Shown piece by piece: positions 1 through 64,000 of a stretch of DNA of 64,000 bases. The notes below the pieces were generated by a model that made no database searches, was not told the DNA's origin, and was given only the letters and a program-made list of their open reading frames with translations. This DNA is from Agilicoccus flavus (GTDB lineage: Bacteria > Actinomycetota > Actinomycetes > Actinomycetales > Dermatophilaceae): assembly GCF_014857905.1 (NCBI RefSeq), contig NZ_JACYXE010000001.1, positions 62,001 through 126,000 on the forward strand. Direction: 5' to 3'. The translations under genes and the position numbers were made by a program. Positions within the stretch are counted from its first letter, which is position 1. Each line of letters starts with the position of its first letter.

Positions 1-806
1 CCTGGGCGATCGGCGCCTACCCGCTGGCGATCATGTTCGGCCGCCGGGTGCACATCGACGTGCCCACCGCGATCTTCGGCGAGGAGAACGGGGGCCGCGA
101 CGTGGAGGAGACCCGCGGCCGCGCGCCCCGCTTCGGCACGGTCCTCCTCCTGCTGCTGCTGCCGCTGCTGCTCATCTCGCTCAACACCGTCGTCTCGACG
201 TTGCAGAAGGCGGGCACGCTGGCCGAGGACACGGGCTGGGGCGACGCACTCATCCTGCTCGGGCAGACGCCCATCGCCCTGCTCATCACGACGATCGTCG
301 CCATCGCGCTGCTCGCCCCGGGCCGCTTCTCGGTGGGACGCGCGAGCGACATCGCCGAGTCGGGCCTCGGCCCGGTCTGCTCGATCATCCTCATCACGGG
401 GGCCGGCGGCATGTTCGGCGGCGTCCTGCGCGCGAGCGGTATCGGGGAGTCGCTGACGACGTCGCTGTCGGGCCTCGGCCTCTCGCTCATCGTGCAGGCG
501 TTCCTTGTGTCGGCCGCGCTGCGCGTCGCGCAGGGCTCCGCCACCGTCGCGCTGACGACGACGGCCGGGCTCATCGCCACCCAGGTCGCGGCCGAGGGCC
601 TCGACGCCGTCCACATCGCGTGCCTCGTGTTCGCCATCGCCGGCGGCGCCACCGTCCTCGCCCACGTGAACGACTCCGGCTTCTGGCTCGTGAGCCGGTT
701 CTTCAACATGGACGTCAAGACGACCCTGAAGACGTGGACGGTCATCGAGACCGCTCTCGGCACGACGGTCTTCCTGCTCGCGTCCCTCGTCTGGGTCATC
801 GCCTGA
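1..806 (+). CDS. GntP-family gluconate:H+ symporter, C-terminal part (5' truncated by window)
   Basis: The reading frame is already open at base 3 and continues in frame through the first ATG at 33, so the gene begins outside the window; about 267 residues are visible. The fragment is mostly hydrophobic, with several membrane helices. It carries signatures of the gluconate permease family (GntP/GntT): a glycine-rich segment ITGAGGMFGGVLRASGIG, a polar helix GSATVALTTTAG, and a late NDSGFWLVSRF motif before the last helix. Known family members import gluconate or related sugar acids with protons at the cytoplasmic membrane. A hairpin terminator follows the stop. The exact substrate cannot be read from the fragment, and no gluconate kinase is visible here. 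Confidence 0.88.
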   Translation, partial: WAIGAYPLAIMFGRRVHIDVPTAIFGEENGGRDVEETRGRAPRFGTVLLLLLLPLLLISLNTVVSTLQKAGTLAEDTGWGDALILLGQTPIALLITTIVAIALLAPGRFSVGRASDIAESGLGPVCSIILITGAGGMFGGVLRASGIGESLTTSLSGLGLSLIVQAFLVSAALRVAQGSATVALTTTAGLIATQVAAEGLDAVHIACLVFAIAGGATVLAHVNDSGFWLVSRFFNMDVKTTLKTWTVIETALGTTVFLLASLVWVIA

Positions 807-824
807 CGCGCTCTGCCCCCCACC

Positions 825-861
825 GAAGGCCGCCCCGATCCCCGGATCGGAGGCGGCCTTC
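825..861 (+). terminator. Intrinsic terminator-like hairpin after the gntP-type gene
   Basis: The arms GAAGGCCGCC (825-834) and GGCGGCCTTC (852-861) form a perfect 10-bp inverted repeat around a 17-base loop that contains a smaller CCGATC..GATCGG dyad. It begins 18 bases after the stop at 806. There is no strong T tract, which is common for terminators in high-GC actinobacteria. Confidence 0.7.
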
Positions 862-912
862 GTCGTCGCGCGGATCGGCGGGCGGCCCGGGCTGGCCCGC
901 CGCCCCCGATCC

Positions 913-2508
913 GTGACAATCCTCTCCGTGATGGCTCTCGAACTCGTCGTCGCCCTGTGCGTCGCGATCCTGCTCGGCAGCGTCGTCGCGCAGCGCCTCG
1001 GCCTGCCGGCGCCGGTGATCCTCGTCGCCGCCGGCGCCCTGCTCACGCTCATCCCGCACCTTCGCGGCGTCGGCCTGCCGCCGGAGACGGCGCTGCTGAT
1101 CTTCCTGCCGCTGCTGCTGTACTGGGAGAGCCTGACGACCTCGCCCCGCGAGATCCGGCGCTTCCTGCGCGGCATCCTCCTCACCGGGACGTTGCTCGTC
1201 GTCGTGACCGCCGCCGCGGTGGCGTGCGTCCTGCACGCGCTCGGCGTCGACTGGGGCCCCGCCTGGATCGTCGGCGCCGCCCTCGCGCCGACCGACGCCA
1301 CCGCGGTCGCCGCGCTCGGCCGGGGCCTGGCGCGACGGAACAGCATCACGCTGCAGGCCGAGAGCCTCATCAACGACGGCACGGCCCTCGTCGTGTTCGC
1401 CCTGGCGCTCACCCTCGCGACCGGAGCGGAACCGATCACCGTCTCGCACACGGCCGGACTGTTCGCGGTGTCGTTCGGCGTCGGCATCCTCATCGGCCTC
1501 GGCGTCGGGTGGTTCGCCTACCAGTTGCGCCGGCACCTGAGCACCCCCGAGCACCTCAACCTCGCGTCGGTGCTCACGCCGTTCGTCGCCTACCTCGTGG
1601 CCGAGACCATCGAGGCGTCCGGGGTGCTCGCGGTCGTCACCGCCGGCCTGTACATGTCACAGGTCGCGCCGCGCATGGTCGCGGCGGAGGCCCGCGTGCA
1701 GGGCTCGGCCTTCTGGACCCTCGTGACGTTCGTGCTCAACGGGGCCCTGTTCGTGCTCATCGGTCTCCAACTGCCGGTGACGGTGCGCGAGCTGTCGACG
1801 GACACGATCGGGCACGCCGCCCTGCTCGTGCTCGCGACGTACGTGACGCTGCACGTCGTGCGGTTCGTGTTCCTCAACGTCTCGATCGGCCTCATCCGGC
1901 TCCTCGACCGCCGCCCCCGGCAGCGGCTGCTCCGCACGACCGCACGCGGGCGGGTCGTCAGCACGGTCGCGGCGTTCCGCGGCGGCATCTCGCTGGCCAT
2001 GGCGTTGTCGGTGCCGCCCACCCTGCCCGGCGCGGGCGGCGACTTCCCCGCCCGCGACCTCATCGTCTTCGTCACCGGCAGCGTGGTCGTGCTCTCGCTC
2101 GTCGTGCAGGGGTTCGCCCTGCCGCGCGTCATCCGCTGGGCGCGACTGCCCGCGGACACGTCCGTCGACCGCGAGCTGCGTCTCGCCCAGGTGAGCGCGA
2201 CGCAGGCCGCGCTCGACGCGCTGCCCGAGCTCGCCGAGGCGCACGGCGCGAGCGGAGAGGTCGTCGATCGGCTGCGCCTCGAGTACACCGACCACCTCGC
2301 CGCGATCGAGGCCGACGCCGACGACGATCCGGCGACGATGCTCTCGGCGCAGTACCGCGACCTGCGTCTTGGGCTCATCGCCCGGAAACGCGAGGCCGTG
2401 GTGCGCCTGCGCGACGACCGCACCATCGACGACACGGTGCTGCGGCGCGTCCAGTCGGTGCTCGACGCCGAGGAGGTGCGCCTCCGGGGGCCGGCGCAGC
2501 AGGAGTGA
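913..2508 (+). CDS. CPA1-family Na+(K+)/H+ antiporter
   Basis: A 531-residue protein with about a dozen hydrophobic helices over the first 400 residues and a charged cytoplasmic tail of about 110 residues. CPA1 signatures are visible: APTDATAVAALG near residue 125, ESLINDGTALVVF near residue 150, and FRGGISLAMALSVP late in the membrane domain. The family exchanges Na+ or K+ for protons at the cell membrane for pH and salt homeostasis; the aspartate of the NDGTA helix belongs to the ion site. The start is uncertain: GTG at 913 is given, but an in-frame ATG at 931 (MALELVVALC) lies just downstream and neither has a strong ribosome-binding site. It converges on ppsA with only four bases between the stop codons. 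Confidence 0.88.
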   Translation: MTILSVMALELVVALCVAILLGSVVAQRLGLPAPVILVAAGALLTLIPHLRGVGLPPETALLIFLPLLLYWESLTTSPREIRRFLRGILLTGTLLVVVTAAAVACVLHALGVDWGPAWIVGAALAPTDATAVAALGRGLARRNSITLQAESLINDGTALVVFALALTLATGAEPITVSHTAGLFAVSFGVGILIGLGVGWFAYQLRRHLSTPEHLNLASVLTPFVAYLVAETIEASGVLAVVTAGLYMSQVAPRMVAAEARVQGSAFWTLVTFVLNGALFVLIGLQLPVTVRELSTDTIGHAALLVLATYVTLHVVRFVFLNVSIGLIRLLDRRPRQRLLRTTARGRVVSTVAAFRGGISLAMALSVPPTLPGAGGDFPARDLIVFVTGSVVVLSLVVQGFALPRVIRWARLPADTSVDRELRLAQVSATQAALDALPELAEAHGASGEVVDRLRLEYTDHLAAIEADADDDPATMLSAQYRDLRLGLIARKREAVVRLRDDRTIDDTVLRRVQSVLDAEEVRLRGPAQQE

Positions 2509-2512
2509 GGCG

Positions 2513-4909
2513 TCAGCGCCGGGACAGGCGCATCCACGTGTCGACGACGGTGTCGGGGTTGAGCGACATCGTGTCGATGCCCTGGTCGAGCAGCCAGTCG
2601 GCCAGGTCCGGGTGGTCGCTCGGGCCCTGCCCGCAGATCCCGACGTACTTGTCGCGGGCCTTGCACGCCGAGATCGCCATGCCGATGAGCGCGCGCACGG
2701 CCGGGTCGCGCTCGTCGAACGACGCGGCGACGAGGCCGGAGTCGCGGTCGAGGCCGAGCGTGAGCTGGGTGAGGTCGTTGCTGCCGATCGAGAACCCGTC
2801 GAAGTGGTCGAGGAACGCGTCGGCGAGCACCGCGTTGCTCGGCAGCTCGCACATCATGACGACCTGGAGGTCGTTCTCGCCGCGGCGCAGGCCGTACTTC
2901 GCGAGGAGGTCGATGACGCCCTCGGCCTCGGCGACGGTCCGCACGAACGGGATCATGATCTTGACGTTCGTCAGGCCCATCTCGTCGCGCACGTACCGCA
3001 GCGCCTCGCACTCCATCGCGAAGCAGTCCTCGAAGTCGCTCGAGAGGTACCGCGACGCGCCGCGGTAGCCGAGCATCGGGTTCTCCTCGTGCGGCTCGTA
3101 GCCCTCGCCGCCGAGGAGGTTGGCGTACTCGTTCGACTTGAAGTCGGACATGCGGACGATGACGGGCTTCGGCGCGAACGCGGCCGCGATCGTGGCGACG
3201 CCCTCGGCGACCCGGCGGACGAAGAACGAGCGGGGGTCGTCGTAGGCGGTGATCGCCTCGGCCACCTGTGACTTGAGGGGCTCCTCGAGGGAGTCGAACT
3301 CGAGCAGGGCCCGCGGGTGGATGCCGATCTGGCGGTTGATGATGAACTCCAGGCGGGCCAGGCCCACGCCCGCGTTGGGCAGCTTCGAGAACGAGAACGC
3401 CTGGTCGGGGGTGCCGACGTTCATCATCAGGCCCACGCCCACCTCGGGCATGGCGTCGAGCTCGGTCGTCACGACCTCGAAGTCGAGGACGCCCTCGTAG
3501 ACGAAGCCCGTGTCGCCCTCGGCGCACGAGACGGTCACCTCGCGGCCGTCGGCGAGCTCGCGCGTGGCGCGCCCCGTGCCGACGACGGCGGGGATACCCA
3601 GCTCACGGGCGATGATCGCGGCGTGGCACGTGCGGCCGCCCCGGTTGGTGACGATCGCGCTCGCGCGCTTCATGATCGGCTCCCAGTCGGGGTCGGTCAT
3701 GTCGGCCACGAGGACGTCGCCGGGCGTGAACGAGGCCATGTCGTCGATCGACGACAGCACCCGGACCTTGCCCGCGCCGATCTTCTGCCCGATGGCCCGG
3801 CCCTCGATGAGGACGTCCTTGCCGCCGGCGGCCGCGGTCATGCGGAACCGCTCGAGGCGGCCGGCGCTCGCGCGCGACTGCACGGTCTCGGGGCGGGCCT
3901 GGAGGATGTACAGGAGGCCGTCGTTGCCGTCCTTGCCCCACTCGATGTCCATGGGGCGCCCGTAGTGGTCCTCGATGACGACGGCGAGGCGCGCGAGCTC
4001 GGTGACTTCGTCGTCGGTGAGGGACAGCACGGTCCGGTCGGCCTCGGGGACGTCGACGAACTCCGTCGTGCGGCCCACGGTGCGGTCCTGGGTGTAGACC
4101 ATCTTCGTCGCCTTGCCGCCGAGCCCCCGCTTGAGGACGGCGGCGCGGCCCGCGCGCAACGCGGGCTTGTAGACGTAGAACTCGTCGGGGTTGACGGCGC
4201 CCTGGACGACGGCCTCCCCGAGGCCGTAGCTCGACGTGACGAAGACCGCGTCGGTGAAGCCCGACTCGGTGTCCATCGTGAACATGACGCCGGAGGCGCC
4301 GACGTCGGAGCGGACCATGCGCTGCACGCCGGCGGACAGGGCGACGGCGTCGTGCTCGAACGAGTGGTGCACGCGGTAGGCGATGGCGCGGTCGTTGTAG
4401 AGGGAGGCGAAGACCTCCCGGATGGCCGTGAGCACGGCGTCGATGCCGCGAACGTTGAGGAACGTCTCCTGCTGGCCGGCGAACGACGCGTCGGGCAGGT
4501 CCTCGGCGGTCGCCGAGCTGCGCACCGCGAACGACGGCTCGCCCTCGCCGTCGTAGCCCTGCACGAGGGTGTCGTAGGCGGCGCGGATGTCGGCCTCGAG
4601 GTCGGGCGGGAAGTCCTGCGCGACGACGAGCTCGCGGATGCTCTTGCCCACGCGAGCGAGCTCGGTGACGTCGTCGGTGTCGAGGCCCGAGAGCTCGCCG
4701 CTGATCCGCTCGGCGAGGCCGGTCTCGCCGATGAACCGGCGGTACGCGTCGGCCGTCGTCGCGAAGCCGTCGGGGACGCGCACGCCGAGCCCGGCGAGGT
4801 TGCTCACCATCTCGCCGAGGGAGGAGTTCTTGCCCCCCACGGCCTCCAGGTCGGCGAGCCCCAGCTCCGCGAACCACCGGACGTTGTCGTGCGCGTGCGT
4901 CTCGCTCAT
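2513..4909 (-). CDS. ppsA: Phosphoenolpyruvate synthase (pyruvate, water dikinase)
   Basis: This 798-residue protein converts pyruvate, ATP and water to PEP, AMP and phosphate, allowing gluconeogenesis from three-carbon compounds. An N-terminal ATP-binding domain begins with [14 protein letters not shown]. The mobile phosphohistidine domain contains [14 protein letters not shown], with the catalytic His near residue 429. The C-terminal PEP/pyruvate barrel shows [28 protein letters not shown] and the cysteine motif [11 protein letters not shown]. Length matches the E. coli enzyme (about 792). The ATG at 4909 is chosen because it sits in an ATGA overlap with the stop of the upstream ppsR, indicating translational coupling; longer in-frame extensions upstream are ppsR in another frame. 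Confidence 0.96.
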
Positions 4910-5766
4910 CTGCCAACCTTCGTCTTGTCGGTACGGGCGCCGTGCAGCCCCTGGAGGATGACGGTCGACATCTCCTCCACGGACATCGCGGACGAATTGA
5001 TCGCCGGGATGCGGTGTGTGCGGAACATCGCCTCCGCCCGGCGGAGCTCGTAGGTGCACTGCTCCATCGACGCGTACGTCGAGTTGGGGCGCCGCTCCTG
5101 GCGCACCTGGCTCAGGCGGGCGGGCGTCGACAGGATCCCGAAGCACCGGTCGCGCAGGTCCTTGACGGGGCGCGGCAGGTCGGTGCTGTCGAGGTCCTCG
5201 GGGACGAGGGGGTAGTTGGCGACGTTAAGCCCGTGCTGCAGCGCGAGGTACATCGTCGTCGGGGTCTTCCCGCACCGTGACGGCGCGAGGAGGATGACGT
5301 CGGCCCGGTCGAGGGCGCGCAGGCTCTGCCCGTCGTCGTGCTCGATGGCGTACTCGATGGCCGCCATGCGCGAGTTGTACCGCTTGACGTCGCCCACGCC
5401 GTGGAGCTTGGCGGTGACGTGGGCGCCCGGCCGGCCGAGGACCTCCTCGACCCGGCCCATGTGCATGTCGAAGAAGTCGATGACCGGGGCGCGCGTCCTG
5501 TGCAGGATGTCGCGGATCTCGGCGTTGACCGTCGTCGTGAAGACGAGCGGGGTGACCGGCCCGTCCATCGCCTCGTCGAGGGTCGCCACCACCCGGCGGG
5601 CGTGCTCGGCGGTCGTGATGAACGGGATGAGCTGCCGGTCGAAGACGAGGTCCGGGAACTGGATGAGCATGGCGTTGCCCATCGTCTCCGCGCTGATGCC
5701 CGTGCTGTCCGAGAGGAAGAACACGGGCACGGCCGAGGCGACGGCCACGTCGCCGGTCGAGGTCAT
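4906..5766 (-). CDS. ppsR: PEP synthase regulatory protein (bifunctional kinase/pyrophosphorylase, DUF299)
   Basis: A 286-residue protein of the family that inactivates PEP synthase by ADP-dependent phosphorylation of a threonine beside the catalytic histidine, and reactivates it by phosphate-dependent removal. The N-terminus [15 protein letters not shown] and the P-loop-like [15 protein letters not shown] near residue 160 are hallmarks of the family. The gene overlaps ppsA by four bases (ATGA), so regulator and target are made from one transcript. This kinase is known as the partner of PEP synthase or of the related pyruvate phosphate dikinase; the neighbour here is clearly the synthase type. 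Confidence 0.95.
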
Positions 5767-5836
5767 GGGGGCATCCTCGCCGGTCCGGGGTGCTTCACGC
5801 CAGTCGCGACCACGGAAGGGCCGCCGGAGACGCGCG

Positions 5837-6358
5837 TCAGCGGCCGGTGCCGCCGTAGACGACCGCCTCGCCCTCGGAGGTGTCGAGCCCGAACGCGGTG
5901 TGCACCGCGCGCACGGCCTCGTCGAGCTGGTCGTCGCGGGTGACGACGGAGATGCGGATCTCGGACGTCGAGATCATCTCGATGTTGACGCCCGCCTCGG
6001 ACAGCGCCCGGAAGAACGTCGCGCTCACGCCCGGGTTGGAGCGCATGCCGGCGCCGACGAGCGACAGCTTGCCGATGTGGTCGTCGTACTGCAGCGACTC
6101 GAACCCGATGGCCTCGCGCACCCGGTCGAGGGCCTGGACGACCCGCTGGCCGTCGGTGCTCGAGAGCGTGAAGGAGATGTCGGTGCGGCCGGTCTCGGCC
6201 GCCGAGACGTTCTGCACGATCATGTCGATGTTCGCCTCGGACTCGGCGACGACGCGGAAGATCTCGGCCGCCTTGCCCGGGCTGTCGGGGACCCCGACGA
6301 CCGTGACCTTGGCCTCGCTGCGGTCGTGCGCGACGCCGGCGATGATGGGGGCCTCCAC
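5837..6358 (-). CDS. lysC: Aspartate kinase beta subunit from internal in-frame start
   Basis: A GTG codon at 6358-6356 inside lysC is preceded by a near-consensus Shine-Dalgarno sequence, AGAAGGAG (complement of 6364-6371), with five bases between AAGGAG and the start. Translation from here yields about 173 residues covering exactly the two ACT domains, beginning [18 protein letters not shown]. In Corynebacterium glutamicum and Bacillus the beta subunit of the alpha2-beta2 aspartokinase arises from the same kind of internal start at the same place. Use of this start is inferred from family knowledge plus the unusually good site. Confidence 0.8.
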
Positions 6359-7108
6359 GGCAACTCCTTCTACTGGCTGGTCGGTGATGAGCGTGCCGTT
6401 CTTGTGGGAGAACGACGACCGGACGTGGATCGGGATGTCGAAGCGGCGCGCGTACTCGACGCAGCGCAGCATGAGGATCTTCGCGCCGTTGGCGGCCATC
6501 TCGAGCATCTCGTCGGTCGAGAGACGCTCCAGGCGGCGCGCGGTGGGCACGATCCGCGGATCCGCCGTGAAGACGCCGTCGACGTCGGTGTAGATCTCGC
6601 ACACGTCGGCGTGCAGGGCGGCGGCGAGCGCGACGGCGGTCGTGTCCGACCCCCCGCGGCCGAGGGTCGTGATGTTCTTCGTCGTCTGCGAGACGCCCTG
6701 GAAGCCGGCGACGATCGCGATGTGCCCCTCGTCGAGCGCGCTGCGGATGCGGCCCGGGGTGACGTCGATGATGCGGGCCTTGCCGTGGACCTCGTCGGTG
6801 ATGACGCCGGCCTGGCTGCCCGTGAAGGACTGGGCGGTGTGGCCGAGGGAGGCGATGGCCATGGCGAGCACCGCCATCGAGATGCGCTCGCCGGCCGTGA
6901 GGAGCATGTCGAGCTCTCGGGCCGGCGGGAGCGGGCTGACCTGCTCGGCGAGGTCGAGGAGGTCGTCGGTCGTGTCGCCCATCGCGGAGACGACGACGAC
7001 GACCTCGTGGCCCGCGCGCCGCGTCTCGACGATCCGGCGCGCGACGCGCTTGACGCTCTCGGCGTCGGCGACCGACGAACCACCGTACTTCTGGACGACG
7101 AGACTCAC
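5837..7108 (-). CDS. lysC: Aspartate kinase (alpha subunit)
   Basis: This 423-residue enzyme phosphorylates L-aspartate, the first step toward lysine/diaminopimelate, threonine, methionine and isoleucine. The kinase domain starts with KYGGSSVAD and contains FTGSQAGV, the [16 protein letters not shown] motif and [15 protein letters not shown]. Two ACT domains fill the last 160 residues ([19 protein letters not shown] and [20 protein letters not shown]), the site of feedback control by lysine and threonine in actinobacterial enzymes. GTG at 7108 gives the length expected for the corynebacterial type (about 421). An internal start for a separate beta subunit is described in its own entry. asd, the usual next gene, is not adjacent: ppsR follows after 70 bases. 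Confidence 0.96.
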
Positions 7109-7330
7109 GAGCGACTCCGTTGATTCCGGGTGATGGCCGGGTGACACGGCCCGGCCGGGGCACCGGCGAGGCCGCTGCCGAGTGTAGTGGTCCCGCCGGG
7201 CCGGGCCGGTGTCGCTCATATCCCGGACCCACGCCCGTCCGGGCCGGGTCCGGCGCGGTTTCAGGGCGATCGGCGCTCGACGCGAGTAGCCTGGCCACCA
7301 GGGGCAATTCGCCGGCGGAGGGGAGATCCG

Positions 7331-8314
7331 ATGAGCGTGTCGACGGTCCGGGGGGCGCACGCCGCCGACCCGACGCCCGGGCTGGAGGCCCACGACCTGT
7401 CGCGCGCGTTCGGCGACGTCCGCGCCCTCGACCACGTCGACCTCGTCGTGCCGCGCGGCGGCGTGACGGCCCTCGTCGGACCCAACGGCTGCGGCAAGAC
7501 GAGCCTCATGCTCGTGCTCGCGTCGCTGCTCTCGCCCGACACGGGGCACGTGCGGGTCCTCGGCGTCGACCCCGCGAAGGACCCGCGGGGCGTGCGGCGG
7601 CTGCTCGGCTGGATGCCCGACGGGTTCGGCACCTTCGAGGCGCTGACCGTGCGGGAGGTGCTGCGGACCATGGCGGGCGCCCACGGCCTCGGCGCGGGAG
7701 CGGCCCGCCCGCGCGTCGAGGAGCTGCTGCACACACTGCGCCTCGACCCGCTCGCCGACCGTCCCGCCCGCGTGCTCTCCCGGGGGCAGAAGCAGCGCCT
7801 CGGGCTCGCCCAGGCGATGGTCCACTCGCCGCAGGTGCTCGTCCTCGACGAACCGGCCTCCGGGCTCGACCCGCGCAGTCGCCTCGAACTGCGCGACACG
7901 GTGCGCGCGCTCGCGGCCGGCGGGGTCACGGTCCTCGTGTCGAGCCACATCCTCGACGAGCTCGAGGAGATGTGCGACCGCGCCGTCGTCATGGACGCCG
8001 GCCGGGTCGTCGCCTCGCACGACCTCACCGCCGCCCCGGCCCTGCTGCGGTGGCGGGTGGGTTCCCTCGACGTCGAGGCGCTGCGCGCCGTGCTCGCGGC
8101 CCGCGGCATCGAGGCGACCGACGTCCCCTCCCCCGACGGCGACTGGGGCCGCCGGGGCGCCCTCGACGTCGACGTGGCCGACGAGGCCGACGCCCACGCA
8201 CTGCTGCGGCTGCTCGTCGACCACGACGTCCCCGTCTTCACCTTCGGCCCCGCCACGACCGGCGGCCGCCTCGAGGCCATGTACCTGTCCGCGACCCGGG
8301 AGGAGCGCTCATGA
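7331..8314 (+). CDS. ABC transporter ATP-binding protein (ABC-2 / drug-exporter type)
   Basis: A 327-residue cytoplasmic ATPase with Walker A GPNGCGKT at residues 50-57, signature [13 protein letters not shown], Walker [14 protein letters not shown] and a switch-histidine region [16 protein letters not shown]-terminal extension of about 100 residues after the nucleotide-binding domain is typical of ABC-2 exporter ATPases. ATG at 7331 is chosen for the purine-rich GGAGGGGAGA just upstream. The next gene, its membrane partner, overlaps by four bases (ATGA at 8311). The pair sits between lysC and the recR/DUF5063 genes, which are often closer together in actinobacteria. The substrate is unknown. 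Confidence 0.92.
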
Positions 8315-9438
8315 GCGGCGATCGGGGGCGGCTGCGGGAGCGGCCGACGAGCGGGGCGCCGGACGCGCCGACGACGCGCTCGGGCCGGAGCCCCGCCCAG
8401 TCCTGGGCGGCGATCCGCCTGGTCGCGGGGCTGGAGCTACGGCAACGCATCCGCACGTCGCGGTGGTACCTCGTGCTCGCCGTGTGGGTGATCGCCGTGT
8501 ACGGCGTCGTGCTCCTCGGCTGGTTCGCGACGAGCGAGTCGACGTCGGACGAACGGGGGGTCGTCCTCTACAGCATGACGACGTTCGTCGTCCTCGGCTT
8601 CGGGCTCCTCGTCGTGCCGGCCCTCACGGCCACGTCGATCAACGGCGACCGTGACCGCGGGGTGCTCGCCACCCTCCAGGTGACCCAGCTCGGGCCCGCC
8701 GAACTCGTCCTCGGCAAGCTCCTCGCCGCCTGGGCGCTGGCGGGCCTCTTCCTCCTCGTCGCCGCCCCCGTGTACGTGTTCACGCTGGTCACGGGCGCGG
8801 TCGGCCCGCTGCGGGCGCTCGGCGCGCTGCTCGTCCTCGCGGTCTGCCTCGCCGTGTTCTGCGCGGTGGGGCTGGCGTGCTCGGCGTGGACGGCGCGCAC
8901 CGTCTCCTCCGTCGTCCTCACCTACCTCGCCGTCGCGGGCCTCGGGCTCGTCACGGTCATCCTCTTCGGGCTCCTCCTGCCGAGGACCGCCGTGGAGACC
9001 GACCGCCAGGTCTGGACCATGACCGATGACCAGGGCCAACGGTGCGTCCTGCAGACGCAGCGGCGGGAGGACCTGCACACCGAGCGGGTCTGGTGGCTGC
9101 TCGCGCCCAACCCGTTCGTCGTCGTCGCCGACGCCGCGCCCGCGCTGCCGGCGAACGAGAACCAGACGGCGTTCGACCCGCTGCAGGCCATCAGCACCGG
9201 CGTCCGCCTGGCCCGCATCGGTCCGGCCGAGGGCGCCCTCGACGAGTGCTGGAGCGAACTGCCCGTCCTGCGCGAGGGCGAGGCCGTCGAGGACGCGACT
9301 CGGGTCGCCCAGGCCGGCCCGGTGTGGCCCCTCGGGCTCGGGGCGCTGGTGCTGCTCGGCGTCGGCTCCACCGCGGTGGCGATCCGCCGCACGCGGACCC
9401 CGGTCCACCGCCTGCCCCGCGACGTCCGCATCGCCTGA
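8311..9438 (+). CDS. ABC-2 type transporter permease
   Basis: A 375-residue membrane protein translationally coupled to the upstream ATPase. After a polar N-terminus of about 40 residues come a first membrane helix (WYLVLAVWVIAVYGVVLLG) and at least five more hydrophobic segments. A large extracytoplasmic loop lies at about residues 235-330, before the last helix; it has three cysteines (CVLQTQ and DECWSEL regions). The segment around SINGDRDRGVLATLQVTQLG matches the cytoplasmic element common in ABC-2 permeases. With the preceding gene it should form a homodimeric exporter at the cell membrane; the cargo cannot be predicted. Confidence 0.85.
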   Translation: MSGDRGRLRERPTSGAPDAPTTRSGRSPAQSWAAIRLVAGLELRQRIRTSRWYLVLAVWVIAVYGVVLLGWFATSESTSDERGVVLYSMTTFVVLGFGLLVVPALTATSINGDRDRGVLATLQVTQLGPAELVLGKLLAAWALAGLFLLVAAPVYVFTLVTGAVGPLRALGALLVLAVCLAVFCAVGLACSAWTARTVSSVVLTYLAVAGLGLVTVILFGLLLPRTAVETDRQVWTMTDDQGQRCVLQTQRREDLHTERVWWLLAPNPFVVVADAAPALPANENQTAFDPLQAISTGVRLARIGPAEGALDECWSELPVLREGEAVEDATRVAQAGPVWPLGLGALVLLGVGSTAVAIRRTRTPVHRLPRDVRIA

Positions 9439-9451
9439 GCACCGGGTTCCG

Positions 9452-9495
9452 GGCGGGGCGCCGCCAGGCGGGCACCGCCGGGGCCGCGCCCCGCC
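9452..9495. terminator. Hairpin between convergent ABC permease and DUF5063 genes
   Basis: GGCGGGGCGC (9452-9461) and its exact complement GCGCCCCGCC (9486-9495) flank a 24-base loop in the gap between the convergent stop codons at 9438 and 9499. It is placed to act in both directions. Confidence 0.5.
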
Positions 9496-9498
9496 GCC

Positions 9499-10152
9499 TC
9501 AGGGCAGGAGCGCGTCGAACTGCGCCTCGGCGACGAGGTCGTCGTCGGCGTCGAGGCGGATGTGCGAGATGACCGACTGCAGGACGCGCACCGCGCTCGC
9601 GGCGCGGCCACCCCACGACGACAGGTAGCTGAACTGCCACCACCACAGGGCCTCGCTGTAGCGGCCCTCCGCGTGGTGTCGCAGGCCGTGGACGAGGGCG
9701 GCGGCGATCTCGGCGAGGTCGCCGGAGACCTGGGCGCCGCTCACCTCGGTGCTCGTCAGCGGGTCGACGACCTCCGCGTAGTCGTCGAGGCCGGTGAACA
9801 GGATGGCGAGGTCGTTGCGCAGCCGCTCGGCGTCGTCGTCGCTGCCCAGGTCGGGCTCGAAGCGCTGCGCCGGGACGACGTCGGTGATCGCCCCGAGCCG
9901 CGCGCCGGTGACGAGCACCTGGGACGTGGCGAGCAGCAGCAACGGGATCGCCGTCTCGGGCTGCTCCCCCGCCGCGACCTGGCGGACGACGGTGAGGAAC
10001 GCGCGGGCCTCCACGGCGGTCTCGTCGCCGAGGACGACGAGGTCGGCGGGCACGTCGGCCCGGACGTCGGCGGGCGTCGCCTCGACGACGGCGTTCAGGG
10101 AGCGCTCCGCCGGCTCGTCGCCGCGGTCGATGGCATCGGAGTCGTCATGCAT
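9499..10152 (-). CDS. DUF5063 domain-containing protein encoded with recR
   Basis: A 217-residue acidic, soluble, mostly helical protein with no signal peptide or membrane segment. A notable aromatic stretch, [21 protein letters not shown], lies near the C-terminus. The protein matches the actinobacterial DUF5063 family that commonly follows recR; no biochemical role is known to me. Its ATG at 10152 lies inside the last codons of recR (8-base overlap), so the two are translationally coupled, which suggests but does not prove a link to recombination or repair. Confidence 0.82.
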
Positions 10153-10744
10153 GGATCAATCGTCTCCCTTCGAAGGCCCGGCCGAGGGTGATCTCGTCGG
10201 CGTATTCGAGGTCGCCGCCCACGGGAAGACCGGAGGCGAGCCGGCTGACCCGCACGCCCATGGTGCCGAGCGCCCGGGCGAGGTAGGTGGCCGTGGCCTC
10301 CCCCTCGAGGTTGGGGTCGGTCGCGATGATGACCTCGGTGACGCTGCCGTCGGCGAGGCGCGTGAACAGCTGCGCGATCGACAGGTCGTCGGGGCCGACG
10401 CCCTCCATCGGGCTGATCGCGCCGCCCAGCACGTGGTAGCGGCCGCGGAACTCGCGGGTGCGCTCGACGGCGACGACGTCCTTGGGTTCCTCGACGACGC
10501 AGATGAGGGAGGCGTCGCGGCGGTCGTCGGAGCAGATGCGGCACGTCTCGGCCTCGGCGACGTTGCCGCAGACGGCGCAGAACCGCACCCTCGACTTCAC
10601 CTGCACGAGGGCGTCGACGAGGCGCTTGACCTCGTCCTCGTCCGCGACGAGCAGGTGGAACGCGATGCGTTGCGCGCTCTTGGGACCAACGCCGGGCAGA
10701 TGCCCCAGCTCGTCGATCAGGTCCTGGACCGCGCCTTCGTACAC
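10145..10744 (-). CDS. recR: Recombination mediator protein RecR
   Basis: A 199-residue protein, the size of E. coli RecR (201). RecR acts with RecF/RecO to load RecA on single-stranded gaps. The N-terminal HhH region contains [19 protein letters not shown]; a four-cysteine zinc site is at C56, C59, C68 and C71 (CAVCG and CRIC). The Toprim domain follows ([14 protein letters not shown]) and ends with [21 protein letters not shown] at 10744 is chosen because it gives the family N-terminus [10 protein letters not shown]. RecR is normally encoded behind dnaX and ebfC; here dnaX lies about 1.8 kb away with two unrelated genes between. Confidence 0.96.
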
Positions 10745-10904
10745 GCTGCCAGCGTACGTCGCGCGGGGGTGGACGGGGGGCGCCGGGCCGGGGCGTCCGA
10801 GGCGGACCCGGCGACTTCCCGACGTCTCGGACTCCGAGTCCCCGGGCTCCCGCGCCCCGACATCGACGGGGGGTCCGCCGGGCCGGGCGTGATGGGATGG
10901 GGAC

Positions 10905-11759
10905 ATGGACGCGCAACGGGGCGGAGACGACGGCGACACGGGCCACACCGTCGGCGGCCGGGGTCACCTCGGGCTGCGGGTGGAGGTCGCGGACGGGGTC
11001 GCGCAACTCGTCCTCGACCGGCCGGAGAAGCACAACGCCGTCGGCCTGGCGATGTGGCGGGCCCTCCCGGGCGTGCTCGCGGGCCTCGACGCCGACCCGG
11101 ACGTGCGCGCCATCGTCGTGCGCGGGTCGGGGTCGCACTTCTGCGCGGGCGCCGACATCGGCGACCTGCTCGCGGGGTCTGATCCGCAGGACCCGATGGC
11201 CGACCTGCGCGCCGCCAACCTCGGGACGCACGCCGCGTTCGCCGCGGTCCGCAAGCCGACCGTCGCGCTCGTGCGGGGCCACTGCATCGGCGGCGGTCTC
11301 GAGATCGCGGCCGCCTGCGACCTGCGCTACGCCGACACGACGGCAACATTCGGGGTGACGCCGGCGCGCCTCGGGGTCGTCTACGCCCCCTCGTCCGTGG
11401 CGCGTCTCGTCGACCTCGTCGGCCCGGGCGCGGCCTCGCGGCTCCTGTTCGGCGCCGGCCTGATCGACGCCCCGGAGGCGCATCGGATCCGCCTCGTCGA
11501 CGTGCTCACCGACCCCGACGAGCTGGACGACACCGTCGCTTCCTTCGTCGCCGGTCTCGCCGGCCGCTCGCAGCTCACCATCGCCTCGGCGAAGGAGTCG
11601 ATCCGCGCCCTGACCCGCGCCGAGGTCGGCGGCGACGGTGAGGACGCCGAGGCGCTCGCGGCGCGGCGCTACGTCGAGACCATCGCCTCGGGCGAGCTCG
11701 CCGAGGGGGTGGCCGCGTTCACGCAGCGGCGGACGCCCCGCTTCCCGTGGCGGTGGTGA
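10905..11759 (+). CDS. Enoyl-CoA hydratase/isomerase (crotonase) family protein
   Basis: A 284-residue crotonase-fold protein with the oxyanion-hole segments [11 protein letters not shown] (about residue 78) and [20 protein letters not shown] (about residue 126). The first catalytic glutamate position of enoyl-CoA hydratase is kept (E133), but the second is absent: the usual FGQPE becomes FGVTPARLG, with proline at the equivalent of Glu164. The protein may therefore perform a different crotonase reaction (isomerase, hydrolase or decarboxylase) rather than hydration; this is inference from alignment by eye. It is on the opposite strand to its neighbours, between recR and plsC. Confidence 0.85.
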
Positions 11760-11778
11760 GGAGCGGTCGAGGTCCTGC

Positions 11779-12447
11779 TCAGGCGCCGACGGGGCGCTCG
11801 TTGTAGGCGCCCGCGAGCTCTTGGCCGCTCATCGCCTGGATGGCCGTCATGATCTCGTCGGTGATGGCGCGGCGGGCGCGGCCGACGGGCATGTCGTCGA
11901 AACGGCCGGTGAAGTGCAGGGGCGTGCCGAAGCGGATCGTCACCTTGGCGGGGCGCACGAACCGGGCGCCCGGGGGCTGCATGTTCTCGGTGCCGCTGAG
12001 GGCGACGGGCACGACCGGGGCGCCGGAGGAGAGCACGAGGTGCCCGACGCCGGTGCGCCCGCGGTAGAGGCGCCCGTCGCGCGACCGGGTCCCCTCCGGG
12101 TAGATGCCGCAGGCGCCGCCGCGCTGGAGGACCTCGAGCTGGAGATCCAGCGAGCGCTGGCCGGCTCGGGTGTCGTCGCGGTCGACGGGGATCGCGCCCA
12201 CGCCGGTGAAGAACGTGCGGCTGAACGCGCCCCGCACGCCGGTGCCTGTGAAGTACTCCTTCTTGGCGAGGAAGGCGATGTGCCGCGGGGAGGTGATGGG
12301 GATGACGATGCTGTCGAAGAACGACAGGTGGTTGCTGGCGATGATGACCGGGCCGGTCCGCGGGATGTTCTCGGTGCCGGTGACGGTGGGGTGCAGCATG
12401 GCCCGCAGAACCGGGCCGAGCCTTCGGCGGGCCAACTCGAACACCAC
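11779..12447 (-). CDS. Lysophospholipid acyltransferase, PlsC family
   Basis: A 222-residue membrane-associated acyltransferase. It carries the catalytic NHLSFFD motif (N39 to D45, the family NHx4D) and the substrate-binding [15 protein letters not shown] motif. Members transfer an acyl chain to 1-acyl-glycerol-3-phosphate to make phosphatidic acid, or to related acceptors such as mannosylated lipids. A 20-residue hydrophobic stretch around [12 protein letters not shown] fits association with the inner leaflet. It is a single gene flanked by intergenic DNA on the dnaX side. The exact acyl acceptor is not determined by the sequence. Confidence 0.9.
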
Positions 12448-12592
12448 GACGACACCTCGGCGGCTCGGAGGGAAGAGGACAGGATCCGAACACTAGCGGA
12501 GGAGACCGGCGCCCACCTCCTGCGCCGATCAGGGTCCGGCCGGCCCCCTCCCGCCTGGTCCATCACCGTCCGATCGAGAGCCGACCGGCCGG

Positions 12593-15500
12593 TCAGGACT
12601 CGAGGTCGGTGATGACCGTCCCACCGAGGACGCTCGCGATGACCGGCTGCCCCACGGCGGCGAGGTCGTCGATGTTCTCGTCGTCGAAGGCGGCCGCGTC
12701 GTCGTCGGCGCGCGGCGCGGTCGGCGCCTCCCCCGTGGCCTGCGTTCGGGCGGCCCGTCGGGCCTCGCGGAACGCCTCGATGCCGCGGCGGCCGGTTCCC
12801 GAGGCGGAACCCGGCGACGACGCCGGGCGTGGGCGGTCGGCGCCGGCCGACGATCTCGGCGCCGGCGCGCCCGGGCCCGGCCGCTCCGGGGCGACGGCCG
12901 GGCGCTCGTCCGCGACGCGGTCCTCCGCTCCGTCGCGAGCGGCCCTGGTGGTCGAGGTCGTCGAGGTCGTCGTGGCCGCGGCGCCCGTCGTGGCCGCGGC
13001 GCTCGTCGTGGCCGCGCCGGCCGCGGCGGGGCGCGACGACGCCCCGCGCCCGGCCGGGGCGGCGGCCGACGACGCCGGTCGCCGGCTCCGGAAACCGTCG
13101 TCCTCCGGGGGCGGCGGGGCGTCGTCCGGCGGCGGCTCGTCGCCCCAGCCGTCGGGGCCGCTCCCGTCGTCGACGGGACCGCGTCCGGTGAGCGTGCCCA
13201 CGGGCGCCGTGGTGGGACCGTCGCCGGGCGGCTCGTCGAGCGCCTCGGGCAACGACCCCGATCCACCGGCGGCCGCGTCGTCGGCGGCCGGCGCGGTCGC
13301 GCCCCCGCCGGCGGCGGTGTCGTCCTCGACGTCCTGCGCCGTCCCGGCCCTGACCGATCGGTCGGCCTCGGCGGCTTCGTCGGACGGGGACGTCTCGGAC
13401 CCGGGGTCGAAGGCTCCGGGTCCGCGCCGAGCCTCGCCGGCCTCACCCGCGGGCGTGCCCTCGTCCTGCCCCCTGGCGCCCACGCCGTCGGCGTCCCGAT
13501 CCGCCGGGCCCGTCGTGGCCCAGTCGGGCGGACCGCCGCCGCCGGTCCAGCCGCGGGCGTCGTCGTTGTGGCGGGAGGCGTCGGCGCTCGCGCGCAGGCC
13601 CTGCCAGGCCGGGGAGCTCGGGTCCATCGAGGCTCCACCGCCGACGTCGTCACCCCGGGCGGCCCCGCCCTCGCCGCAGGTACGCGCGGCGAACCGGGCC
13701 TGCCAGTCGGTGGCGCCTCGGCCACGGTCGGGCCCGGAGGCGGTCTCGCCCCGGCGTCCCGGGCGCCCGCCCTCGGCCCGGTGGGCGGGACGCTCGCGCT
13801 CGGCCGCCGGGGCCGTGGCGCGGTCGGACGAGTCGTCGCCATCGGGCGGCCCCGCCCCGGTCGGGCGCCCGGCGTCACCGGGGCCGGCCTGCGCGTCGGG
13901 ACGGGTCGGCGCCTCGGCGCGGGCCTGACCGCGGGAACCACCCGGGCCTCCGGCGCCACCCGGGCCGCCGGATCCGCCGGCCCGGGGCCCGCCCGGGGCG
14001 CCCGGCCCACCGGGTCGACCGGGGCCGGACCCAGCCGGGCCGCCTCCGGCACCGGGCCCGCCGGGATCGACAGTCCTTCCTGCGGCCGACCGCGCCTCGT
14101 CGAGGGGGACACCCTCCACGCGCGTGTCGACACCGCGGGCCTCGATGAGGGCCTGGCGCACGACCTCACCGTGGTGCCCGTTGCGGAAGGTCTGGGCGAG
14201 CCCGGCGGTGGCGATGCCGATGAGCAGCCGGTCGCCGTCGTAGTCGAGGACCTGTGCGTGCTCGGAGAGGAAGGTCCACGTGACCCGGCGGATCGCGAAC
14301 ACCTTGGCGAGCACGTCGGGCCAGGCCCGCCGGAGCGCGTCGGTGTCGAGGCCGCCCCGCGCCGGCTGTGCCGCGGACGGCGCCGACCCGGGCGAGGTGG
14401 GCCCTCCGGCGGCGGGGGCCTGTCGACCCGGCTCCGGGTCGGGCGCCCCCACCGCGCGACCCGACGTTGGGTCCACCGGAGCGCCGGACGTGCGGTCACG
14501 GCTCGGCTCCCCCGCCGAGGAACCGCGGCGAGCGACCCCGGGGGAGGCGGTGCCGTCCGAACCGCGGCCGGAGGCGTCGGCCGGGTCGCGCCCCTCCGCG
14601 GACGAGGCGGGTCGTCGAGCCGCCGGGGCCGCGTCATCCGCGCTCCCCGCCGCGGCACGGTCGGCCGGGCCGTCGGTCCGGCCCGCAGACGCTGCCGACC
14701 CGGGACGGGGGCCGCCGGGGGCCTCGCCCTGCTCGGCCGGCCATCCGTCGCCGGCAGGGTCGCCGGAGACCTCGGCGGGACGTTCGTCCGGGACCCGTGA
14801 GGTCGACTCGCCGCTCGCCGGCGCGGCCGCCCGGCCACGCCGCACGGGCGCCGCGGGGGGCTGCGGCCCGGCCATGTCGAGGCGCTTCTCGATGCGGTCG
14901 ATGCGCGCGGCGTACCCGGCCTCCCCCGCCGACGTGGGCAGCAGCACTCGGGCGCAGATGAGTTCGAGTTGCAGGCGCGGCGACGTGGCTCCCGTCATCT
15001 CGGTGAGCCCGGCGTTGACGACGTCGGCGGCGTGCGACAGCTCGCCCGGCCCGAACGCGGCGGCCTGCTGGCTCATCCGGTCGAGCTGGTCGCTCGGGAG
15101 GCCCCGGAAGAGCGCCTGCAGCCCCTCGCCCCCGGAGGCGTTGACCGCGGACACGATGATGAGGTCACGCAGCCGCTCGAGGAGGTCCTCGACGAAGCGG
15201 CGCGGGTCCTGCCCCGTCTCGATGACGCGGTCGATCTGACGGAACACCGACGCCCCGTCCTGCGCGGCGACCGCGTCGATCGTCGCGTCGAGCAGCTCGG
15301 CCTCGGTGAAGCCGAGAAGGGCTGCGGCCCCGGCGTACGTGAGCCCGTCCTCCCCCGACCCGGCCATGAGCTGGTCGAGCACCGACAGCGAGTCGCGCAC
15401 CGACCCACCGCCGGCGCGGATGACGAAGGACAGCACGCCCGGCTCGACCGCGACGCCCTCGAGCTCGCACAACTCCTCGAGGTAGGACTGCAGCCGGGCC

Positions 15501-16042
15501 GGCGGCACGAGGCGGAACGGGTAGTGGTGGGTCCGCGACCGGATCGTGCCGATGACCTTCTCGGGTTCCGTCGTCGCGAACACGAACTTCACGTGCTCGG
15601 GCGGCTCCTCCACGATCTTGAGCAGGGCGTTGAAGCCCTGCGGCGTCACCATGTGCGCCTCGTCGATGATGTACACCTTGAACCGCGACTGGGCCGGGCC
15701 GTAGGACGCCTTCTCACGTAGGTCGCGGGCGTCGTCGACGCCGCCGTGGCTCGCGGCGTCGATCTCGATGACGTCGACCGACCCGGGCCCCCCGCGCGCC
15801 AGCGCGACGCACGAGTCGCAGGTCCCGCACGGCGTGGGGGTGGGCCCCTGCTCGCAGTTGAGGCAGCGGGCGAGGATGCGCGCGCTCGTGGTCTTGCCGC
15901 AGCCGCGCGGCCCGCTGAACAAGTACGCGTGACCGATGCGCCCCGCCCGGAGGGCCTGTTGCAGGGGCTCGGTGACGTGCTCCTGACCGATGACGTCCGC
16001 GAACGTCTGCGGCCGGTAGCGCCGGTACAACGCGGTACTCAT
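12593..16042 (-). CDS. dnaX: DNA polymerase III subunit gamma/tau, with very long disordered C-terminal region
   Basis: The clamp-loader ATPase: Walker A GPRGCGKT at residues 44-51, a zinc module (CLNCEQGPTPTPCGTCDSC), Walker B IDEAHMVTPQG and sensor 1 FATTEPEKVIGTI. AAA+ and collar domains occupy about the first 370 residues. Then come several hundred residues rich in Gly, Pro, Ala, Ser and Asp, interrupted by one folded-looking island (LRRAWPDVLAKVFAIRRVTW to about residue 650) that resembles the tau domain binding DnaE. At 1,149 residues it is far longer than E. coli tau (643). A conserved-looking acidic tail ends the protein (NIDDLAAVGQPVIASVLGG). The ATG at 16042 has the ribosome-binding site AGGGGAG. 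Confidence 0.95.
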   Translation of the reverse strand: MSTALYRRYRPQTFADVIGQEHVTEPLQQALRAGRIGHAYLFSGPRGCGKTTSARILARCLNCEQGPTPTPCGTCDSCVALARGGPGSVDVIEIDAASHGGVDDARDLREKASYGPAQSRFKVYIIDEAHMVTPQGFNALLKIVEEPPEHVKFVFATTEPEKVIGTIRSRTHHYPFRLVPPARLQSYLEELCELEGVAVEPGVLSFVIRAGGGSVRDSLSVLDQLMAGSGEDGLTYAGAAALLGFTEAELLDATIDAVAAQDGASVFRQIDRVIETGQDPRRFVEDLLERLRDLIIVSAVNASGGEGLQALFRGLPSDQLDRMSQQAAAFGPGELSHAADVVNAGLTEMTGATSPRLQLELICARVLLPTSAGEAGYAARIDRIEKRLDMAGPQPPAAPVRRGRAAAPASGESTSRVPDERPAEVSGDPAGDGWPAEQGEAPGGPRPGSAASAGRTDGPADRAAAGSADDAAPAARRPASSAEGRDPADASGRGSDGTASPGVARRGSSAGEPSRDRTSGAPVDPTSGRAVGAPDPEPGRQAPAAGGPTSPGSAPSAAQPARGGLDTDALRRAWPDVLAKVFAIRRVTWTFLSEHAQVLDYDGDRLLIGIATAGLAQTFRNGHHGEVVRQALIEARGVDTRVEGVPLDEARSAAGRTVDPGGPGAGGGPAGSGPGRPGGPGAPGGPRAGGSGGPGGAGGPGGSRGQARAEAPTRPDAQAGPGDAGRPTGAGPPDGDDSSDRATAPAAERERPAHRAEGGRPGRRGETASGPDRGRGATDWQARFAARTCGEGGAARGDDVGGGASMDPSSPAWQGLRASADASRHNDDARGWTGGGGPPDWATTGPADRDADGVGARGQDEGTPAGEAGEARRGPGAFDPGSETSPSDEAAEADRSVRAGTAQDVEDDTAAGGGATAPAADDAAAGGSGSLPEALDEPPGDGPTTAPVGTLTGRGPVDDGSGPDGWGDEPPPDDAPPPPEDDGFRSRRPASSAAAPAGRGASSRPAAAGAATTSAAATTGAAATTTSTTSTTRAARDGAEDRVADERPAVAPERPGPGAPAPRSSAGADRPRPASSPGSASGTGRRGIEAFREARRAARTQATGEAPTAPRADDDAAAFDDENIDDLAAVGQPVIASVLGGTVITDLES

Positions 16043-16280
16043 GCGACTCCCCTGTGTTCCAGCAACGCTTCCTGCGACGTGTCCCTGCGACCGTGACGCA
16101 TACCGCGGCCGCCGACGCCCCTCGGCGCCGTGCCCGGATCACGACGATCCTCGTTCTGCGCCGACCCTAGCCGCCCCGTCCGACAGGGTCGCGCCCCGAA
16201 CCGGATGCCGGGGTCGTCCGCGCCGATCGCCGACGGTCGAGCCGGCCCAGAGGGGGCCTCGAAGGAGCCCGGAGACGCGA

Positions 16281-16373
16281 AGAACCCCCCGCACACCTGG
16301 AAGAGCTCCCCTACCCTTGCTGCATTCCTGCCCTGGGGGAGTTCGGAGAGGTACCACCGCACGAGGGGTCCGG
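16281..16373 (-). ncRNA. ffs: Signal recognition particle RNA (4.5S-like, small bacterial type)
   Basis: On the minus strand the segment CAGGGCAGGAATGCAGCAAG is the conserved Ffh-binding loop of SRP RNA (compare CAGGTCCGGAAGGAAGCAGC in E. coli). It is flanked by complementary arms CTCCCC..GGGGAG around the asymmetric loop. Ends are set by the closing stem GGACCCC (complement of 16365-16371) pairing with GGGGTTC (complement of 16282-16288) and are approximate. The position between tRNA-Ser and dnaX is the usual one in high-GC Gram-positives. It directs ribosomes making membrane proteins to FtsY/SecYEG. Confidence 0.9.
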
Positions 16374-16459
16374 CGACCACTGTAGTGGAGGCGCCCCGCG
16401 CCCCCCAAACGCCCGGTCCCGATTCGGTCGGGCCTCGCAGGTCAGGTACGATCCTCGAC

Positions 16460-16545
16460 GGAGGATTCGCATAGTGGCCTAGTGCGCACGATTGGAAATC
16501 GTGTTGGGTTAATAGCCCTCAGGGGTTCAAATCCCCTATCCTCCG
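16460..16545 (+). tRNA. tRNA-Ser (anticodon GGA)
   Basis: The acceptor arms GGAGGAT (16460-16466) and ATCCTCC (16538-16544) pair perfectly, followed by discriminator G. The anticodon stem CACGA/TCGTG holds the loop TTGGAAA with anticodon GGA at 16494-16496, reading UCC and UCU. A long variable arm, typical of tRNA-Ser, precedes the T arm AGGGGTTCAAATCCCCT. The 3' CCA is not encoded. Confidence 0.97.
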
Positions 16546-16551
16546 CCGCCG

Positions 16552-16588
16552 GAACAGGCGCGGTCCCCGCTGCGGGCCGCGCCTGTTC
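16552..16588 (+). terminator. Terminator hairpin after tRNA-Ser
   Basis: GAACAGGCGCGG (16552-16563) pairs perfectly with CCGCGCCTGTTC (16577-16588) over 12 bp around a 13-base loop, beginning seven bases after the tRNA. The sequence after it is pyrimidine-rich (TCGTCTCTACCC). Confidence 0.8.
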
Positions 16589-16626
16589 TCGTCTCTACCC
16601 GGGCCTCGTCCGCACCGGTCTCGCCC

Positions 16627-17697
16627 CTAGGGCCGCGCCACGACCTCGACGCCCTCCACGATCTCCACGCCCTCGACAGCCTCCGCATCTTCGGTGACGT
16701 CGTCGCTCGCCCGCTCGCCGCCCGTCGGTGCGGCCGGGAGGCTCGCGGCACCCCACACGTGCAGCGCCCCGGGGCGATGGGTCAGGTCATGGCCCGTGGC
16801 GAGGTGGCGGGCGAGGATGGTCGCACCGTCGAGGGGGCTGCCGAGGGCGGGCACGAGGAAGACGTGGCGCTTGCCCAGGGCGCTAGCGAAGGCGACCTTC
16901 ACGGCCTCAACGAGCAGGAGCCCACCCGTCGCGCTGAGGGGCGCGCCGGGCAGTGCGGCCGCGCCGGCGCAGAGGGTGTCGGCCAGGTGCTCCCCCGCCA
17001 GGCGACAGATGTCGCGGGCCACGTCGTCTCGGCTCGCGACGTCGCCGACGACCGGCGCGAAGTCGGCGAGCAGCCCCGGGCCGTGCTCCGCGGCGAGAGT
17101 CGCCCACCCGCGCTCGTCGCCGAACGAGCGTCGGCCGGCGTCGAGCAGGGCCGCCGACCCGCCGGGCACGCCGTCCCGGTGCAGCAGGCCCGCCGCGAGG
17201 CCCTGCCGACCCACCCAGGCCGCGGACCCGCGGTCGCCGAGCAGCGACCCCCAGCCATCGAGGCGACGCCACGTCTGGTCGAAGTCCGTGGCGAGGGCCA
17301 CGACGCCCACGCCCATGTCGAGCACGACGCCCGGGCCGACCTCGGCCACGGCCCCGACGAGCGTGGCCACGGACCCGTCGACGACGACGGTCCGCTCGGT
17401 CCCGGACAACGCGGCGGCCCGCGCGAGGAGGGCGGGCGCGTCGAGGGTCGCCGTGAGGTCGGCCACGGACCACACGCACGCGTCGACGGGGCCGGCCTCG
17501 GCGAGCGGGGCGACGAGGTCGGTCAGCGCCTCGACGTCGACGGGGCGACCGGCGCGTAGCCGGGGCGCGGCCACGGTGCCGTCCGGATCGACGGCGAGGC
17601 CGAACTCGTCGGCGCGCCGAAGCGTCACGCGGCGGGCGCTCAGCCCCGCCCGGCCCAGGTCGACCGCCAGCAGTTCGAGCGTCTCTGGTGTGTCCAC
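16627..17697 (-). CDS. BadF/BadG/BcrA/D-type ATPase family protein (GlcNAc/MurNAc kinase homologue, degenerate phosphate sites)
   Basis: A 356-residue protein of the ASKHA/BadF fold, the family of N-acetylglucosamine kinase and clostridial MurK. The family motif WGSLLGDRGSAAWVGRQG is present, as are late elements GGLLLVEAVKVAF and GSPLDGATILA. However, the first phosphate loop, normally DGGGT, reads AVDLGRAG (D13), and the second, normally GTGS, reads DMGVGVVAL. ATP binding may therefore be lost or altered. It lies downstream of murQ and an RpiR regulator on the same strand, which places it in amino-sugar/muropeptide recycling. It may phosphorylate GlcNAc/MurNAc or be a non-catalytic sensor. 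Codons and GC match neighbours. Confidence 0.75.
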   Translation of the reverse strand: MDTPETLELLAVDLGRAGLSARRVTLRRADEFGLAVDPDGTVAAPRLRAGRPVDVEALTDLVAPLAEAGPVDACVWSVADLTATLDAPALLARAAALSGTERTVVVDGSVATLVGAVAEVGPGVVLDMGVGVVALATDFDQTWRRLDGWGSLLGDRGSAAWVGRQGLAAGLLHRDGVPGGSAALLDAGRRSFGDERGWATLAAEHGPGLLADFAPVVGDVASRDDVARDICRLAGEHLADTLCAGAAALPGAPLSATGGLLLVEAVKVAFASALGKRHVFLVPALGSPLDGATILARHLATGHDLTHRPGALHVWGAASLPAAPTGGERASDDVTEDAEAVEGVEIVEGVEVVARP

Positions 17698-17839
17698 GTC
17701 GTCCCCTCTCCCCCGGGGCCAGCGTACGGCGGCGCGTCGGTGCGCGCCCGCAATGACCGTTCTGCCCCGCCACGTCGCCCGGCCCCGCCCGAGACGAACG
17801 GGGCCGTCGCCCGTGAGCGCCCCTGACCGCCGCCGGTCG

Positions 17840-18856
17840 TCAGCGAACCGGGTCGGCGGCCGCGGCCGGGCGCGCGGGTCCGCCCAGGTCGGCGAGGGCG
17901 TCGGCGACGATCCCGGCGCGGTCGTGCAGGGCGCGCCGGGCGTCGGTCACATCGGCGCCGGCCAGCATCGTCACGAGCGCCGTCTTGAGGTCGCCCCCGG
18001 CCGCGTCGAGGGCCCGCCGGCACTCCCGCTCGTCTCCCCCGGTGGCCTCGTGCAGGATCCGCAGGACGCGCCCGCGCAGCTTGGCGTTCGTGGCGACCAC
18101 GTCGACCATGAGGTTGGACCACGTCCGCCCCAGGCGGACCATGACGGCGGTCGAGAACGTGTTGAGCACGAGCTTCTGCGCGGTCCCCGCCTTGAGACGG
18201 GTGGACCCGGTGATCGCCTCGGGGCCGGTGTCGGGCGCGACGACGTGATCGGCGAGCCCGGCCAGGCCGGCGTCGGGCACGGCCGTGACGAGGGCCGTGA
18301 CCGCGCCCAGCTCGCGGGCCCGGCGCAGCGCCCCGCCGACGAACGGGGTGCGCCCCGACGCGGTGAGGCCGATGACGACGTCGGCCGCGGTGACGCCCGC
18401 CATCTCGCGCAGGCCCGCCGTCTCGTCGTCCTCGACGTTCTCGACGGCCCGCCAGAGCGCCTCCGGCCCACCTGCGTGATGGGCCACGACGACACCGTCG
18501 GGGACGTTGAACGTCGGCCGCAGCTCGGCGGCGTCGAGCACGGCCAGGCGCCCCGACGTGCCCGCGCCGACGTAGTGGACGCGCCCGCCCGCGCGGATCC
18601 GCTCGACCGCGGCGTCCACGAGGTCGGCCAGCGGGGTGAGGGTGCGGGCGACCGCCGGCGCCACGCGGGCGTCCTCGGCGTTGAGGACCGCGAGGAGCTC
18701 CCGGGTCGTCAGGCGGTCGATGTCGAGGGTGGCGTCGTTGCGTTCCTCGGTCACCGCGGCCACGGCACTGACCGGTCCCCCGGCCTCGGCGCCGACGCGC
18801 GCGTCGTCGGCGTCGATCAGGACGCCACGGTGCGGGGTCGTCGGTTGCTCGGGCAC
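17840..18856 (-). CDS. murQ: N-acetylmuramic acid 6-phosphate etherase
   Basis: A 338-residue SIS-fold enzyme that removes D-lactate from MurNAc-6-phosphate to give GlcNAc-6-phosphate, so that cell-wall sugar can be reused. Signature motifs: VGAGTSGRLAVLDAAELRPTF near residue 95, the catalytic-region DDETAGLREM, and GSTRLKAGTAQKLVLN, all diagnostic for MurQ. The cytoplasmic N-terminal extension of about 30 residues is longer than in E. coli (298 residues). It is preceded by an RpiR regulator and followed by the BadF kinase homologue on the same strand. A run of seven A's in the 73-base gap upstream (complement of 18870-18876) may belong to its promoter. Confidence 0.95.
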   Translation of the reverse strand: MPEQPTTPHRGVLIDADDARVGAEAGGPVSAVAAVTEERNDATLDIDRLTTRELLAVLNAEDARVAPAVARTLTPLADLVDAAVERIRAGGRVHYVGAGTSGRLAVLDAAELRPTFNVPDGVVVAHHAGGPEALWRAVENVEDDETAGLREMAGVTAADVVIGLTASGRTPFVGGALRRARELGAVTALVTAVPDAGLAGLADHVVAPDTGPEAITGSTRLKAGTAQKLVLNTFSTAVMVRLGRTWSNLMVDVVATNAKLRGRVLRILHEATGGDERECRRALDAAGGDLKTALVTMLAGADVTDARRALHDRAGIVADALADLGGPARPAAAADPVR

Positions 18857-18929
18857 GCCGCCACGGTACTTTTTTTCGCGCGCATCGACAAGAGCGTGAA
18901 CGAATGACGATCTCCTGGCGGTGGGACGC

Positions 18930-19850
18930 TCACTCCTCGCGGACGCGGTGCGTGGCGACCGCTCGTCGCGTCGTCGCGACGGCCTGCCGGGAGGCGCGGA
19001 CGTCGCGATGCGCGACGGCGAGGTAGAGGCAGTCGACGACGAACAGGGCCGCGATGCGGCTCGCGGTCGCGCCGGCGCGGATCGTCGGCTCGCGGGCGGA
19101 GGTCGTCAGGACCGCGTCGGCGGCCCGCGCCAGCGGAGCGACGGGGTGGTTGGTCACCGCGACCGTGTACGCGCCGCCGGCGCGGGCGGCCTCGAGCTCC
19201 TCGATGGTCTCGCGCGTCTCCCCCGAATGCGAGACGGCGATCGCCACGTCGTCGGGTCCGAGGATCGCCGCCCCGGCGAGGGCCACGTGCGGGTCGGCCG
19301 TCGCCGACGCCAGCCGGCCGATGCGGTGCAGCTTCTGCTGGAGGTCGGCCGCCACCAGGGCGCTCGCCCCGTGCCCGTAGATCTCGACGCGCCGGGCGGC
19401 GGCCACCCGGGCGGCGACGGCGTCGAGGACGGCCCGGTCGAGCTGCTCGGCCGTCTCCTCGATGGCGGCGGTCTCGGCGAACGCGACCTTCGCGACGACG
19501 TCGTCGAGGGTGTCCTTCGGGCTGATGTCGCTCGTGGGCGCGCGGCGGTCCCGCGGCAGCGCCCCTTCTTCGGCGAGCGCGAGCCGCAGTTGAGGGTAGC
19601 CGGCGAGCCCGAGCCGCCGGCAGAAGCGGAGGACCGTCGTCTCCGACGTGCTCGCGGCCCGCGCGAGCTCGCTGATCGTCAGCGCCGCCGCGGCCCGCGG
19701 GTCGCGCAGGACCTGCGCCGCCACCCGCTCCTCGGCGGGGCTCAGCGACGGCCGCAGCCCCCGCAGCCGCAGCACGAGCCGGGCCTCGCTCGAGGCGTCG
19801 CCGCCCTTCGCCGTCGAGCGCGCGGCGGCCCCGGAATCACGTCGGCTCAT
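18930..19850 (-). CDS. RpiR-family transcriptional regulator (MurR-like)
   Basis: A 306-residue regulator. The N-terminal HTH_6 domain contains SISELARAASTSETTVLRFCRRLGLAGYPQ-like spacing (residues about 55-90). The C-terminal SIS domain (RRVEIYGHGASALVAADLQ and VSHSGETRETIEEL) would bind a phosphosugar. RpiR proteins next to murQ (MurR in E. coli) repress the MurNAc-6-phosphate pathway and are released by that sugar phosphate. It precedes murQ by 73 bases on the same strand, so it may control itself and murQ. ATG at 19850 begins a polar, unstructured N-terminus of about 25 residues. Confidence 0.92.
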   Translation of the reverse strand: MSRRDSGAAARSTAKGGDASSEARLVLRLRGLRPSLSPAEERVAAQVLRDPRAAAALTISELARAASTSETTVLRFCRRLGLAGYPQLRLALAEEGALPRDRRAPTSDISPKDTLDDVVAKVAFAETAAIEETAEQLDRAVLDAVAARVAAARRVEIYGHGASALVAADLQQKLHRIGRLASATADPHVALAGAAILGPDDVAIAVSHSGETRETIEELEAARAGGAYTVAVTNHPVAPLARAADAVLTTSAREPTIRAGATASRIAALFVVDCLYLAVAHRDVRASRQAVATTRRAVATHRVREE

Positions 19851-19929
19851 CCCCGTAGCGTAGGTCGACCCCGCCGGGGCGTGGCTGGCTCGGTCGGGCC
19901 GGCCGCCTCCACCGGCCCGACCGGGCCGG

Positions 19930-20655
19930 TCAGCCCTCCTTGACCGTGACGGTCTTCATCGTGTGGACCTTGGCGGGCGGACCGTCCGCGGGCGACCCGT
20001 CGGCCTCGATCTTCTTGACGACGTCCATGCCGCCGGTCACCGTGCCGAAGAGGCTGTAGTGCGGCGGGAGGCCGACGCCCGCCTCGCCGGTGACGACGAA
20101 GAACTGGCTGCCGTTGGTGTTCGGTCCGGCGTTGGCCATGGCGACCGACCCGACGCGGTACTCCCCGGGCTGGGGCAACTCGTCCTCGAACTCGTACCCC
20201 GGCCCGCCGGCCCCGGTGCCCTGCGGGTCGCCGCCCTGGGCCATGAACCCCTGGATGACGCGGTGGAAGGTCACGCCGTCGTAGAAGTGGTTCCGGGCGA
20301 GGAACACGAAGTTGTTGACGGTCTTGGGCGCCTTCTTCGCGTCGAGGGCGACCGTGAAGGCGCCGACGTCGGTCGTCACCGTGGCCGTGTACGACTTCGC
20401 CGGGTCGATGCACATCGGCGGCGGCGCGTCGAAGGTCACGGTGCGCTTGGCCGCGCCGCCGGCCGGCGGGCACGCGGCGCCGCCCGACGCGCCGCTCCCG
20501 GACGGCGTCGGGGCGCTCGACGCGCTCGGGGAGGCGGCGGACGACGTCGCCGGGGCCGCGGTGGAGCCGGGCGAGGTCTGAGGCGCGTTCGACCCGCAGC
20601 CCGACAGGGGCAGCAGGACGGCGCAGGCGAGGACGGAGCCGAGACGAAGACGCAT
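19930..20655 (-). CDS. Secreted cyclophilin-type peptidyl-prolyl isomerase lipoprotein
   Basis: A 241-residue protein with a short lipoprotein signal ending LPLSGC, then a Ser/Pro/Ala-rich linker of about 45 residues and a cyclophilin domain. Active-site elements are FHRVIQGFMAQGGDPQGTG and GSVAMANAGPNTNGSQFFVVT. Cyclophilins isomerise X-Pro bonds; this one should act on the outer face of the membrane, helping secreted proteins fold. ATG at 20655 is chosen because it starts the signal peptide MRLRLGSVLACAVLLPLSGC; upstream in-frame residues are not signal-like. It lies between nagZ and the RpiR regulator on the same strand. Confidence 0.93.
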   Translation of the reverse strand: MRLRLGSVLACAVLLPLSGCGSNAPQTSPGSTAAPATSSAASPSASSAPTPSGSGASGGAACPPAGGAAKRTVTFDAPPPMCIDPAKSYTATVTTDVGAFTVALDAKKAPKTVNNFVFLARNHFYDGVTFHRVIQGFMAQGGDPQGTGAGGPGYEFEDELPQPGEYRVGSVAMANAGPNTNGSQFFVVTGEAGVGLPPHYSLFGTVTGGMDVVKKIEADGSPADGPPAKVHTMKTVTVKEG

Positions 20656-20802
20656 GACCCCACGATAGGGCGCCCGCCCTGCGCGCCCCCGCGCCGCCAC
20701 GCCTGGGCGACGCCGGCGACCATGCCGTCCGCCAGGACGCCTGGCTCCCGAGAATCCCCGGGCGAGAACGGAAGTCACCGGACCCGAACGCGGGGTGGCC
20801 GC

Positions 20803-22623
20803 TCAGCGCAGCCCGGAACCGTACGGGGCGAGGGTGCCGCCGCCGGCGGCGGGCAGGGAGACGGGCAGGCGGCCCTGGGGGCGGATCGCGCCGGACAGGA
20901 CCCGCGCGGCCGCGCGCCCCGACACCGCTCCCCAGCCGTAGGTGGCGAGGTAGGTGCGCGTGGCCGGCAGGGCCGCGAGGTCGTAGGGCTCGCGGACGGC
21001 GACGACGGCGACGGGGCGGCCGGTGGCCCGGAGGGCGGCGACGAGCCGGCGTTGTGCGGCGCCGGCGGGCCGGGATGCGTTCATCGTCGTGACGACGACC
21101 CGGTCGGCGCGGCGGGCGGCGGCGACCGCGGCGCGCTGCTGCGCCGCGGTGGGCGTGGCGCCGGTGACGAGTCGGGTGGTGCGCGCGCCGCGGCGGGTCA
21201 GTTCGGTGGCGAGGCCGGCGGTGACGTCGGCCCCGAACCCGACGACGGCGACGCGGCGACCGCGCGGCGCGAAGGGCGTCGCCCGCGGGTCCCGGCGCAG
21301 CAGGGTGACCCCCCGGTTCGCGATCGCCTCCGCACGCGCGGCGTGGGCGCGGGTGCCCACGACACGAGCGACGCGGGCGACGTCGACGTATGGGCGCGCG
21401 AACAGCCCGCGCGCCCGCTTGAGGGTGAGGATGCGGGTCACCGAGGCGTCGAGGCGGGCCCGGCTGATGCGGCCCGAGGCCACCGCGCCGAGCACGGCGG
21501 AGTAGGCCTCGTCCATCTTGGGCGGCATGAGGAGCTGGTCGACCCCGGCGAGCACGGCCCGCACCGCGACCTCGCCGTCGCTGTGGCGGCTGCGGACGCC
21601 CGCCATCGCGAGCGAGTCGGACACGACGACGCCGCGGAAGCCGAGCCGCCCCCGCAACGTGTCGGTGACGATGGGCCGTGACAGGGTCGCCGGTTCCCCG
21701 CTCGGGTCGAGGGCGGGGACGACGAGGTGTCCGGTCATGACGAGGTCGGTGCCCGCGGCCACGGCGGATCGGAAGGGGGGCGCGTCCACGCGGTTCCACG
21801 TTGCGAGCCCGTGGGAGATGACGGGCAGGCCGGTGTGGCTGTCGACCGAGGTGTCGCCGTGGCCGGGGAAGTGCTTGACGGCGGTGGACACGTTCGCGTC
21901 CTTCTCGAACCCGGCGACCTGGGCCGCCACCATCGACGCGACGAGCGCGGTGGACCCGCCGAAGGCGCGGACGCCGATGACGGGGTTGGCGGGGTTGACG
22001 TTGACGTCGGCGACGGGCGCGTAGTTCGTGTCGATGCCGACGGCCCGCAGGTCGGAGCCGGTGATCGCGGCGGCGGACCGCGCGTCGGCCGTGCCTCGCC
22101 CCGCCCCGAGGGCCATGGCCCCGGGCAGTTCGGTGGCCGGCGGACCCAGCCGGCGCACCGGCCCTTGCTCCTGGTCGGTGGCGATCTGCAGCGGCACCCG
22201 CGCCCCGGAGGTGAGCGCGGCCCGCTGGAGGCCGTTCGACAGCGCCGCCGTCCGCGCCGGCGTGGAGAGCTGGCCGGCCCAGCCGAAGTACACGATCCCG
22301 CCGAGGTGGTACTTGGCGACGACCTGCGCCGGCGTCGCGACCCCGTAGAGCGGCAGGTTGCGGCGATCGGCCGCCGCGGCCGACGACCCGTACACCTGCT
22401 GGACGAAGAGCTGACCGACCTTCTGCCGCACCGTCATCCGCGCGACGAGGGCCCGCACGTCGGGCGCAGCCACCGCTGTGCGCGCCTCACCCGAAACGGC
22501 CTTCCCCGCCCGCGAGGCCGGCGGCGGCGCGGCCTCGGCCGGGGCGGACGCCGCGACACACGCGGGCAGGAGCACGCCGGCAGCGGCGAGCGTGGCGAGG
22601 GGACGACGGGATGCGGTGAACAC
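20803..22623 (-). CDS. nagZ: Secreted beta-N-acetylhexosaminidase, GH3 family (NagZ-like)
   Basis: A 606-residue exported glycosidase. The GH3 domain carries the NagZ signature KHFPGHGDTSVDSHTGLP, whose His/Asp pair acts as acid/base, and the nucleophile segment VVVSDSLAMAGV. A C-terminal GH3_C-like domain follows (about residues 430-606). The enzyme should release GlcNAc from muropeptide fragments outside the membrane, feeding murQ nearby. GTG at 22623 is chosen for the ribosome-binding site GAAAGG six bases upstream and because it begins the signal peptide. The signal ends LLPACVAASAPAEAA; the LPAC might be an atypical lipobox. Confidence 0.93.
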   Translation of the reverse strand: MFTASRRPLATLAAAGVLLPACVAASAPAEAAPPPASRAGKAVSGEARTAVAAPDVRALVARMTVRQKVGQLFVQQVYGSSAAAADRRNLPLYGVATPAQVVAKYHLGGIVYFGWAGQLSTPARTAALSNGLQRAALTSGARVPLQIATDQEQGPVRRLGPPATELPGAMALGAGRGTADARSAAAITGSDLRAVGIDTNYAPVADVNVNPANPVIGVRAFGGSTALVASMVAAQVAGFEKDANVSTAVKHFPGHGDTSVDSHTGLPVISHGLATWNRVDAPPFRSAVAAGTDLVMTGHLVVPALDPSGEPATLSRPIVTDTLRGRLGFRGVVVSDSLAMAGVRSRHSDGEVAVRAVLAGVDQLLMPPKMDEAYSAVLGAVASGRISRARLDASVTRILTLKRARGLFARPYVDVARVARVVGTRAHAARAEAIANRGVTLLRRDPRATPFAPRGRRVAVVGFGADVTAGLATELTRRGARTTRLVTGATPTAAQQRAAVAAARRADRVVVTTMNASRPAGAAQRRLVAALRATGRPVAVVAVREPYDLAALPATRTYLATYGWGAVSGRAAARVLSGAIRPQGRLPVSLPAAGGGTLAPYGSGLR

Positions 22624-22719
22624 GGTGGGCCTTTCGAGACGCGTGGAGCGGGCGCGGGCCGGCAGCCCGCGCCAGTGGGCGGCGGGCGATCGGCACGCGC
22701 CGACCACCCGCCGGGCCGG

Positions 22720-22905
22720 TCACTCGTCGGCGGGAGGGGCGTCGCGCTCGGCGTCGTAGTCGCGGGGGCCGCCGTCCGCTTCCTGGCCGGCGGCGCCGGC
22801 GGTGGGCACGCCGTCGTCGGTGCCGGGAACGCCGCCCTCACCCGCGCTCGGGCTCATCGCACTCGTCTCGGAGACCTGGCCCTGGCTGTCGTCGTTCTGG
22901 CTCAT
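22720..22905 (-). CDS. Small acidic disordered protein, 61 residues
   Basis: A short frame starting with ATG at 22905 behind a GAAGGTG ribosome-binding site. The product is hydrophilic, rich in Asp, Glu, Gly, Ala and Ser, without cysteine or any hydrophobic segment, and starts MSQNDDSQGQVSETSAM. No family is recognised. Good start context and an acidic composition unlike antisense translations support it as real. It lies between zwf and nagZ on the same strand with about 100 and 185 bases of free space. It could be a small intrinsically disordered protein; function unknown. Confidence 0.55.
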   Translation of the reverse strand: MSQNDDSQGQVSETSAMSPSAGEGGVPGTDDGVPTAGAAGQEADGGPRDYDAERDAPPADE

Positions 22906-23090
22906 GGAGCACCTTCGCTCATCGCAGTGACGGGAGGCAGCGCGCCGCCCGCGTCGACGGGGTCGACGCGATCCACGGTAGACCCGGCCACCGACAGCGT
23001 GGCCCCGCCGCTCGTGCGGCGGCCGCCCTCGACGACCCGCGCGGCGGTGCCGCCCCACCGAGGCCGGCATCGACGGGGGCCGACGCCGCG

Positions 23091-24464
23091 TCAGGCGGGC
23101 CAGCCGTCCGGGCCGGAGGAGCCGGCGGGGTACTCCTCCAGCGGCACCTTGTTCTTGCGCCAGGCGTCGACGACGGGCGAGACGACCTTCCAGCACTTCT
23201 CGGCCATGTCGCCGCGTACGGACAGCAGGGGGTCGCCGTCCATGATGTGGGCGAGGATCTCGCCGTAGGGGCGGACGGCGCTCGCGCCGATCTCGGCCGA
23301 CAGCAGCGTCTGCTCGAGGCCGAAGACGTCGCCCTCGCCGTTCGTCGAGATCTCCAGGGTCACCCGCTCGGGGTTCATGTCGATGACGAGCCGGTTCGGC
23401 TTGGGGCGCGGGCTCAGGCCGCCCGGCAGGTGCGCCACGGGGCGGAAGGTGACGACGATCTGACGTCGCGGCGCCCCGAGCGCCTTGCCGCTGCGCAGCC
23501 GGAACGGCACACCCGCCCAGCGGGCGTTGTCGATGGTGACGGTGACCTCGGCGAGCGTCTCGGTGTGCCGGTCGGCGTCCACGCCGGGCTCGTCGACGTA
23601 GTTCGGGACGTCCTGGCCCTGCACGGCGCCGCGGGTGTAGCGCGCCCGGCGCGAGGACGCGACGGCGTCCCCGTCCCGGACCGACATCGCGGAGAGGACG
23701 TGACTGACGAGGTCGCGGAACTCGGTCGCCTCGATGGACGCCGGGTCCTCCATGGCCACGAGGGCGCACACGAGCAGCAGGTGGCTCTGGATCATGTCGG
23801 CGAGCGCGCCGGCCTTGTCGTAGTAGCCGGCCCGCCCCTCAAGCGCGAGCGTCTCGTCGAAGACGATGTCGACCGACTCGATGTTCGCCTGGTTCCAGAC
23901 CGGCTCGAACAGCCGGTTGGCGAACCGGAACCCGAGCAGGTTGAGCACGGCGCCCTTGCCGAGGAAGTGGTCGACCCGGAAGATCTGGTCCTCGTCGAGG
24001 AAGGAGAGGAGCCGGCGGTTGAGCCGGCGGGCGCTGGCGAGGTCGTGGCCGAAGGGCTTCTCGAGCCCGAACCGCAGCCCCTCGGGGAGGTCGAGGCCGG
24101 CGAGGACGTCGCACGCCTTGGCGGTGACGGCCGGCGGCAACGCAAAGTAGAGGACGGCCGGGCCCTCCGGCAGCCCCTCGATGAGGCCGCGGAGGTCGTC
24201 GGGGTCGAGGAGGTCGGTCCGCCGGTACGTCGCGGTCGACGCGAGCCGCTCGGCCCGGTCGTCGGGGCATCCGCCCTCCCCGAGGGCGTTCGTGACGCGG
24301 GCCCGCCAGTCCGACTCGCTCAGCTGCTCGTTCGCGGCGCCGACGAGCCGGACCCGACGCTGCGGCTGGTGCTGCAGCAGCGTGCCGAGACCGGGCAGGA
24401 GCAGGCGCTTCGTGAGGTCGCCGGAGGCGCCGAGGATGACGAGGGTGACGGGGTCGTTGGCCAT
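23091..24464 (-). CDS. zwf: Glucose-6-phosphate dehydrogenase
   Basis: A 457-residue NAD(P)-linked enzyme oxidising glucose-6-phosphate to 6-phosphogluconolactone, the entry to the pentose phosphate pathway. The N-terminal Rossmann motif is VILGASGDLTKRLLLPGL. The substrate-binding segment is IFRVDHFLGKGAVLNLL, corresponding to the family RIDHYLGKE with Gly in place of the usual Glu. C-terminal dehydrogenase motifs WAGVPFRLRSGKAL and EKCWKVVSPVVDAW are clear. It stands alone rather than in the usual opcA/pgl/tal cluster, so it may be a second zwf copy in the genome; that is inference. ATG at 24464 begins MANDPVTLVI. Confidence 0.93.
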   Translation of the reverse strand: MANDPVTLVILGASGDLTKRLLLPGLGTLLQHQPQRRVRLVGAANEQLSESDWRARVTNALGEGGCPDDRAERLASTATYRRTDLLDPDDLRGLIEGLPEGPAVLYFALPPAVTAKACDVLAGLDLPEGLRFGLEKPFGHDLASARRLNRRLLSFLDEDQIFRVDHFLGKGAVLNLLGFRFANRLFEPVWNQANIESVDIVFDETLALEGRAGYYDKAGALADMIQSHLLLVCALVAMEDPASIEATEFRDLVSHVLSAMSVRDGDAVASSRRARYTRGAVQGQDVPNYVDEPGVDADRHTETLAEVTVTIDNARWAGVPFRLRSGKALGAPRRQIVVTFRPVAHLPGGLSPRPKPNRLVIDMNPERVTLEISTNGEGDVFGLEQTLLSAEIGASAVRPYGEILAHIMDGDPLLSVRGDMAEKCWKVVSPVVDAWRKNKVPLEEYPAGSSGPDGWPA

Positions 24465-24638
24465 GGCGACGACGTTACGGCGCGGCCGGGCTCGGGGCAC
24501 CCCTCGGGAGGGAGGCTCCGCCCCTGAACCGGCCGTCCGATCGCCGGGCCATGCCGGCCGTGCTCACCCGTGCCGTCATGTCGGCATCGTTGCGCGGGGC
24601 CGGCACGGGTCCAGGCCTCGGCCGGGGCGGGCCCTGCG

Positions 24639-24959
24639 TCAGGACCGGGAACGGACGAGCCGGGAGACGGCGACGCCGCTGGCGGTGAGGGTGAGCATCA
24701 GGCATCCGATGGGCAGCGGCAGGCAGCAGCCGCCGACGGTGACCTGCGTCCCCCGCTTCGTGCGGGTCGAGTAGTGCGGGAAGGGGAATCCCCGCAGGCC
24801 GCCGCCGCGGCGCGGCTCGAAGCCCGGGCCGGCGCCGTACCCCGGGGCGCGGCCGGGCACGTCGTCCTGGGGCCCGTAGGCGTCGTGCGGGCCGGGGCGC
24901 CGACCGGCGTCGGGGCCGGGGTCGCGGGGATCGAACGGGCCGGTGGTGTCGTGGTTCAC
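24639..24959 (-). CDS. Small membrane protein of unknown function
   Basis: A 106-residue product. The first 60 residues are Gly/Pro/Asp-rich and presumably disordered (TGPFDPRDPGPDAGRRPG). They are followed by a basic patch STRTKRG and one C-terminal hydrophobic segment (QVTVGGCCLPLPIGCLMLT) with three cysteines. It looks like a single-pass or re-entrant membrane protein. GTG at 24959 is assumed; an alternative GTG at 25010 overlaps the mtnA stop as GTGA and would add 17 residues and make the pair translationally coupled. No family recognised. Confidence 0.55.
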   Translation of the reverse strand: MNHDTTGPFDPRDPGPDAGRRPGPHDAYGPQDDVPGRAPGYGAGPGFEPRRGGGLRGFPFPHYSTRTKRGTQVTVGGCCLPLPIGCLMLTLTASGVAVSRLVRSRS

Positions 24960-25006
24960 CCCGGGTGAGTACCCGAATCGGACGAAGGGCACACGTCCGC
25001 GGGGCC

Positions 25007-26041
25007 TCACGGGGCCGCGACGCGCTCCATGATGCGCGGGTCGTCCTCGCGCGCCGGTTCGACGACCCCGAGCTCGGTGGCGACCGCCGAGACGAGGTCG
25101 TGCGGGGTGACGTCGAAGGCCGGGTTGAAGCCTCGCGCGCCCGCAGGGGCGTTGCGGACCCCGCCGACGGAGAGCACCTCGTCCCCGTCGCGCTCCTCGA
25201 TGACGATGTCGTCGCCGGTCGCCGTGGCGAGGTCGACGGTGGAGCTCGGGGCGGCGACGACGAACGGGATGCCGGCTCGTCGGCAGGCGAGGGCCAGCGC
25301 GACGGAGCCCACCTTGTTCGCGGTGTCGCCGTTCGCCGTGATGCGGTCGGCGCCGATGATCGCGACGTCGACGAGCCCGCGCAGGATCGTGCTGCTCGCG
25401 GCGCCGTCGGCCTGGACGACGTGGTCGATGCCGTCCTGGGTGAGCTCCCAGCTCGTCAGGCGCGCGCCCTGGAGAAGGGGGCGGGTCTCGTCGGCGTGGA
25501 CGAGGCCGAGGACACCGCGGTCGTGCAGCTCGTGGATGATGCCGTAGGCCGTGCCCCAGGCGGTCGTCGCGAGGGCGCCGGTGTTGCAGTGCGTGACGAC
25601 GCGGACCTTCTCGCGGCCGGTTCGCGCCAGGATCCAGTCGGCGCCGAGGCGGGAGAGCTCCCGGTTGGCGGCCTCGTCCTCCGCGGCGAGCCGGCGCGCC
25701 TCGGCGAGCACCGCCTCCGGGCCGCTCCCCATGAACGCTCGGACCCGGTCGACGCCCCACGCCAGGTTGACCGCCGTCGGGCGGGCGTCCCGGATCCGGT
25801 CGACCTCACGCTCGAGCCGGGCCGCATCCCACCCGTCGCGACGCGCCTCGTCCATCGCGACGACCACCCCGAGCGCCCCCGCGGCCCCGAGGGCCGGCGC
25901 CCCGCGCACGGCCAGTCGGCGAATGGCGTCGACGAGGGCGTCGACGGTCGTGATGTCGAGATACTCCTCGCGCTCCGGCAGCTGCGTCTGGTCCAGCAGG
26001 CGCACGCAGCGCACCGCCTCGTCCCACTCGATCGCCCTCAT
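25007..26041 (-). CDS. mtnA: S-methyl-5-thioribose-1-phosphate isomerase (or 5-deoxyribose-1-phosphate isomerase)
   Basis: A 344-residue enzyme of the eIF2B-like MtnA family. The catalytic cysteine is in THCNTGALATT and the catalytic aspartate in IIGADRITANGDTANKVGS. In the classical route it isomerises methylthioribose-1-phosphate to the ribulose form during methionine salvage. The same family also serves the DHAP shunt, where a class II aldolase completes 5-deoxyribose or methylthioribose disposal. A class II aldolase gene lies about 11 kb away (37274-37948). No mtnB/C/D-type cluster is visible, which makes the shunt plausible. ATG at 26041 gives the family N-terminus MRAIEWDEAVRCVRLLDQT. 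Confidence 0.93.
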   Translation of the reverse strand: MRAIEWDEAVRCVRLLDQTQLPEREEYLDITTVDALVDAIRRLAVRGAPALGAAGALGVVVAMDEARRDGWDAARLEREVDRIRDARPTAVNLAWGVDRVRAFMGSGPEAVLAEARRLAAEDEAANRELSRLGADWILARTGREKVRVVTHCNTGALATTAWGTAYGIIHELHDRGVLGLVHADETRPLLQGARLTSWELTQDGIDHVVQADGAASSTILRGLVDVAIIGADRITANGDTANKVGSVALALACRRAGIPFVVAAPSSTVDLATATGDDIVIEERDGDEVLSVGGVRNAPAGARGFNPAFDVTPHDLVSAVATELGVVEPAREDDPRIMERVAAP

Positions 26042-26144
26042 CGCCCATGCCCTCCCGCTGCCGCGTGCCGACGCCCGGACCCTACCGCCCGCCCGGCGAA
26101 CCTCGACGCCTCGAACCGTCACACGCCGGCCCCTCGAACCCACC

Positions 26145-26291
26145 GTGACCTTCGACGCCACGAATCAGCCCGTCACCATCGGCAAAGAGTGCCTGAACTG
26201 CACGAACAACGCGACCGGTCGAGCCGACTGTGTGAAACTCGGCTACGACGCGGCCATCCACGTCGGGGGAAAGGGGTTGGTTTCTCGGTGA
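26145..26291 (+). CDS. Tiny cysteine-containing protein, or 3' remnant of a larger gene (48 residues)
   Basis: The frame from GTG 26145 to TGA 26291 encodes a hydrophilic peptide with three cysteines (ECLNCTNNATGRADCVKLGY) and the end GGKGLVSR. Base composition is clearly lower in GC than the flanking genes. It overlaps the next gene by four bases (GTGA at 26288), so it is probably translated together with it. No start-proximal ribosome site is obvious. It may be the preserved C-terminus of a larger protein whose 5' part was lost where it abuts mtnA. No family recognised. Confidence 0.4.
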   Translation: MTFDATNQPVTIGKECLNCTNNATGRADCVKLGYDAAIHVGGKGLVSR

Positions 26292-26650
26292 GTGACTTCA
26301 GTCAAGAACAGGCGGACAACGTCGTTGCGGGCTTCCTGTCGGATCTGGCGGGACGCGCGGTCGTCCGGGAATCGACAGAGTCCGACGTGCATCGTTTCGA
26401 TCTACGGCCCACCGACGTTCCAGCACGATTCGGCATGCACATCGCAACCGAACCCTCGACGGTGCAGCTCGTGAGCTATCTCCACCCCGAGGCGCCGTAC
26501 GTCGATCTCGACCCCGAGTACGATCGCGACGTCGTGACGCAGCTGGGCGAGAGTCGCAGGGCTCCCAGGCAGGTCGGCAACCGCTACCGGGGCAAGAACC
26601 CTGTCGACGTCAGACCCCGCGACCCGTTCCGAGCGGAGGACGAACGGTGA
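26288..26650 (+). CDS. Hypothetical 120-residue protein in a low-GC three-gene island
   Basis: A soluble acidic protein beginning VSDFSQEQADNVVAGFLSDL, with a middle section that looks like a small alpha/beta fold and a basic tail ending RPRDPFRAEDER. It overlaps both neighbours by four bases (GTGA upstream, ATGA at 26647 downstream), so the three genes form one coupled unit. The first 120 bases of this gene region contain 72 G or C (60%), well below the surrounding genes. Size, acidity and setting would suit an immunity protein, but no toxin or motif is seen, so this is only a guess. Confidence 0.6.
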   Translation: MSDFSQEQADNVVAGFLSDLAGRAVVRESTESDVHRFDLRPTDVPARFGMHIATEPSTVQLVSYLHPEAPYVDLDPEYDRDVVTQLGESRRAPRQVGNRYRGKNPVDVRPRDPFRAEDER

Positions 26651-26862
26651 AGCCCATCAGGCGGTTGCACCTGAGTCCGGGGATGCGAGTAGCACTCGTC
26701 GCCTCCCGGCTTTCCATCCCCGTGTTCTCTGCCATTCTCGGGACAAGCGCCGCCAGGTCGCTCTGGGGGTGGTGTCTCTTGTGGTTCACCGGCGCCATGC
26801 CGGCCTGCCTGGCCAATTACCTCAGCGAAAGGAAGGGAACCGCAGAACCGCCTGAACACTAG
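26647..26862 (+). CDS. Small membrane protein, 71 residues
   Basis: A basic N-terminus (MKPIRRLHLSPGMR) is followed by two hydrophobic stretches (about residues 14-34 and 38-58) and a polar tail. It is probably a two-helix membrane protein. Its ATG overlaps the previous stop codon (ATGA), making it the last member of the coupled three-gene island. Codon use is less GC-biased than the genome. No family recognised. Confidence 0.55.
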   Translation: MKPIRRLHLSPGMRVALVASRLSIPVFSAILGTSAARSLWGWCLLWFTGAMPACLANYLSERKGTAEPPEH

Positions 26863-27036
26863 GCGCAAGATCACGTATCGAACGGGCCGTTCCGCTCGCG
26901 ATTCCGGAGACCGCCGGCTCTGATGGGCTCTGGATGTCGTGACGGGAGACCCTCTGAAACCCGCGTCACGGCATGTCCGCATGGGGCCTCACGCAGCGGT
27001 CCGCGCCGCGACCTCTCGGGGTACCGCCCGACGAGC

Positions 27037-27073
27037 GACGCCCCCGCCCGCCGGATCGGCGGGCGGGGGCGTC
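27037..27073 (-). terminator. Strong terminator hairpin after sodA
   Basis: A perfect 16-bp inverted repeat: GACGCCCCCGCCCGCC (27037-27052) and its complement at 27058-27073, with the five-base loop GGATC. It lies 17 bases past the sodA stop on the minus strand and about 170 bases beyond the small island on the plus strand, so it could terminate both. Confidence 0.8.
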
Positions 27074-27089
27074 GGTGGCGCGTGACGCG

Positions 27090-27707
27090 TCAGAGGTTGA
27101 CGATCTTCGTCGCCTTGGCGGCGGCGAGGCGGGCCTCGACGTCGGCCCAGTTGACGACGTTCCACCAGGCCTTGACGTAGTCGGGCTTGACGTTCTTGTA
27201 CTGCAGGTAGAACGCGTGCTCCCACATGTCGAGCATGAGCAGCGGGACCTGGGCGGCCGGGAGCTGCGCCTGCTGGTCGTACAGCTGGGCGAGGATCGGG
27301 CGCTGGCCCAGGGTGTCCCAGGCGAGGATCGACCAGCCGGAGCCCTGGATGCCCGCGGCGTTGGCCGCGAACAGCTCGCGGAACTTGTCGAAGCCGCCGA
27401 AGTACTGCTCGAGCACGTTGGAGGTCTCGCCGACGGGCTTGTCGCCACCGTCCGGGGACATGTTCTGCCAGAAGATCGAGTGGTTGACGTGCCCACCGAG
27501 GTTGAACGCGAAGTTCTTGGCGATGAGGTTGATCGTCGCCGTGTCGCCGGACTCGCTCGCCGCCTGCAGCTTCTCGGCGGCGTCGTTCGCGCCCTTGACG
27601 TACGTGGCGTGGTGCTTGTCGTGGTGCAGCTGCATGATCTCGGCGCTGATGTGCGGCTCGAGCGCGGCGTAGTCGTAGGGCAGATCGGGAAGGACGTACT
27701 CGCTCAC
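27090..27707 (-). CDS. sodA: Superoxide dismutase, Mn/Fe type
   Basis: A 205-residue enzyme that turns superoxide into hydrogen peroxide and oxygen in the cytoplasm. Metal ligands are visible in the usual order: a His in [13 protein letters not shown], a His in [13 protein letters not shown], and Asp plus His in [17 protein letters not shown]. The glycine preceding HVNH and the segment around [10 protein letters not shown] suit the manganese-preferring type common in actinobacteria, but metal choice cannot be settled by eye. GTG at 27707 has the ribosome-binding site AGGAG nine bases upstream. It is monocistronic, with a strong terminator. Confidence 0.97.
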
Positions 27708-27812
27708 AGCATTGCTCCTAGAGCTCGAGGGTGGTGCTTCTCCTTACCTCGGCCAGCCTAGTGACCACCCCGGCGGCGGGCCTGCCGGGGGCGGGATCAC
27801 GTCTCACGCGGC

Positions 27813-29069
27813 TCAGATGGGCGCCACGGGGTCGACGGGCGACACGGGCCCGGGCCGCCGCCGCCGCGGGCACATCGACGTGTAGTGCCCGATCGTCAGG
27901 CAGTGCCCGCACCGCGGGAGCCGCGCCGGCGGCCGGGGCGGCGGCGGCGGCTTGCGCACCGGGCGTGCGAACGATCCCGACCCCGGCGGGGGCGCGGGCG
28001 GCGCGGGCGGGGGCACGAGGTCGTCGAAGTAGCCGGGCGATCCCAGGGAGGCCGCGGCCGCCCGCAGGTGTCGCAACCGGGCCGCCCCCAGCCGGGGTCG
28101 CTCGAACGCGGCCTCGCGTATCGACTCGAGCAGGTGCTCGAGCACACCCCGGATGTCGGCGGCGGAGTACCCCGACCGCGCCAGCACGCCGCCCAGCTCC
28201 CGCACCTCGTCGGCGACGATGCGGCCGCGGGCGAGCAGCCCGACGACGGTCTCCACGTAGAGGGCCACGCGCGGGTCGTGCGCCTCCCTGGCGCCCATGC
28301 GCAGGCCGGCGAGGAGCTCGGCGAGCCACGGGTCGGTCGCGGGGGCCGGCGGGCGGTGGGACCGGCTGCGCGCCGGCCCGGGCGCCGGAGCGGGCCCCGA
28401 GAGGGCCGGGGGCGCCGGCACCGGATAGACGATCGCCTCTCGGTGCCGGCCGAGAACGGCCGCCGCGACGCCGGTGACGAGCCGCGCGTCGTCGGCCGCG
28501 GCTCCCGTCGGCGGAGCCAGGTTCAGGTGCGCCGCGAGCGTGGGCAGCCGGTGGTTGGGCGTCGGGATGCTCGCCTGCGCGAGGCGGAAGGTGTCGAGGG
28601 CGGGAAACGTCGGCGGCAGCAGCGACGCGGCCCGGAACTCGGCCGCGAGGAAGGCCTGCGTGAGGTCGGCGCGGTGGGCGGCGACGACGTGGCCCTCGAG
28701 CCGGGCGAGCAGCGAGCGCCCGACGTCGCCGAACCGCGGGGCGCCCGCGACGTCGGGGACCACGAGGCCGTGCAGGAGCAGGGGCCCCACGTCGCCGGGG
28801 GCCGGGTCGAGCAGGGTGGCCCACTCGTCGACGAGGCGCCCGTTCGCGTCGAGGCGCACGACGGCGATCTCGACGACCCGGTCGCGCATCGGGGTGAACC
28901 CGCTCGTCGCGAGCGAGACGACGGCGTACGGCCCGCGGTGGACGGCCTCGCCGTCGGCGGCGGCCTCGCCGGGGCGCAGGAGCCGACCGGGCGCGAGGAG
29001 GCGTCGTGGACCGGCTCCGGGTGCGGGTGGGCTCGGCGCGGCGCCCGGCCCGCTCCCGATCCCGTGCAT
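27813..29069 (-). CDS. Degenerate DnaQ/RNase T-fold protein with C-terminal CCHC zinc knuckle
   Basis: A 418-residue protein in three parts. Residues about 48-215 align by eye with DEDDh 3'-5' exonucleases (VVEIAVVRLDANGRLVDEW, LHGLVVPDVAGAPRF, AFLAAEF, NHRLPTLAAHL), but the catalytic acids are gone. The D-x-E of motif I reads SLA (S52, A54), the motif II Asp is replaced, and the motif III His is Ala. A helical middle domain (about 245-350) resembles the tail found in related actinobacterial exonucleases. After a proline-rich linker comes CGHCLTIGHYTSMC, an exact C-x2-C-x4-H-x4-C zinc knuckle (C387, C390, H395, C400). The protein probably binds nucleic acid without cutting it. ATG at 29069 assumed; divergent from the dimethylargininase gene. 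Confidence 0.8.
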   Translation of the reverse strand: MHGIGSGPGAAPSPPAPGAGPRRLLAPGRLLRPGEAAADGEAVHRGPYAVVSLATSGFTPMRDRVVEIAVVRLDANGRLVDEWATLLDPAPGDVGPLLLHGLVVPDVAGAPRFGDVGRSLLARLEGHVVAAHRADLTQAFLAAEFRAASLLPPTFPALDTFRLAQASIPTPNHRLPTLAAHLNLAPPTGAAADDARLVTGVAAAVLGRHREAIVYPVPAPPALSGPAPAPGPARSRSHRPPAPATDPWLAELLAGLRMGAREAHDPRVALYVETVVGLLARGRIVADEVRELGGVLARSGYSAADIRGVLEHLLESIREAAFERPRLGAARLRHLRAAAASLGSPGYFDDLVPPPAPPAPPPGSGSFARPVRKPPPPPRPPARLPRCGHCLTIGHYTSMCPRRRRPGPVSPVDPVAPI

Positions 29070-29321
29070 CGCTCCCTCACGTCCCGCTCGTCCTCGCCGG
29101 CGCCCGACGCCGCCCGACGGCACCGGTCGCGGCCCGTGCCGCCCGCCGATCCCGCAGGAGCGCGGTGCCCGCTGCGGCGGCGCGACGACGTGCTGCCCTG
29201 CCCCGCCCATCGGCCCGGGGTGTCGCGACGTGAGGCCACACGGGGACGCCGCACGGGACGCCGCAGCGCGGGCCGAGACGACGGGCCGGGCGGCGCGGGC
29301 GGTCGTGGCAGGGTGGGACGC

Positions 29322-30092
29322 ATGCACCGCCGCCTCGCGCTCGTCCGCCGCCCCGGCCCCCGGCTCGCCGACGGTCTCGTCACGCACATCGAGCGCAGCG
29401 ACGACGTCGACCCCGACCTCGCCCTGCGGCAGTGGCAGGGCTACGTCGACGCCCTGGCGGCACACGGCTGGGAGACCGTCGAGGTCACGCCGGTGCCCGA
29501 CTGCCCCGACGGCGTCTTCGTCGAGGACACCGCGGTCGTCTACGGCGACCTCGCGGTCCTCGCCCGCTCCGGCGCACCGGAGCGGCGGGCCGAGGCCGCC
29601 GGGATGCGCGAGGCCCTGCAGGGGCAGGGGTACCGCGTCGCGGAGATCACCGCGCCCGGCACCCTCGACGGCGGCGACGTCCTCAAGCACGGCGGCACGG
29701 TCTGGGTGGGGCTCGGTGGCCGCACGAACAAAGCCGGCGTCTCCTCGCTGCGGGCCCTGCTCGAACCGCTCGGCGCCCGTGTCGTGGCCGTGCCCCTGAC
29801 CACGGTGCTCCACCTCAAGTCGGCGGTGACGGCCCTGCCCGACGGCACGGTCGTCGGCTACGCACCGCTCGTCGACGACGCCTCCCTGTGGGACCCCTTC
29901 CTCGCGGTGCCCGAGGAGGCCGGCGCCCACGTCGTCCTGCTCGGCGACGACACCGTGCTCATGTCGACCTCCGCGCCCCGGACCGCCCGCCTGCTGCGCG
30001 AGCGAGGGCTGCGGGTCGTCGCGGTCGACATGACCGAGTTCGAGAAGCTCGAGGGGTGCGTCACCTGCCTCTCGATCCGACTGCGGGGCTGA
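29322..30092 (+). CDS. N(omega),N(omega)-dimethylarginine dimethylaminohydrolase-like amidinotransferase-fold enzyme
   Basis: A 256-residue enzyme of the dimethylargininase/arginine deiminase superfamily. The substrate-binding acidic pair is in DGVFVEDTAVVY (E68, D69), the catalytic His in LHLKSAVTALPDG, and the nucleophilic Cys in EGCVTCLSIRL (C249, the same number as in the Pseudomonas enzyme). Predicted activity is hydrolysis of methylated arginine, or a close guanidine compound, to citrulline and dimethylamine. It is a stand-alone gene starting at ATG 29322, with a terminator shared with the convergent alcohol dehydrogenase gene. Confidence 0.9.
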   Translation: MHRRLALVRRPGPRLADGLVTHIERSDDVDPDLALRQWQGYVDALAAHGWETVEVTPVPDCPDGVFVEDTAVVYGDLAVLARSGAPERRAEAAGMREALQGQGYRVAEITAPGTLDGGDVLKHGGTVWVGLGGRTNKAGVSSLRALLEPLGARVVAVPLTTVLHLKSAVTALPDGTVVGYAPLVDDASLWDPFLAVPEEAGAHVVLLGDDTVLMSTSAPRTARLLRERGLRVVAVDMTEFEKLEGCVTCLSIRLRG

Positions 30093-30127
30093 GCAACCGG
30101 GTGACCCGACGCGCCCTCCGAACGCCC

Positions 30128-30164
30128 GACGGGCGCCCGCCCCGGGTCGGGACGGGCGCCCGTC
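30128..30164. terminator. Bidirectional terminator between dimethylargininase and alcohol dehydrogenase genes
   Basis: GACGGGCGCCCG (30128-30139) and CGGGCGCCCGTC (30153-30164) form a perfect 12-bp stem with a 13-base loop, centred between the convergent stop codons at 30092 and 30180. Confidence 0.8.
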
Positions 30165-30179
30165 GGGGCGCGGGACGGA

Positions 30180-31220
30180 TCAGTCGAGCGTCGCCGTGTC
30201 GATGACGAAGCGGTAGCGCACGTCGGAGTTGACGACGCGGTCGTAGGCCTCGTTGACCTGGTCGGCCGAGATGACCTCGACCTCGGCGCCGAGGTCGTGC
30301 TTCCCGCAGAAGTCGAGCATCTCCTGCGTCTCGGCGATCGAACCGATCATCGAGCCGGCCAGGGTCTTGCGGCCCGGGATGAGCGCGAAGGCCGGGATCT
30401 CTATCGGCTTCTCGGGGGCGCCGACCTGCACGAGCGCGCCGTCGGTCCGCAGCAGCCCGAGGTACTGCGCGAGGTCGAGGTTCGCCGAGACCGTGTTGAC
30501 GATGAGGTCGAAGCTGCCGGCGAGGTCCTCGAAGGTGGACTCGTCGGAGGTGGCGTAGTAATGGTCGGCGCCGAGCCGCTCGCCGTCCTCCTTCTTCTTC
30601 AGCGACTGCGAGAGCACGCTGACCTCGGCGCCCATCGCGTGGGCGATCTTGACCGCCATGTGGCCGAGCCCGCCGAGGCCGATGACGGCGACCTTCTTGC
30701 CGGGGCCGGCGTTCCAGTGCGCGAGCGGGGAGTACGTCGTGATGCCCGCGCACAGCAGCGGCGCGGCCACGTCGAGGCCGAGGTTCTTGGGGATGCGCAG
30801 CACGTAGTTCTCGTCGACGACGATGTGCGTCGAGTACCCGCCCGCGGTGGGCTTCCCGTCGCGGCCCGTCGCGTTGTACGTGCCGACGTTGCCCTTGAGG
30901 CAGTAGTTGTCGAGGCCCGCCTTGCAGTTCTCGCACTCGCGGCAGGAGTCGACGAAGCAGCCGACGCCGACGTGGTCGCCGACCTTGTACCGGCTCACGC
31001 CCGAGCCGACCTCGTCGACGACGCCGGCGATCTCGTGCCCGACGACCATGGGGTACTCGATCTGGCCCCATTCGCTGCGGACGGTGTGGATGTCGGAGTG
31101 GCAGATGCCGGCGAACTTGATGGCGATGCGCACCTCGTGCTCGCCGACGTCCCGGCGCTCGATCGTCGTGCGCTCGAGCGGCTGGTCGGGGGCGACGGCG
31201 GCAATGGCATTGACCTGCAT
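30180..31220 (-). CDS. Zinc-dependent NAD(P) alcohol/aldehyde dehydrogenase (cinnamyl-alcohol-dehydrogenase type)
   Basis: A 346-residue medium-chain dehydrogenase. The catalytic zinc site is in [17 protein letters not shown] and [12 protein letters not shown], the structural zinc in [15 protein letters not shown], and the Rossmann motif in [20 protein letters not shown]. The pattern [15 protein letters not shown] places it in the YahK/Ahr/CAD group, which reduces aldehydes with NADPH. ATG at 31220 has a GAAAGGGA ribosome site. It is a single gene; a role in aldehyde detoxification is likely but inferred. Confidence 0.93.
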
Positions 31221-31477
31221 GTGGTGTCCCTTTCGCGTGGACTGTGCGTCGACATCCACGCTAGCCCCGGCCGGACCGTCCCCCGACGCGAGGGTGTCGC
31301 GGTCCGTCCGGCCGAGCCGGGACGCGGCCGCCGATCGCGCCGGCGAGAGCCGCAACGCCGACATCGCGCGCGCGGACCGCCTCGCCGAGGTGGAACGCGA
31401 AGCCCGGGAGCGGGCGGCGTCCACGGCGTGAGACTCGCCCTGGATCACCACTGCTCGACGCCGATGTTCGGCGCGGT

Positions 31478-32824
31478 TCAGGCGAAGAGGGCACGCCCGA
31501 TGTGCTCCCCCGGCCGGGCGCCCGGCGGGACGGCGAACAGGGCCGATCCGCGGTGCTGCAGGTACTCCATGAGGCCGTCCTGGCGCGACATGCGGGTCTG
31601 CATGGGCACGTACTGCGTGCGGGGGTCGCGGACGTAAGCGATGAAGAAGAGGCCCGCGTCGAGGCGGCCCAACTCGTCGTTGCCGTCGGTGAAGTTGTAG
31701 CCGCGGCGCAGCATCTGCACCCCGCCGTTCTGGCTCGGGTGCGCGAGACGGACGTGGGAGTTCATCGCCACCAGGGGCGCTCCCCCGCGGCCGGTGAGCG
31801 CGAAATCGGGTTCGGTGAACTCCGTGCCCCCCGACAGCGGCGCCCCCTCCTTGCGGTCGCGCCCGACGAGCGACTCCTGCTCGCTCAGCGACGTCCGGTC
31901 CCACGTCTCGATCGTCATGTTGATGCGGCGGGCGACGAGGTAGCTGCCCCCGGCGAGCCACCCGGCGCGGGGGTCGTCCCCGGCGCCCACCCAGACGTGC
32001 CGCGACACGGCGTCCGGGTCCTCGGCCTTGAGGTTGGCCGTGCCGTCCTTGAACCCGAAGAGGTTGCGCGGGGTGGCCTGCGACGTCGACGTCGAGCTGG
32101 TGCGTCCGAAGCCGAGCTGGCTCCAGCGCAGCGCGGCCGTCCCGAAGGCGATCCGCGAGAGGTTCCGGATCGCGTGGACCGCGACCTGCGGGTCGTCGGC
32201 GCACGCCTGGACGCACAGGTCTCCGTCGCTGCGGCGGGGGTCGAGGTTGTCGGCGGGGAAGTGCGGCAGGCGGCGCAGGGCGGCCGGCTGCCGGGCCGCG
32301 AGCCCGAACCGGTCCTTCCCGGCCGCGTCGCGGAACAGGGTGGGGCCGAACCCGAACGTCAGCGTGAGCCGGGACGCGGCCAGCCCGGACGCCTCGCCCG
32401 TGTCGTTCGGCGGCGCATCGTAGGAGGCCGGGTCGCCGCCCACCGGCCGGCCCGCGGTCAGCTCGGCCGCCGCGGCCGTCCACGCCGTGAGCAGGGCCAC
32501 GACGTCCTCCCGCGAGGTCGTCGTCAGGTCGAAGCTCGCGAAGTGCAACCGGTCCTGCGCCGGCGTGACGATGCCGGCCTGCCGCTCGCCGTGGAACGGG
32601 TAGGCGTCGGGCGCCGCGGGCGGCGGCGGGGGCGGCTCCTGCGCGCTGGCCCGCCCACCCGCGAACCCCGCGACCCCCATCGCGGCGGCGCCCGCCCCGG
32701 CCCAGCCGAGCAGACCCCGCCGGCTCATCCCCGAGCGGCCGGTGGAGCCGGTGGAGCCGTCGGCGACGGGCGCCGTCGAGGCGGCGGCGTCGTCGGAGAC
32801 GGCGTGCGGGATGGACTCGGTCAT
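31478..32824 (-). CDS. efeB: Dyp-type haem peroxidase / deferrochelatase EfeB, Tat-exported
   Basis: A 448-residue exported haem protein, last gene of efeUOB. The N-terminus has a twin-arginine signal ([20 protein letters not shown]) ending near ASA. The DyP signature GFKDGTAN is present, with the catalytic Asp, as is the proximal-haem His region [13 protein letters not shown]. In E. coli EfeB oxidises ferrous iron for uptake and can extract iron from haem. It follows efeO by 13 bases. The Tat signal fits folding with haem before export. Confidence 0.95.
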
Positions 32825-32837
32825 GCGATCACGGCTC

Positions 32838-34025
32838 TCAGACCACCGCGGCGGTCAGCTTGCTCAGCGGCTCGGACAGGGCGTTGACGGCGTCGGAGAG
32901 CGCCTTGACCTCGGCCTTGGACAGCTCGGTGTACCCGACGAAGCCGTCCTTGCCCTCCTTGTGGGTGTCGAGCAGCTTCTGCAGCGCCGAGAAGCGGAGC
33001 TGCAGCTGCGCATCGAGGGCGGCGTCCCGCTTCGACAGGATGGGCCGCAGCCCCTCCCACGCGACGCGCGCGCCGTCGACGTTGGCCTGGAAGTCGTAGA
33101 GGTCGGTGTGGCTCCAGATCTCCTCCTCGCCGGTGACCTTGCCCTTGGCGACCTCGTCGAGCAGGCCCTTCGCGCCGTTGCCGATCTGGTCGACGGTGAA
33201 CGTCATCGACCGGGTGCGGCGGTACAGCTCGTCGGTGTCCTTCGTGAGCTGGTCGGCCATGGCCGCGCGCTGGGCGGGCGTGAAGGCGGTGTAACCCGTC
33301 TTCGGCGGCCACAGGTCCTTCTCGATGGCGTGCCAGCCGGTCCACTTCTGCCCCGGCTCGAGGTCGGCCTCCCGCAGGTCCATCCGGGGGTCGAGGTCGC
33401 CGAAGCTCTCGGCGACGGGCTCGATGCGCTCCCAGTGGACGCGCGCCGGGGCGTAGAGGGCGCGGGCGCGGTCGTCCTGACCCGCCTTGTACAGGGCGAC
33501 GAACCGGGCCGTCTCGGCCTTGAGCTGCTCGGTCTGGTCCTTGACGTACGACGCGTACTGCGCGTTGGCCTGCTTGACCAGCTCGGCGTCGGCGCCGGTC
33601 GCGGCGAGGTCCGCTCCCGAGTCGGTGACCGTGAAGGGGTGACGGATGCCGGAGCCGACCATGCCCGGCTTGCACGCGGTGTAGTACGTCCCGGGCACCG
33701 CCCGCACGACGAGCTCGCGCGACAGGCCCGGGCCGATGTTCTCGACCTCCCCGACGATCCGGAGGCCGTCCTGGGCGAGCAGGTAGAACTCGGTGACCTT
33801 GCTGCCGCCGTTCGTCACGTCGAAGACGAGGTTGCCGGAACCGGCGGTGTTCGTCGACACCGTGCACTCGGCGTCGGTGGACGTCACGGTCATCGGGCCC
33901 GCCGCGCCGGAGGAGGCGCCGCCCCCGGACGACGACGACGGCGGGTTGTCGGTGCACCCGGCCAGGGCGATGAGCGCGGCCGTGCCGGCGGCGGTGAGGG
34001 CGAGGCCGCGGGTGGGGGACGTCAT
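32838..34025 (-). CDS. efeO: EfeO iron-uptake lipoprotein (cupredoxin-like plus imelysin/M75 domain)
   Basis: A 395-residue lipoprotein (lipobox LAGC) with a Ser/Gly linker, an N-terminal cupredoxin-like domain of about 110 residues (LVFDVTNGGSKVTEFYLL and GTYYTACKPGM) and a C-terminal helical M75 domain. The metal-binding HxxE motif is in KWTGWHAIEKDLW. EfeO captures iron outside the membrane and passes it to EfeU. The gene overlaps efeU by four bases (ATGA at 34025) and precedes efeB by 13 bases. Confidence 0.95.
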   Translation of the reverse strand: MTSPTRGLALTAAGTAALIALAGCTDNPPSSSSGGGASSGAAGPMTVTSTDAECTVSTNTAGSGNLVFDVTNGGSKVTEFYLLAQDGLRIVGEVENIGPGLSRELVVRAVPGTYYTACKPGMVGSGIRHPFTVTDSGADLAATGADAELVKQANAQYASYVKDQTEQLKAETARFVALYKAGQDDRARALYAPARVHWERIEPVAESFGDLDPRMDLREADLEPGQKWTGWHAIEKDLWPPKTGYTAFTPAQRAAMADQLTKDTDELYRRTRSMTFTVDQIGNGAKGLLDEVAKGKVTGEEEIWSHTDLYDFQANVDGARVAWEGLRPILSKRDAALDAQLQLRFSALQKLLDTHKEGKDGFVGYTELSKAEVKALSDAVNALSEPLSKLTAAVV

Positions 34026-34909
34026 GACGAGGCTCCTTGCTGGGCCGGGCGCGCCGACGCGCCGGAGGTGGGGGTGGCGCCGGCGTCGGTCCGGCGGGGC
34101 CGGGCGACGGAGCGGACGAACAGGGCCATGACCGGGACGACGTAGGCGAACCAGACGGCCACCTCGAGCACGGTCATGGCGGGCGAGAGGTTGAAGACGC
34201 CCTTGACGAGGGTGCCGACCACCGAGGTCGGCGGGATGGCGCCGCTGACGTCGAAGGCGAGGGTGTCGAGGCCGGGCAGCAGGCCCGCCTCCTGCAAGTC
34301 GTGGACGCCGTAGGCGAGCACGCCGGCGGCGACGAGCACGAGGAAGGCTCCGGTCCACGTGAAGAACCGGCCCAGGTCGAGGCGGACGGCGCCCTTGTAG
34401 ACGCCGACGCCGAGGGCGACCGCGGTGGCGAGGCCGAGGAGGGCGCCCACGAGCGGGGCGGTCGTCGAGGCGTTGTCGCGCGCGGCGGCCTGGGTGGCGG
34501 CCCACAGGAAGAGGGCCGTCTCGAGGCCCTCGCGGCCCACCGCGAGCACGGCGACCCCGACGAGCGCGCCCCACCCGGCCTCCGCGGCCGCGTCGACCCG
34601 GCCCTTGAGCTGGCCGGACAGCGTCCGGGCCGTGCGGGCCATCCAGAAGATCATCCACGTGACGAAGCCGACGGCGACGATCGACAGCCCGCCGCCGATC
34701 GCCTCCTGCGCCTCGAACGTCAGTCCCTTGGGACCGTACGTGAGCAGCGCGCCGAACCCGAGCGAGACGGCGACGGCGATGGCGACGCCGCCCCAGATCG
34801 CGGGCAGGTGCCGGGTGCGGCCGGTGCGGACGAGGTAGGCGACGAGGATGACGACGACGAGCGACGCCTCGAGCCCCTCGCGCAGGCCGATGAGGTAGTT
34901 CGCGAACAC
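34022..34909 (-). CDS. efeU: Iron permease EfeU, FTR1 family
   Basis: A 295-residue membrane protein with about seven hydrophobic helices and the two iron-channel motifs of the family, REGLE in IGLREGLEASLVV and again in VGREGLETALFLW. It imports iron using EfeO and EfeB. GTG at 34909 (VFANYLIGLREG) is chosen since the family starts just before the first REGLE helix; AGGGGG lies nine bases upstream. A candidate iron box is about 50 bases upstream. The polar tail after the last helix is about 30 residues. Confidence 0.95.
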   Translation of the reverse strand: MFANYLIGLREGLEASLVVVILVAYLVRTGRTRHLPAIWGGVAIAVAVSLGFGALLTYGPKGLTFEAQEAIGGGLSIVAVGFVTWMIFWMARTARTLSGQLKGRVDAAAEAGWGALVGVAVLAVGREGLETALFLWAATQAAARDNASTTAPLVGALLGLATAVALGVGVYKGAVRLDLGRFFTWTGAFLVLVAAGVLAYGVHDLQEAGLLPGLDTLAFDVSGAIPPTSVVGTLVKGVFNLSPAMTVLEVAVWFAYVVPVMALFVRSVARPRRTDAGATPTSGASARPAQQGASS

Positions 34910-34957
34910 GGCGGGCCCCCTGCGGCGCGGGACGGTCCGCGGGCGGCGGGCCGGTGG

Positions 34958-34976
34958 GTAGGACAGACACACCTTA
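34958..34976. promoter_or_regulatory. Candidate IdeR/DtxR-type iron box upstream of efeU
   Basis: GTAGGACAGACACACCTTA matches 12 of 19 positions of the consensus TTAGGTTAGCCTAACCTAA, keeping the AGG and ACCT half-site cores at the right spacing. It is the only AT-leaning patch in the gap between efeU and the LytR_C gene and lies about 50 bases before the efeU start, where an iron-dependent repressor would act. The call is by eye. Confidence 0.45.
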
Positions 34977-35095
34977 GTTCCGCGGCGGCCCGTCCACACA
35001 GTGCCCTAGGTCCCGGCCCGCCCTACGACGCCGAGCGGCGAACGCCCGCGAGCGCGCGAGCCGGAGTGAGCGCGACCACCGGCCCGCCCCGAGGG

Positions 35096-35614
35096 TCAGC
35101 AGACGGGAGCGGGGGTCGCGGGCGTCTTCGAGACGGTCGTGAACGCCGAGCCGAGGACGAGGTCCACGCCGGCGTCGGTGCGCCGGTCGGCGACGAGCTT
35201 CGCGCCGGGCACCCGCGCGGCGACGACGGCGGCCGCGGCGGCGCCGGCCGGGCCGTGGCGCACCTCGGCGGGGCCCTTCACCGTGCGTTCGAGGGGGTCG
35301 TTCTTCACCGCGGCCACCGCGAAGCCCTGGGCCTTCATGCCCGTGGCGGCGCGCGCCGCGAGCCCGGCCCGGTCCGTGGCGTTGTAGACGTTCACGCTCA
35401 CGCGCGCCGGGGCGGGCGGGGGTGTGCACGTGGCGGCCGGTGCCGCGGGGGCGCGGCCGGCGTCCCCGGAGCGCTGGTTCCACAGCAGGGCGACGGCGAG
35501 CGCGAGCACGAGGAAGGCGACCAGCGACCCGAGCACGAGCGCCGCCCGGCGGCGCCGCCGCTGCTCCGTGGTGCGCCCGGCGACGCGGACGTACCCCTCG
35601 TCGTTGTCCTCCAT
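35096..35614 (-). CDS. Membrane-anchored LytR C-terminal (LytR_C) domain protein
   Basis: A 172-residue protein. A short cytoplasmic N-terminus with a basic run [12 protein letters not shown] leads into one membrane helix (about residues 24-46). An Ala/Pro linker and a LytR_C domain outside the cell follow, with the motif VSVNVYNATDRAGLAARAATGM and the later GVDLVLGSAF. In actinobacteria such proteins occur alone or fused to LytR-CpsA-Psr ligases and may bind cell-wall polymers. It is divergent from the HerA-like gene, with 65 bases between. Confidence 0.88.
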   Translation of the reverse strand: MEDNDEGYVRVAGRTTEQRRRRRAALVLGSLVAFLVLALAVALLWNQRSGDAGRAPAAPAATCTPPPAPARVSVNVYNATDRAGLAARAATGMKAQGFAVAAVKNDPLERTVKGPAEVRHGPAGAAAAAVVAARVPGAKLVADRRTDAGVDLVLGSAFTTVSKTPATPAPVC

Positions 35615-35679
35615 GAGCGCCGATCATGCCCGCTGCACGGGCCCGGACCAAGCGGGCCCGCCGGGCTACGCTGGCCCGC

Positions 35680-37263
35680 GTGAGCGACCCCACCGCGCAA
35701 CTCGACGCCGTCCGCACCGGATACCGCTTCGACGGGCCCGCCATGCAACTGGGCGCGGCCGTCTCCCCCGGAGGGCAGGCGCACGCCGACGCCCCCGTCG
35801 CCCTCCCCCTGTCGGTGATGAACCGGCACGGCCTCGTGGCCGGCGCGACCGGCACGGGCAAGACGAAGACCCTGCAGCTCATGGCCGAGCAGCTCGCCGC
35901 GAACGGTGTCCCCGTCTTCCTCGCCGACATCAAGGGCGACCTGTCGGGGCTGTCGGCGCCGGGCGCCGACAACGAGAAGGTGCGCGCCCGGGCGAGCGAC
36001 GTCGGCCAGAGCTGGGAGGCCATGGGCTTCCCGGTCGAGCTGTACTCCCTCGGCGGCCAGGGCACGGGCATCCCCGTGCGCGCGACGATCACCTCGTTCG
36101 GGCCTACGCTGCTCGCGAAGGTGTTGGGGCTCAACGCCACCCAGGAGAGCAGCCTCGGCCTCGTCTTCCACTACGCCGACAAGCGGGGCCTCGCCCTGCT
36201 CGACCTCGCCGACCTGCGGGCCGTCGTCCAGCACCTCACGTCCGCCGAGGGCAAGGCCGACCTCAAGGAGCTCGGCGGCCTCTCGTCGGCGACGGCGGGG
36301 GTCATCCTGCGCGAGCTCATCGGCTTCTCAGACCAGGGCGCCGACGTGTTCTTCGGCGAGCCCGAGCTCGACACGGCCCACCTGCTGCGCACCTCGCCGG
36401 AGGGCCTGGGGATCATCTCGTGCCTCGAGCTGCCCGCGGTCCAGGACCGGCCTGCCGTCTTCTCGACGTTCCTCATGTGGCTGCTCGCCGACCTCTTCCA
36501 CGACCTGCCCGAGGTGGGCGACGTCGAGAAGCCGAAGCTCGTCTTCTTCTTCGACGAGGCCCACCTCCTCTTCGACGACGCGAGCAAGGAGTTCCTCGAC
36601 CAGATCGAGCAGACGGTCCGGCTCATCCGGTCCAAGGGGGTCGGTGTCTTCTTCGTCACCCAGACCCCGCGCGACGTGCCGAGCGGCGTGCTCGGGCAGC
36701 TCGGCAACCGCGTGCAGCACGCGCTGCGCGCGTTCACCCCCGAGGACGCGAAGGCCCTGAGCGCCACGGTGAAGACGTTCCCCAAGAGCGGGTACGACCT
36801 CGAGGAGCTGCTCACCGGCCTCGGCACCGGCGAGGCCGTCGTCACCGTGCTCTCCGAGCGCGGCGCGCCGACGCCCGTGGCCTGGACACGGATGCGGGCG
36901 CCGCAGTCGCTCATGGGGCCGATCGACGCCGCGGCCATGACCGCGCTCGTCGACGCCTCGCCGCTCAAGGCCACCTACGCCGAGGCGATCGACCGCGAGT
37001 CCGCCTACGAGGTGCTCACCGCGCGGCTCGAGAAGGCGCCCGCCCCCGGGGCGGCGGGGCAGACCCCGCCCGCCGATCCCGGGCCGACCGGCGACGCGCC
37101 GGCGCCCGAGAAGCCCGAGCGGAAGGCCGAGAAGGAGGAGCCCGGGATGATCGAGAAGGTCGTCCGATCGTCGGCGTTCCGGTCGATGCTGCGGTCCGCG
37201 GGCACGCAGATCGGCCGCGAGATCACCCGGTCGCTCTTCGGGACGGCCCGGCGCCGGCGCTGA
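35680..37263 (+). CDS. HerA-like DNA helicase/translocase, DUF853 (YjgR) family
   Basis: A 527-residue P-loop ATPase with Walker A GATGTGKT at residues 55-62, an ADIKGDLSGL segment, Walker B LVFFFDEAHLLFDD and QTPRDVPSGVLGQLGNR near the sensor. These are features of the HerA/FtsK-type DUF853 family. A Pro/Glu/Lys-rich linker of about 45 residues and a short C-terminal domain (SSAFRSMLRSAGTQIGREI) close the protein. GTG at 35680 (VSDPTAQLDA) is preferred to an ATG 18 residues upstream because that stretch is only Arg/Ala-rich. The cellular role of the family is poorly defined. Confidence 0.88.
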   Translation: MSDPTAQLDAVRTGYRFDGPAMQLGAAVSPGGQAHADAPVALPLSVMNRHGLVAGATGTGKTKTLQLMAEQLAANGVPVFLADIKGDLSGLSAPGADNEKVRARASDVGQSWEAMGFPVELYSLGGQGTGIPVRATITSFGPTLLAKVLGLNATQESSLGLVFHYADKRGLALLDLADLRAVVQHLTSAEGKADLKELGGLSSATAGVILRELIGFSDQGADVFFGEPELDTAHLLRTSPEGLGIISCLELPAVQDRPAVFSTFLMWLLADLFHDLPEVGDVEKPKLVFFFDEAHLLFDDASKEFLDQIEQTVRLIRSKGVGVFFVTQTPRDVPSGVLGQLGNRVQHALRAFTPEDAKALSATVKTFPKSGYDLEELLTGLGTGEAVVTVLSERGAPTPVAWTRMRAPQSLMGPIDAAAMTALVDASPLKATYAEAIDRESAYEVLTARLEKAPAPGAAGQTPPADPGPTGDAPAPEKPERKAEKEEPGMIEKVVRSSAFRSMLRSAGTQIGREITRSLFGTARRRR

Positions 37264-37273
37264 CCGGCGTGGC

Positions 37274-37948
37274 TCAGCCCTGCGCGGGCGGCGCGCTCTG
37301 ACCGTAGGACTTCAGCCCCTGCACGACCTGCGCGATATCGTCCTGGGTCAGGATCCGCGGCGTGCCCGCCGCGAGCGCCCGCAGGTAGCTGTCGCACAGC
37401 CCCTCGAGCTGGAGGGCCTTCTCGTAGGCGGTCGGCAGGTCCGCGGCGACGACGACCGCGCCGTGGTTGCCCATGAGGGCGGCGGTGCGCCCCGCCAGGG
37501 CCGCCTCGACGGCGGCGGCGAGTTCCGGGGTGCCGTACCGGTGGTAGGGCGTCACCCGCACCGGCCCGCCGAACATGGCCACGTAGTAGTGCATGGCCGG
37601 CAACTCGTCCACGCCCTGCAGGCTCGCGAGGGCGGTGGCCGCGCGGGAGTGGGTGTGGACGACGGCGTTCGCCCCCGCCTTTCGCGTGGCCCGCAGCGCC
37701 GCCAGGTGCAGGCCGAGCTCGCTCGCCGGCGCCAGGGGCCCGTCGACGACCTCCCCGTCGGCGACCCGCACGACGCACACGAGGTCGGGCCTGAGGTCGT
37801 CGTACGGCAGTCCGCTGGGCGTGACCGCGAGCAGGTCGTCGCGCCGCAGCGACACGTTCCCGGCGGTGCCGATGACGAGCCCGTCGGGGGTCAGGCGGCG
37901 GCACACGTCGACGATCTGGGTGCGCTCGTCCTCGAGCAGCAGGGGCAT
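37274..37948 (-). CDS. Class II aldolase/adducin family protein (FucA/MtnB-like)
   Basis: A 224-residue zinc enzyme. Zinc-binding histidines are in VVHTHSRAAT and MGNHGAVVVAADLP. The N-terminal GLVIGTAGNVSLRRDDLLAVTPSG is the phosphate-binding part typical of L-fuculose-1-phosphate aldolase. The group includes sugar-phosphate aldolases, ribulose-phosphate epimerases and methylthioribulose-1-phosphate dehydratase. Together with mtnA in this window it could complete the DHAP shunt for 5-deoxyribose/methylthioribose disposal (inference). It converges on the HerA-like gene with ten bases between stops. ATG at 37948 begins MPLLLEDERTQIV. Confidence 0.88.
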   Translation of the reverse strand: MPLLLEDERTQIVDVCRRLTPDGLVIGTAGNVSLRRDDLLAVTPSGLPYDDLRPDLVCVVRVADGEVVDGPLAPASELGLHLAALRATRKAGANAVVHTHSRAATALASLQGVDELPAMHYYVAMFGGPVRVTPYHRYGTPELAAAVEAALAGRTAALMGNHGAVVVAADLPTAYEKALQLEGLCDSYLRALAAGTPRILTQDDIAQVVQGLKSYGQSAPPAQG

Positions 37949-38030
37949 GGCGTCTCCGTTCTCCGGGTGGGCTTCTGGTCGCACTCTCGCGCGCGACCAT
38001 TCCGACGTGGGCACTCCGCTTCCGACGGGA

Positions 38031-38525
38031 TCACGGGCAGGCGGCGGCATGGAACCGGTCCACCGACACGACCTCCGAGTCGTTCCCGACGATGACCTGA
38101 TCCTTCGTCAGTTCGCCGATCCGTGCGACCGTCGTGCCCACCGGCGACGTCGCCGTGTCGTCCTCCCGGTCGCCTGCGTCGACGAGCACGAGGGCATTCG
38201 GATCCTGCAGGAGGGCGAGGGGCCGGGTGACGGACCACGGGTGAGCCGGGGACGCCAGCGAGACGGACAGACGCCCCGACTGCGGTGTCGCGGCCCTCAA
38301 CGCGCCGAGCGTCGGGTTCGGCTGGTCGGCAGACAACCCGTCGCGGCCCGCCGAGACGATGATCTCGCTGACCCTCGACCGACACGTGTCGATCACCACG
38401 GTGATGTCTCCGCGGTCGTCCCGCTGCAGGCCGACGCGACCGGTCACCTCCGTGGTGACGGCGTTGCCGCACCCCGCGAGACCCAGTCCCACCGCGACGG
38501 CTGTCAGAGGGGCGCAGCGTCTCAT
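38031..38525 (-). CDS. Putative lipoprotein, unknown function
   Basis: A 164-residue protein beginning MRRCAPLTAVAVGLGLAGCG, a lipoprotein signal with lipobox LAGC. The mature part is mostly beta-strand-like with few motifs (ITVVIDTCRSRVSEIIVSA) and three further-spaced polar segments. Two more ATG codons lie just upstream (38534 and 38537), so the signal may be three or four residues longer. It is likely exposed on the outer face of the membrane. No family recognised. Confidence 0.75.
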   Translation of the reverse strand: MRRCAPLTAVAVGLGLAGCGNAVTTEVTGRVGLQRDDRGDITVVIDTCRSRVSEIIVSAGRDGLSADQPNPTLGALRAATPQSGRLSVSLASPAHPWSVTRPLALLQDPNALVLVDAGDREDDTATSPVGTTVARIGELTKDQVIVGNDSEVVSVDRFHAAACP

Positions 38526-38578
38526 GGACGCCATCATGGCCCGCCCGGAGCGTCGGCGGGCGACGCCCCGCCCCGGGT

Positions 38579-39817
38579 TCAGGCCCCGGGGCAGGCCACG
38601 AACGCGTCGAGGGCGCCGGAGCCCCCCGGCTCGAGACGCACGTCGTCCTCCCGGGCGGGCACGAACGCCGAGGCCCCGGTGGCCACGTCGAGCCGGGCGC
38701 CGTCCGGACGGGTCAGGGTCGCGGTGCCCTCGACGCTCAGCACGATCCGCGGGCCCCGGCCCGGCAGCGGGATCGGGCCGGCCCCGGCCGGCCGGATCAC
38801 CCGGTGGAGCCGGAAGTGCGGGACGGGGGCCGCGTAGGTCTGCCCGCCGTCACCGTCGTCGCTCGGGGTGAGGTCGGGCACGCCGACGCCCGGGTCGACG
38901 ATGCGCAGCAGCTCCTCGACGTCGATCTTCTTGCCGGTCAACCCCGCCCGCAGCACGTTGTCGGAGTTGGCGAGGATCTCGATGCCGGCGCCACGCACGT
39001 ACGCGTGCAGCCCCCCGGCCGCCATGTAGATCGCCTCCCCCGGTGCGAGCACCCGGTGGCGCAGCAGCAGGGCGGCCACGAGCCCGATGTCGTCGGGGTG
39101 ATCGCGCGCGATGCACGTCACGGCCTCGGCCGCCTCGCGGTGCGCGGTGCTCGCCGCGGAGGCACCGTCCGGCGCCTGCGCGAGCCGGGCGCACGCGGCG
39201 ACGACGTCCGCGGCCAGGCGCGCGGGGTCGGGATGCGTGAGGACCGCCCGCAGGGCCGCGAGCATCGCGACGTCGCGGCTGCCGGCGCCCTCGCCGGTGG
39301 TCAGCGCGGCGCGCACCGCGGCGAGCGCCGGCACGTCGAGCGCGTCGAGCAGGGCGCGGGCGTCGTCCGGGTCGCGCAGGCCGGCGAGGACCTCGAACTC
39401 GGTGAGCGCGCACAGCACCTCGGGCTTCGGCCAGTCGTCGGCGTACGTGGGCGAGGCGCCGGCGTCGAGTCCTCCCGCGCGTTCCGCGGCGTACCCGGCG
39501 GCGGCCCGGTCGGCGTCGGGGTGGACCTGGATCGAGAGCGCCTGGTCCGCGGCGAGGACCTTGAGCAGGAACGGGAGCCGCCCGCCGTGGGCGCGGGCGC
39601 AGTCGGCCCCGAGCTCGCCCTCCGGGTCGGCGTCGACGACGCGCCGCAGGTCGGTGGCCGCGCCGTCGCGGGTCAGCCCCGACGGCGCCGACGGATGCGC
39701 CCCCATCCACAGCTCGGCCTCCGGCTCCGGGGTGGGAGCGGGGCGACCCTGGAGACGGGCGATGACCTCGTGAGAGCCCCACGCGTACGGCTGGACGGCC
39801 GCGTCGAGCAGATCCAT
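38579..39817 (-). CDS. manA: Mannose-6-phosphate isomerase, class I
   Basis: A 412-residue zinc cupin enzyme interconverting fructose-6-phosphate and mannose-6-phosphate, needed for mannose-containing glycolipids and glycans. Motifs: AELWMGAHPSAPS, the zinc site LSIQVHPD, the loop ADDWPKPEVLCALTEFE, and GEAIYMAAGGLHAYVRGAGIEIL with the catalytic arginine region and the later zinc ligand. ATG at 39817 has GAAAGG upstream. It may supply mannose for the nearby glycosyltransferase, though they are on opposite strands. Confidence 0.95.
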   Translation of the reverse strand: MDLLDAAVQPYAWGSHEVIARLQGRPAPTPEPEAELWMGAHPSAPSGLTRDGAATDLRRVVDADPEGELGADCARAHGGRLPFLLKVLAADQALSIQVHPDADRAAAGYAAERAGGLDAGASPTYADDWPKPEVLCALTEFEVLAGLRDPDDARALLDALDVPALAAVRAALTTGEGAGSRDVAMLAALRAVLTHPDPARLAADVVAACARLAQAPDGASAASTAHREAAEAVTCIARDHPDDIGLVAALLLRHRVLAPGEAIYMAAGGLHAYVRGAGIEILANSDNVLRAGLTGKKIDVEELLRIVDPGVGVPDLTPSDDGDGGQTYAAPVPHFRLHRVIRPAGAGPIPLPGRGPRIVLSVEGTATLTRPDGARLDVATGASAFVPAREDDVRLEPGGSGALDAFVACPGA

Positions 39818-40122
39818 GCGTGACCTTTCGGCAGAAGCGGCGAGGGGCTGACCCTCCCATTCTCCCGCAGCGCCGGCCCACCACACGTCGACCGGGCCGC
39901 CCGCGCGTCGCCGCCCGGACGCCGTCGCAGCGCGGCGGCACGAGCCGTGGCAGCGCCGTGGCGGAGCCCTGCCGAGCCGTGGCAGTGCCGCGAGGGACCG
40001 GTCGGGCGCAGCCGCGTTCACCCGAACTTCACCGCCGGATGTTCCTGTCGCCAGGTCTTTTCGCGGGCGGCCCGCTTGACTGGGGTCATGGACCCCACCC
40101 CGCCGGCGCCTGCGGGAACGCC

Positions 40123-41058
40123 GTGACGTCCGGGGCGCCCACCACCGTCGCGGCCGCGATCCTCCTCGCCGTCGCCGCGGCGGTGGTGTTCGCGTTCGCG
40201 GCGTCCGAGCAGCACGCGGTGGTGCAGGGCACCCTGGACGCCGACGACGCGCACGCCGCCGGGGGCACGCGCCTGCTGGGGCCGCGCCGGGTGGGCACGC
40301 TGCTGACCTCCCGGGCGTGGCTGTCGGGGATCGGGCTCGGCGGCGTCGGGTCGGCGCTGCACGTGGTGGCCCTCGCCCTGGCGCCGGTCATGATCGTCCA
40401 GCCCGTCGGCGTGCTCGCGGTCCCGTTCGGCGTGCTCGTCCAGGCCCGCCGCTCGGGCCGGCGGGCGGCCGGGCGCGTCCTCGCCGCCGCGGCGCTGACC
40501 GTCACCGGGGTGGCCGTGTTCGTCGTCGTCGCCGCGTTCGGCGCCCACAGCACGAACGAGGTGCACACGCAGGACGTGGGTCTGACGACGCTGGGCCTGA
40601 TGGGCGGCGCGGTGGCGCTGGCGCTCGTGGCCGGCCGCGGGCCCGACTGGCTCGTCTGCGTCGCCTACGCCGCCGCCGGGGCCGTCCTCTACGGTCTCGC
40701 GTCGGCGCTCGTCCGTACGATCACGCTGCTCGTCGCGGCCGCTCGCGGCTTCGAGGGCCCTCTGTGGAGCCTGCTCGCCGGCGGGGTCGCGTGCATCGCG
40801 GTGGGCGGCTGGATGATCCAGCAGGCCTTCGCCCACGGGCCGCCGGAGGTCATCCTCGGCGCCCTGACCGTCATCGACCCGATCGTCGCCGTTCTCTTCG
40901 GGCTCACCTTCCTCGGGGAGGGTGACCGCAACGGCTCCGTCGCCGTGACCGTCATGGCCGCCGCCGGGGCGGTAGCCGCCCTCGGGGTGGTCCTGCTCGC
41001 CCGCCACCACCCCGACGCCCGTGCCCTCCCCCTCGTCCCGGAAGGTCCGCCCTCGTGA
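40123..41058 (+). CDS. DMT-superfamily (EamA-like) membrane transporter
   Basis: A 311-residue integral membrane protein with about nine hydrophobic helices in two halves (first AAAILLAVAAAVVFAFAAS, last VAVTVMAAAGAVAALGVVLLA). It matches actinobacterial DMT-like permeases, with the segment VMIVQPVGVLAVPFGVLV and the repeat VILGALTVIDPIVAVLFGL. The substrate is unknown. The GTG start at 40123 is uncertain; an ATG at 40088 is in another frame. The stop overlaps the next gene start (GTGA at 41055), so it is cotranslated with the glycosyltransferase, suggesting a shared envelope role such as lipid or polyprenol handling. Confidence 0.8.
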   Translation: MTSGAPTTVAAAILLAVAAAVVFAFAASEQHAVVQGTLDADDAHAAGGTRLLGPRRVGTLLTSRAWLSGIGLGGVGSALHVVALALAPVMIVQPVGVLAVPFGVLVQARRSGRRAAGRVLAAAALTVTGVAVFVVVAAFGAHSTNEVHTQDVGLTTLGLMGGAVALALVAGRGPDWLVCVAYAAAGAVLYGLASALVRTITLLVAAARGFEGPLWSLLAGGVACIAVGGWMIQQAFAHGPPEVILGALTVIDPIVAVLFGLTFLGEGDRNGSVAVTVMAAAGAVAALGVVLLARHHPDARALPLVPEGPPS

Positions 41059-42239
41059 AGATCCTCATCGGCGCCGACACGTATGCCCCCGACGTCAACG
41101 GAGCGGCCCGCTTCACGCAGCGGCTCGCGGCCGGGCTCCATTGGCGGGGGCACGACGTCCACGTCGTCGCACCGTCCCCGATCGGGGCCCCGCGCGTGGA
41201 GCGCCTCGACGGGGTGACGGTCCACCGGCTGCGGTCGCACCGCCTCCCGGGGCACGACACGTTCCGGGTGTGTCTGCCCCCGCTCGTCGCCCGCGACGTC
41301 GCGCGCATCGTCACCCGGGTCGGGCCCGACGTCGTCCACACCCAAGCGCACCTCGTGCTCGGCCGCTGCCTCGCCGGGCCGGTGGCGCGGGCGGGCTTGC
41401 CGTTCGTCGCGACGAACCACCTCATGCCCGAGAACCTGCTCGACCAGGGGCGCGTCCCGCACGCCCTCCGGCCGGCCGCGGCGCGGTGGATGTGGCGCGA
41501 CCTCGCCCGGGTCGTCTCCGGCGCCGACGTGGTCACCGCGCCGACGCCGCGGGCGGTCCAGCTGCTCGTCGACCGCGCCGGGCTCACGCACGCACGCGCC
41601 GTGTCGTGCGGGATCGACCCGACCCCCTACGCGCGGGCGGCCGCCCGCGCCCGGCGCCACCCGGCCCCCGTGCCCACCGTGCTCTTCGTCGGGCGGCTCG
41701 ACCCCGAGAAGCGGGTGGGCGACCTCATCCGGGCCTTCGCCGCCCTGCCGGCCGACTGCGCCGCCCGCCTCGAGATCGTCGGCGACGGCATGCAGGGGTC
41801 GACGTGGCGCGATCTGGCCCGCGGGCTCGGCGTCGGCGAGCGCGTGACGTTCCGGGGGTTCGTCTCCGAGGCGGAGCTGGCCCAGGCCTACGGCCGCGCG
41901 GACGTCTTCGTCATGCCGAGCATCGCGGAGCTGCAGAGCCTCGTCACCCTCGAGGCGATGTCGGCGCACACCCCGGTCGTCGCGGCGGACGCCATGGCCC
42001 TGCCCCACCTCGTCCACCCCGGCGAGAACGGGTTCCTCTACCCGCCGGGCGACGTCGCCGCCCTGCGCGACCACCTTGCCACGCTGTTGCGCGACCCCGC
42101 GCTGCGCGAACGCCTCGGAGCCCGCAGCGCCCAGCTCGTCGGGGAGCACGCCCTCGGCGCGACGCTGGCCGAGTTCGAGGCGATCTACGCCGAGGCGATC
42201 GGCCGCCGCGGCCGCCCGGCGTGGCGGGCGGCCGCCTGA
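41055..42239 (+). CDS. GT4-family glycosyltransferase
   Basis: A 394-residue GT-B enzyme. The N-terminal acceptor domain has GADTYAPDVNGAARFTQRLA and TNHLMPENLL; the C-terminal donor domain has VGRLDPEKRVGDLIRAFA and the E-x7-E-type segment PSIAELQSLVTLEAMSAHTPVVA. It resembles 1,2-diacylglycerol glucosyl- and phosphatidylinositol mannosyltransferases, so a sugar-nucleotide donor (UDP-glucose or GDP-mannose) and a membrane lipid acceptor are likely. The GTG start overlaps the preceding transporter. Its stop is one base away from the stop of the convergent glycosidase gene. Confidence 0.92.
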   Translation: MKILIGADTYAPDVNGAARFTQRLAAGLHWRGHDVHVVAPSPIGAPRVERLDGVTVHRLRSHRLPGHDTFRVCLPPLVARDVARIVTRVGPDVVHTQAHLVLGRCLAGPVARAGLPFVATNHLMPENLLDQGRVPHALRPAAARWMWRDLARVVSGADVVTAPTPRAVQLLVDRAGLTHARAVSCGIDPTPYARAAARARRHPAPVPTVLFVGRLDPEKRVGDLIRAFAALPADCAARLEIVGDGMQGSTWRDLARGLGVGERVTFRGFVSEAELAQAYGRADVFVMPSIAELQSLVTLEAMSAHTPVVAADAMALPHLVHPGENGFLYPPGDVAALRDHLATLLRDPALRERLGARSAQLVGEHALGATLAEFEAIYAEAIGRRGRPAWRAAA

Positions 42240-42240
42240 C

Positions 42241-43317
42241 TCACCAGAGGCGGCGGTACGCGGCGGCCGCCTTCGGGTTCTGCGGGGCCTCGGACCACAG
42301 GCTGCTGCGCAGGTAGTCGGCGGGCTCGTTGAAGTAGTTCTCGGCGAGGAGCAGGCCGCGGTTGACGCTGAAGAAGCGGTGCATCGCCGTGACGAAGAAC
42401 GGGTTGTCGCCGTAGCCGCCCGCGCCGGTCTTGACGACGCCCCACTCGGGCACGGTCAGCTTCTTGCGGTGCGCCCGCGCGAAACCGGCGACGTCGTGGA
42501 TGCCGACGGTCGTCGCGGGGGCGACCGCGCGCCGCCAATCGGCGTTCGAGCGGGCCTTCGTCGCGTTCCAGTCGTAGACGTCGACGCCGATCGCGTCGAC
42601 GACGTCGTCGCCCGGGTAGAGCTTGGTCAGCGCGTCGAGCCGGTTCGACTGCCCACGCAGCGGGAAGCCGGCGCTCACGTCGAACTCGACGACGAACCGC
42701 CGCGACGTGCCCTTGAAGATCTTCGCGACCCGGCGGAAGGCGGCCCGGTACTCCCCCGCACGGTCGGCGGTGGTCTGCCACGGGTACCAGTCGCCGTTGG
42801 CCTCCCAGCCGATGCGCACGATGGCGTCGCCGCGCCCTCGGGAGGCGAGGTCGCGGGCGACCTTGCGGAAGTCGGCGTCGTGGCGCCCGGCGGCGACGTC
42901 CCGCAGCGACGACGAGCCGTCCGACGGCAGCAGGGGCAGGCCGTACATGAGGCGCCCGCGGAACCCGCGGTAGGTGTCGATGTGCCACGTCGAGTTCCGC
43001 AGCTCACGCCACGATCCCCGCTCGGGGTAGGTCTGCGCGACGCTCGTGGGGGTGCCGCGCCAGGTGCCGAAGCGGGTGGTGCGGGCCGCGGACAACCGTC
43101 CGCCGGTCCACGCGCCCGAGAGCCACCGGCGCTTGCCGCCCGCGGCCGGCAGCGCGCCGGGGGACGCCGGCGACGCCGCCGGCTCGGCGGGGGCCGCGGC
43201 GACGGGCGAGGCGGACGCGGGGACGGCCGCGCCGACGAGCGTGGCGGCGGTGAGGACCGCGACGAGAGTGGGGGCGACGCGGCGGCGAGCAGCCGCGGCA
43301 GGGCGCGCGATGTGCAT
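42241..43317 (-). CDS. Secreted GH26-like glycoside hydrolase
   Basis: A 358-residue exported protein with a signal peptide ending near ASASPVAA and an Ala/Pro linker, then a (beta/alpha)8 domain. The acid/base Glu is in IVRIGWEANGDWYPW (E171) and the nucleophile Glu in KKLTVPEWGV (E290), the arrangement of GH26-type mannanases/glucanases. A YPGDDVVDAIGVDVYDW segment separates them. It likely cleaves a beta-linked glucan or mannan outside the cell. A related but inactive copy forms the C-terminus of the large protein at 59005-62352. ATG at 43317. Confidence 0.88.
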   Translation of the reverse strand: MHIARPAAAARRRVAPTLVAVLTAATLVGAAVPASASPVAAAPAEPAASPASPGALPAAGGKRRWLSGAWTGGRLSAARTTRFGTWRGTPTSVAQTYPERGSWRELRNSTWHIDTYRGFRGRLMYGLPLLPSDGSSSLRDVAAGRHDADFRKVARDLASRGRGDAIVRIGWEANGDWYPWQTTADRAGEYRAAFRRVAKIFKGTSRRFVVEFDVSAGFPLRGQSNRLDALTKLYPGDDVVDAIGVDVYDWNATKARSNADWRRAVAPATTVGIHDVAGFARAHRKKLTVPEWGVVKTGAGGYGDNPFFVTAMHRFFSVNRGLLLAENYFNEPADYLRSSLWSEAPQNPKAAAAYRRLW

Positions 43318-43742
43318 GGAGGGACCTCTTCGGTGGCACAGGGCGTGGACAGCCGGGGATCGGCGACCCGCGGTCGACCGGACGGGACCGCCCCGTCAAC
43401 CTAGGCCAGAACTGGACGCTCGTCCTGGTCGGCGATCCCGCTGCCCGCCCGCACCTGCGGGTCTGCGCGCGTCGGCGCCGACGGGCCGCCCTTCCCCGGC
43501 CGCACGAATCGACCGCCGGGCCAGCCGGATCCGGTCACGGTCGGCGGGCCCGCCGCCCACCCGCCATCAGGAGTCCACCGGCCGTTCGGTCGCTGGCCGT
43601 TCCGATCGCAGAGACGGCCTGGTCTCGGCATCCGGACTCTCGCGGTGGGCCGGCGTTCATGGCGTTCCCAGGTGGCACCGTGGGCGGGCGTAGCATCGAA
43701 GGTCGATCCCGCCCCCCGGCCCGCGACGAAAGGCCAGCCCCC
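43318..43742. other. Divergent promoter region between GH26-like and MerR genes
   Basis: A 425-base gap with no convincing gene. A possible -10 element TAGCAT lies near 43690 before the MerR gene. Small inverted repeats are present but none stands out. The region should hold promoters for both divergent genes. Confidence 0.5.
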
Positions 43743-44423
43743 GTGACGTCCGACCTCGCCGCGACCGACGACCCGACCGGCGCCGGCCGTCAGGCCGCTC
43801 CGGCCTCCGAGGCCCCGGGCGACCCGGCGGCCGGGGCCACCGACACGACCGACGAGACGGCCCGCGACGCGGTGGTCGATGCCGCGGACGGCGCGGTGGG
43901 CGGCGCGAACACGCAGCTGCGAACTCCACCCGAGCGCGCCCTGCGGCGCGCGGAACGGGAGCGCGTCGACCCCGCCGTACGGATGCGGATCGGCGAGGTC
44001 TCGGACCGGCTGGGGCTCAGCCTGCGCAGCATCCGGCACTACGAGGACGTCGGCCTCGTCACCCCCAGCGCCCGCACGACGGGCGGGTTCCGGCTCTACT
44101 CCGAGCTCGACGTCCAGCGGCTGCTGCTCATCATGCAGATGAAGCCGCTGGGCTTCGCGCTCGACGAGATGCGCCAGGTGCTCGCCGACCTCGACGTCGC
44201 GGGGAACCCGTCCCCCTCGGAACGAGCGGGTCGGCACGGCGAGGACATCGAGGACAGCGAGGGCGTCGCCGACGTCGGTGACGTCGCGGCGGCGCGCCGG
44301 CGGCTCGCGTCCGTCAGCGAGGACGTCGACCAGCGCTGGGCCGACCTCCACCAGCGCCTCCACATCGCCGCGATGTTCCGCGACCACCTGGCCGACGAGC
44401 TCGGCACCCCGCGTCCGAGCTGA
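43743..44423 (+). CDS. MerR-family transcriptional regulator
   Basis: A 226-residue protein: about 75 disordered residues, then a MerR winged HTH (RIGEVSDRLGLSLRSIRHYEDVGLV-type core, residues about 80-150) and a dimerisation helix region. The effector part has no cysteine set, so a metal sensor is unlikely. It contains an acidic insert (EDIEDSEGVADVGDV). GTG at 43743 follows AAAGG by nine bases. It is divergent from the GH26-like hydrolase gene and could regulate it, but nothing in the sequence proves this. Confidence 0.9.
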   Translation: MTSDLAATDDPTGAGRQAAPASEAPGDPAAGATDTTDETARDAVVDAADGAVGGANTQLRTPPERALRRAERERVDPAVRMRIGEVSDRLGLSLRSIRHYEDVGLVTPSARTTGGFRLYSELDVQRLLLIMQMKPLGFALDEMRQVLADLDVAGNPSPSERAGRHGEDIEDSEGVADVGDVAAARRRLASVSEDVDQRWADLHQRLHIAAMFRDHLADELGTPRPS

Positions 44424-44516
44424 GGGCTCCCGCCCCGACTCCCGCCCCACCGCGCTGTGGCCGCAACCCGGCCGCGGCACCGTCGCCGGACGCTCAGCGG
44501 CGCCCTCGCCGGATGC

Positions 44517-46199
44517 TCAGCGCTGCCCGCGCAGATACTCCCGCAGGCCGACGTACGTGGGGTCGTCGCCGTCGTCCCCGACGATCTCGCGGGCCGCGGT
44601 GAACCAGGCGTCGGAGCGCGGGCGGATGGCCGTGCGGGCCCGGTCGAGGTCGTCGGTGCCGACCCGGGTCGCGGCCTGCGCCCGCTCGACCCCCTCGTTC
44701 TCGACCTTGCGGCGCACGGCGAGGTCGACGACGTCGGCGAGGTCGGAGGCCGTGAAACCCGGCGTGCGCATGGCGAGCTCGCGCAGGCCGTCGGGGGTGA
44801 CACCCGCCCTGCGGGCGAGGCGGCGCAGGATCGTCTCGCGCGCCGCCTGGTCGGGGGTCGTGACGAACATCGTCCGCTCGAACCGGCCGTGGCGGCGCAG
44901 CGCGGGGTCGACGTCCCACGGGCGGGAGCTCGTCGCGACGACCTCGACCCTCGGCCGGTCCGCCCCCTCGGAGTGCAGTCCGGCGAGGAACTGGTCCACA
45001 ACCTCGAGCGCCGCCCGCCCGCGCCGACCAGATCCGGCGCCCAGGGCGTCGATGTCGTCGAGGCACACGAGCACAGGCTGGATCGACCGGGCGAGATGCA
45101 GAGCCGCGGCGAGCGCCCCCGGCGCGCCGTCCTGGACGAGCCGTCGGAGGTCGATCGGGAGGAACGCCGCGTCGAGCTCACCCGCGATCGCGTCGGCGAG
45201 GAAGCTCTTCCCCGCCCCCGGCGGACCGTAGAACAGCACGCCGCCCTGGACGCCGCGGCGGTACAGGCCCCGCACCTCCGGGTGCTGGAGCGGGCGGATG
45301 ACCGTGGACTCGAGCCGCTCCTTGGCGAACTCCATCCCGGCGACGTCGGCGAGGGTGACCGCCTCGGCCGGACTCGCGGTGGCCGCGGGGGCGGGCGACG
45401 CCTGCGGCACCGGGACCCGCGGCTGGGGCTGCCGCGCCGGGAGCGACCCCGCGAACGGGACGAAGTCCGCGGCCTGCGCCGGGGGGTGGACCCGGGGCGG
45501 TGCGGTGTCGCCGCCGCTCTGCGGCGCCCGCCCCGCCCATCCGCCGGAGCCGTCGTCGGGCTGGGAGAGCAGTCGCGCGATGCGCTCGGCGCGGGCCGCG
45601 TCCTGGGCCGCGACGGCCTGCCGTTCCAGCGCCTCGCGGCGCTCGCGGCGACTGCGGGGGGTGGTGCCGGGCTCGTGCGGCCACGGATCGGGGGCGTCGG
45701 TGGGCTCCGCCGCGAACGACGTGGCGCTCGGAGCCGCCGCCGACGACGCGCTGGGCGGGGCCGGAGTGGCCGGCGGGGCGGGTGCGGCCGGCGGGTCGAG
45801 CGGGGACGTCGCGCCGGCGTCGCGGGCGGGAGTCGCGGTGGGAGCCGGTGTGGGAGCCGACGTGGGAGCCGACGCTGGACCCGGCGCGGAACCCGACCTG
45901 AGGCCCGGTTCGGGCGTCCGGCGCGCGAGACCGGGCGGGGGCCGCAGCCCGGGGTCGGCGTACGAGCGCCGCGCGGGCGAGGAGACGCCGCGGTCGGCGC
46001 CGAGAAGGCGGGCCATGAGCGCCCGGGCGTGCTCGTCGTCGGGCGCGGCGTGCAGAGCGGCGGCGGCGTGCCGGACGGCGTCGACGTCACGGCCGGCGTC
46101 GGCGAGAAGACCCGCGAGATGGACGCGCAGCGGAACGTCCCCGGGCGCCGCCTGCACGGCCGCCAGCATGCTCGAGATGAGGGGATCCGCGTCGGTCAC
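44517..46199 (-). CDS. AAA+ ATPase with N-terminal TPR-like segment
   Basis: A 560-residue protein. Residues 1-70 resemble a tetratricopeptide pair (VPLRVHLAGLLADAGRDVDA). A Pro/Ala-rich linker of about 210 residues follows, then a classic AAA domain (about 285-510) with Walker A GPPGAGKS at 325-332, Walker B VLVCLDDIDALG and a second region with RRHGRFER arginine fingers. Walker B ends in Asp-Asp rather than the usual Asp-Glu. The domain is closest to FtsH/VPS4/p97-type unfoldases but no protease domain is present. GTG at 46199 lacks a strong ribosome site. Confidence 0.85.
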   Translation of the reverse strand: MTDADPLISSMLAAVQAAPGDVPLRVHLAGLLADAGRDVDAVRHAAAALHAAPDDEHARALMARLLGADRGVSSPARRSYADPGLRPPPGLARRTPEPGLRSGSAPGPASAPTSAPTPAPTATPARDAGATSPLDPPAAPAPPATPAPPSASSAAAPSATSFAAEPTDAPDPWPHEPGTTPRSRRERREALERQAVAAQDAARAERIARLLSQPDDGSGGWAGRAPQSGGDTAPPRVHPPAQAADFVPFAGSLPARQPQPRVPVPQASPAPAATASPAEAVTLADVAGMEFAKERLESTVIRPLQHPEVRGLYRRGVQGGVLFYGPPGAGKSFLADAIAGELDAAFLPIDLRRLVQDGAPGALAAALHLARSIQPVLVCLDDIDALGAGSGRRGRAALEVVDQFLAGLHSEGADRPRVEVVATSSRPWDVDPALRRHGRFERTMFVTTPDQAARETILRRLARRAGVTPDGLRELAMRTPGFTASDLADVVDLAVRRKVENEGVERAQAATRVGTDDLDRARTAIRPRSDAWFTAAREIVGDDGDDPTYVGLREYLRGQR

Positions 46200-46291
46200 C
46201 CTGTCAAGGGTACGGGCAGGTGGACGCGGTCCGTCCCCGCGAGAAGGGAACTCGCGGGGCCGGCTCGGGTGGTGTCGCGGGCGGTTGCCGG

Positions 46292-48493
46292 TCAGGCGTC
46301 GGCGGACCGGGCGGACGGGACCGCGTCGGAGGCGCGCGGACCGTCGGCCGGGCCGTGCCCGCGCAGGTCGACGAGGAGGGCGGACGTGACGTCGGCGCTC
46401 ACCGAGCGGACCCCGGCGAGGTCGACGGCCGCGTACCGGTCGGTCACGGTCGGCTCGACGACCGAGAGCACGACCGACTCCTCGACCGCCGCGGCGGCCG
46501 TGGCCAGCTCGAGGCGCAGGGCCGGGTCGAGCGCCCCGCCCGAACGGCGCCCGGCGTCGGCGACCTCCACGGCGTACTTCTCGGAGCGCGCCGCGACGGC
46601 GTGGTCCTCGGTGGTGAGCATGACCGCGGTACGCGAGAGCAGCGCGAGGCCCCGGTCGAAGTCGCCGCCGCCGACCCCCGTGACGGCCCGGCGCAGCAGG
46701 GGCCGGTCGGGGCGCACCGCCTGGTCGCACAGGAGCGAGAGCTGCAGGCCGAGCAGGCGCTCCTCGGTCCGGCTGCTGTCGCCGGCGCGCCCGAGCGGCG
46801 GCACGACGTCGTCGCCCGCGGGGGCGCTGTGGCTCATCGTGTCGAGCATCTCGCGGCCCCCCTCCTCCGCGGTGTGCACGGTGTCGCGCAGCGGGACGAC
46901 CTTGATGAGCAGCGAGAAGAGCAGCGCGACGCCCGCGAGCGGCAGGGCGGCGACGAACACGTCGTGGAGTGCGTCGGCGAGGCCCTGGCGCACCGCGGTC
47001 GCGACCACCGGCGGCAGGGTCGCGAGGGCGGCCGGGTCGAGGACCGCGCCCGCGTCGATGCCGCCCGCGGGCATCCGCGCCCGGGCCGCCGCGGGCAGGT
47101 GCTCCGGGATGGCGGTCGCGAGCCGGCTCGTCATGATCGTGCCGAAGATCGCGATGCCGACCGTCGAGCCGACGTTGCGGAAGAACTGGGAGGCGGCGGT
47201 GGCGACCCCCAGGTCGCGGCGCGGCACGACGTTCTGCACGACGAGGGTGTACACCTGCATGCACATACCGAGGCCGATGCCGAAGACGATCATCGCGATG
47301 GTCAGGTCGGCCTGGCCGGCGGAGTAGTCGAGGCGCGTGAGCAGCCACACGCCCAGCCCCATGACCACGGGGCCGACGACGACGAGCGACTTGTAGTGCC
47401 CGGTCCGGGTGATGAACAGGCCGGAGAGGATGCTCAGGCCGATCATCGCCACGCTCATCGGCATGAGGATGAGGCCGGAGTTCGTCGCGTCGACGCCGAG
47501 CACGCCCTGCGCGTAGACGGGGATGTAGATGAGCGCACCGAACATGAGCATCGCGACGGCGAAGCTGGCGATGTTCGAGAACGTGACGATGGAGCTGCGG
47601 AACAGGCGCAGTGGGATGACCGGCTCCTCCGCCCGCGTCTCGGCCGCGACGAACGCGACGAGGAACAGGGTGCCGACGACGTACATCGAGATGATCTGCG
47701 CGGAGTCCCAGGCGTAGGTCGTGCCGCCCAGCGACGTCGCGAGGAGCAGCGACACGAGCGCGATCGTCAGGGTGATGATGCCGAGGACGTCGATCTTCGC
47801 CTTGCGCGGCGTGTGCTGCAGGTGCAGGAACCGGTAGATGACGAAGAACGCGCCGATGCCGATGGGCAGGCTGACGAAGAACAGCCAGCGCCACCCGAAG
47901 TGGTCGGTGATGAAGCCGCCGAGCAGCGGGCCCGCGATCGAGGTGAGGCCGAAGACGCCGCCCATGAGGCCCTGGTACTTGCCGCGCTGCCGCGGCGGGA
48001 TGATGTCGCCGATGATCGTCTGCGACAGCGGCATGAGCGTGCCCATGCCGAGGCCCTGCACGGCGCGGGCCACGACGAGGAACCAGAAGCCCTGCGCGAA
48101 GCCGGCGAGGACGGAGCCGAGCATGAACACGAGCAGCCCGGCGAGGTAGAACGGCCGGCGTCCGTACAGGTCCGAGAGCTTGCCGACGATCGGCACGGAC
48201 ACGGCCGAGACGAGCATCGCGGCCGTGGCGATCCAGGAGTAGTGCTCCATCCCGCCGAGCTCGGCGACGATCCGCGGCATGGCCGGCGAGACGATCGTCT
48301 GGCTCACCGACGCCACGAACATGCCGAGCATGAGGCCGATGAAGACGCGGCGACCGTCGCGGTCGAGGCCGACCGGGGCGGCGCTGTCCGCGCCGTCAGG
48401 GCCGGTGGGCGCCGTCGCGGCCGGGGCGGGCCGACGGCGCGCCGTGCGGGACGTGGGTGGAGCGGACGAGACGGTGTCGTCGGTGGCGGTCAT
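46292..48493 (-). CDS. MFS drug-efflux transporter, DHA2 (14-TM, EmrB/QacA) family
   Basis: A 733-residue membrane protein with about 14 helices. Family motifs: GKLSDLYGRRPFYLAG (motif A, after helix 2), the segment ARAVQGLGMGTLMPLSQTIIGD, and GPLLGGFITDHFGWRWLFFV (motif C/D2 region). A hydrophilic C-terminal extension of about 180 residues with no known domain makes it longer than QacA (514). It should export toxic compounds using the proton gradient. The TetR gene is divergent, with a palindromic operator between. ATG at 48493 has AAAGAGG upstream. Confidence 0.93.
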   Translation of the reverse strand: MTATDDTVSSAPPTSRTARRRPAPAATAPTGPDGADSAAPVGLDRDGRRVFIGLMLGMFVASVSQTIVSPAMPRIVAELGGMEHYSWIATAAMLVSAVSVPIVGKLSDLYGRRPFYLAGLLVFMLGSVLAGFAQGFWFLVVARAVQGLGMGTLMPLSQTIIGDIIPPRQRGKYQGLMGGVFGLTSIAGPLLGGFITDHFGWRWLFFVSLPIGIGAFFVIYRFLHLQHTPRKAKIDVLGIITLTIALVSLLLATSLGGTTYAWDSAQIISMYVVGTLFLVAFVAAETRAEEPVIPLRLFRSSIVTFSNIASFAVAMLMFGALIYIPVYAQGVLGVDATNSGLILMPMSVAMIGLSILSGLFITRTGHYKSLVVVGPVVMGLGVWLLTRLDYSAGQADLTIAMIVFGIGLGMCMQVYTLVVQNVVPRRDLGVATAASQFFRNVGSTVGIAIFGTIMTSRLATAIPEHLPAAARARMPAGGIDAGAVLDPAALATLPPVVATAVRQGLADALHDVFVAALPLAGVALLFSLLIKVVPLRDTVHTAEEGGREMLDTMSHSAPAGDDVVPPLGRAGDSSRTEERLLGLQLSLLCDQAVRPDRPLLRRAVTGVGGGDFDRGLALLSRTAVMLTTEDHAVAARSEKYAVEVADAGRRSGGALDPALRLELATAAAAVEESVVLSVVEPTVTDRYAAVDLAGVRSVSADVTSALLVDLRGHGPADGPRASDAVPSARSADA

Positions 48494-48582
48494 GTGGCCT
48501 CTTTCGGGTGGAGCAGTCGTCGAGCCGAGCGTCGGGCGGGGCGCACGCGACACCCCTGGCGCGTGCGGATCGACGACCAGCG

Positions 48583-48615
48583 TACGCCTTTTTGCAGTGC
48601 CTGCAAAGTTGCGTA
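48583..48615. promoter_or_regulatory. 33-bp palindromic operator between divergent MFS and TetR genes
   Basis: The arms TACGCCTTTTTGCAG (48583-48597) and CTGCAAAGTTGCGTA (48601-48615) are complementary at 12 of 15 positions around the centre TGC. The inner TTTGCAG/CTGCAAA and outer TACGC/GCGTA are perfect. It is centred 47 bases before the TetR start and 106 before the MFS start, as expected for the TetR operator. Confidence 0.75.
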
Positions 48616-48617
48616 GA

Positions 48618-48631
48618 CTGCATACGTGCAG
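48618..48631. promoter_or_regulatory. Second, smaller palindrome next to the TetR operator
   Basis: CTGCATACGTGCAG has perfect CTGCA/TGCAG arms, sharing CTGCA with the main operator, and lies two bases beyond it and 15 bases before the TetR start. It may be a second binding site. Confidence 0.4.
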
Positions 48632-48645
48632 AGGACGGAGAGCCG

Positions 48646-49290
48646 ATGAGCGACGCGAGCGCCCCCACCGGGGGGATCCTGACCGAGGAGCAGGACGCCG
48701 ACGCGTGCGGCCTGCGGGAACGGAAGAAGCGACGGACCCGTGGACTGCTGCACCGGGCGGCGCTCCAGCTCGTCGCCCAGGAGGGCCTCGCCGGCGTGAC
48801 CGTCGAGCGGATCGCGGCGGAGGCGGACGTCTCGCCCCGGACGTTCTTCAACTACTTCCCCACCAAGGAGGCGGCCGTCCTCGGGACGACGCCCGAGAGC
48901 GTCGACCGGATCATCGACCGACTCGCGACCCGGCCGGCCGACGAGCCGCCCCTGGCCTCCCTCCGGGCCGCGCTGCGCGAGACGCTCACCCCGCTGCTGT
49001 CCGACCCGGAGCTCCGCGCGACCCGCCGCGCGGTCCTCCAGCAGAACCCGTCGATGACCGACGCGCTCCTCGGCGCGACGGCCGGACTCGAACGCCGGTT
49101 GCGCGCCGCCGTCGCGGCGCGGATGGGCCGCGACGCCGACGACCCCGACGCCGTCCTGCTCGCGGGCACGGCGCTCGTGGCCGTGCGCGCCGTCCTCGTG
49201 GGCGGCGGACTCTCGGCGGACGAGGCCCACGAGCGGTTCGAGCACTGCTTCGACGTCCTCGCCGGGGGCCTGGGGGATCTCGGCCGCTAG
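48646..49290 (+). CDS. TetR-family transcriptional repressor of the adjacent efflux gene
   Basis: A 214-residue regulator. The HTH is at about residues 25-70 (LVAQEGLAGVTVERIAAEAD then VSPRTFFNYFPTKEAAV), and the rest is a helical ligand-binding domain. It is divergent from the DHA2 transporter gene. By family precedent it represses the transporter and itself until a substrate of the pump binds. ATG at 48646 follows GAGGACGGAGAG. Confidence 0.93.
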   Translation: MSDASAPTGGILTEEQDADACGLRERKKRRTRGLLHRAALQLVAQEGLAGVTVERIAAEADVSPRTFFNYFPTKEAAVLGTTPESVDRIIDRLATRPADEPPLASLRAALRETLTPLLSDPELRATRRAVLQQNPSMTDALLGATAGLERRLRAAVAARMGRDADDPDAVLLAGTALVAVRAVLVGGGLSADEAHERFEHCFDVLAGGLGDLGR

Positions 49291-49398
49291 CCGGGCGCGG
49301 GCCCGTCGCGGGCCGGCACGGCCCGTCGTTCCGGGCGGCGCGGGCCGGTCGTGAGCCGCGCACGGGCCCCCGTCGTTCCAGTCGGCGAGGCCGGTCGC

Positions 49399-50565
49399 TC
49401 AGCCGGCGTGCGCCCGTCGCTCGCCGCGCCGCCGGGCGCGATGTGCACCGCGCTTCCGGCCCCCGGCGATCAAGGCCGTCGCGGCGACCTGCGCGCCGAG
49501 GCACCCCCAGAGCACGAGCCGGCCGAGCGGCGGGGGCGCGAGGACCGCCGCCACCGACGCGGCGGCCTGGCCGAAGAGGATCACGGTGGAGGACGCGGCG
49601 AGCGGCTCGGCGCGGACGAAGCGTCGCAGCGCCCCCGCCGGACCCATCCGCAGGGCGCCGACGACCCAGGCCCCGCCGAGGCCGAGGGCCGCGACCAGGG
49701 CGATGGCGACGACGGCCGCCCACTCCGGCCAGCCGGGGCCGACGACGCGCAGGAGCGGATGAGGCGCGGTGTCGCCGGGCAGGTCGGTGCCGACGACGGC
49801 CCCCGGGACGAGCAGCCACAGCAGAGCGAGCGCGAGCAGGCACGCGTAGGCCGCGTACCGGACGAGCAGGACCAGGGCCGCGTGCACGGCCCGGACCGAC
49901 GCCGCCCGCCCCGGCTCCCGGGCGGCCGCCGCCGAGAAGCCCCCGATGGCCGCCGCCGCCCGACCGCGCAGCAGGTGCGCCCGGGCGAGGTCGTGGGCGA
50001 TCTCGGTCGAGTAGGGGTTGAGCCGGCGGGCCCGCTCGAGGGCGGCGAGCGCGGCGTCGACCTCGGCCGACGCCGGGTCGAGTCCCCCGTCGAGGTAGGT
50101 GCGGGCGAGGAGTTGGTGACACTCCCACCGCTGCGGGGCGAGCTCGACGGCCCGGCGCGCGGCGTCGCGGGCCCCGCGGCGGGTGCGCCGGTCCCCGAGG
50201 CGGGCCGTGCCGAGGACGAAGTGGGCGCCCCAGGACTCGGGGGCGAGCTCGACCGCCCGCGTCGCCGCCTCCTGCGCCCGGGCGGGTTGGTTGAGCCGCA
50301 GGTAGGCGAGGGCGGCGAGGCGCCGCGGTAGCTCGGCGTCACCGGCCACCTCACAGGCCCGGCGCGCGAGCGACAGGGCCGCGACCGCGTCGCCGTCCGG
50401 CCCGAGGTGGCAGAGCGCGGCGAGGGACAGGGCGCGGGTGTCGTCGGGGTCGGCGGCCAGGAGGGGACCGAGCGTCTCCAGTGCCTCGTCGGGTCGGCCG
50501 AGGTCGACGAGGAGGTCGGCGTGCGCGAGCGCGGAGCGCCGCTCGATCTCCTCCACCGCCACCAC
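49399..50565 (-). CDS. TPR-repeat membrane protein
   Basis: A 388-residue protein. The N-terminal half (about 1-210) is tetratricopeptide repeats (PDEALETLGPLLAADPDDTRALSLAALCHL; ARAQEAATRAVELAPESWGAHFVL). The C-terminal half has about four hydrophobic segments (around RYAAYACLLALALLWLLVPG) and a basic tail ending RRGERRAHAG. It probably presents protein-binding repeats on the inner side of the membrane. Starts at GTG 50565, or at GTG 50556, which lies nine bases after the GGGGGAGG ribosome site. Function unknown. Confidence 0.85.
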   Translation of the reverse strand: MVAVEEIERRSALAHADLLVDLGRPDEALETLGPLLAADPDDTRALSLAALCHLGPDGDAVAALSLARRACEVAGDAELPRRLAALAYLRLNQPARAQEAATRAVELAPESWGAHFVLGTARLGDRRTRRGARDAARRAVELAPQRWECHQLLARTYLDGGLDPASAEVDAALAALERARRLNPYSTEIAHDLARAHLLRGRAAAAIGGFSAAAAREPGRAASVRAVHAALVLLVRYAAYACLLALALLWLLVPGAVVGTDLPGDTAPHPLLRVVGPGWPEWAAVVAIALVAALGLGGAWVVGALRMGPAGALRRFVRAEPLAASSTVILFGQAAASVAAVLAPPPLGRLVLWGCLGAQVAATALIAGGRKRGAHRARRRGERRAHAG

Positions 50566-51358
50566 CCCTCCCCCGTGCGTCGGCGGACAATCTACGCCCG
50601 GCGAGCCCCGGCCACCACGCGATCGCGGCGGTCGGGGTCGAACGGCGCACCCCTGGACGCCCGGCCCGCGTGGACGGCGACGTATGCACCGGCCAGGTTG
50701 CCCGCGGGTACGCCTGTCGCGAGGCGTTCACCACGGAGGATGCACAGCCCCGCCCCTCCACGGTTTCCGGACCCATGCGCATTCCAGGATCTCCCCCGAC
50801 TTCGACACACCACGCAATAGCTCTCCTACGACGTGATGCCGGGAAATTCGTGCCGCAGGACAATCATCGACGTACGTGGGACGTGATCGTCGACGCAGTC
50901 ATCGTCCGGTCGGCGATCCGAGGAGGATGGAACCATCCCCCGCCCTCAAGGGTCCTTCAATGTCCGAGGGGGCGTTTCGTGCCGCGAGTTCCCGATGAAG
51001 GTGCAGCTGGGAGTGGTGCGGATGTGCGCCGACATCAGCCGGGCATTCGTCGACCGGTCGGCGGCCATGACCGTGGTCGGGCCGCTCGGTGGCGTCCGAC
51101 CGAGCTCGGCCACGCGGGGCCGGCCGGTCGATCGCCGGCACGACAGAACGGTACTGAGCAGGAGAAGAAGGTCAAGATGTGCTCCCACCCGTGCGCGACG
51201 GGGGCGGGTCTGGCCGCGGGACGGCGGGTCTTGGGGTCCGGCATCCCTGGCGCGGGGCCTCGGGCCACCGGGCCGCGGGCGTCGACGAGCGATCCACGCG
51301 TAGCGAATGACTCGTCCCACCGTGCGCCGGGTAGGCGGCATCGCGGGGCGAAGAGACC
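50566..51358. other. Gene-poor gap of about 790 bases
   Basis: No reading frame here has a believable start, composition or family. Base composition drops in places. It may be a worn remnant of earlier genes or a breakpoint beside the frame-disrupted HNH gene. No tRNA, transposase or clear terminal repeat is present. Confidence 0.5.
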
Positions 51359-51551
51359 ATGACTCCCACGATCGAGACGCCTTTCCTCATCGCCGAGCAC
51401 GTTCCACATGTCACCGACTCCCTCGTCCCCGCCGGGGCACCGTGGGAGTCGGCTTTGGTCGCGGACCACTACGAGCTTCTGGGCATCGACGTCGAGCGGC
51501 TGCGCGACCTCCTCGGCCTCGAGGAGCAGGAGCGTCCGGCGCCGGGCCGAG
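51359..51551 (+). other. Coding-like segment in a different frame ahead of the HNH gene (possible displaced N-terminus)
   Basis: From ATG 51359 (ribosome site GAAGAGA) a frame encodes a natural-looking start (MTPTIETPFLIAEHVPHVTD, then LLGIDVERLRDLLGLEEQE) with normal high-GC codons. It degrades into Arg/Gly-rich translation after about residue 62. The HNH frame, offset by one base, looks nonsensical over the same DNA and becomes protein-like right where this one fails. Confidence 0.5.
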
Positions 51552-51557
51552 CCGCCG

Positions 51558-53450
51558 ATGGACGCGGCGGCCCCCGCGCAACCGGAGCGCGGCGGGTCGG
51601 GTGCGCCCACCGCACCCACCGCACCCCAGGCGTGCGAGGCGCCCGCGGAGTCCGCCTCTCGCGACGACACGCCTCGAGACACCGGGTGCGAGCACGCGCC
51701 CGGGCACGAGAAAGGCGTCGCCGGCCTGTTCGAAGAGCTGCGGGAGCTGGAGGCGGAATCGGCGCGGATCGAGCTGCGCCGCGCGGAGGTCCTGGGCCGA
51801 CTCATCGCGGCGCAGACCGCGACGGACCTCGCGGGCGAGCCCGAGGCGGGGCCGGCACGGCGGCGGGAGGTCGCGGCGCAGGCGCGGTCCGCGGTCGTGG
51901 ATTCCGCGGTCGCGTCGTGCGGGGGTCGGCGGGGGCCCTGGCTGGGCCGCGCCGGCCTCGCCCAAGCGGCACCGACGGTGGCCGAGCCGCTGACCGCGGC
52001 CGTGACAGCCGGGGAGCTGACCTTCGAGCAGGCGTGCACCGTCGTCGAGGAAGTGGACGCCCTGGAGGTGCCGGCCGAGGTGCGGGCGGCCATCGCTGCC
52101 GCGGTCGCCGCGTACGCGGCCCGTCGCCGGAGTCGGACCGGCGCCCCGGCGGGGCAGCGGGAGTTCCGCGCCTGCCTGCGTCGACAGACGATCAGGCACG
52201 CGAGCAGCCGCACCCGCCGCTCCGCCGCCGCGGCCCGGCGGGCCGTGTGGATCCGCACCGAGCACGACGGCGCTGCCTCCCTCGGCATCCGCGGCGGCGA
52301 CGCCCGCTGCGCCGGCGCCTACCGCCGCATCGACGCCATCGCCCGCGCCCTGCGCGGCGGCGGCGACCGGCGCACCCTCGACCAACTGCGCTCCGACATC
52401 GCCCTCGACCTGCTCCTGTTCGGTCGCCCCGCCCCCGGCGCCCCCACCAGCACCGACCACCCCGACCACCCGGCCGCCGGCTGGCCGGTCGCCGTCGTCG
52501 ACGTCGTCATCTCCGCCGCCGCCCTGCTCGGCGCGAACGACGAACCCGGCCTCGTCGAAGGCATCCCCGTCGCCGCCGAGACCATCCGCGCCCTCGCCCA
52601 CGGCCGCGACTCCCGCTGGCGGCGCATCGTCACCGACCCCGCCACCGGCTACGCGATGAACGCGGTCGTCAACACCTACCGGGCCCCGGCCGACATGGCC
52701 CGCGTCGTCCGCGCCCGCGACGGCCGCTGCCGCGCCCCCGGCTGCGACCGACCCGCCCACGACACCGACCTCGACCACGTGAACGAACGCCGACACGGCG
52801 GACCCACCTGCGCGAACAACCTCCAAAGCCTCTGCCGACGGCACCACTCCAAGAAGACCCGCCACCACTGGGCCGCCACCCTCGCCCCCGACGGCACCGT
52901 CGCATGGCACCTCCCCGACGGCCACACCTACACGACGTTCCCGTACAACTACACCGACATCGGCGTCGACACCCCCGTCGAGCCCTCGACCCCCGAACCG
53001 GGCCAGGACGGCGGATCAGGACCGCGGCCCGGCCAGGCCGGAGCCACCCACCCCGGTGACGGAGGACACCACCGCCGACCGCGACCTCCTCGACACCTGG
53101 TTCCGAGGTCGCGAGGAGCACCTCCGCGAGCAGATCACCGACCTGCGCGCCGCGCTCGCCGCAGAACGCGCGGCCCACACCGCCGCCCGCGAGGCCCTCG
53201 ACGGCCACCGCGTCGCCGGCCCTCCGTTCTGAACGGCGACCCGCGAGCCGCCCATCGCCACCGTCCGCCCACGAACCCGGCGACGCCGCCGCCACTGGTT
53301 CTCGAGCCGACCACGACCGCGCCGGCACGGAGGACCAGTCTCTGCCGAGCCGTCCGGGGCGGCCTCCGTTCGGCGCGGCCGATGCTGTCACCTCGACTCG
53401 GCTCGTCCCCCGGCCGACGCTCCCGGGAGGCGCCCAGGCCCCGCAACTAG
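51558..53450 (+). CDS. DUF222 / HNH endonuclease family protein (frame possibly disrupted at both ends)
   Basis: A protein of the DUF222-HNH family very common in actinobacteria. The central part contains AVTAGELTFEQACTVVEEVD and the later RRIVTDPATGYAMNAV. The HNH nuclease motif follows as CRAPGCDRPAHDTDLDHVNE and CANNLQSLCRRHHSKKTRHH, with metal-binding Cys and the catalytic His. The frame reads on to 53450, but after about 53040 the translation turns into Arg/Pro-rich sequence unlike a real tail, while another frame there looks natural. The start is also doubtful (ATG 51558 has no ribosome site). Such genes are thought to be mobile or phage-related nucleases of unknown role. Confidence 0.75.
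   Translation: MDAAAPAQPERGGSGAPTAPTAPQACEAPAESASRDDTPRDTGCEHAPGHEKGVAGLFEELRELEAESARIELRRAEVLGRLIAAQTATDLAGEPEAGPARRREVAAQARSAVVDSAVASCGGRRGPWLGRAGLAQAAPTVAEPLTAAVTAGELTFEQACTVVEEVDALEVPAEVRAAIAAAVAAYAARRRSRTGAPAGQREFRACLRRQTIRHASSRTRRSAAAARRAVWIRTEHDGAASLGIRGGDARCAGAYRRIDAIARALRGGGDRRTLDQLRSDIALDLLLFGRPAPGAPTSTDHPDHPAAGWPVAVVDVVISAAALLGANDEPGLVEGIPVAAETIRALAHGRDSRWRRIVTDPATGYAMNAVVNTYRAPADMARVVRARDGRCRAPGCDRPAHDTDLDHVNERRHGGPTCANNLQSLCRRHHSKKTRHHWAATLAPDGTVAWHLPDGHTYTTFPYNYTDIGVDTPVEPSTPEPGQDGGSGPRPGQAGATHPGDGGHHRRPRPPRHLVPRSRGAPPRADHRPARRARRRTRGPHRRPRGPRRPPRRRPSVLNGDPRAAHRHRPPTNPATPPPLVLEPTTTAPARRTSLCRAVRGGLRSARPMLSPRLGSSPGRRSREAPRPRN
53056..53232 (+). CDS. 58-residue helical peptide: separate small gene or displaced C-terminus of the HNH protein
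   Basis: From GTG 53056 a third frame encodes a coherent helical, coiled-coil-like sequence (DLLDTWFRGREEHLREQITD, then LRAALAAERAAHTAAREALD) ending in VAGPPF and TGA at 53232. It overlaps the HNH frame, whose own translation is poor here. A one-base frame change near 53040 would give the HNH protein this tail. Confidence 0.5.
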   Translation: MTEDTTADRDLLDTWFRGREEHLREQITDLRAALAAERAAHTAAREALDGHRVAGPPF

Positions 53451-53459
53451 GGTGGCGGG

Positions 53460-54947
53460 ATGCTCGTGCCGCTCCCCGTCCGACTCCCGCCCCGGCCAGG
53501 CCGGGGACGCGCCGCCGGCGCAGTCGGTGCCGTCCTGACCGTCGTGCTGCTCGTGCCGGCCTGCGCGGCCGACCCCGCGCCCCCGGCCGCCGGCCCCACG
53601 GGCGCCTCGAGCTCGCCCGCCGCCCCCGGCGCGACCCCCGGTACCCCGCCCGCCTCCGGGCCGGCGTCCGCCGCGCCCTCGGCGACCCCGACGGCGACCG
53701 CGACCTTCCCCGCGTCCGTCATCGGCCGGCGGATGCGGTGGTTCGTCGGGCAGATGAGCACCGACCCCGTGGCCGGCGACCTCGCGACGTACTTCGATTC
53801 GACCTTCACCCAGCAGGTCCCCCCGACCCAGCTCCTCGTCATGCTCGGGCAGCTGCGCACCCAGGGGCCGTGGACGGTCGAGAACGTGACGAGCGACGGC
53901 GACTCCGGCGTGGCCACGCTCGTCTCCGCGCGCGGCGGCCGCTTCACGCTCTCGATGACGGTGACCAAGGCCGGCCTCATCGACGGGGCCCTGCTGCGCA
54001 CCGTCGCCGCGGGCTCCGCGGCGACGTCGTGGTCCGGCGTCGACGCCCGCCTGAAGCAGGCCGCTCCGGACGCCTCGGTCCTCGCCGTCACCCTCGACGC
54101 GGCGGGCCGGCCGACCGTCGTGCACCGGTCCGGCTCGCAGGAGGCCCAACCCGTCGCCTCGATCTTCAAGCTGTACGTCCTCGCCGCGGTGGCCGAGCAG
54201 GTCGCCGCGGGCTCCCTCGCCTGGGACCGGCAGCTCACGCTGACCGCCGCCGACGTCTCCCTCCCGAGCGGCGACCTGCGCAACAGCCCTCCGGGGACGA
54301 AGATCACGGTCCGCGACGCCGCGCAGAAGATGATCGCGGCCTCCGACAACACGGCCGCCGACCTGCTCCTGCGCACCGTCGGCGAGCCGGCGGTCCTCGC
54401 GGCCGCGACGCGCGCCGGCAACGACCACCCCGAGGGCATCACGCCGTTCCTGTCGACCCGGCAGATGTTCTGGCTCGCGTGGGACGGCTCCGACGCGGCG
54501 AAGGCGGCCCGCGCCGGCTGGAAGGACGCCGACGCCGCGCAGCGACGGCGCCTGCTGTCGGCCGTGTCGATCACCGGGCCCGGCCCCGCGTCACAGGACG
54601 ACGCCGCGCACTGGTCCGAGGGGATCGAGTGGTTCGCGACGCCCGACGACGTCGTCGAGGCCCACGTGCGGCTCCAGCGGCTCGCCGCCGCCCCGGCCGG
54701 CGCGCCCCTGCGCGAAATCCTCTCGAAGAACGGCGGGGTCGAGGTCCCTGGCTGGTCCTACCAGGCCTTCAAGGGCGGGAGTGACACCGGCGTGCTCGGC
54801 ATGTCGTTCTACGGCGAGGTCGGCCGCGGGGCGAACGCGCGCCGCCAGGCCCTGGTCGTCCTGGGGCGCGGCACGTCCGCCCTCGACGAGGCGACCTTCG
54901 TCGCGGCCACGACGGACGCTGCAAAGCTGCTCTCCGCGGCCGAGTAG
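53460..54947 (+). CDS. Secreted serine beta-lactamase-fold lipoprotein with ORF12-like N-terminal domain
   Basis: A 495-residue exported protein. The signal ends LLVPACAADP (possible lipobox), followed by a Ser/Pro/Ala linker of about 50 residues. Residues about 88-195 are an NTF2-like domain (RRMRWFVGQMSTDPVAGDLA) as in clavulanate-cluster ORF12. The class A beta-lactamase/PBP domain has the nucleophile motif SIFK (S234-K237), SDN (S295-N297) and a KGG triad (K438-G440), so it is likely catalytic. It may be a beta-lactamase, a peptidase or an esterase; the N-terminal domain argues against a plain beta-lactamase. ATG at 53460. Confidence 0.88.
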   Translation: MLVPLPVRLPPRPGRGRAAGAVGAVLTVVLLVPACAADPAPPAAGPTGASSSPAAPGATPGTPPASGPASAAPSATPTATATFPASVIGRRMRWFVGQMSTDPVAGDLATYFDSTFTQQVPPTQLLVMLGQLRTQGPWTVENVTSDGDSGVATLVSARGGRFTLSMTVTKAGLIDGALLRTVAAGSAATSWSGVDARLKQAAPDASVLAVTLDAAGRPTVVHRSGSQEAQPVASIFKLYVLAAVAEQVAAGSLAWDRQLTLTAADVSLPSGDLRNSPPGTKITVRDAAQKMIAASDNTAADLLLRTVGEPAVLAAATRAGNDHPEGITPFLSTRQMFWLAWDGSDAAKAARAGWKDADAAQRRRLLSAVSITGPGPASQDDAAHWSEGIEWFATPDDVVEAHVRLQRLAAAPAGAPLREILSKNGGVEVPGWSYQAFKGGSDTGVLGMSFYGEVGRGANARRQALVVLGRGTSALDEATFVAATTDAAKLLSAAE

Positions 54948-54985
54948 GCAGGCCGGGGTTCAGTCGCCGACGAACGCGGGCCGGC

Positions 54986-55474
54986 TCACCGCCGCTGCCA
55001 CTTGATGGCCTTCTCGCGGATCCGGTCGGCCACCGCCTCGGGCGACTCGGGTTCCCCGGCGGCGTAGGCGAGCAGGAGCTCCTCGAGGATCGTCGTCAGC
55101 GGGACCCCCTCCATCTCGGCGCGCGCGTGCGCCCGGGCGAGGGCGCGCGGCGGGAGCCGGAACACCGCCGGCTTCTTCGGCGCCTGCGCCGGGGGCAACT
55201 CGTCCGGCACGCGCCCGCGCCGCGCGGAGGCGGACGTGCGGCTCGCGAGGTCGACACGCTTGCGTCGGCGCATGACACCGAGCGCCTCGTCGTCCGTGAT
55301 GGGCCCGCGGTCGGGATGCCACTGCAGCGGCTTGAGCTCCCCGGGCAGCGCCTCGGCGCGGCGCGGCTCGCGCACCTCACCCAGATCCTCACCGGTCACG
55401 AAGACCCCCGGCTGCCATCGTTCTCCTTCCAGCGCGCCCACGGCGGGCGAACCGCGCAGGACAGGATAGGTCAC
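54986..55474 (-). CDS. Probable ribbon-helix-helix DNA-binding partner of the MinD/ParA-like ATPase
   Basis: A 162-residue basic protein. The middle (RRRKRVDLASRTSASARRGR) is positively charged and a C-terminal segment KPAVFRLPPRALARAHARAE with GVPLTTILEELLLAYAAGEP resembles a ribbon-helix-helix fold. It lies 26 bases downstream of a MinD/ParA-like ATPase gene on the same strand, as ParB-like partners do. Start GTG 55474 is uncertain. Role in partition or positioning is inferred. Confidence 0.65.
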   Translation of the reverse strand: MTYPVLRGSPAVGALEGERWQPGVFVTGEDLGEVREPRRAEALPGELKPLQWHPDRGPITDDEALGVMRRRKRVDLASRTSASARRGRVPDELPPAQAPKKPAVFRLPPRALARAHARAEMEGVPLTTILEELLLAYAAGEPESPEAVADRIREKAIKWQRR

Positions 55475-55500
55475 CCCCCATGGAGGAGGATGCCCGCAGG

Positions 55501-56682
55501 TCAGGGGGTCCGGAACCGGGACGTGATCGCGGCCGCGATCTCGAGATACGCCTCCCGGGTCTCCGGTGAGAGCAGGTCCCACTCGATGACGGCGCCGTCG
55601 GCGACGTGCGGGTCCGCCGGCACGACGACGAGGTCGGAGGCCCGCCCGAGATGCTCGAGCACGGCGTCCTTGTCGACGCTCCGGCTGACGAGGTCCTTGG
55701 CCGTGAGCACGACGATGCTCGTGCGCGCGAGGTGCTCGAACCCGTTGTCCTCGAGCCACTGGATGGTCTCGGCCGCCCGGCGGGCCCCGGTGATGGACCA
55801 CGCGGCCGGCACGACGACCGTGTCGGCGTACTCGAGGATCCCCTCCATGAGCGGGTGGGTCACCCCGGTGCCGCAGTCCACCTGCACGAACGAGTAGTAC
55901 TGCCGGATGACCTCCATGATGCGGCGGAAGTCGGCGGCGGTGAGCGAGTCGCCGAGCGTGGGGCTCGGCTCGCCCGGCAGCATCGTCAGGCGGCCCGAGG
56001 TCACCGTGAACCGGGAGAGGTCGTCGAGGCTCGCGATGCTGTCGACCTCGCGCGCGAGCGCGGAGACGCCCGAGAGCTGACGCCCGACGACGCGTTCGGC
56101 GAGGTCGCCGGCGTCGGGGTTGGCGTCGATCGCGAATACCGGGTCGGGGCGCAGGTTCGACAGCGCGAGCGAGGTCGCCGCCGTCGTCGACGTCTTGCTC
56201 ACCCCGCCCTTGAGGCAGAAGAACGCCGTGACGTGCTTGCCGCGCAGCTGCGTCGCGATCTGCCGGTCGCGGTCGAGCTCCCGCGCCTCCCGGGCCCCCG
56301 GGCCGGGGTTCCACCGGCCGCCGGTCGCCGTGTAGGCGAGAGACTGCCAGCCCTGGCGCGGCCGGACCGACCGCCGCCGCAGCATCGGCGCGGGCTCCGA
56401 CGTCGACCACGTCCGGGCGGGGGCCGCCGCCGGTTCCGTCGTCGCGGCCGCCGTGTTCGAGGGCCCGGCCGGCGCCGTGGTCATCGCCGACGGAGTGGTC
56501 GCCCCCGAGGCAGCCGGCGACGCGCCGCTCTCCGCGGGGCCGGGCGTCCCGGTTGCCGCCGACGCGGGCGTCGCCGCCCCGGCGGCGCCGACGTCGGCGC
56601 GGTTCGTCTTGTCGCGGTTCGTCTTGTCACGGGCGTACGGGCTCGGCGGGAACCCGGTGCGCTCGGGTCGTGCTGCGGTCAT
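55501..56682 (-). CDS. MinD/ParA-like ATPase with long disordered N-terminus (EspI-type architecture)
   Basis: A 393-residue protein. The first 100 residues are Ala/Pro/Thr-rich with a short repeat RDKTNRDKTN. Then comes a segment RPRQGWQSLAYTATGGRWNP seen before the ATPase in type VII secretion-associated EspI-like proteins, and a deviant Walker A KGGVSKT at residues 158-164, with Ser where ParA has Gly. Later motifs VFAIDANPDAGDL and FVQVDCGTGV complete the MinD fold. Such ATPases position protein complexes on membrane or DNA. ATG at 56682 has AGGAG upstream. It leads a two-gene unit with the ribbon-helix-helix gene. Confidence 0.9.
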   Translation of the reverse strand: MTAARPERTGFPPSPYARDKTNRDKTNRADVGAAGAATPASAATGTPGPAESGASPAASGATTPSAMTTAPAGPSNTAAATTEPAAAPARTWSTSEPAPMLRRRSVRPRQGWQSLAYTATGGRWNPGPGAREARELDRDRQIATQLRGKHVTAFFCLKGGVSKTSTTAATSLALSNLRPDPVFAIDANPDAGDLAERVVGRQLSGVSALAREVDSIASLDDLSRFTVTSGRLTMLPGEPSPTLGDSLTAADFRRIMEVIRQYYSFVQVDCGTGVTHPLMEGILEYADTVVVPAAWSITGARRAAETIQWLEDNGFEHLARTSIVVLTAKDLVSRSVDKDAVLEHLGRASDLVVVPADPHVADGAVIEWDLLSPETREAYLEIAAAITSRFRTP

Positions 56683-56833
56683 GGCTGCTCCTGTCGGCTC
56701 CGGGTGGCACGCGGGCCCCGCGTCCGACCGCCGCGAGGCGGCGGGCGCCGGGCGGCGCGGTCGAGGGTGCGGGCGGGACGTTCCGCGTCACACCCCCTGG
56801 AGTGGTGTCGGGCCGTACGGCCGGCGCCGGTTC

Positions 56834-57352
56834 TCAGGCGCAGGCCGACCGGGCCCGCTCACGACGACGCGCGGCGGCGTTGTGGCCGCGGCACTCGTCG
56901 CAGCGGCATCCGCGACGGTAGCTGTTCAGCGAGCCGGACCCGCGGGCGTGGGTCGGCGTGCGGTCGACGTCCGAGCCGCGCGAGCGCGACGGGACGAGCA
57001 CGCCGGACGAGGCGCGCGACGGGGTGAGGAGCTCCGCGAAGAACTTGCGGCGCTGCTTCGTCGTCGTGGACGCCCGGTAGCCGATGTCGTTCATCCGCAA
57101 CGCCTCCGCCAGGCAGTCCTCCCACACCGGGCAGGTCGAGCAGATGCGCTGGAGGCGGGCCGGCACACGGTCCTCCTCGTACTCCGGCGTCCACTCGTTC
57201 GCGCCGACCCCCGTGTCGCGCCGGCACGACGCCGTCTCGTCGAACGAACGGCTCGGGTTGGCGATGCGCGCCTTGAGCGAGCTCATGGACAGCGCGGCGT
57301 CGACGTTCGTCGAGAGCCCCCGGGCGCTGTGCAGGTCTTCTACGGTCCGCAT
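56834..57352 (-). CDS. WhiB-family Fe-S regulator with extra C-terminal cysteine cluster
   Basis: A 172-residue protein. The four iron-sulfur cysteines are C43, C71, C74 and C80 (motif CSTCPVWEDC). The usual GVWGGTT turn is changed to GYRASTTTKQRR. A second cluster at the C-terminus, YRRGCRCDECRGH, is a C-x-C-x2-C motif common in phage zinc proteins and rare in WhiB proteins. WhiB proteins sense redox/NO and bind sigma factor. ATG at 57352 follows AGGGGGAAC. The gene lies upstream of the MinD-like gene on the same strand. Confidence 0.9.
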   Translation of the reverse strand: MRTVEDLHSARGLSTNVDAALSMSSLKARIANPSRSFDETASCRRDTGVGANEWTPEYEEDRVPARLQRICSTCPVWEDCLAEALRMNDIGYRASTTTKQRRKFFAELLTPSRASSGVLVPSRSRGSDVDRTPTHARGSGSLNSYRRGCRCDECRGHNAAARRRERARSACA

Positions 57353-57652
57353 GGTTGTTCCCCCTGTGTCTGCGGTCGATCCTTCTGGAGTCTGCGGAGC
57401 GGTCGCTGCCGGCGTCAAGACGGGAAGAGCCCGGGATGCATGCGCTGCGGGACCGTCCGCCCGGCTCCCCATGACGTCGCGCCCCTCGCGGCCGGGCCGG
57501 GCCACCCGCGCCCAGACCGCTACGGACCGCGGTGCCGATCCGCGCGATCAGCGCAAAGGGCAACACGAATCCCCTTGTCGGACAGCCGATCAAGACGAGC
57601 GATCGACCCGCTCGTCCCGGACGATCGACCAACTTCGACGAGCGTCCGCATG

Positions 57653-57666
57653 ACTGTATATACGGT
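57653..57666. promoter_or_regulatory. Palindrome around GTATATAC in the whiB/HTH gap
   Basis: ACTGTATATACGGT is symmetric at 12 of 14 positions, with a perfect GTATATAC core. Such an AT-rich dyad is rare in DNA of this composition and could be an operator or promoter element. Confidence 0.4.
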
Positions 57667-57706
57667 GATGCGACGCCCTCGCCCTCGCCGACGGCGCCGC
57701 CTCGGA

Positions 57707-57722
57707 TGTGACGCATATCACG
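57707..57722. promoter_or_regulatory. CRP/GlxR-like binding site
   Basis: TGTGACGCATATCACG differs from the CRP consensus TGTGA-N6-TCACA at only the last base. In actinobacteria GlxR/Crp uses this consensus. It lies about 355 bases upstream of whiB and 320 upstream of the HTH gene. Confidence 0.55.
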
Positions 57723-58043
57723 CCTGTGGGTCGCCGGGGAACGCGCCGACCGAGCCCGCGCCCGCCGCGCCCCACGCCGCAAGCGTCTGCACACCGTCCG
57801 CGCCGGCGCACCCGCGCGGTGGCCGCCGGTCGACCCCGCGAGCCCCGCCAGCGCGGCACGCGGTGCGACGGCCTGTCGGATCCGCTCGGCACCCACACCC
57901 GGTACGGCCACCCGCGGCCCGCATACGCTGAGCCCGTCGCCGCCGCGCCCCGCCGACCCTCGCGTGAGTCGAAGGGCCTCGGAGCGCGACCGGACACGGC
58001 GGGCCATGCCCGCCGACCGACGCACGAGCGAGAAGGAGGACGG

Positions 58044-58550
58044 ATGGCGAATCAGGCCACGGCCGCCGCCCCGGCATCGTCCGCCGAGGACACGTCGGCC
58101 GACCCCGGCGACGCCACCCCGCCCGGCCCCCCGCCGGGCTACCTCACGGCCGAGATGATCGCCGCCGACCTCGCTCGCGTCACCGGCAAGAAGGCCGTCC
58201 CCGCCTCGACGATCCGCGCCATGGCCAGCCGGGGTCAGCTCCCGGCTCCGGCGCCGTGCCGGTGGGGCCGGCGAACCCTGTGGGAGTCCGAGGCGATCGC
58301 GGCGTGGCTCGCCCGCCGCGAGGCCAAGCACGTACCGCCCGGCGTCGTGCGCCAGATCCAGCGCCGCCTGGCCGCCCTCGACGAGCAGTCCCGCGAGACC
58401 GGCAACGACGCCCGCCTCAAGCAGGGCGTCCGCAACGCCTACCGCCGCGGCCTGTCGCTGCAGCAGATCGCCGACGCCATCAAGGTGAAGAACGGCGACC
58501 ACCACCCCACCCGCGAGGCCGTCCGCTCCCGCTTCGGGCCCTACCTCTAG
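58044..58550 (+). CDS. Helix-turn-helix DNA-binding protein of unknown role
   Basis: A 168-residue protein. After about 30 disordered residues, residues about 35-95 read like an excisionase/MerR-type HTH (YLTAEMIAADLARVTG, PASTIRAMASRGQLPAP, GRRTLWESEAIAAWL), and a second helical half follows (RRGLSLQQIADAIKVKNGDH) that may be another HTH. ATG at 58044 has the very strong ribosome site AGAAGGAGG, suggesting good expression. It is on the plus strand, upstream of the surface-protein pair; it may regulate that pair or whiB (inference). Confidence 0.8.
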   Translation: MANQATAAAPASSAEDTSADPGDATPPGPPPGYLTAEMIAADLARVTGKKAVPASTIRAMASRGQLPAPAPCRWGRRTLWESEAIAAWLARREAKHVPPGVVRQIQRRLAALDEQSRETGNDARLKQGVRNAYRRGLSLQQIADAIKVKNGDHHPTREAVRSRFGPYL

Positions 58551-59004
58551 GCGCGACCGGCCCCCTGGACGCCTCCGGTCGCCGGCCGGCGCGGCGATCG
58601 CCCCGCAGGTCACTCCCGCCTGTGCGCTCTGTCGCCCTGGTTTCTACGCCCCGCCGGGATGCCTGCCGCACCCTCCACGCCACGGATGCAGTGGCCGTCG
58701 ACTCTCCCGGCACGCGCGACCCAGGTGCGCGGGCCGATTCGGGGGCAGCGGATCGACCTCGGCCGAGTGCGTGACCGGCGTCGTCGCGGGCCGTCCTGGA
58801 GGCGCGGCGCGCGAGCCTCCAGGCGTTCATTTTTCAGGTCCACATCACGAGACGAGGCCGTGAATCGCCAGCGTCGTTGGCGGGGACGCGGTTCCGATTC
58901 GTCCGAGTCGGCGGCACTCCGACGGGCCTGTGGACAACTCCGTCGGACGGCGATGTGGGCGGTCGCGCCGCCACTACTGTCACGGCGTCGCCCACCCCCT
59001 CCCC
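58551..59004. other. 454-base intergenic region, possible small RNA or leader
   Basis: No protein frame fits. It contains a terminator-like hairpin with a T tract (described separately) about 245 bases after the upstream stop, leaving room for an untranslated RNA, and then the promoter/leader of the large surface-protein gene. Confidence 0.4.
58795..58834 (+). terminator. Intrinsic terminator with T tract
   Basis: CCTGGAGGC (58795-58803) pairs perfectly with GCCTCCAGG (58815-58823) around an 11-base loop, followed after six bases by TTTTT at 58830-58834. It is rare in this window for a hairpin to have a real T run. Confidence 0.7.
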
Positions 59005-62000
59005 ATGATGTGGAGACAACTCGTGACCTCGCGCATCCCCGCCTCGTTCCGCCGACGTGACACCGGACGCGTCCCGCGCGCCCACGACGCCGACCTCCTC
59101 GCGAAGATCGGGGCTCGTGCCGCCGGGGCCACCCTGTTCGTCGCGCTGGCCGCCGGCGCGGGCAGCGCGGTCGCCCACGCGGAGACCGCACCACCCCCGG
59201 CCGACCACGAGGGCGTCGACCACGAACAGGCCTCCGACCGCGAGCAGGCCTCCGACCACGACGCCGAGGCCCGTCCCGACCAGCCCCAGGACCAGGACCA
59301 GGACCAGGACGAGGCCCCGACCGCCCCGGAGCCCCCGTCGTCCGCGGCGACGGCCTCCCCCGGCGGCGACGCCGAGAGCGGTGGCGGGGACGACGCTGCG
59401 CACGACACGACCGGCGGCGGGGACCGATCGGGCGGCGAGGACCGGTCCGGCGGCGACCGGCCGGCCAAGGCAGTCGCCGACACCCACGGCGAGGGCGGTG
59501 GCGGTGGCGGTGGCGGCGAACGATCCCAGGACGGTGCGGACGCCGCTCGCGAGACCCCCGACCCGGCACGCGCCTCCAGCACCGCCACGCCTGACACCGG
59601 GGACGAGCGCGAGCCCGAGCGCGGCGCGGAGCCCGCCCAGCCCTCGGACCGACCCGCGGACCCCTCGGCCGACTCGTCCGAGCCGAAGACGGGCCAGGAG
59701 GGCGAGCGCGGGGACCGTCCGCCCCCCGCCGAGACCGGCGAGGATGCGCACCCCGGCCCCGTCCCGACCGATGCGGCGCCGGATGCCACCACACCGACCC
59801 CCGACGACCACCCCGCGAGGACGGCGCCGGGCGCCGACTCGACGGCGTCGCCCTCACCCACCACCGACGGTCCCACCCCGGCCGGCCCGGCCGCGGCCGA
59901 TGCGGCGCCGACGACGCGGGAGTCGCCGGCCCGGCCGACGACCGCCCGACCCGCGTCGGAGTCGGAGTCGGAGCCGAGCACCCACGCCGCCGAGCAGGCG
60001 CCTGCGCCGTCCGCCGCGGGGAGCGCGGAGACGTCGGGGCCGGGCGCACCCGAGGGACCCGCGGTCGCGGCCACCTCGACCGAGCAGCCCACGGTGTCGG
60101 TGCCATTCGGGCAGACCGAGCGGCCGGGCGACGGGGTCGAGCCGGGCCCCGGGTCCGGACCGATCGGTCAGGGGCCCCGGGCGGGGCTGACCGGCGACGA
60201 CGGGACCGGTCCCGCGACCACGTGGGCCGCCGCGCGCCCCGCCGCACCGCCGAGCGGGCGCCCGACTCCCACCGCCGACGCGAGCGACGCGGTCGCCTCT
60301 CCCGAGAAGGAAGCCGCCTCCGCCGCTCCGGCCCGTGACGTCGCGCCGACGCCCAACGCCGCCTCCTCGTTCCACGCGATGTCGAGCGGGACGACGGGGT
60401 CCGGGCCCGTCGGCCCGGCCCGGCCCGAGCAGGTCGCCGCCGCGCCCGGGTCGTGGCGGGAGGTGAACGTCGACGACCTGTTCGACGACGTCCTCGAGTC
60501 GCTGTCCCGCGCCGGAGGCCCGGCCGATCGCGCGCCGGCCCCCGACCGAGCCCGGCGAGAGGACGACACGACGGCGGCCGCAGACGGGTCCGACGACACG
60601 CGGCGCCGGGCAGCGGAGGGCGACGACGCGGCGACACCTGCCCGGCCCGGCACGCCGACGCCGCGCAGAGACCTCTCGCCCGACACCGCGGTGGAGGACG
60701 ACCCGACCCCGGCGGCCCGCCCGAAGCCCGGCAGGGGAGCCGCGGACCGCAAGGCCACCCCGGCCGGCCCCGCGAAAAAATCCGACGAAGGAAAGGCCCG
60801 CGGGAAGGCGGACCCGAAGGCGGCGCCCGAGGCCGAGCGCGAGGACCGACCGCGACGGTCCGGGCGCGTCGGCGCGGCCGACGGCCCCTCGGCCGCCCGC
60901 GCGATCCGCGACGCCCTCGAGGACGTCACCGAGGGGATCGCCCGCGACCTCGAGCGACTCACGCGGCCGAACGCCTCCCGTCGCGACGCGGCCGACCCCG
61001 CGCCCCGGCGCACCGCGCCTCGCCCCGCGGCCACCACCGGCCGCGGCGGGGACGACCCTGAGGACCGTGCGTCCGACGGCGGCGCGGCGCCGCGCTCGGC
61101 GCCCCGCGCCGAGCGGCCGTCCCCGGCGGACGAGGACGCCGACACCCGCGACGACACCACCGACGGGCCCACCCCCGGCCGGGCCCCTGCCGGCCCGGCT
61201 CCGACCAGCCCCACGACGCCTCGCGGCTCGGCACCGACAGCCACCCGCAGGCGCGACTCTGCGCCCGACGCGACCCCCTCCTCGACCCCCTCTGGCTCGT
61301 CGACCCCACCGGCCGCGCCGCTCAGGCCCGCCGACCCGAGCCGAGACCGCCTCGGCGAGGGCGACGACACGCCGGCGTCGACCGGTCCGGCCCGTTCGTC
61401 GGCCACGCCGTCCACGTCGGCCTCCCCCAGGTCGACGGCGCCCACGAGCACCGTCGCCGGGCCCGACCGACCGGCCCCGGCCCGGCCGCCCCGCCCGCTG
61501 CCCGCTCCGTCCGGCCCCGACGCCCGCCAGGCGCCGAGCTACCCGAGCGCCCCGGCCACGCGACGCACCTGGCGCAGCGGCGCGAAGGTCGACGGCGCGC
61601 CGTCCCCCGCGCGCGAGGTCCGCAGGCGCCTCGGCCGTGAGCCCGACCTCGTCGCCGTCGAGATCCCCGCCCGCTCGTGGTCCGACGTCACCCGCCCGAG
61701 CGTCGTGCCCCGCGACCTCGCCTCGTTCGCCGGCCCGAAGGTCGTCTCCGCACCGCTCCTCGTCCAGGCCGCGACCCCTCGGGCCTGCGCGAAGGGCGCG
61801 TACCGGAAGCACTGGGAGTCCCTCGCGACACACCTGCGTCCGCACCTGCGCGGCGGCCTGACCGTCGAACTCGTCGACGTCCCGGCCGACGGCGAGACGG
61901 GCGCCTCGGCGAAGGTCCGCGCGGGCTGCGTCCGCGACGTGGCCTCCACGCTGCGGGCGCGCCTGCCCGGCGTGCACCTGGCGTGGGGCATCCAGCTCGG

Positions 62001-62352
62001 CGGTCGCCCCGGCGACGCCCTGCTCGACCCCCGCGTCCGGTGGCCGGGGGCCGCGTCCGTCGACGTCATCTCGCTGCGGGTGCCGCCGCAGACGCCCTGG
62101 GGGCGCCTCGTCAACGACCCGCGCGGGCTGGCGTTCTGGTCCGACTTCGCCCGGGCGCAGGGCCGGCGGGTCGCGATCTCGGACTGGAGCGTGCCGGCGG
62201 GCGACCGCGCCGACGGCGCGTACGTGCAGGACATGTTCGAGTGGCTCGCCCGCACCGCCCGCTCCGGCGGGCTCGCCTACGACGTCCACCGCCTCACCCC
62301 GGCCGGGGCCGACGCCGCGGCGAGCACCTACCGCCGGTTGTTCCACCCGTGA
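59005..62352 (+). CDS. Very long secreted low-complexity protein ending in a degenerate GH26-like module
   Basis: About 1,115 residues. A signal peptide (around LFVALAAGAGSAVAHAETA, likely cut after AHA, residue 59) is followed by some 780 residues of Pro/Ala/Asp/Glu/Arg/Thr-rich sequence with short repeats (QDQDQDQD; GGGGGGG). Two helical islands break it: VNVDDLFDDVLESLSRAG and RAIRDALEDVTEGIARDLER. The last 265 residues align by eye with the GH26-like hydrolase at 42241-43317 (CAKGAYRKHWESLATHL, RWPGAASVDVISLRV, RVAISDWSVP, ASTYRRLF). The acid/base Glu segment is gone (TVELVDVPADG), and the nucleophile Glu is Asp in SDWSVP. It is probably a wall-spanning stalk with a sugar-binding tip. The stop overlaps the next start by four bases (GTGA). 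Confidence 0.85.
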   Translation: MMWRQLVTSRIPASFRRRDTGRVPRAHDADLLAKIGARAAGATLFVALAAGAGSAVAHAETAPPPADHEGVDHEQASDREQASDHDAEARPDQPQDQDQDQDEAPTAPEPPSSAATASPGGDAESGGGDDAAHDTTGGGDRSGGEDRSGGDRPAKAVADTHGEGGGGGGGGERSQDGADAARETPDPARASSTATPDTGDEREPERGAEPAQPSDRPADPSADSSEPKTGQEGERGDRPPPAETGEDAHPGPVPTDAAPDATTPTPDDHPARTAPGADSTASPSPTTDGPTPAGPAAADAAPTTRESPARPTTARPASESESEPSTHAAEQAPAPSAAGSAETSGPGAPEGPAVAATSTEQPTVSVPFGQTERPGDGVEPGPGSGPIGQGPRAGLTGDDGTGPATTWAAARPAAPPSGRPTPTADASDAVASPEKEAASAAPARDVAPTPNAASSFHAMSSGTTGSGPVGPARPEQVAAAPGSWREVNVDDLFDDVLESLSRAGGPADRAPAPDRARREDDTTAAADGSDDTRRRAAEGDDAATPARPGTPTPRRDLSPDTAVEDDPTPAARPKPGRGAADRKATPAGPAKKSDEGKARGKADPKAAPEAEREDRPRRSGRVGAADGPSAARAIRDALEDVTEGIARDLERLTRPNASRRDAADPAPRRTAPRPAATTGRGGDDPEDRASDGGAAPRSAPRAERPSPADEDADTRDDTTDGPTPGRAPAGPAPTSPTTPRGSAPTATRRRDSAPDATPSSTPSGSSTPPAAPLRPADPSRDRLGEGDDTPASTGPARSSATPSTSASPRSTAPTSTVAGPDRPAPARPPRPLPAPSGPDARQAPSYPSAPATRRTWRSGAKVDGAPSPAREVRRRLGREPDLVAVEIPARSWSDVTRPSVVPRDLASFAGPKVVSAPLLVQAATPRACAKGAYRKHWESLATHLRPHLRGGLTVELVDVPADGETGASAKVRAGCVRDVASTLRARLPGVHLAWGIQLGGRPGDALLDPRVRWPGAASVDVISLRVPPQTPWGRLVNDPRGLAFWSDFARAQGRRVAISDWSVPAGDRADGAYVQDMFEWLARTARSGGLAYDVHRLTPAGADAAASTYRRLFHP

Positions 62353-64000
62353 GGCGACCCGATCCCGACGGACCGGACGGCCCGTCCCCCACCGACGACC
62401 CGGCCGCGGCCGGGGCCGACCCGTGGGGCGAGCTCGCCTCGGGCGCCGACGCGTCCGGGTTCGACCCCAAGGACGTCCCGCCCCGCCCGGTCGTCGAGGT
62501 CACCTTCGAGGTGGGGGCCGACGGGCGCACCTACGCCCGCGTCGACGGCCTCACCGTGCGCACGCGCCCCGGCGAGACCCCGCGACAGGCGGCCATGCGC
62601 ACGGTGCGCCACCTCGTCGACCGCATCGCGTCGGTGGACTCCTCCGGTCGCCGCTCCCCGGCCGTGTTCGCGCGCATCCACGGCCCGAACCGGACGAGTC
62701 GGCTCGTCGTCGCGCACCGCGACGGGCGGCTGTTCCTCCCGCCACAGCCCGGATCCACCACCACGCGGCCGGCGGCCCTCGTCGCCGCGACACCCGCCCT
62801 GCGCGTCGCCGGCCCCGGCATCGCCCTGGCCGCCGATTCGAGCCCGGACTCGGGACACACGGTCCGAACCCCGAGCACGACGACGGCCGGCGCCGCCACC
62901 GCCCTGACGGCCCGGTCGGAGTTCTCGAACGCGAGGTGGCCCGGCGTCGGGCGCGTGGGCGCCGCGTGGCAGGCGCCGGTCAAGGGCGTGGCCGCACCTC
63001 CCCCCGCCTACCCGCTCCCCACCGCGAGGCGCCCCGCCGACGAGACGACGGTCGGGCGCGCCGCGCCGGGCGACACCCCCGATCCCGGGGCCACCGGGGA
63101 CGAGGACGAGGCCTGGAGCCGCACGTTCCTCGACCGCGGTGCGGCGTCCGAGACCGGCGCTCACCCGTTCCGCCCTGCCGATGCCGACACCCGCTCCCAC
63201 CCCGGTCCGGCTCGCTCCGGCGCGGAGCACCCCGACGTCGCGACGCGGCTGCCCGGGCCCGGCGCGGAGGCGGCCGAACCGGCGGATCGGGCCGTCGAAC
63301 GCGAGGTCGACGACGTCGAGCACCCGGTCGTCGCCGCCGTCGATGAGCCCGCGTCGCCGGAGCCGTCGCCCGCCGCGCCCGCGGTCGCCCCCGACCTCAT
63401 CGGACTCGTCGCGCGGCGCGCTCCCCGCCGGACGGGGCTGCGCGAGCGGGGTCGGCGGTCCTCGCCGACCGCCGCCCGGGGCCGAGGACGCGCCCCGGCG
63501 CCCCCGCACGCACCGGCCCCCGCCGCCGCGAAAGACCCCGCCGCCCCCGGCGCGTCCGCCCTCGAGACCGCCCCCGGGCGGAGTTCCAGGCCCGTGCGCC
63601 CGCGCGGGACCCGACCGACCACCGCGCCGCCACCCCCGCGCTCGGCGGCCGGCCCCACTCCGCGCCGTCGTCTCGTGCTGTCGCGGCCGGTGATCGCGAT
63701 CCTCGCGGCCGCCGCGGTCGTGCTCGCGTCGGCGGGGTGGTTGATCACGAGCCTGCTCCGCCCGCCGAACGCGCCCGGCCCGGCCCCGTCGGCCTCGTCG
63801 GCCTCGTCGACCCGCCTGCCCGTGCCGCCCCCGCCCGGCTACACCTCGGACGTCCGCTGGAGCACCCCGGCGCTGGCGCGCGAGGCCGGCGCGGTCGTGG
63901 CCGTGGGCCAGAACCGGGCCGACCTCGCCTACGTGGCCGCCGACCGCAGGGTGCACGTCGTCGACGCGATGACCGGGACGGATCGCTGGTCGGCGCGGCT
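62349..64000 (+). CDS. Membrane protein with disordered cytoplasmic part and PQQ/beta-propeller-like exterior (3' truncated by window)
   Basis: From GTG 62349, overlapping the previous stop as GTGA, the frame stays open to the window end (about 550 residues). An N-terminal beta-rich region (about residues 45-130: PVVEVTFEVGADGRTYARVD, FARIHGPNRTSRLVVAHRDG) is followed by a long Pro/Ala/Arg-rich stretch. A single membrane helix (about 440-465, RPVIAILAAAAVVLASAGWL) comes next, then an outside part whose last visible stretch, YVAADRRVHVVDAMTGTDRW, looks like the first blade of a PQQ-type beta-propeller. It is translationally coupled to the secreted GH26-like protein and probably works with it at the envelope. 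The remainder lies outside the window. Confidence 0.8.
   Translation, partial: MRRPDPDGPDGPSPTDDPAAAGADPWGELASGADASGFDPKDVPPRPVVEVTFEVGADGRTYARVDGLTVRTRPGETPRQAAMRTVRHLVDRIASVDSSGRRSPAVFARIHGPNRTSRLVVAHRDGRLFLPPQPGSTTTRPAALVAATPALRVAGPGIALAADSSPDSGHTVRTPSTTTAGAATALTARSEFSNARWPGVGRVGAAWQAPVKGVAAPPPAYPLPTARRPADETTVGRAAPGDTPDPGATGDEDEAWSRTFLDRGAASETGAHPFRPADADTRSHPGPARSGAEHPDVATRLPGPGAEAAEPADRAVEREVDDVEHPVVAAVDEPASPEPSPAAPAVAPDLIGLVARRAPRRTGLRERGRRSSPTAARGRGRAPAPPHAPAPAAAKDPAAPGASALETAPGRSSRPVRPRGTRPTTAPPPPRSAAGPTPRRRLVLSRPVIAILAAAAVVLASAGWLITSLLRPPNAPGPAPSASSASSTRLPVPPPPGYTSDVRWSTPALAREAGAVVAVGQNRADLAYVAADRRVHVVDAMTGTDRWSAR

Follow-up and report, generated by a model that had tools for sequence, protein, structure and literature searches.

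Non-catalytic lectins with a glycosidase fold are known in the chi-lectins, in which an inactivated hydrolase is kept as a binder, and among beta-propeller proteins BamB acts as a scaffold outside the cytoplasmic membrane. A third described case concerns genes related to conjugation: according to PMC2782261, the Streptomyces cmdABCDEF genes form a chromosomal cluster that is related to the conjugal-transfer genes of SLP2 and to SCO6878, SCO6880 and SCO6881, and that is required for normal sporulation and septation. The locus analysed here lies within 64,000 nucleotides of the 4.23 Mb genome of Agilicoccus flavus (contig positions 62001-126000, hereafter the window), where a giant secreted protein with a GH26-like C-terminal tip is encoded directly before a membrane protein with a predicted propeller. 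On balance, we lean towards the view that this is a Dermatophilaceae-specific surface module, in which a GH26 tip that binds glycan without catalysis is held by a re-used, conjugation-related membrane module. The features are the following, in window positions.

42241-43317, minus strand: GH26 paralogue, used as comparison enzyme (PF02156, E 1e-6; both catalytic Glu kept)
54989-55426, minus strand: ribbon-helix-helix-like (RHH) protein, directly behind the MinD gene (pattern, and conservation in G006, G014 and G041)
55501-56682, minus strand: MinD/ParA-like ATPase (AAA_31, E 3.9e-5, below the curated cut-off)
56834-57352, minus strand: WhiB-like protein (PF02467, E 2.7e-5, above cut-off)
58044-58550, plus strand: helix-turn-helix (HTH) protein (HTH_17, E 0.005, below cut-off)
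59005-62352, plus strand: giant secreted protein (open reading frame of 1,115 residues)
59005-59181, plus strand: predicted signal peptide of the giant (hydrophobic stretch and AxA-like site; likely cleavage after AHA)
59182-61554, plus strand: disordered stalk of about 780 residues (composition rich in A, P, D, G, R, T, S and E)
61555-62349, plus strand: tip, a predicted catalytically dead GH26-type barrel (AlphaFold2 model, fold matches, loss of Glu)
62349-64000, continuing to 64829 past the window edge, plus strand: bitopic membrane propeller protein (GTG start, homologue matches)
62460-62754, plus strand: conserved cytoplasmic N-terminal domain of the propeller protein (alignment and profile search)
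63687-63758, plus strand: transmembrane segment of the propeller protein (read from sequence; N-in by flanking Arg)
63816-64000 in the window, to 64826 in full, plus strand: predicted extracellular beta-propeller (model of the Piscicoccus orthologue)

The giant has an alternative start at an upstream GTG (58930), which would lengthen it to 1,140 residues. No Pfam family matches it at E <= 1, so that the PF02156 cut-off is not reached, and neither the giant nor the propeller protein has an NCBIfam match at E <= 0.01. In six of eight orthologue frames, a hydrophobic segment comes before an AxA-like site. The tip-bearing frames of the Piscicoccus genome (G006) and of G014 have no recognisable signal peptide, and these two giant genes are therefore broken, mis-assembled or differently built. 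Within the stalk, the fraction of V, I, L, M, F, Y, W and C is 0.05, while the minimum among the 47 called whole proteins of the window and its extension is 0.119; together with the barrel model this composition agrees with the original prediction of a disordered stalk of about 780 residues that carries a dead GH26-type tip. Neither a sortase motif nor a membrane anchor is seen in the sequence of the giant's C-terminus.

The last 265 or so residues of the giant had been aligned by eye with the GH26 protein at 42241-43317, which bears WEAN and PEWG motifs, and profiles, alignments and predicted structure all uphold this homology. Direct comparison of the two sequences is not significant (blastp and phmmer, E 0.10 and 2.2), and the family profile that links them was trained partly on these same proteins. 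A profile built from eight dead tips alone reaches GH26 mannanases at E 0.007 only, and when PDB sequences were queried with the tip alone, the sole match was at the chance level of E 2. The AlphaFold2 model of the tip, made with an alignment of 11 sequences (the window and named species) of which four are intact GH26 domains, has a mean pLDDT of 84.9 and eight alternating strands, i.e., it is a (beta/alpha)8 barrel of GH26 type, the fold anticipated from the sequence. In a VIA comparison, it superimposes on the GH26 lichenase 2cip with Z 22.3 and an rmsd of 2.9 over 247 residues. The ten best VIA matches are all GH26 proteins (Z 20.7-22.3), followed by the family-5 enzyme Cel5A (Z 18.3), and the best 20 Foldseek matches in the PDB are presumably all GH26 proteins or else designs and fusions derived from such proteins.

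Catalytic positions were read from one MAFFT alignment of 47 GH26 domains, comprising 10 dead tips and 37 others (clade paralogues, domains from other actinobacteria and sequences left doubtful by regular expression). Eight of the dead tips stem from the locus equivalent to that of the window (locus 1), and the other two come from M. pelagius and M. massiliensis, each from a type VII secretion (T7SS) locus. All ten lack the catalytic acid/base Glu (end of strand 4) as well as the nucleophile Glu (end of strand 7), leaving no dead-tip relative with the catalytic pair. At the nucleophile position, the locus-1 tips have Asp in the window, Arg in Piscicoccus, M. pelagius (G013), M. caccae and M. 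massiliensis, Gln in Kineosphaera (G055) and G041, and Ala in G014. The corresponding residues at the acid position are Thr in the window, Asp in Piscicoccus and Kineosphaera, Gly in M. pelagius, M. caccae and G041, Ala in M. massiliensis and Pro in G014, and the two T7SS-locus tips have His and Pro at the nucleophile and acid positions, respectively. For the window tip, the alignments thus bear out the original prediction that the nucleophile Glu is an Asp and that the acid segment is replaced. Among the 37 other domains, the acid Glu is aligned in all and the nucleophile Glu in 35, the exceptions being G073, with Arg, and L184, where the position is not covered; L178 and L186 align Glu at both places, the second one of L186 in poor context.

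The dead tips form one side of a branch with 100/100 support in both a 35-row and a 47-row tree; the former has 24 intact rows and omits L178, L184 and L186 (from the phylum-level draw), in which regular expressions seemed to miss a motif, and the latter restores these together with nine more. Catalysis was therefore probably lost once, in an ancestor, and the loss is probably old. The window tip has a branch length of 1.4, and such long branches leave the order within the dead tips unsure; L070 of G090 is the intact domain closest to them, with a weakly supported position (88/53). Of the alignment columns, 35 show no variation among the eight locus-1 tips, which indicates that the tip fold is under selection. 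A Cys pair considered as a novelty of the dead tips occurs in the intact L070 too, and the two T7SS-locus tips lack it, so that it does not count as new.

The TGA stop of the giant overlaps the GTG start of the propeller gene, as had been noted from the sequence, and this junction is kept: a candidate start lies at -4 to +3 bases from the giant's stop in seven of eight loci and could not be placed in M. caccae. Extending the sequence beyond the window shows the expected continuation of the propeller gene, with its end at 64829. The protein comprises an N-terminal domain of approximately 100 residues, a long linker, a single transmembrane helix and the propeller. For the Piscicoccus orthologue, the propeller model (pLDDT 83.5) is nearly all beta and has a beta-propeller fold, with BamB, tetrathionate hydrolase, EMC1 and WD40 proteins among the 50 matches listed (Z 11.8-14.4; for BamB 8orr, Z 13.1 and rmsd 5.2 over 280 aligned residues; for EMC1 9c7v, Z 14.4). 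The predicted propeller exterior consequently stands, and "PQQ-type" describes it only approximately, given that all these families match. No PQQ/BamB profile of Pfam (E <= 1) or NCBIfam (E <= 0.01) matches the window protein, nor does it have a significant sequence match in the PDB; a distant relative, L059, shows a sub-threshold match to acido-empty-quinoprotein. A MinD protein encoded in G089 also has the N-terminal domain (E 3.5e-8), as do others at weak scores, a hint that propeller and MinD proteins work together, although profile search did not detect it in the clade's own MinD proteins.

The HTH gene lies on the strand of the giant, and the WhiB, MinD and RHH genes are divergent. MinD has a Pro/Ala-rich N-terminus and a deviant Walker A motif, KGGVSKT; all seven aligned orthologues have KGGxxKT, in keeping with the MinD/ParA pattern KGGxxK[ST]. 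WhiB has its four Cys with the expected C-x2-C-x5-C, conserved in seven of seven aligned proteins, as well as an additional C-terminal motif, GCRCDECRGHN, which recurs as the tail GCRCDECR(G/S)HN in the same number. The RHH protein has no Pfam match above cut-off, only a sub-threshold one to VbhA; its gene is present in G000 (the window's genome), G006, G014 and G041, whereas no such gene was seen in M. pelagius and M. massiliensis, and in G055 the contig stops short of the place where it could be expected. Of the identities first proposed for these neighbours, that of WhiB is thereby secured above cut-off, those of MinD and HTH rest on sub-threshold matches, to which the Walker A motif is added for MinD, and that of RHH on pattern and conservation. 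The clade genomes also contain second MinD copies. Beside these we looked for a type VII or type IV secretion system and found no machine common to all loci examined; their neighbours include helicase-nuclease, phosphodiester glycosidase, Tad-pilus-like (by reading) and housekeeping genes.

Relatives were searched in 97 genomes, including the source genome. Strong matches to the tip (E <= 1e-26) occur in six, and matches of any kind at 1e-3 in ten; the propeller has strong matches in the same six and any match in nine, the additional three being distant. The HTH protein is found in these six genomes as well, and so is MinD at 62% identity or above, with two copies each, so that the pair co-occurs with the MinD-like gene (at 1e-10, MinD matches of any kind occur in 23 genomes). 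Since the six look like one clade, this co-occurrence is close to one observation and hardly independent. When genome contigs were scanned with an alignment of the propeller, seven loci were confirmed; they all belong to Kineosphaera, Mobilicoccus and Piscicoccus, which are genera of the Dermatophilaceae. Strain NJES-13 is described in PMC8400323 as motile, clustered cocci that produce exopolysaccharide. Among 396 genomes drawn at order level, 21 have a propeller match at 1e-8, and only that of the window's own genome is strong, the other five clade genomes evidently not being among those drawn; among 396 drawn at phylum level, 16 have a tip match at 1e-5, and 11 of 14 fetched loci keep both catalytic motifs by regular expression. 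The tip-propeller pair is confined to one small group, of which all named species are Dermatophilaceae.

Gene order kept across rearranged genomes adds further support beyond co-occurrence. The order MinD-WhiB-HTH-giant-propeller is contiguous in five of eight species (G000, G014, G041, M. pelagius and M. massiliensis), so that the conserved neighbourhood foreseen for the pair is present in these. The association does not extend to Piscicoccus and Kineosphaera, where the giant-propeller pair lies apart from the MinD-WhiB-HTH block, and the flank fetched around the M. caccae pair does not contain the block.

Distant propeller genes connect the module to conjugation. Out of 15 such loci examined, seven have SCO6880-family and/or VirB4-like genes (L059, L060, L160-L163 and L166), and in four of these seven a MinD gene follows directly behind the propeller (L161, L163, L166 and, spread over two frames, L162); none does so in L059, L060 and L160. 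A wall hydrolase (VanY, SLT or M23) precedes the propeller gene in all three conjugation-type loci scanned, at distances of about -4 (L163), 31 (L162) and 670 bases (L160); by eye, the same holds for L059 and not for L060. The N-terminal domain of the propeller protein is recognisable by alignment in L059, L060, L160, L162 and L163. The remaining eight loci (L058, L164, L165 and L167-L171) have no SCO6880 match, and SCO6880 was not found in G000 (0 matches), G006, G013 or G014, which sets the window locus outside such an element; it is a fragment in G041 and complete, away from the pair, in G055. Given the eight loci and G000 without SCO6880, the direction of re-use could also be the reverse.

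From these data we infer the following mechanism. The giant would be exported by Sec and carry the tip at the far end of its long, flexible stalk, and the catalytically dead GH26 barrel may have been retained as a binding domain. Its likely ligand would be the cell's own exopolysaccharide or capsule, of the glycan type on which the intact GH26 paralogues would act. This is suggested by the GH26 fold itself, by the presence of intact GH26 paralogues in all six clade genomes, and by one malectin-GH26 paralogue that lies in an exopolysaccharide-type locus with a sugar transferase (PF02397) and glycosyltransferases. The coupled propeller protein would hold the giant, its extracellular propeller serving as docking scaffold and its one transmembrane helix as anchor, with the cytoplasmic N-terminal domain facing the MinD-like ATPase; the divergent MinD, RHH and WhiB genes and the HTH gene may place and time the device. 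The parts first read from the sequence are largely right, and the surface-display or wall-positioned machine suggested on their basis is a putative one. Most likely, the propeller-MinD combination was taken from a conjugation element of SCO6880/VirB4 type, and the dead GH26 protein may fill the slot that a secreted wall hydrolase holds in conjugation loci. A bolder version, which we consider speculative and unlikely as a whole, is a conjugation-derived, MinD-governed surface organelle of the Dermatophilaceae in which stalked dead GH26 tips, docked on membrane propellers, fix the polysaccharide of the cell to selected envelope sites and so hold together or release dividing coccoid cells, with WhiB and HTH setting the timing across the life cycle.

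Kinship with type VII secretion raises the question of whether propeller, dead GH26 protein and MinD instead serve an ESX-like machine, with the propeller replacing a missing EccB. Behind EccC (TIGR03924, E 4.6e-172), both M. pelagius and M. massiliensis encode a second, paralogous propeller together with an intact GH26 and a dead GH26 stalk protein, with EccD and WXG100 genes near, and in G065 a MinD relative (27% identity) adjoins EccC; MinD may also be akin to EspI, a T7SS-associated MinD. EccB was found in none of the six clade genomes and in both comparison genomes, and G000 has one isolated WXG100 gene. However, the pair outlives the secretion system: it is kept in G006 and G014, which have no EccC match at 1e-30, in G000, where the EccC-like match is only 36% identical and of FtsK type, and in Kineosphaera, where EccC is cut short. 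In addition, the EccC locus of G041 has no propeller gene, and EccC, EccD and WXG100 genes are not beside the window pair, the EccC-like and WXG100 matches of G000 being on other contigs, all of which makes an accessory role in type VII secretion distinctly improbable. The bitopic layout and a conserved cytoplasmic domain that is also found in a MinD protein would equally suit a glycan sensor, in which tip and propeller signal the state of the matrix to MinD, WhiB and HTH instead of forming a tether. We regard a sensor as unlikely: the regulators are conserved beside the pair, yet unlinked from it in Piscicoccus and Kineosphaera, and Pfam detects no kinase, sigma or anti-sigma domain in the module genes of the window.

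That the tip is an enzyme after all, with another chemistry or other catalytic residues, would fit its conserved barrel and many conserved aromatic residues, and an Asp does occupy the acid position in G006 and G055 and the nucleophile position in G000. None of the ten tips is acidic at both places, however, and D or E fills none of the 35 columns invariant across the eight tips from locus 1, so that we consider this very improbable. We give least credence to the idea that the locus is what is left of an integrated conjugative element in decay, with no present function. Its propeller and MinD do resemble conjugation-locus genes and SCO6880 is absent from G000, but between genera the locus-1 MinD proteins are 71-74% and the HTH proteins 69-76% identical, the matched tip and propeller frames are free of stops, and the coupled junction of giant and propeller is kept. 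A surface module that re-uses conjugation-related parts to hold a binding tip hence remains our preferred reading.

If this reading is true, an actinobacterial group has built a surface device out of a disabled glycosidase and a membrane part of conjugation type, and the conserved, clade-specific locus would offer a handle on envelope organisation in coccoid, often clustered cells. The occurrence of the propeller protein in conjugation loci, type VII-linked loci and stand-alone loci points to a general adaptor, of which we found no description in the literature; its kinship with SCO6880/VirB4 and type VII loci goes beyond the original prediction and bears on the origin of the module. The literature searched yielded neither a description of the giant-propeller arrangement nor a publication that pairs Dermatophilaceae with "type VII secretion". 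An inactivated hydrolase as a binder and a conjugation-type adaptor are known kinds, and it is their arrangement for which no description was found in that literature.

Compared with known systems, the tip shares barrel fold, order of strands and helices, and profile kinship with GH26 mannanases and lichenases (PF02156), from which it differs in the loss of both catalytic Glu and in its fusion to the disordered stalk. The chi-lectins belong to another hydrolase family and have neither a stalk nor a coupled membrane propeller. With BamB and with PQQ-like and WD40 propellers, the window protein has the predicted beta-propeller fold in common, but it is anchored by a transmembrane helix and has a cytoplasmic domain of its own. 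Type VII (ESX) loci resemble the module in that a paralogous pair lies beside EccC, EccD and WXG100 genes in two Mobilicoccus species, and differ from it in that such genes are absent beside the window pair and EccB is not found in the six clade genomes. The actinobacterial SCO6880/VirB4 conjugation loci share the homologous propeller, the MinD gene behind it in four of seven cases and the preceding wall hydrolase in the three scanned; the window module has no T4SS core, and its dead GH26 stalk protein replaces the wall hydrolase. Finally, the genes of cmdABCDEF differ from those of the module, and the word "propeller" is absent from the main text of PMC2782261, but the cluster is a conjugation-related membrane cluster that serves development and as such provides a precedent for the re-use proposed here.

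The small domain common to the propeller proteins and the MinD ATPases (ββ-α-ββ by eye) was identified by alignment and profile search. Among the MinD ATPases it is clear in L093 (genome G089) and weak in L091 (G009) and in L161, L162 and L166, which are distant propeller loci with SCO6880/VirB4-type conjugation genes. Its occurrence in both kinds of protein suggests, from sequence, a common partner or a homotypic contact.

All six clade genomes carry a second MinD at a separate locus, with 62-76% identity to the MinD of the window. The six loci fetched showed no match to WhiB, HTH, tip or propeller next to this copy. The copy in the window's genome lies as follows.

G000:C34:16408-17292 (= L107:10008-10892), second MinD copy, separate locus

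Within the module, the WhiB-like protein (window 56834-57352) has an extra GCRCDECRGHN-like tail past the WhiB domain, which is kept in all seven aligned sequences, orthologues included. Genes for an HNH endonuclease and for a protein of ORF12/beta-lactamase fold (window 51408-54947) flank the module; the second of these adjoins the module in G014 and in Piscicoccus too. The Piscicoccus stalk frame (L051:8722-10707) starts within an array of tandem DLPPGQAKKLDRTSDHEP-like peptides; it has no signal peptide, and its odd start is probably a frame break or an assembly problem. In one genus of another family (L164, L165, L167 and L168), the gene after the distant propeller encodes a protein whose start is signal-like and which carries a hydrophobic segment at its C-terminus; this gene pair is possibly another secreted-partner arrangement.

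Intact GH26 proteins also adjoin the type VII secretion gene EccC, and these have a common C-terminal HGPVP(R/G) motif at the end of a disordered tail. A malectin-malectin-GH26 protein is encoded in an exopolysaccharide-type locus of the window's genome (sugar transferase, glycosyltransferases).

L134:11396-13042, intact GH26 adjoining EccC, HGPVP(R/G) C-terminus
L136:11713-12954, intact GH26 adjoining EccC, HGPVP(R/G) C-terminus
L066:7510-9273, intact GH26 adjoining EccC, HGPVP(R/G) C-terminus
L061:3792-10543 and L067, malectin-malectin-GH26 protein, window's genome

The Kineosphaera EccC (L140:1617-3578) ends at approximately 650 residues and unrelated genes come next; this region is a degraded type VII secretion locus.

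In an alignment and tree of 47 domains, the nearest relative of the dead tips, weakly placed, is the intact GH26 of G090 (L070:7701-9314). Its Cys pair is also present in the eight dead tips of the window-type giant proteins, and this protein perhaps represents the subfamily that gave rise to the dead tip.
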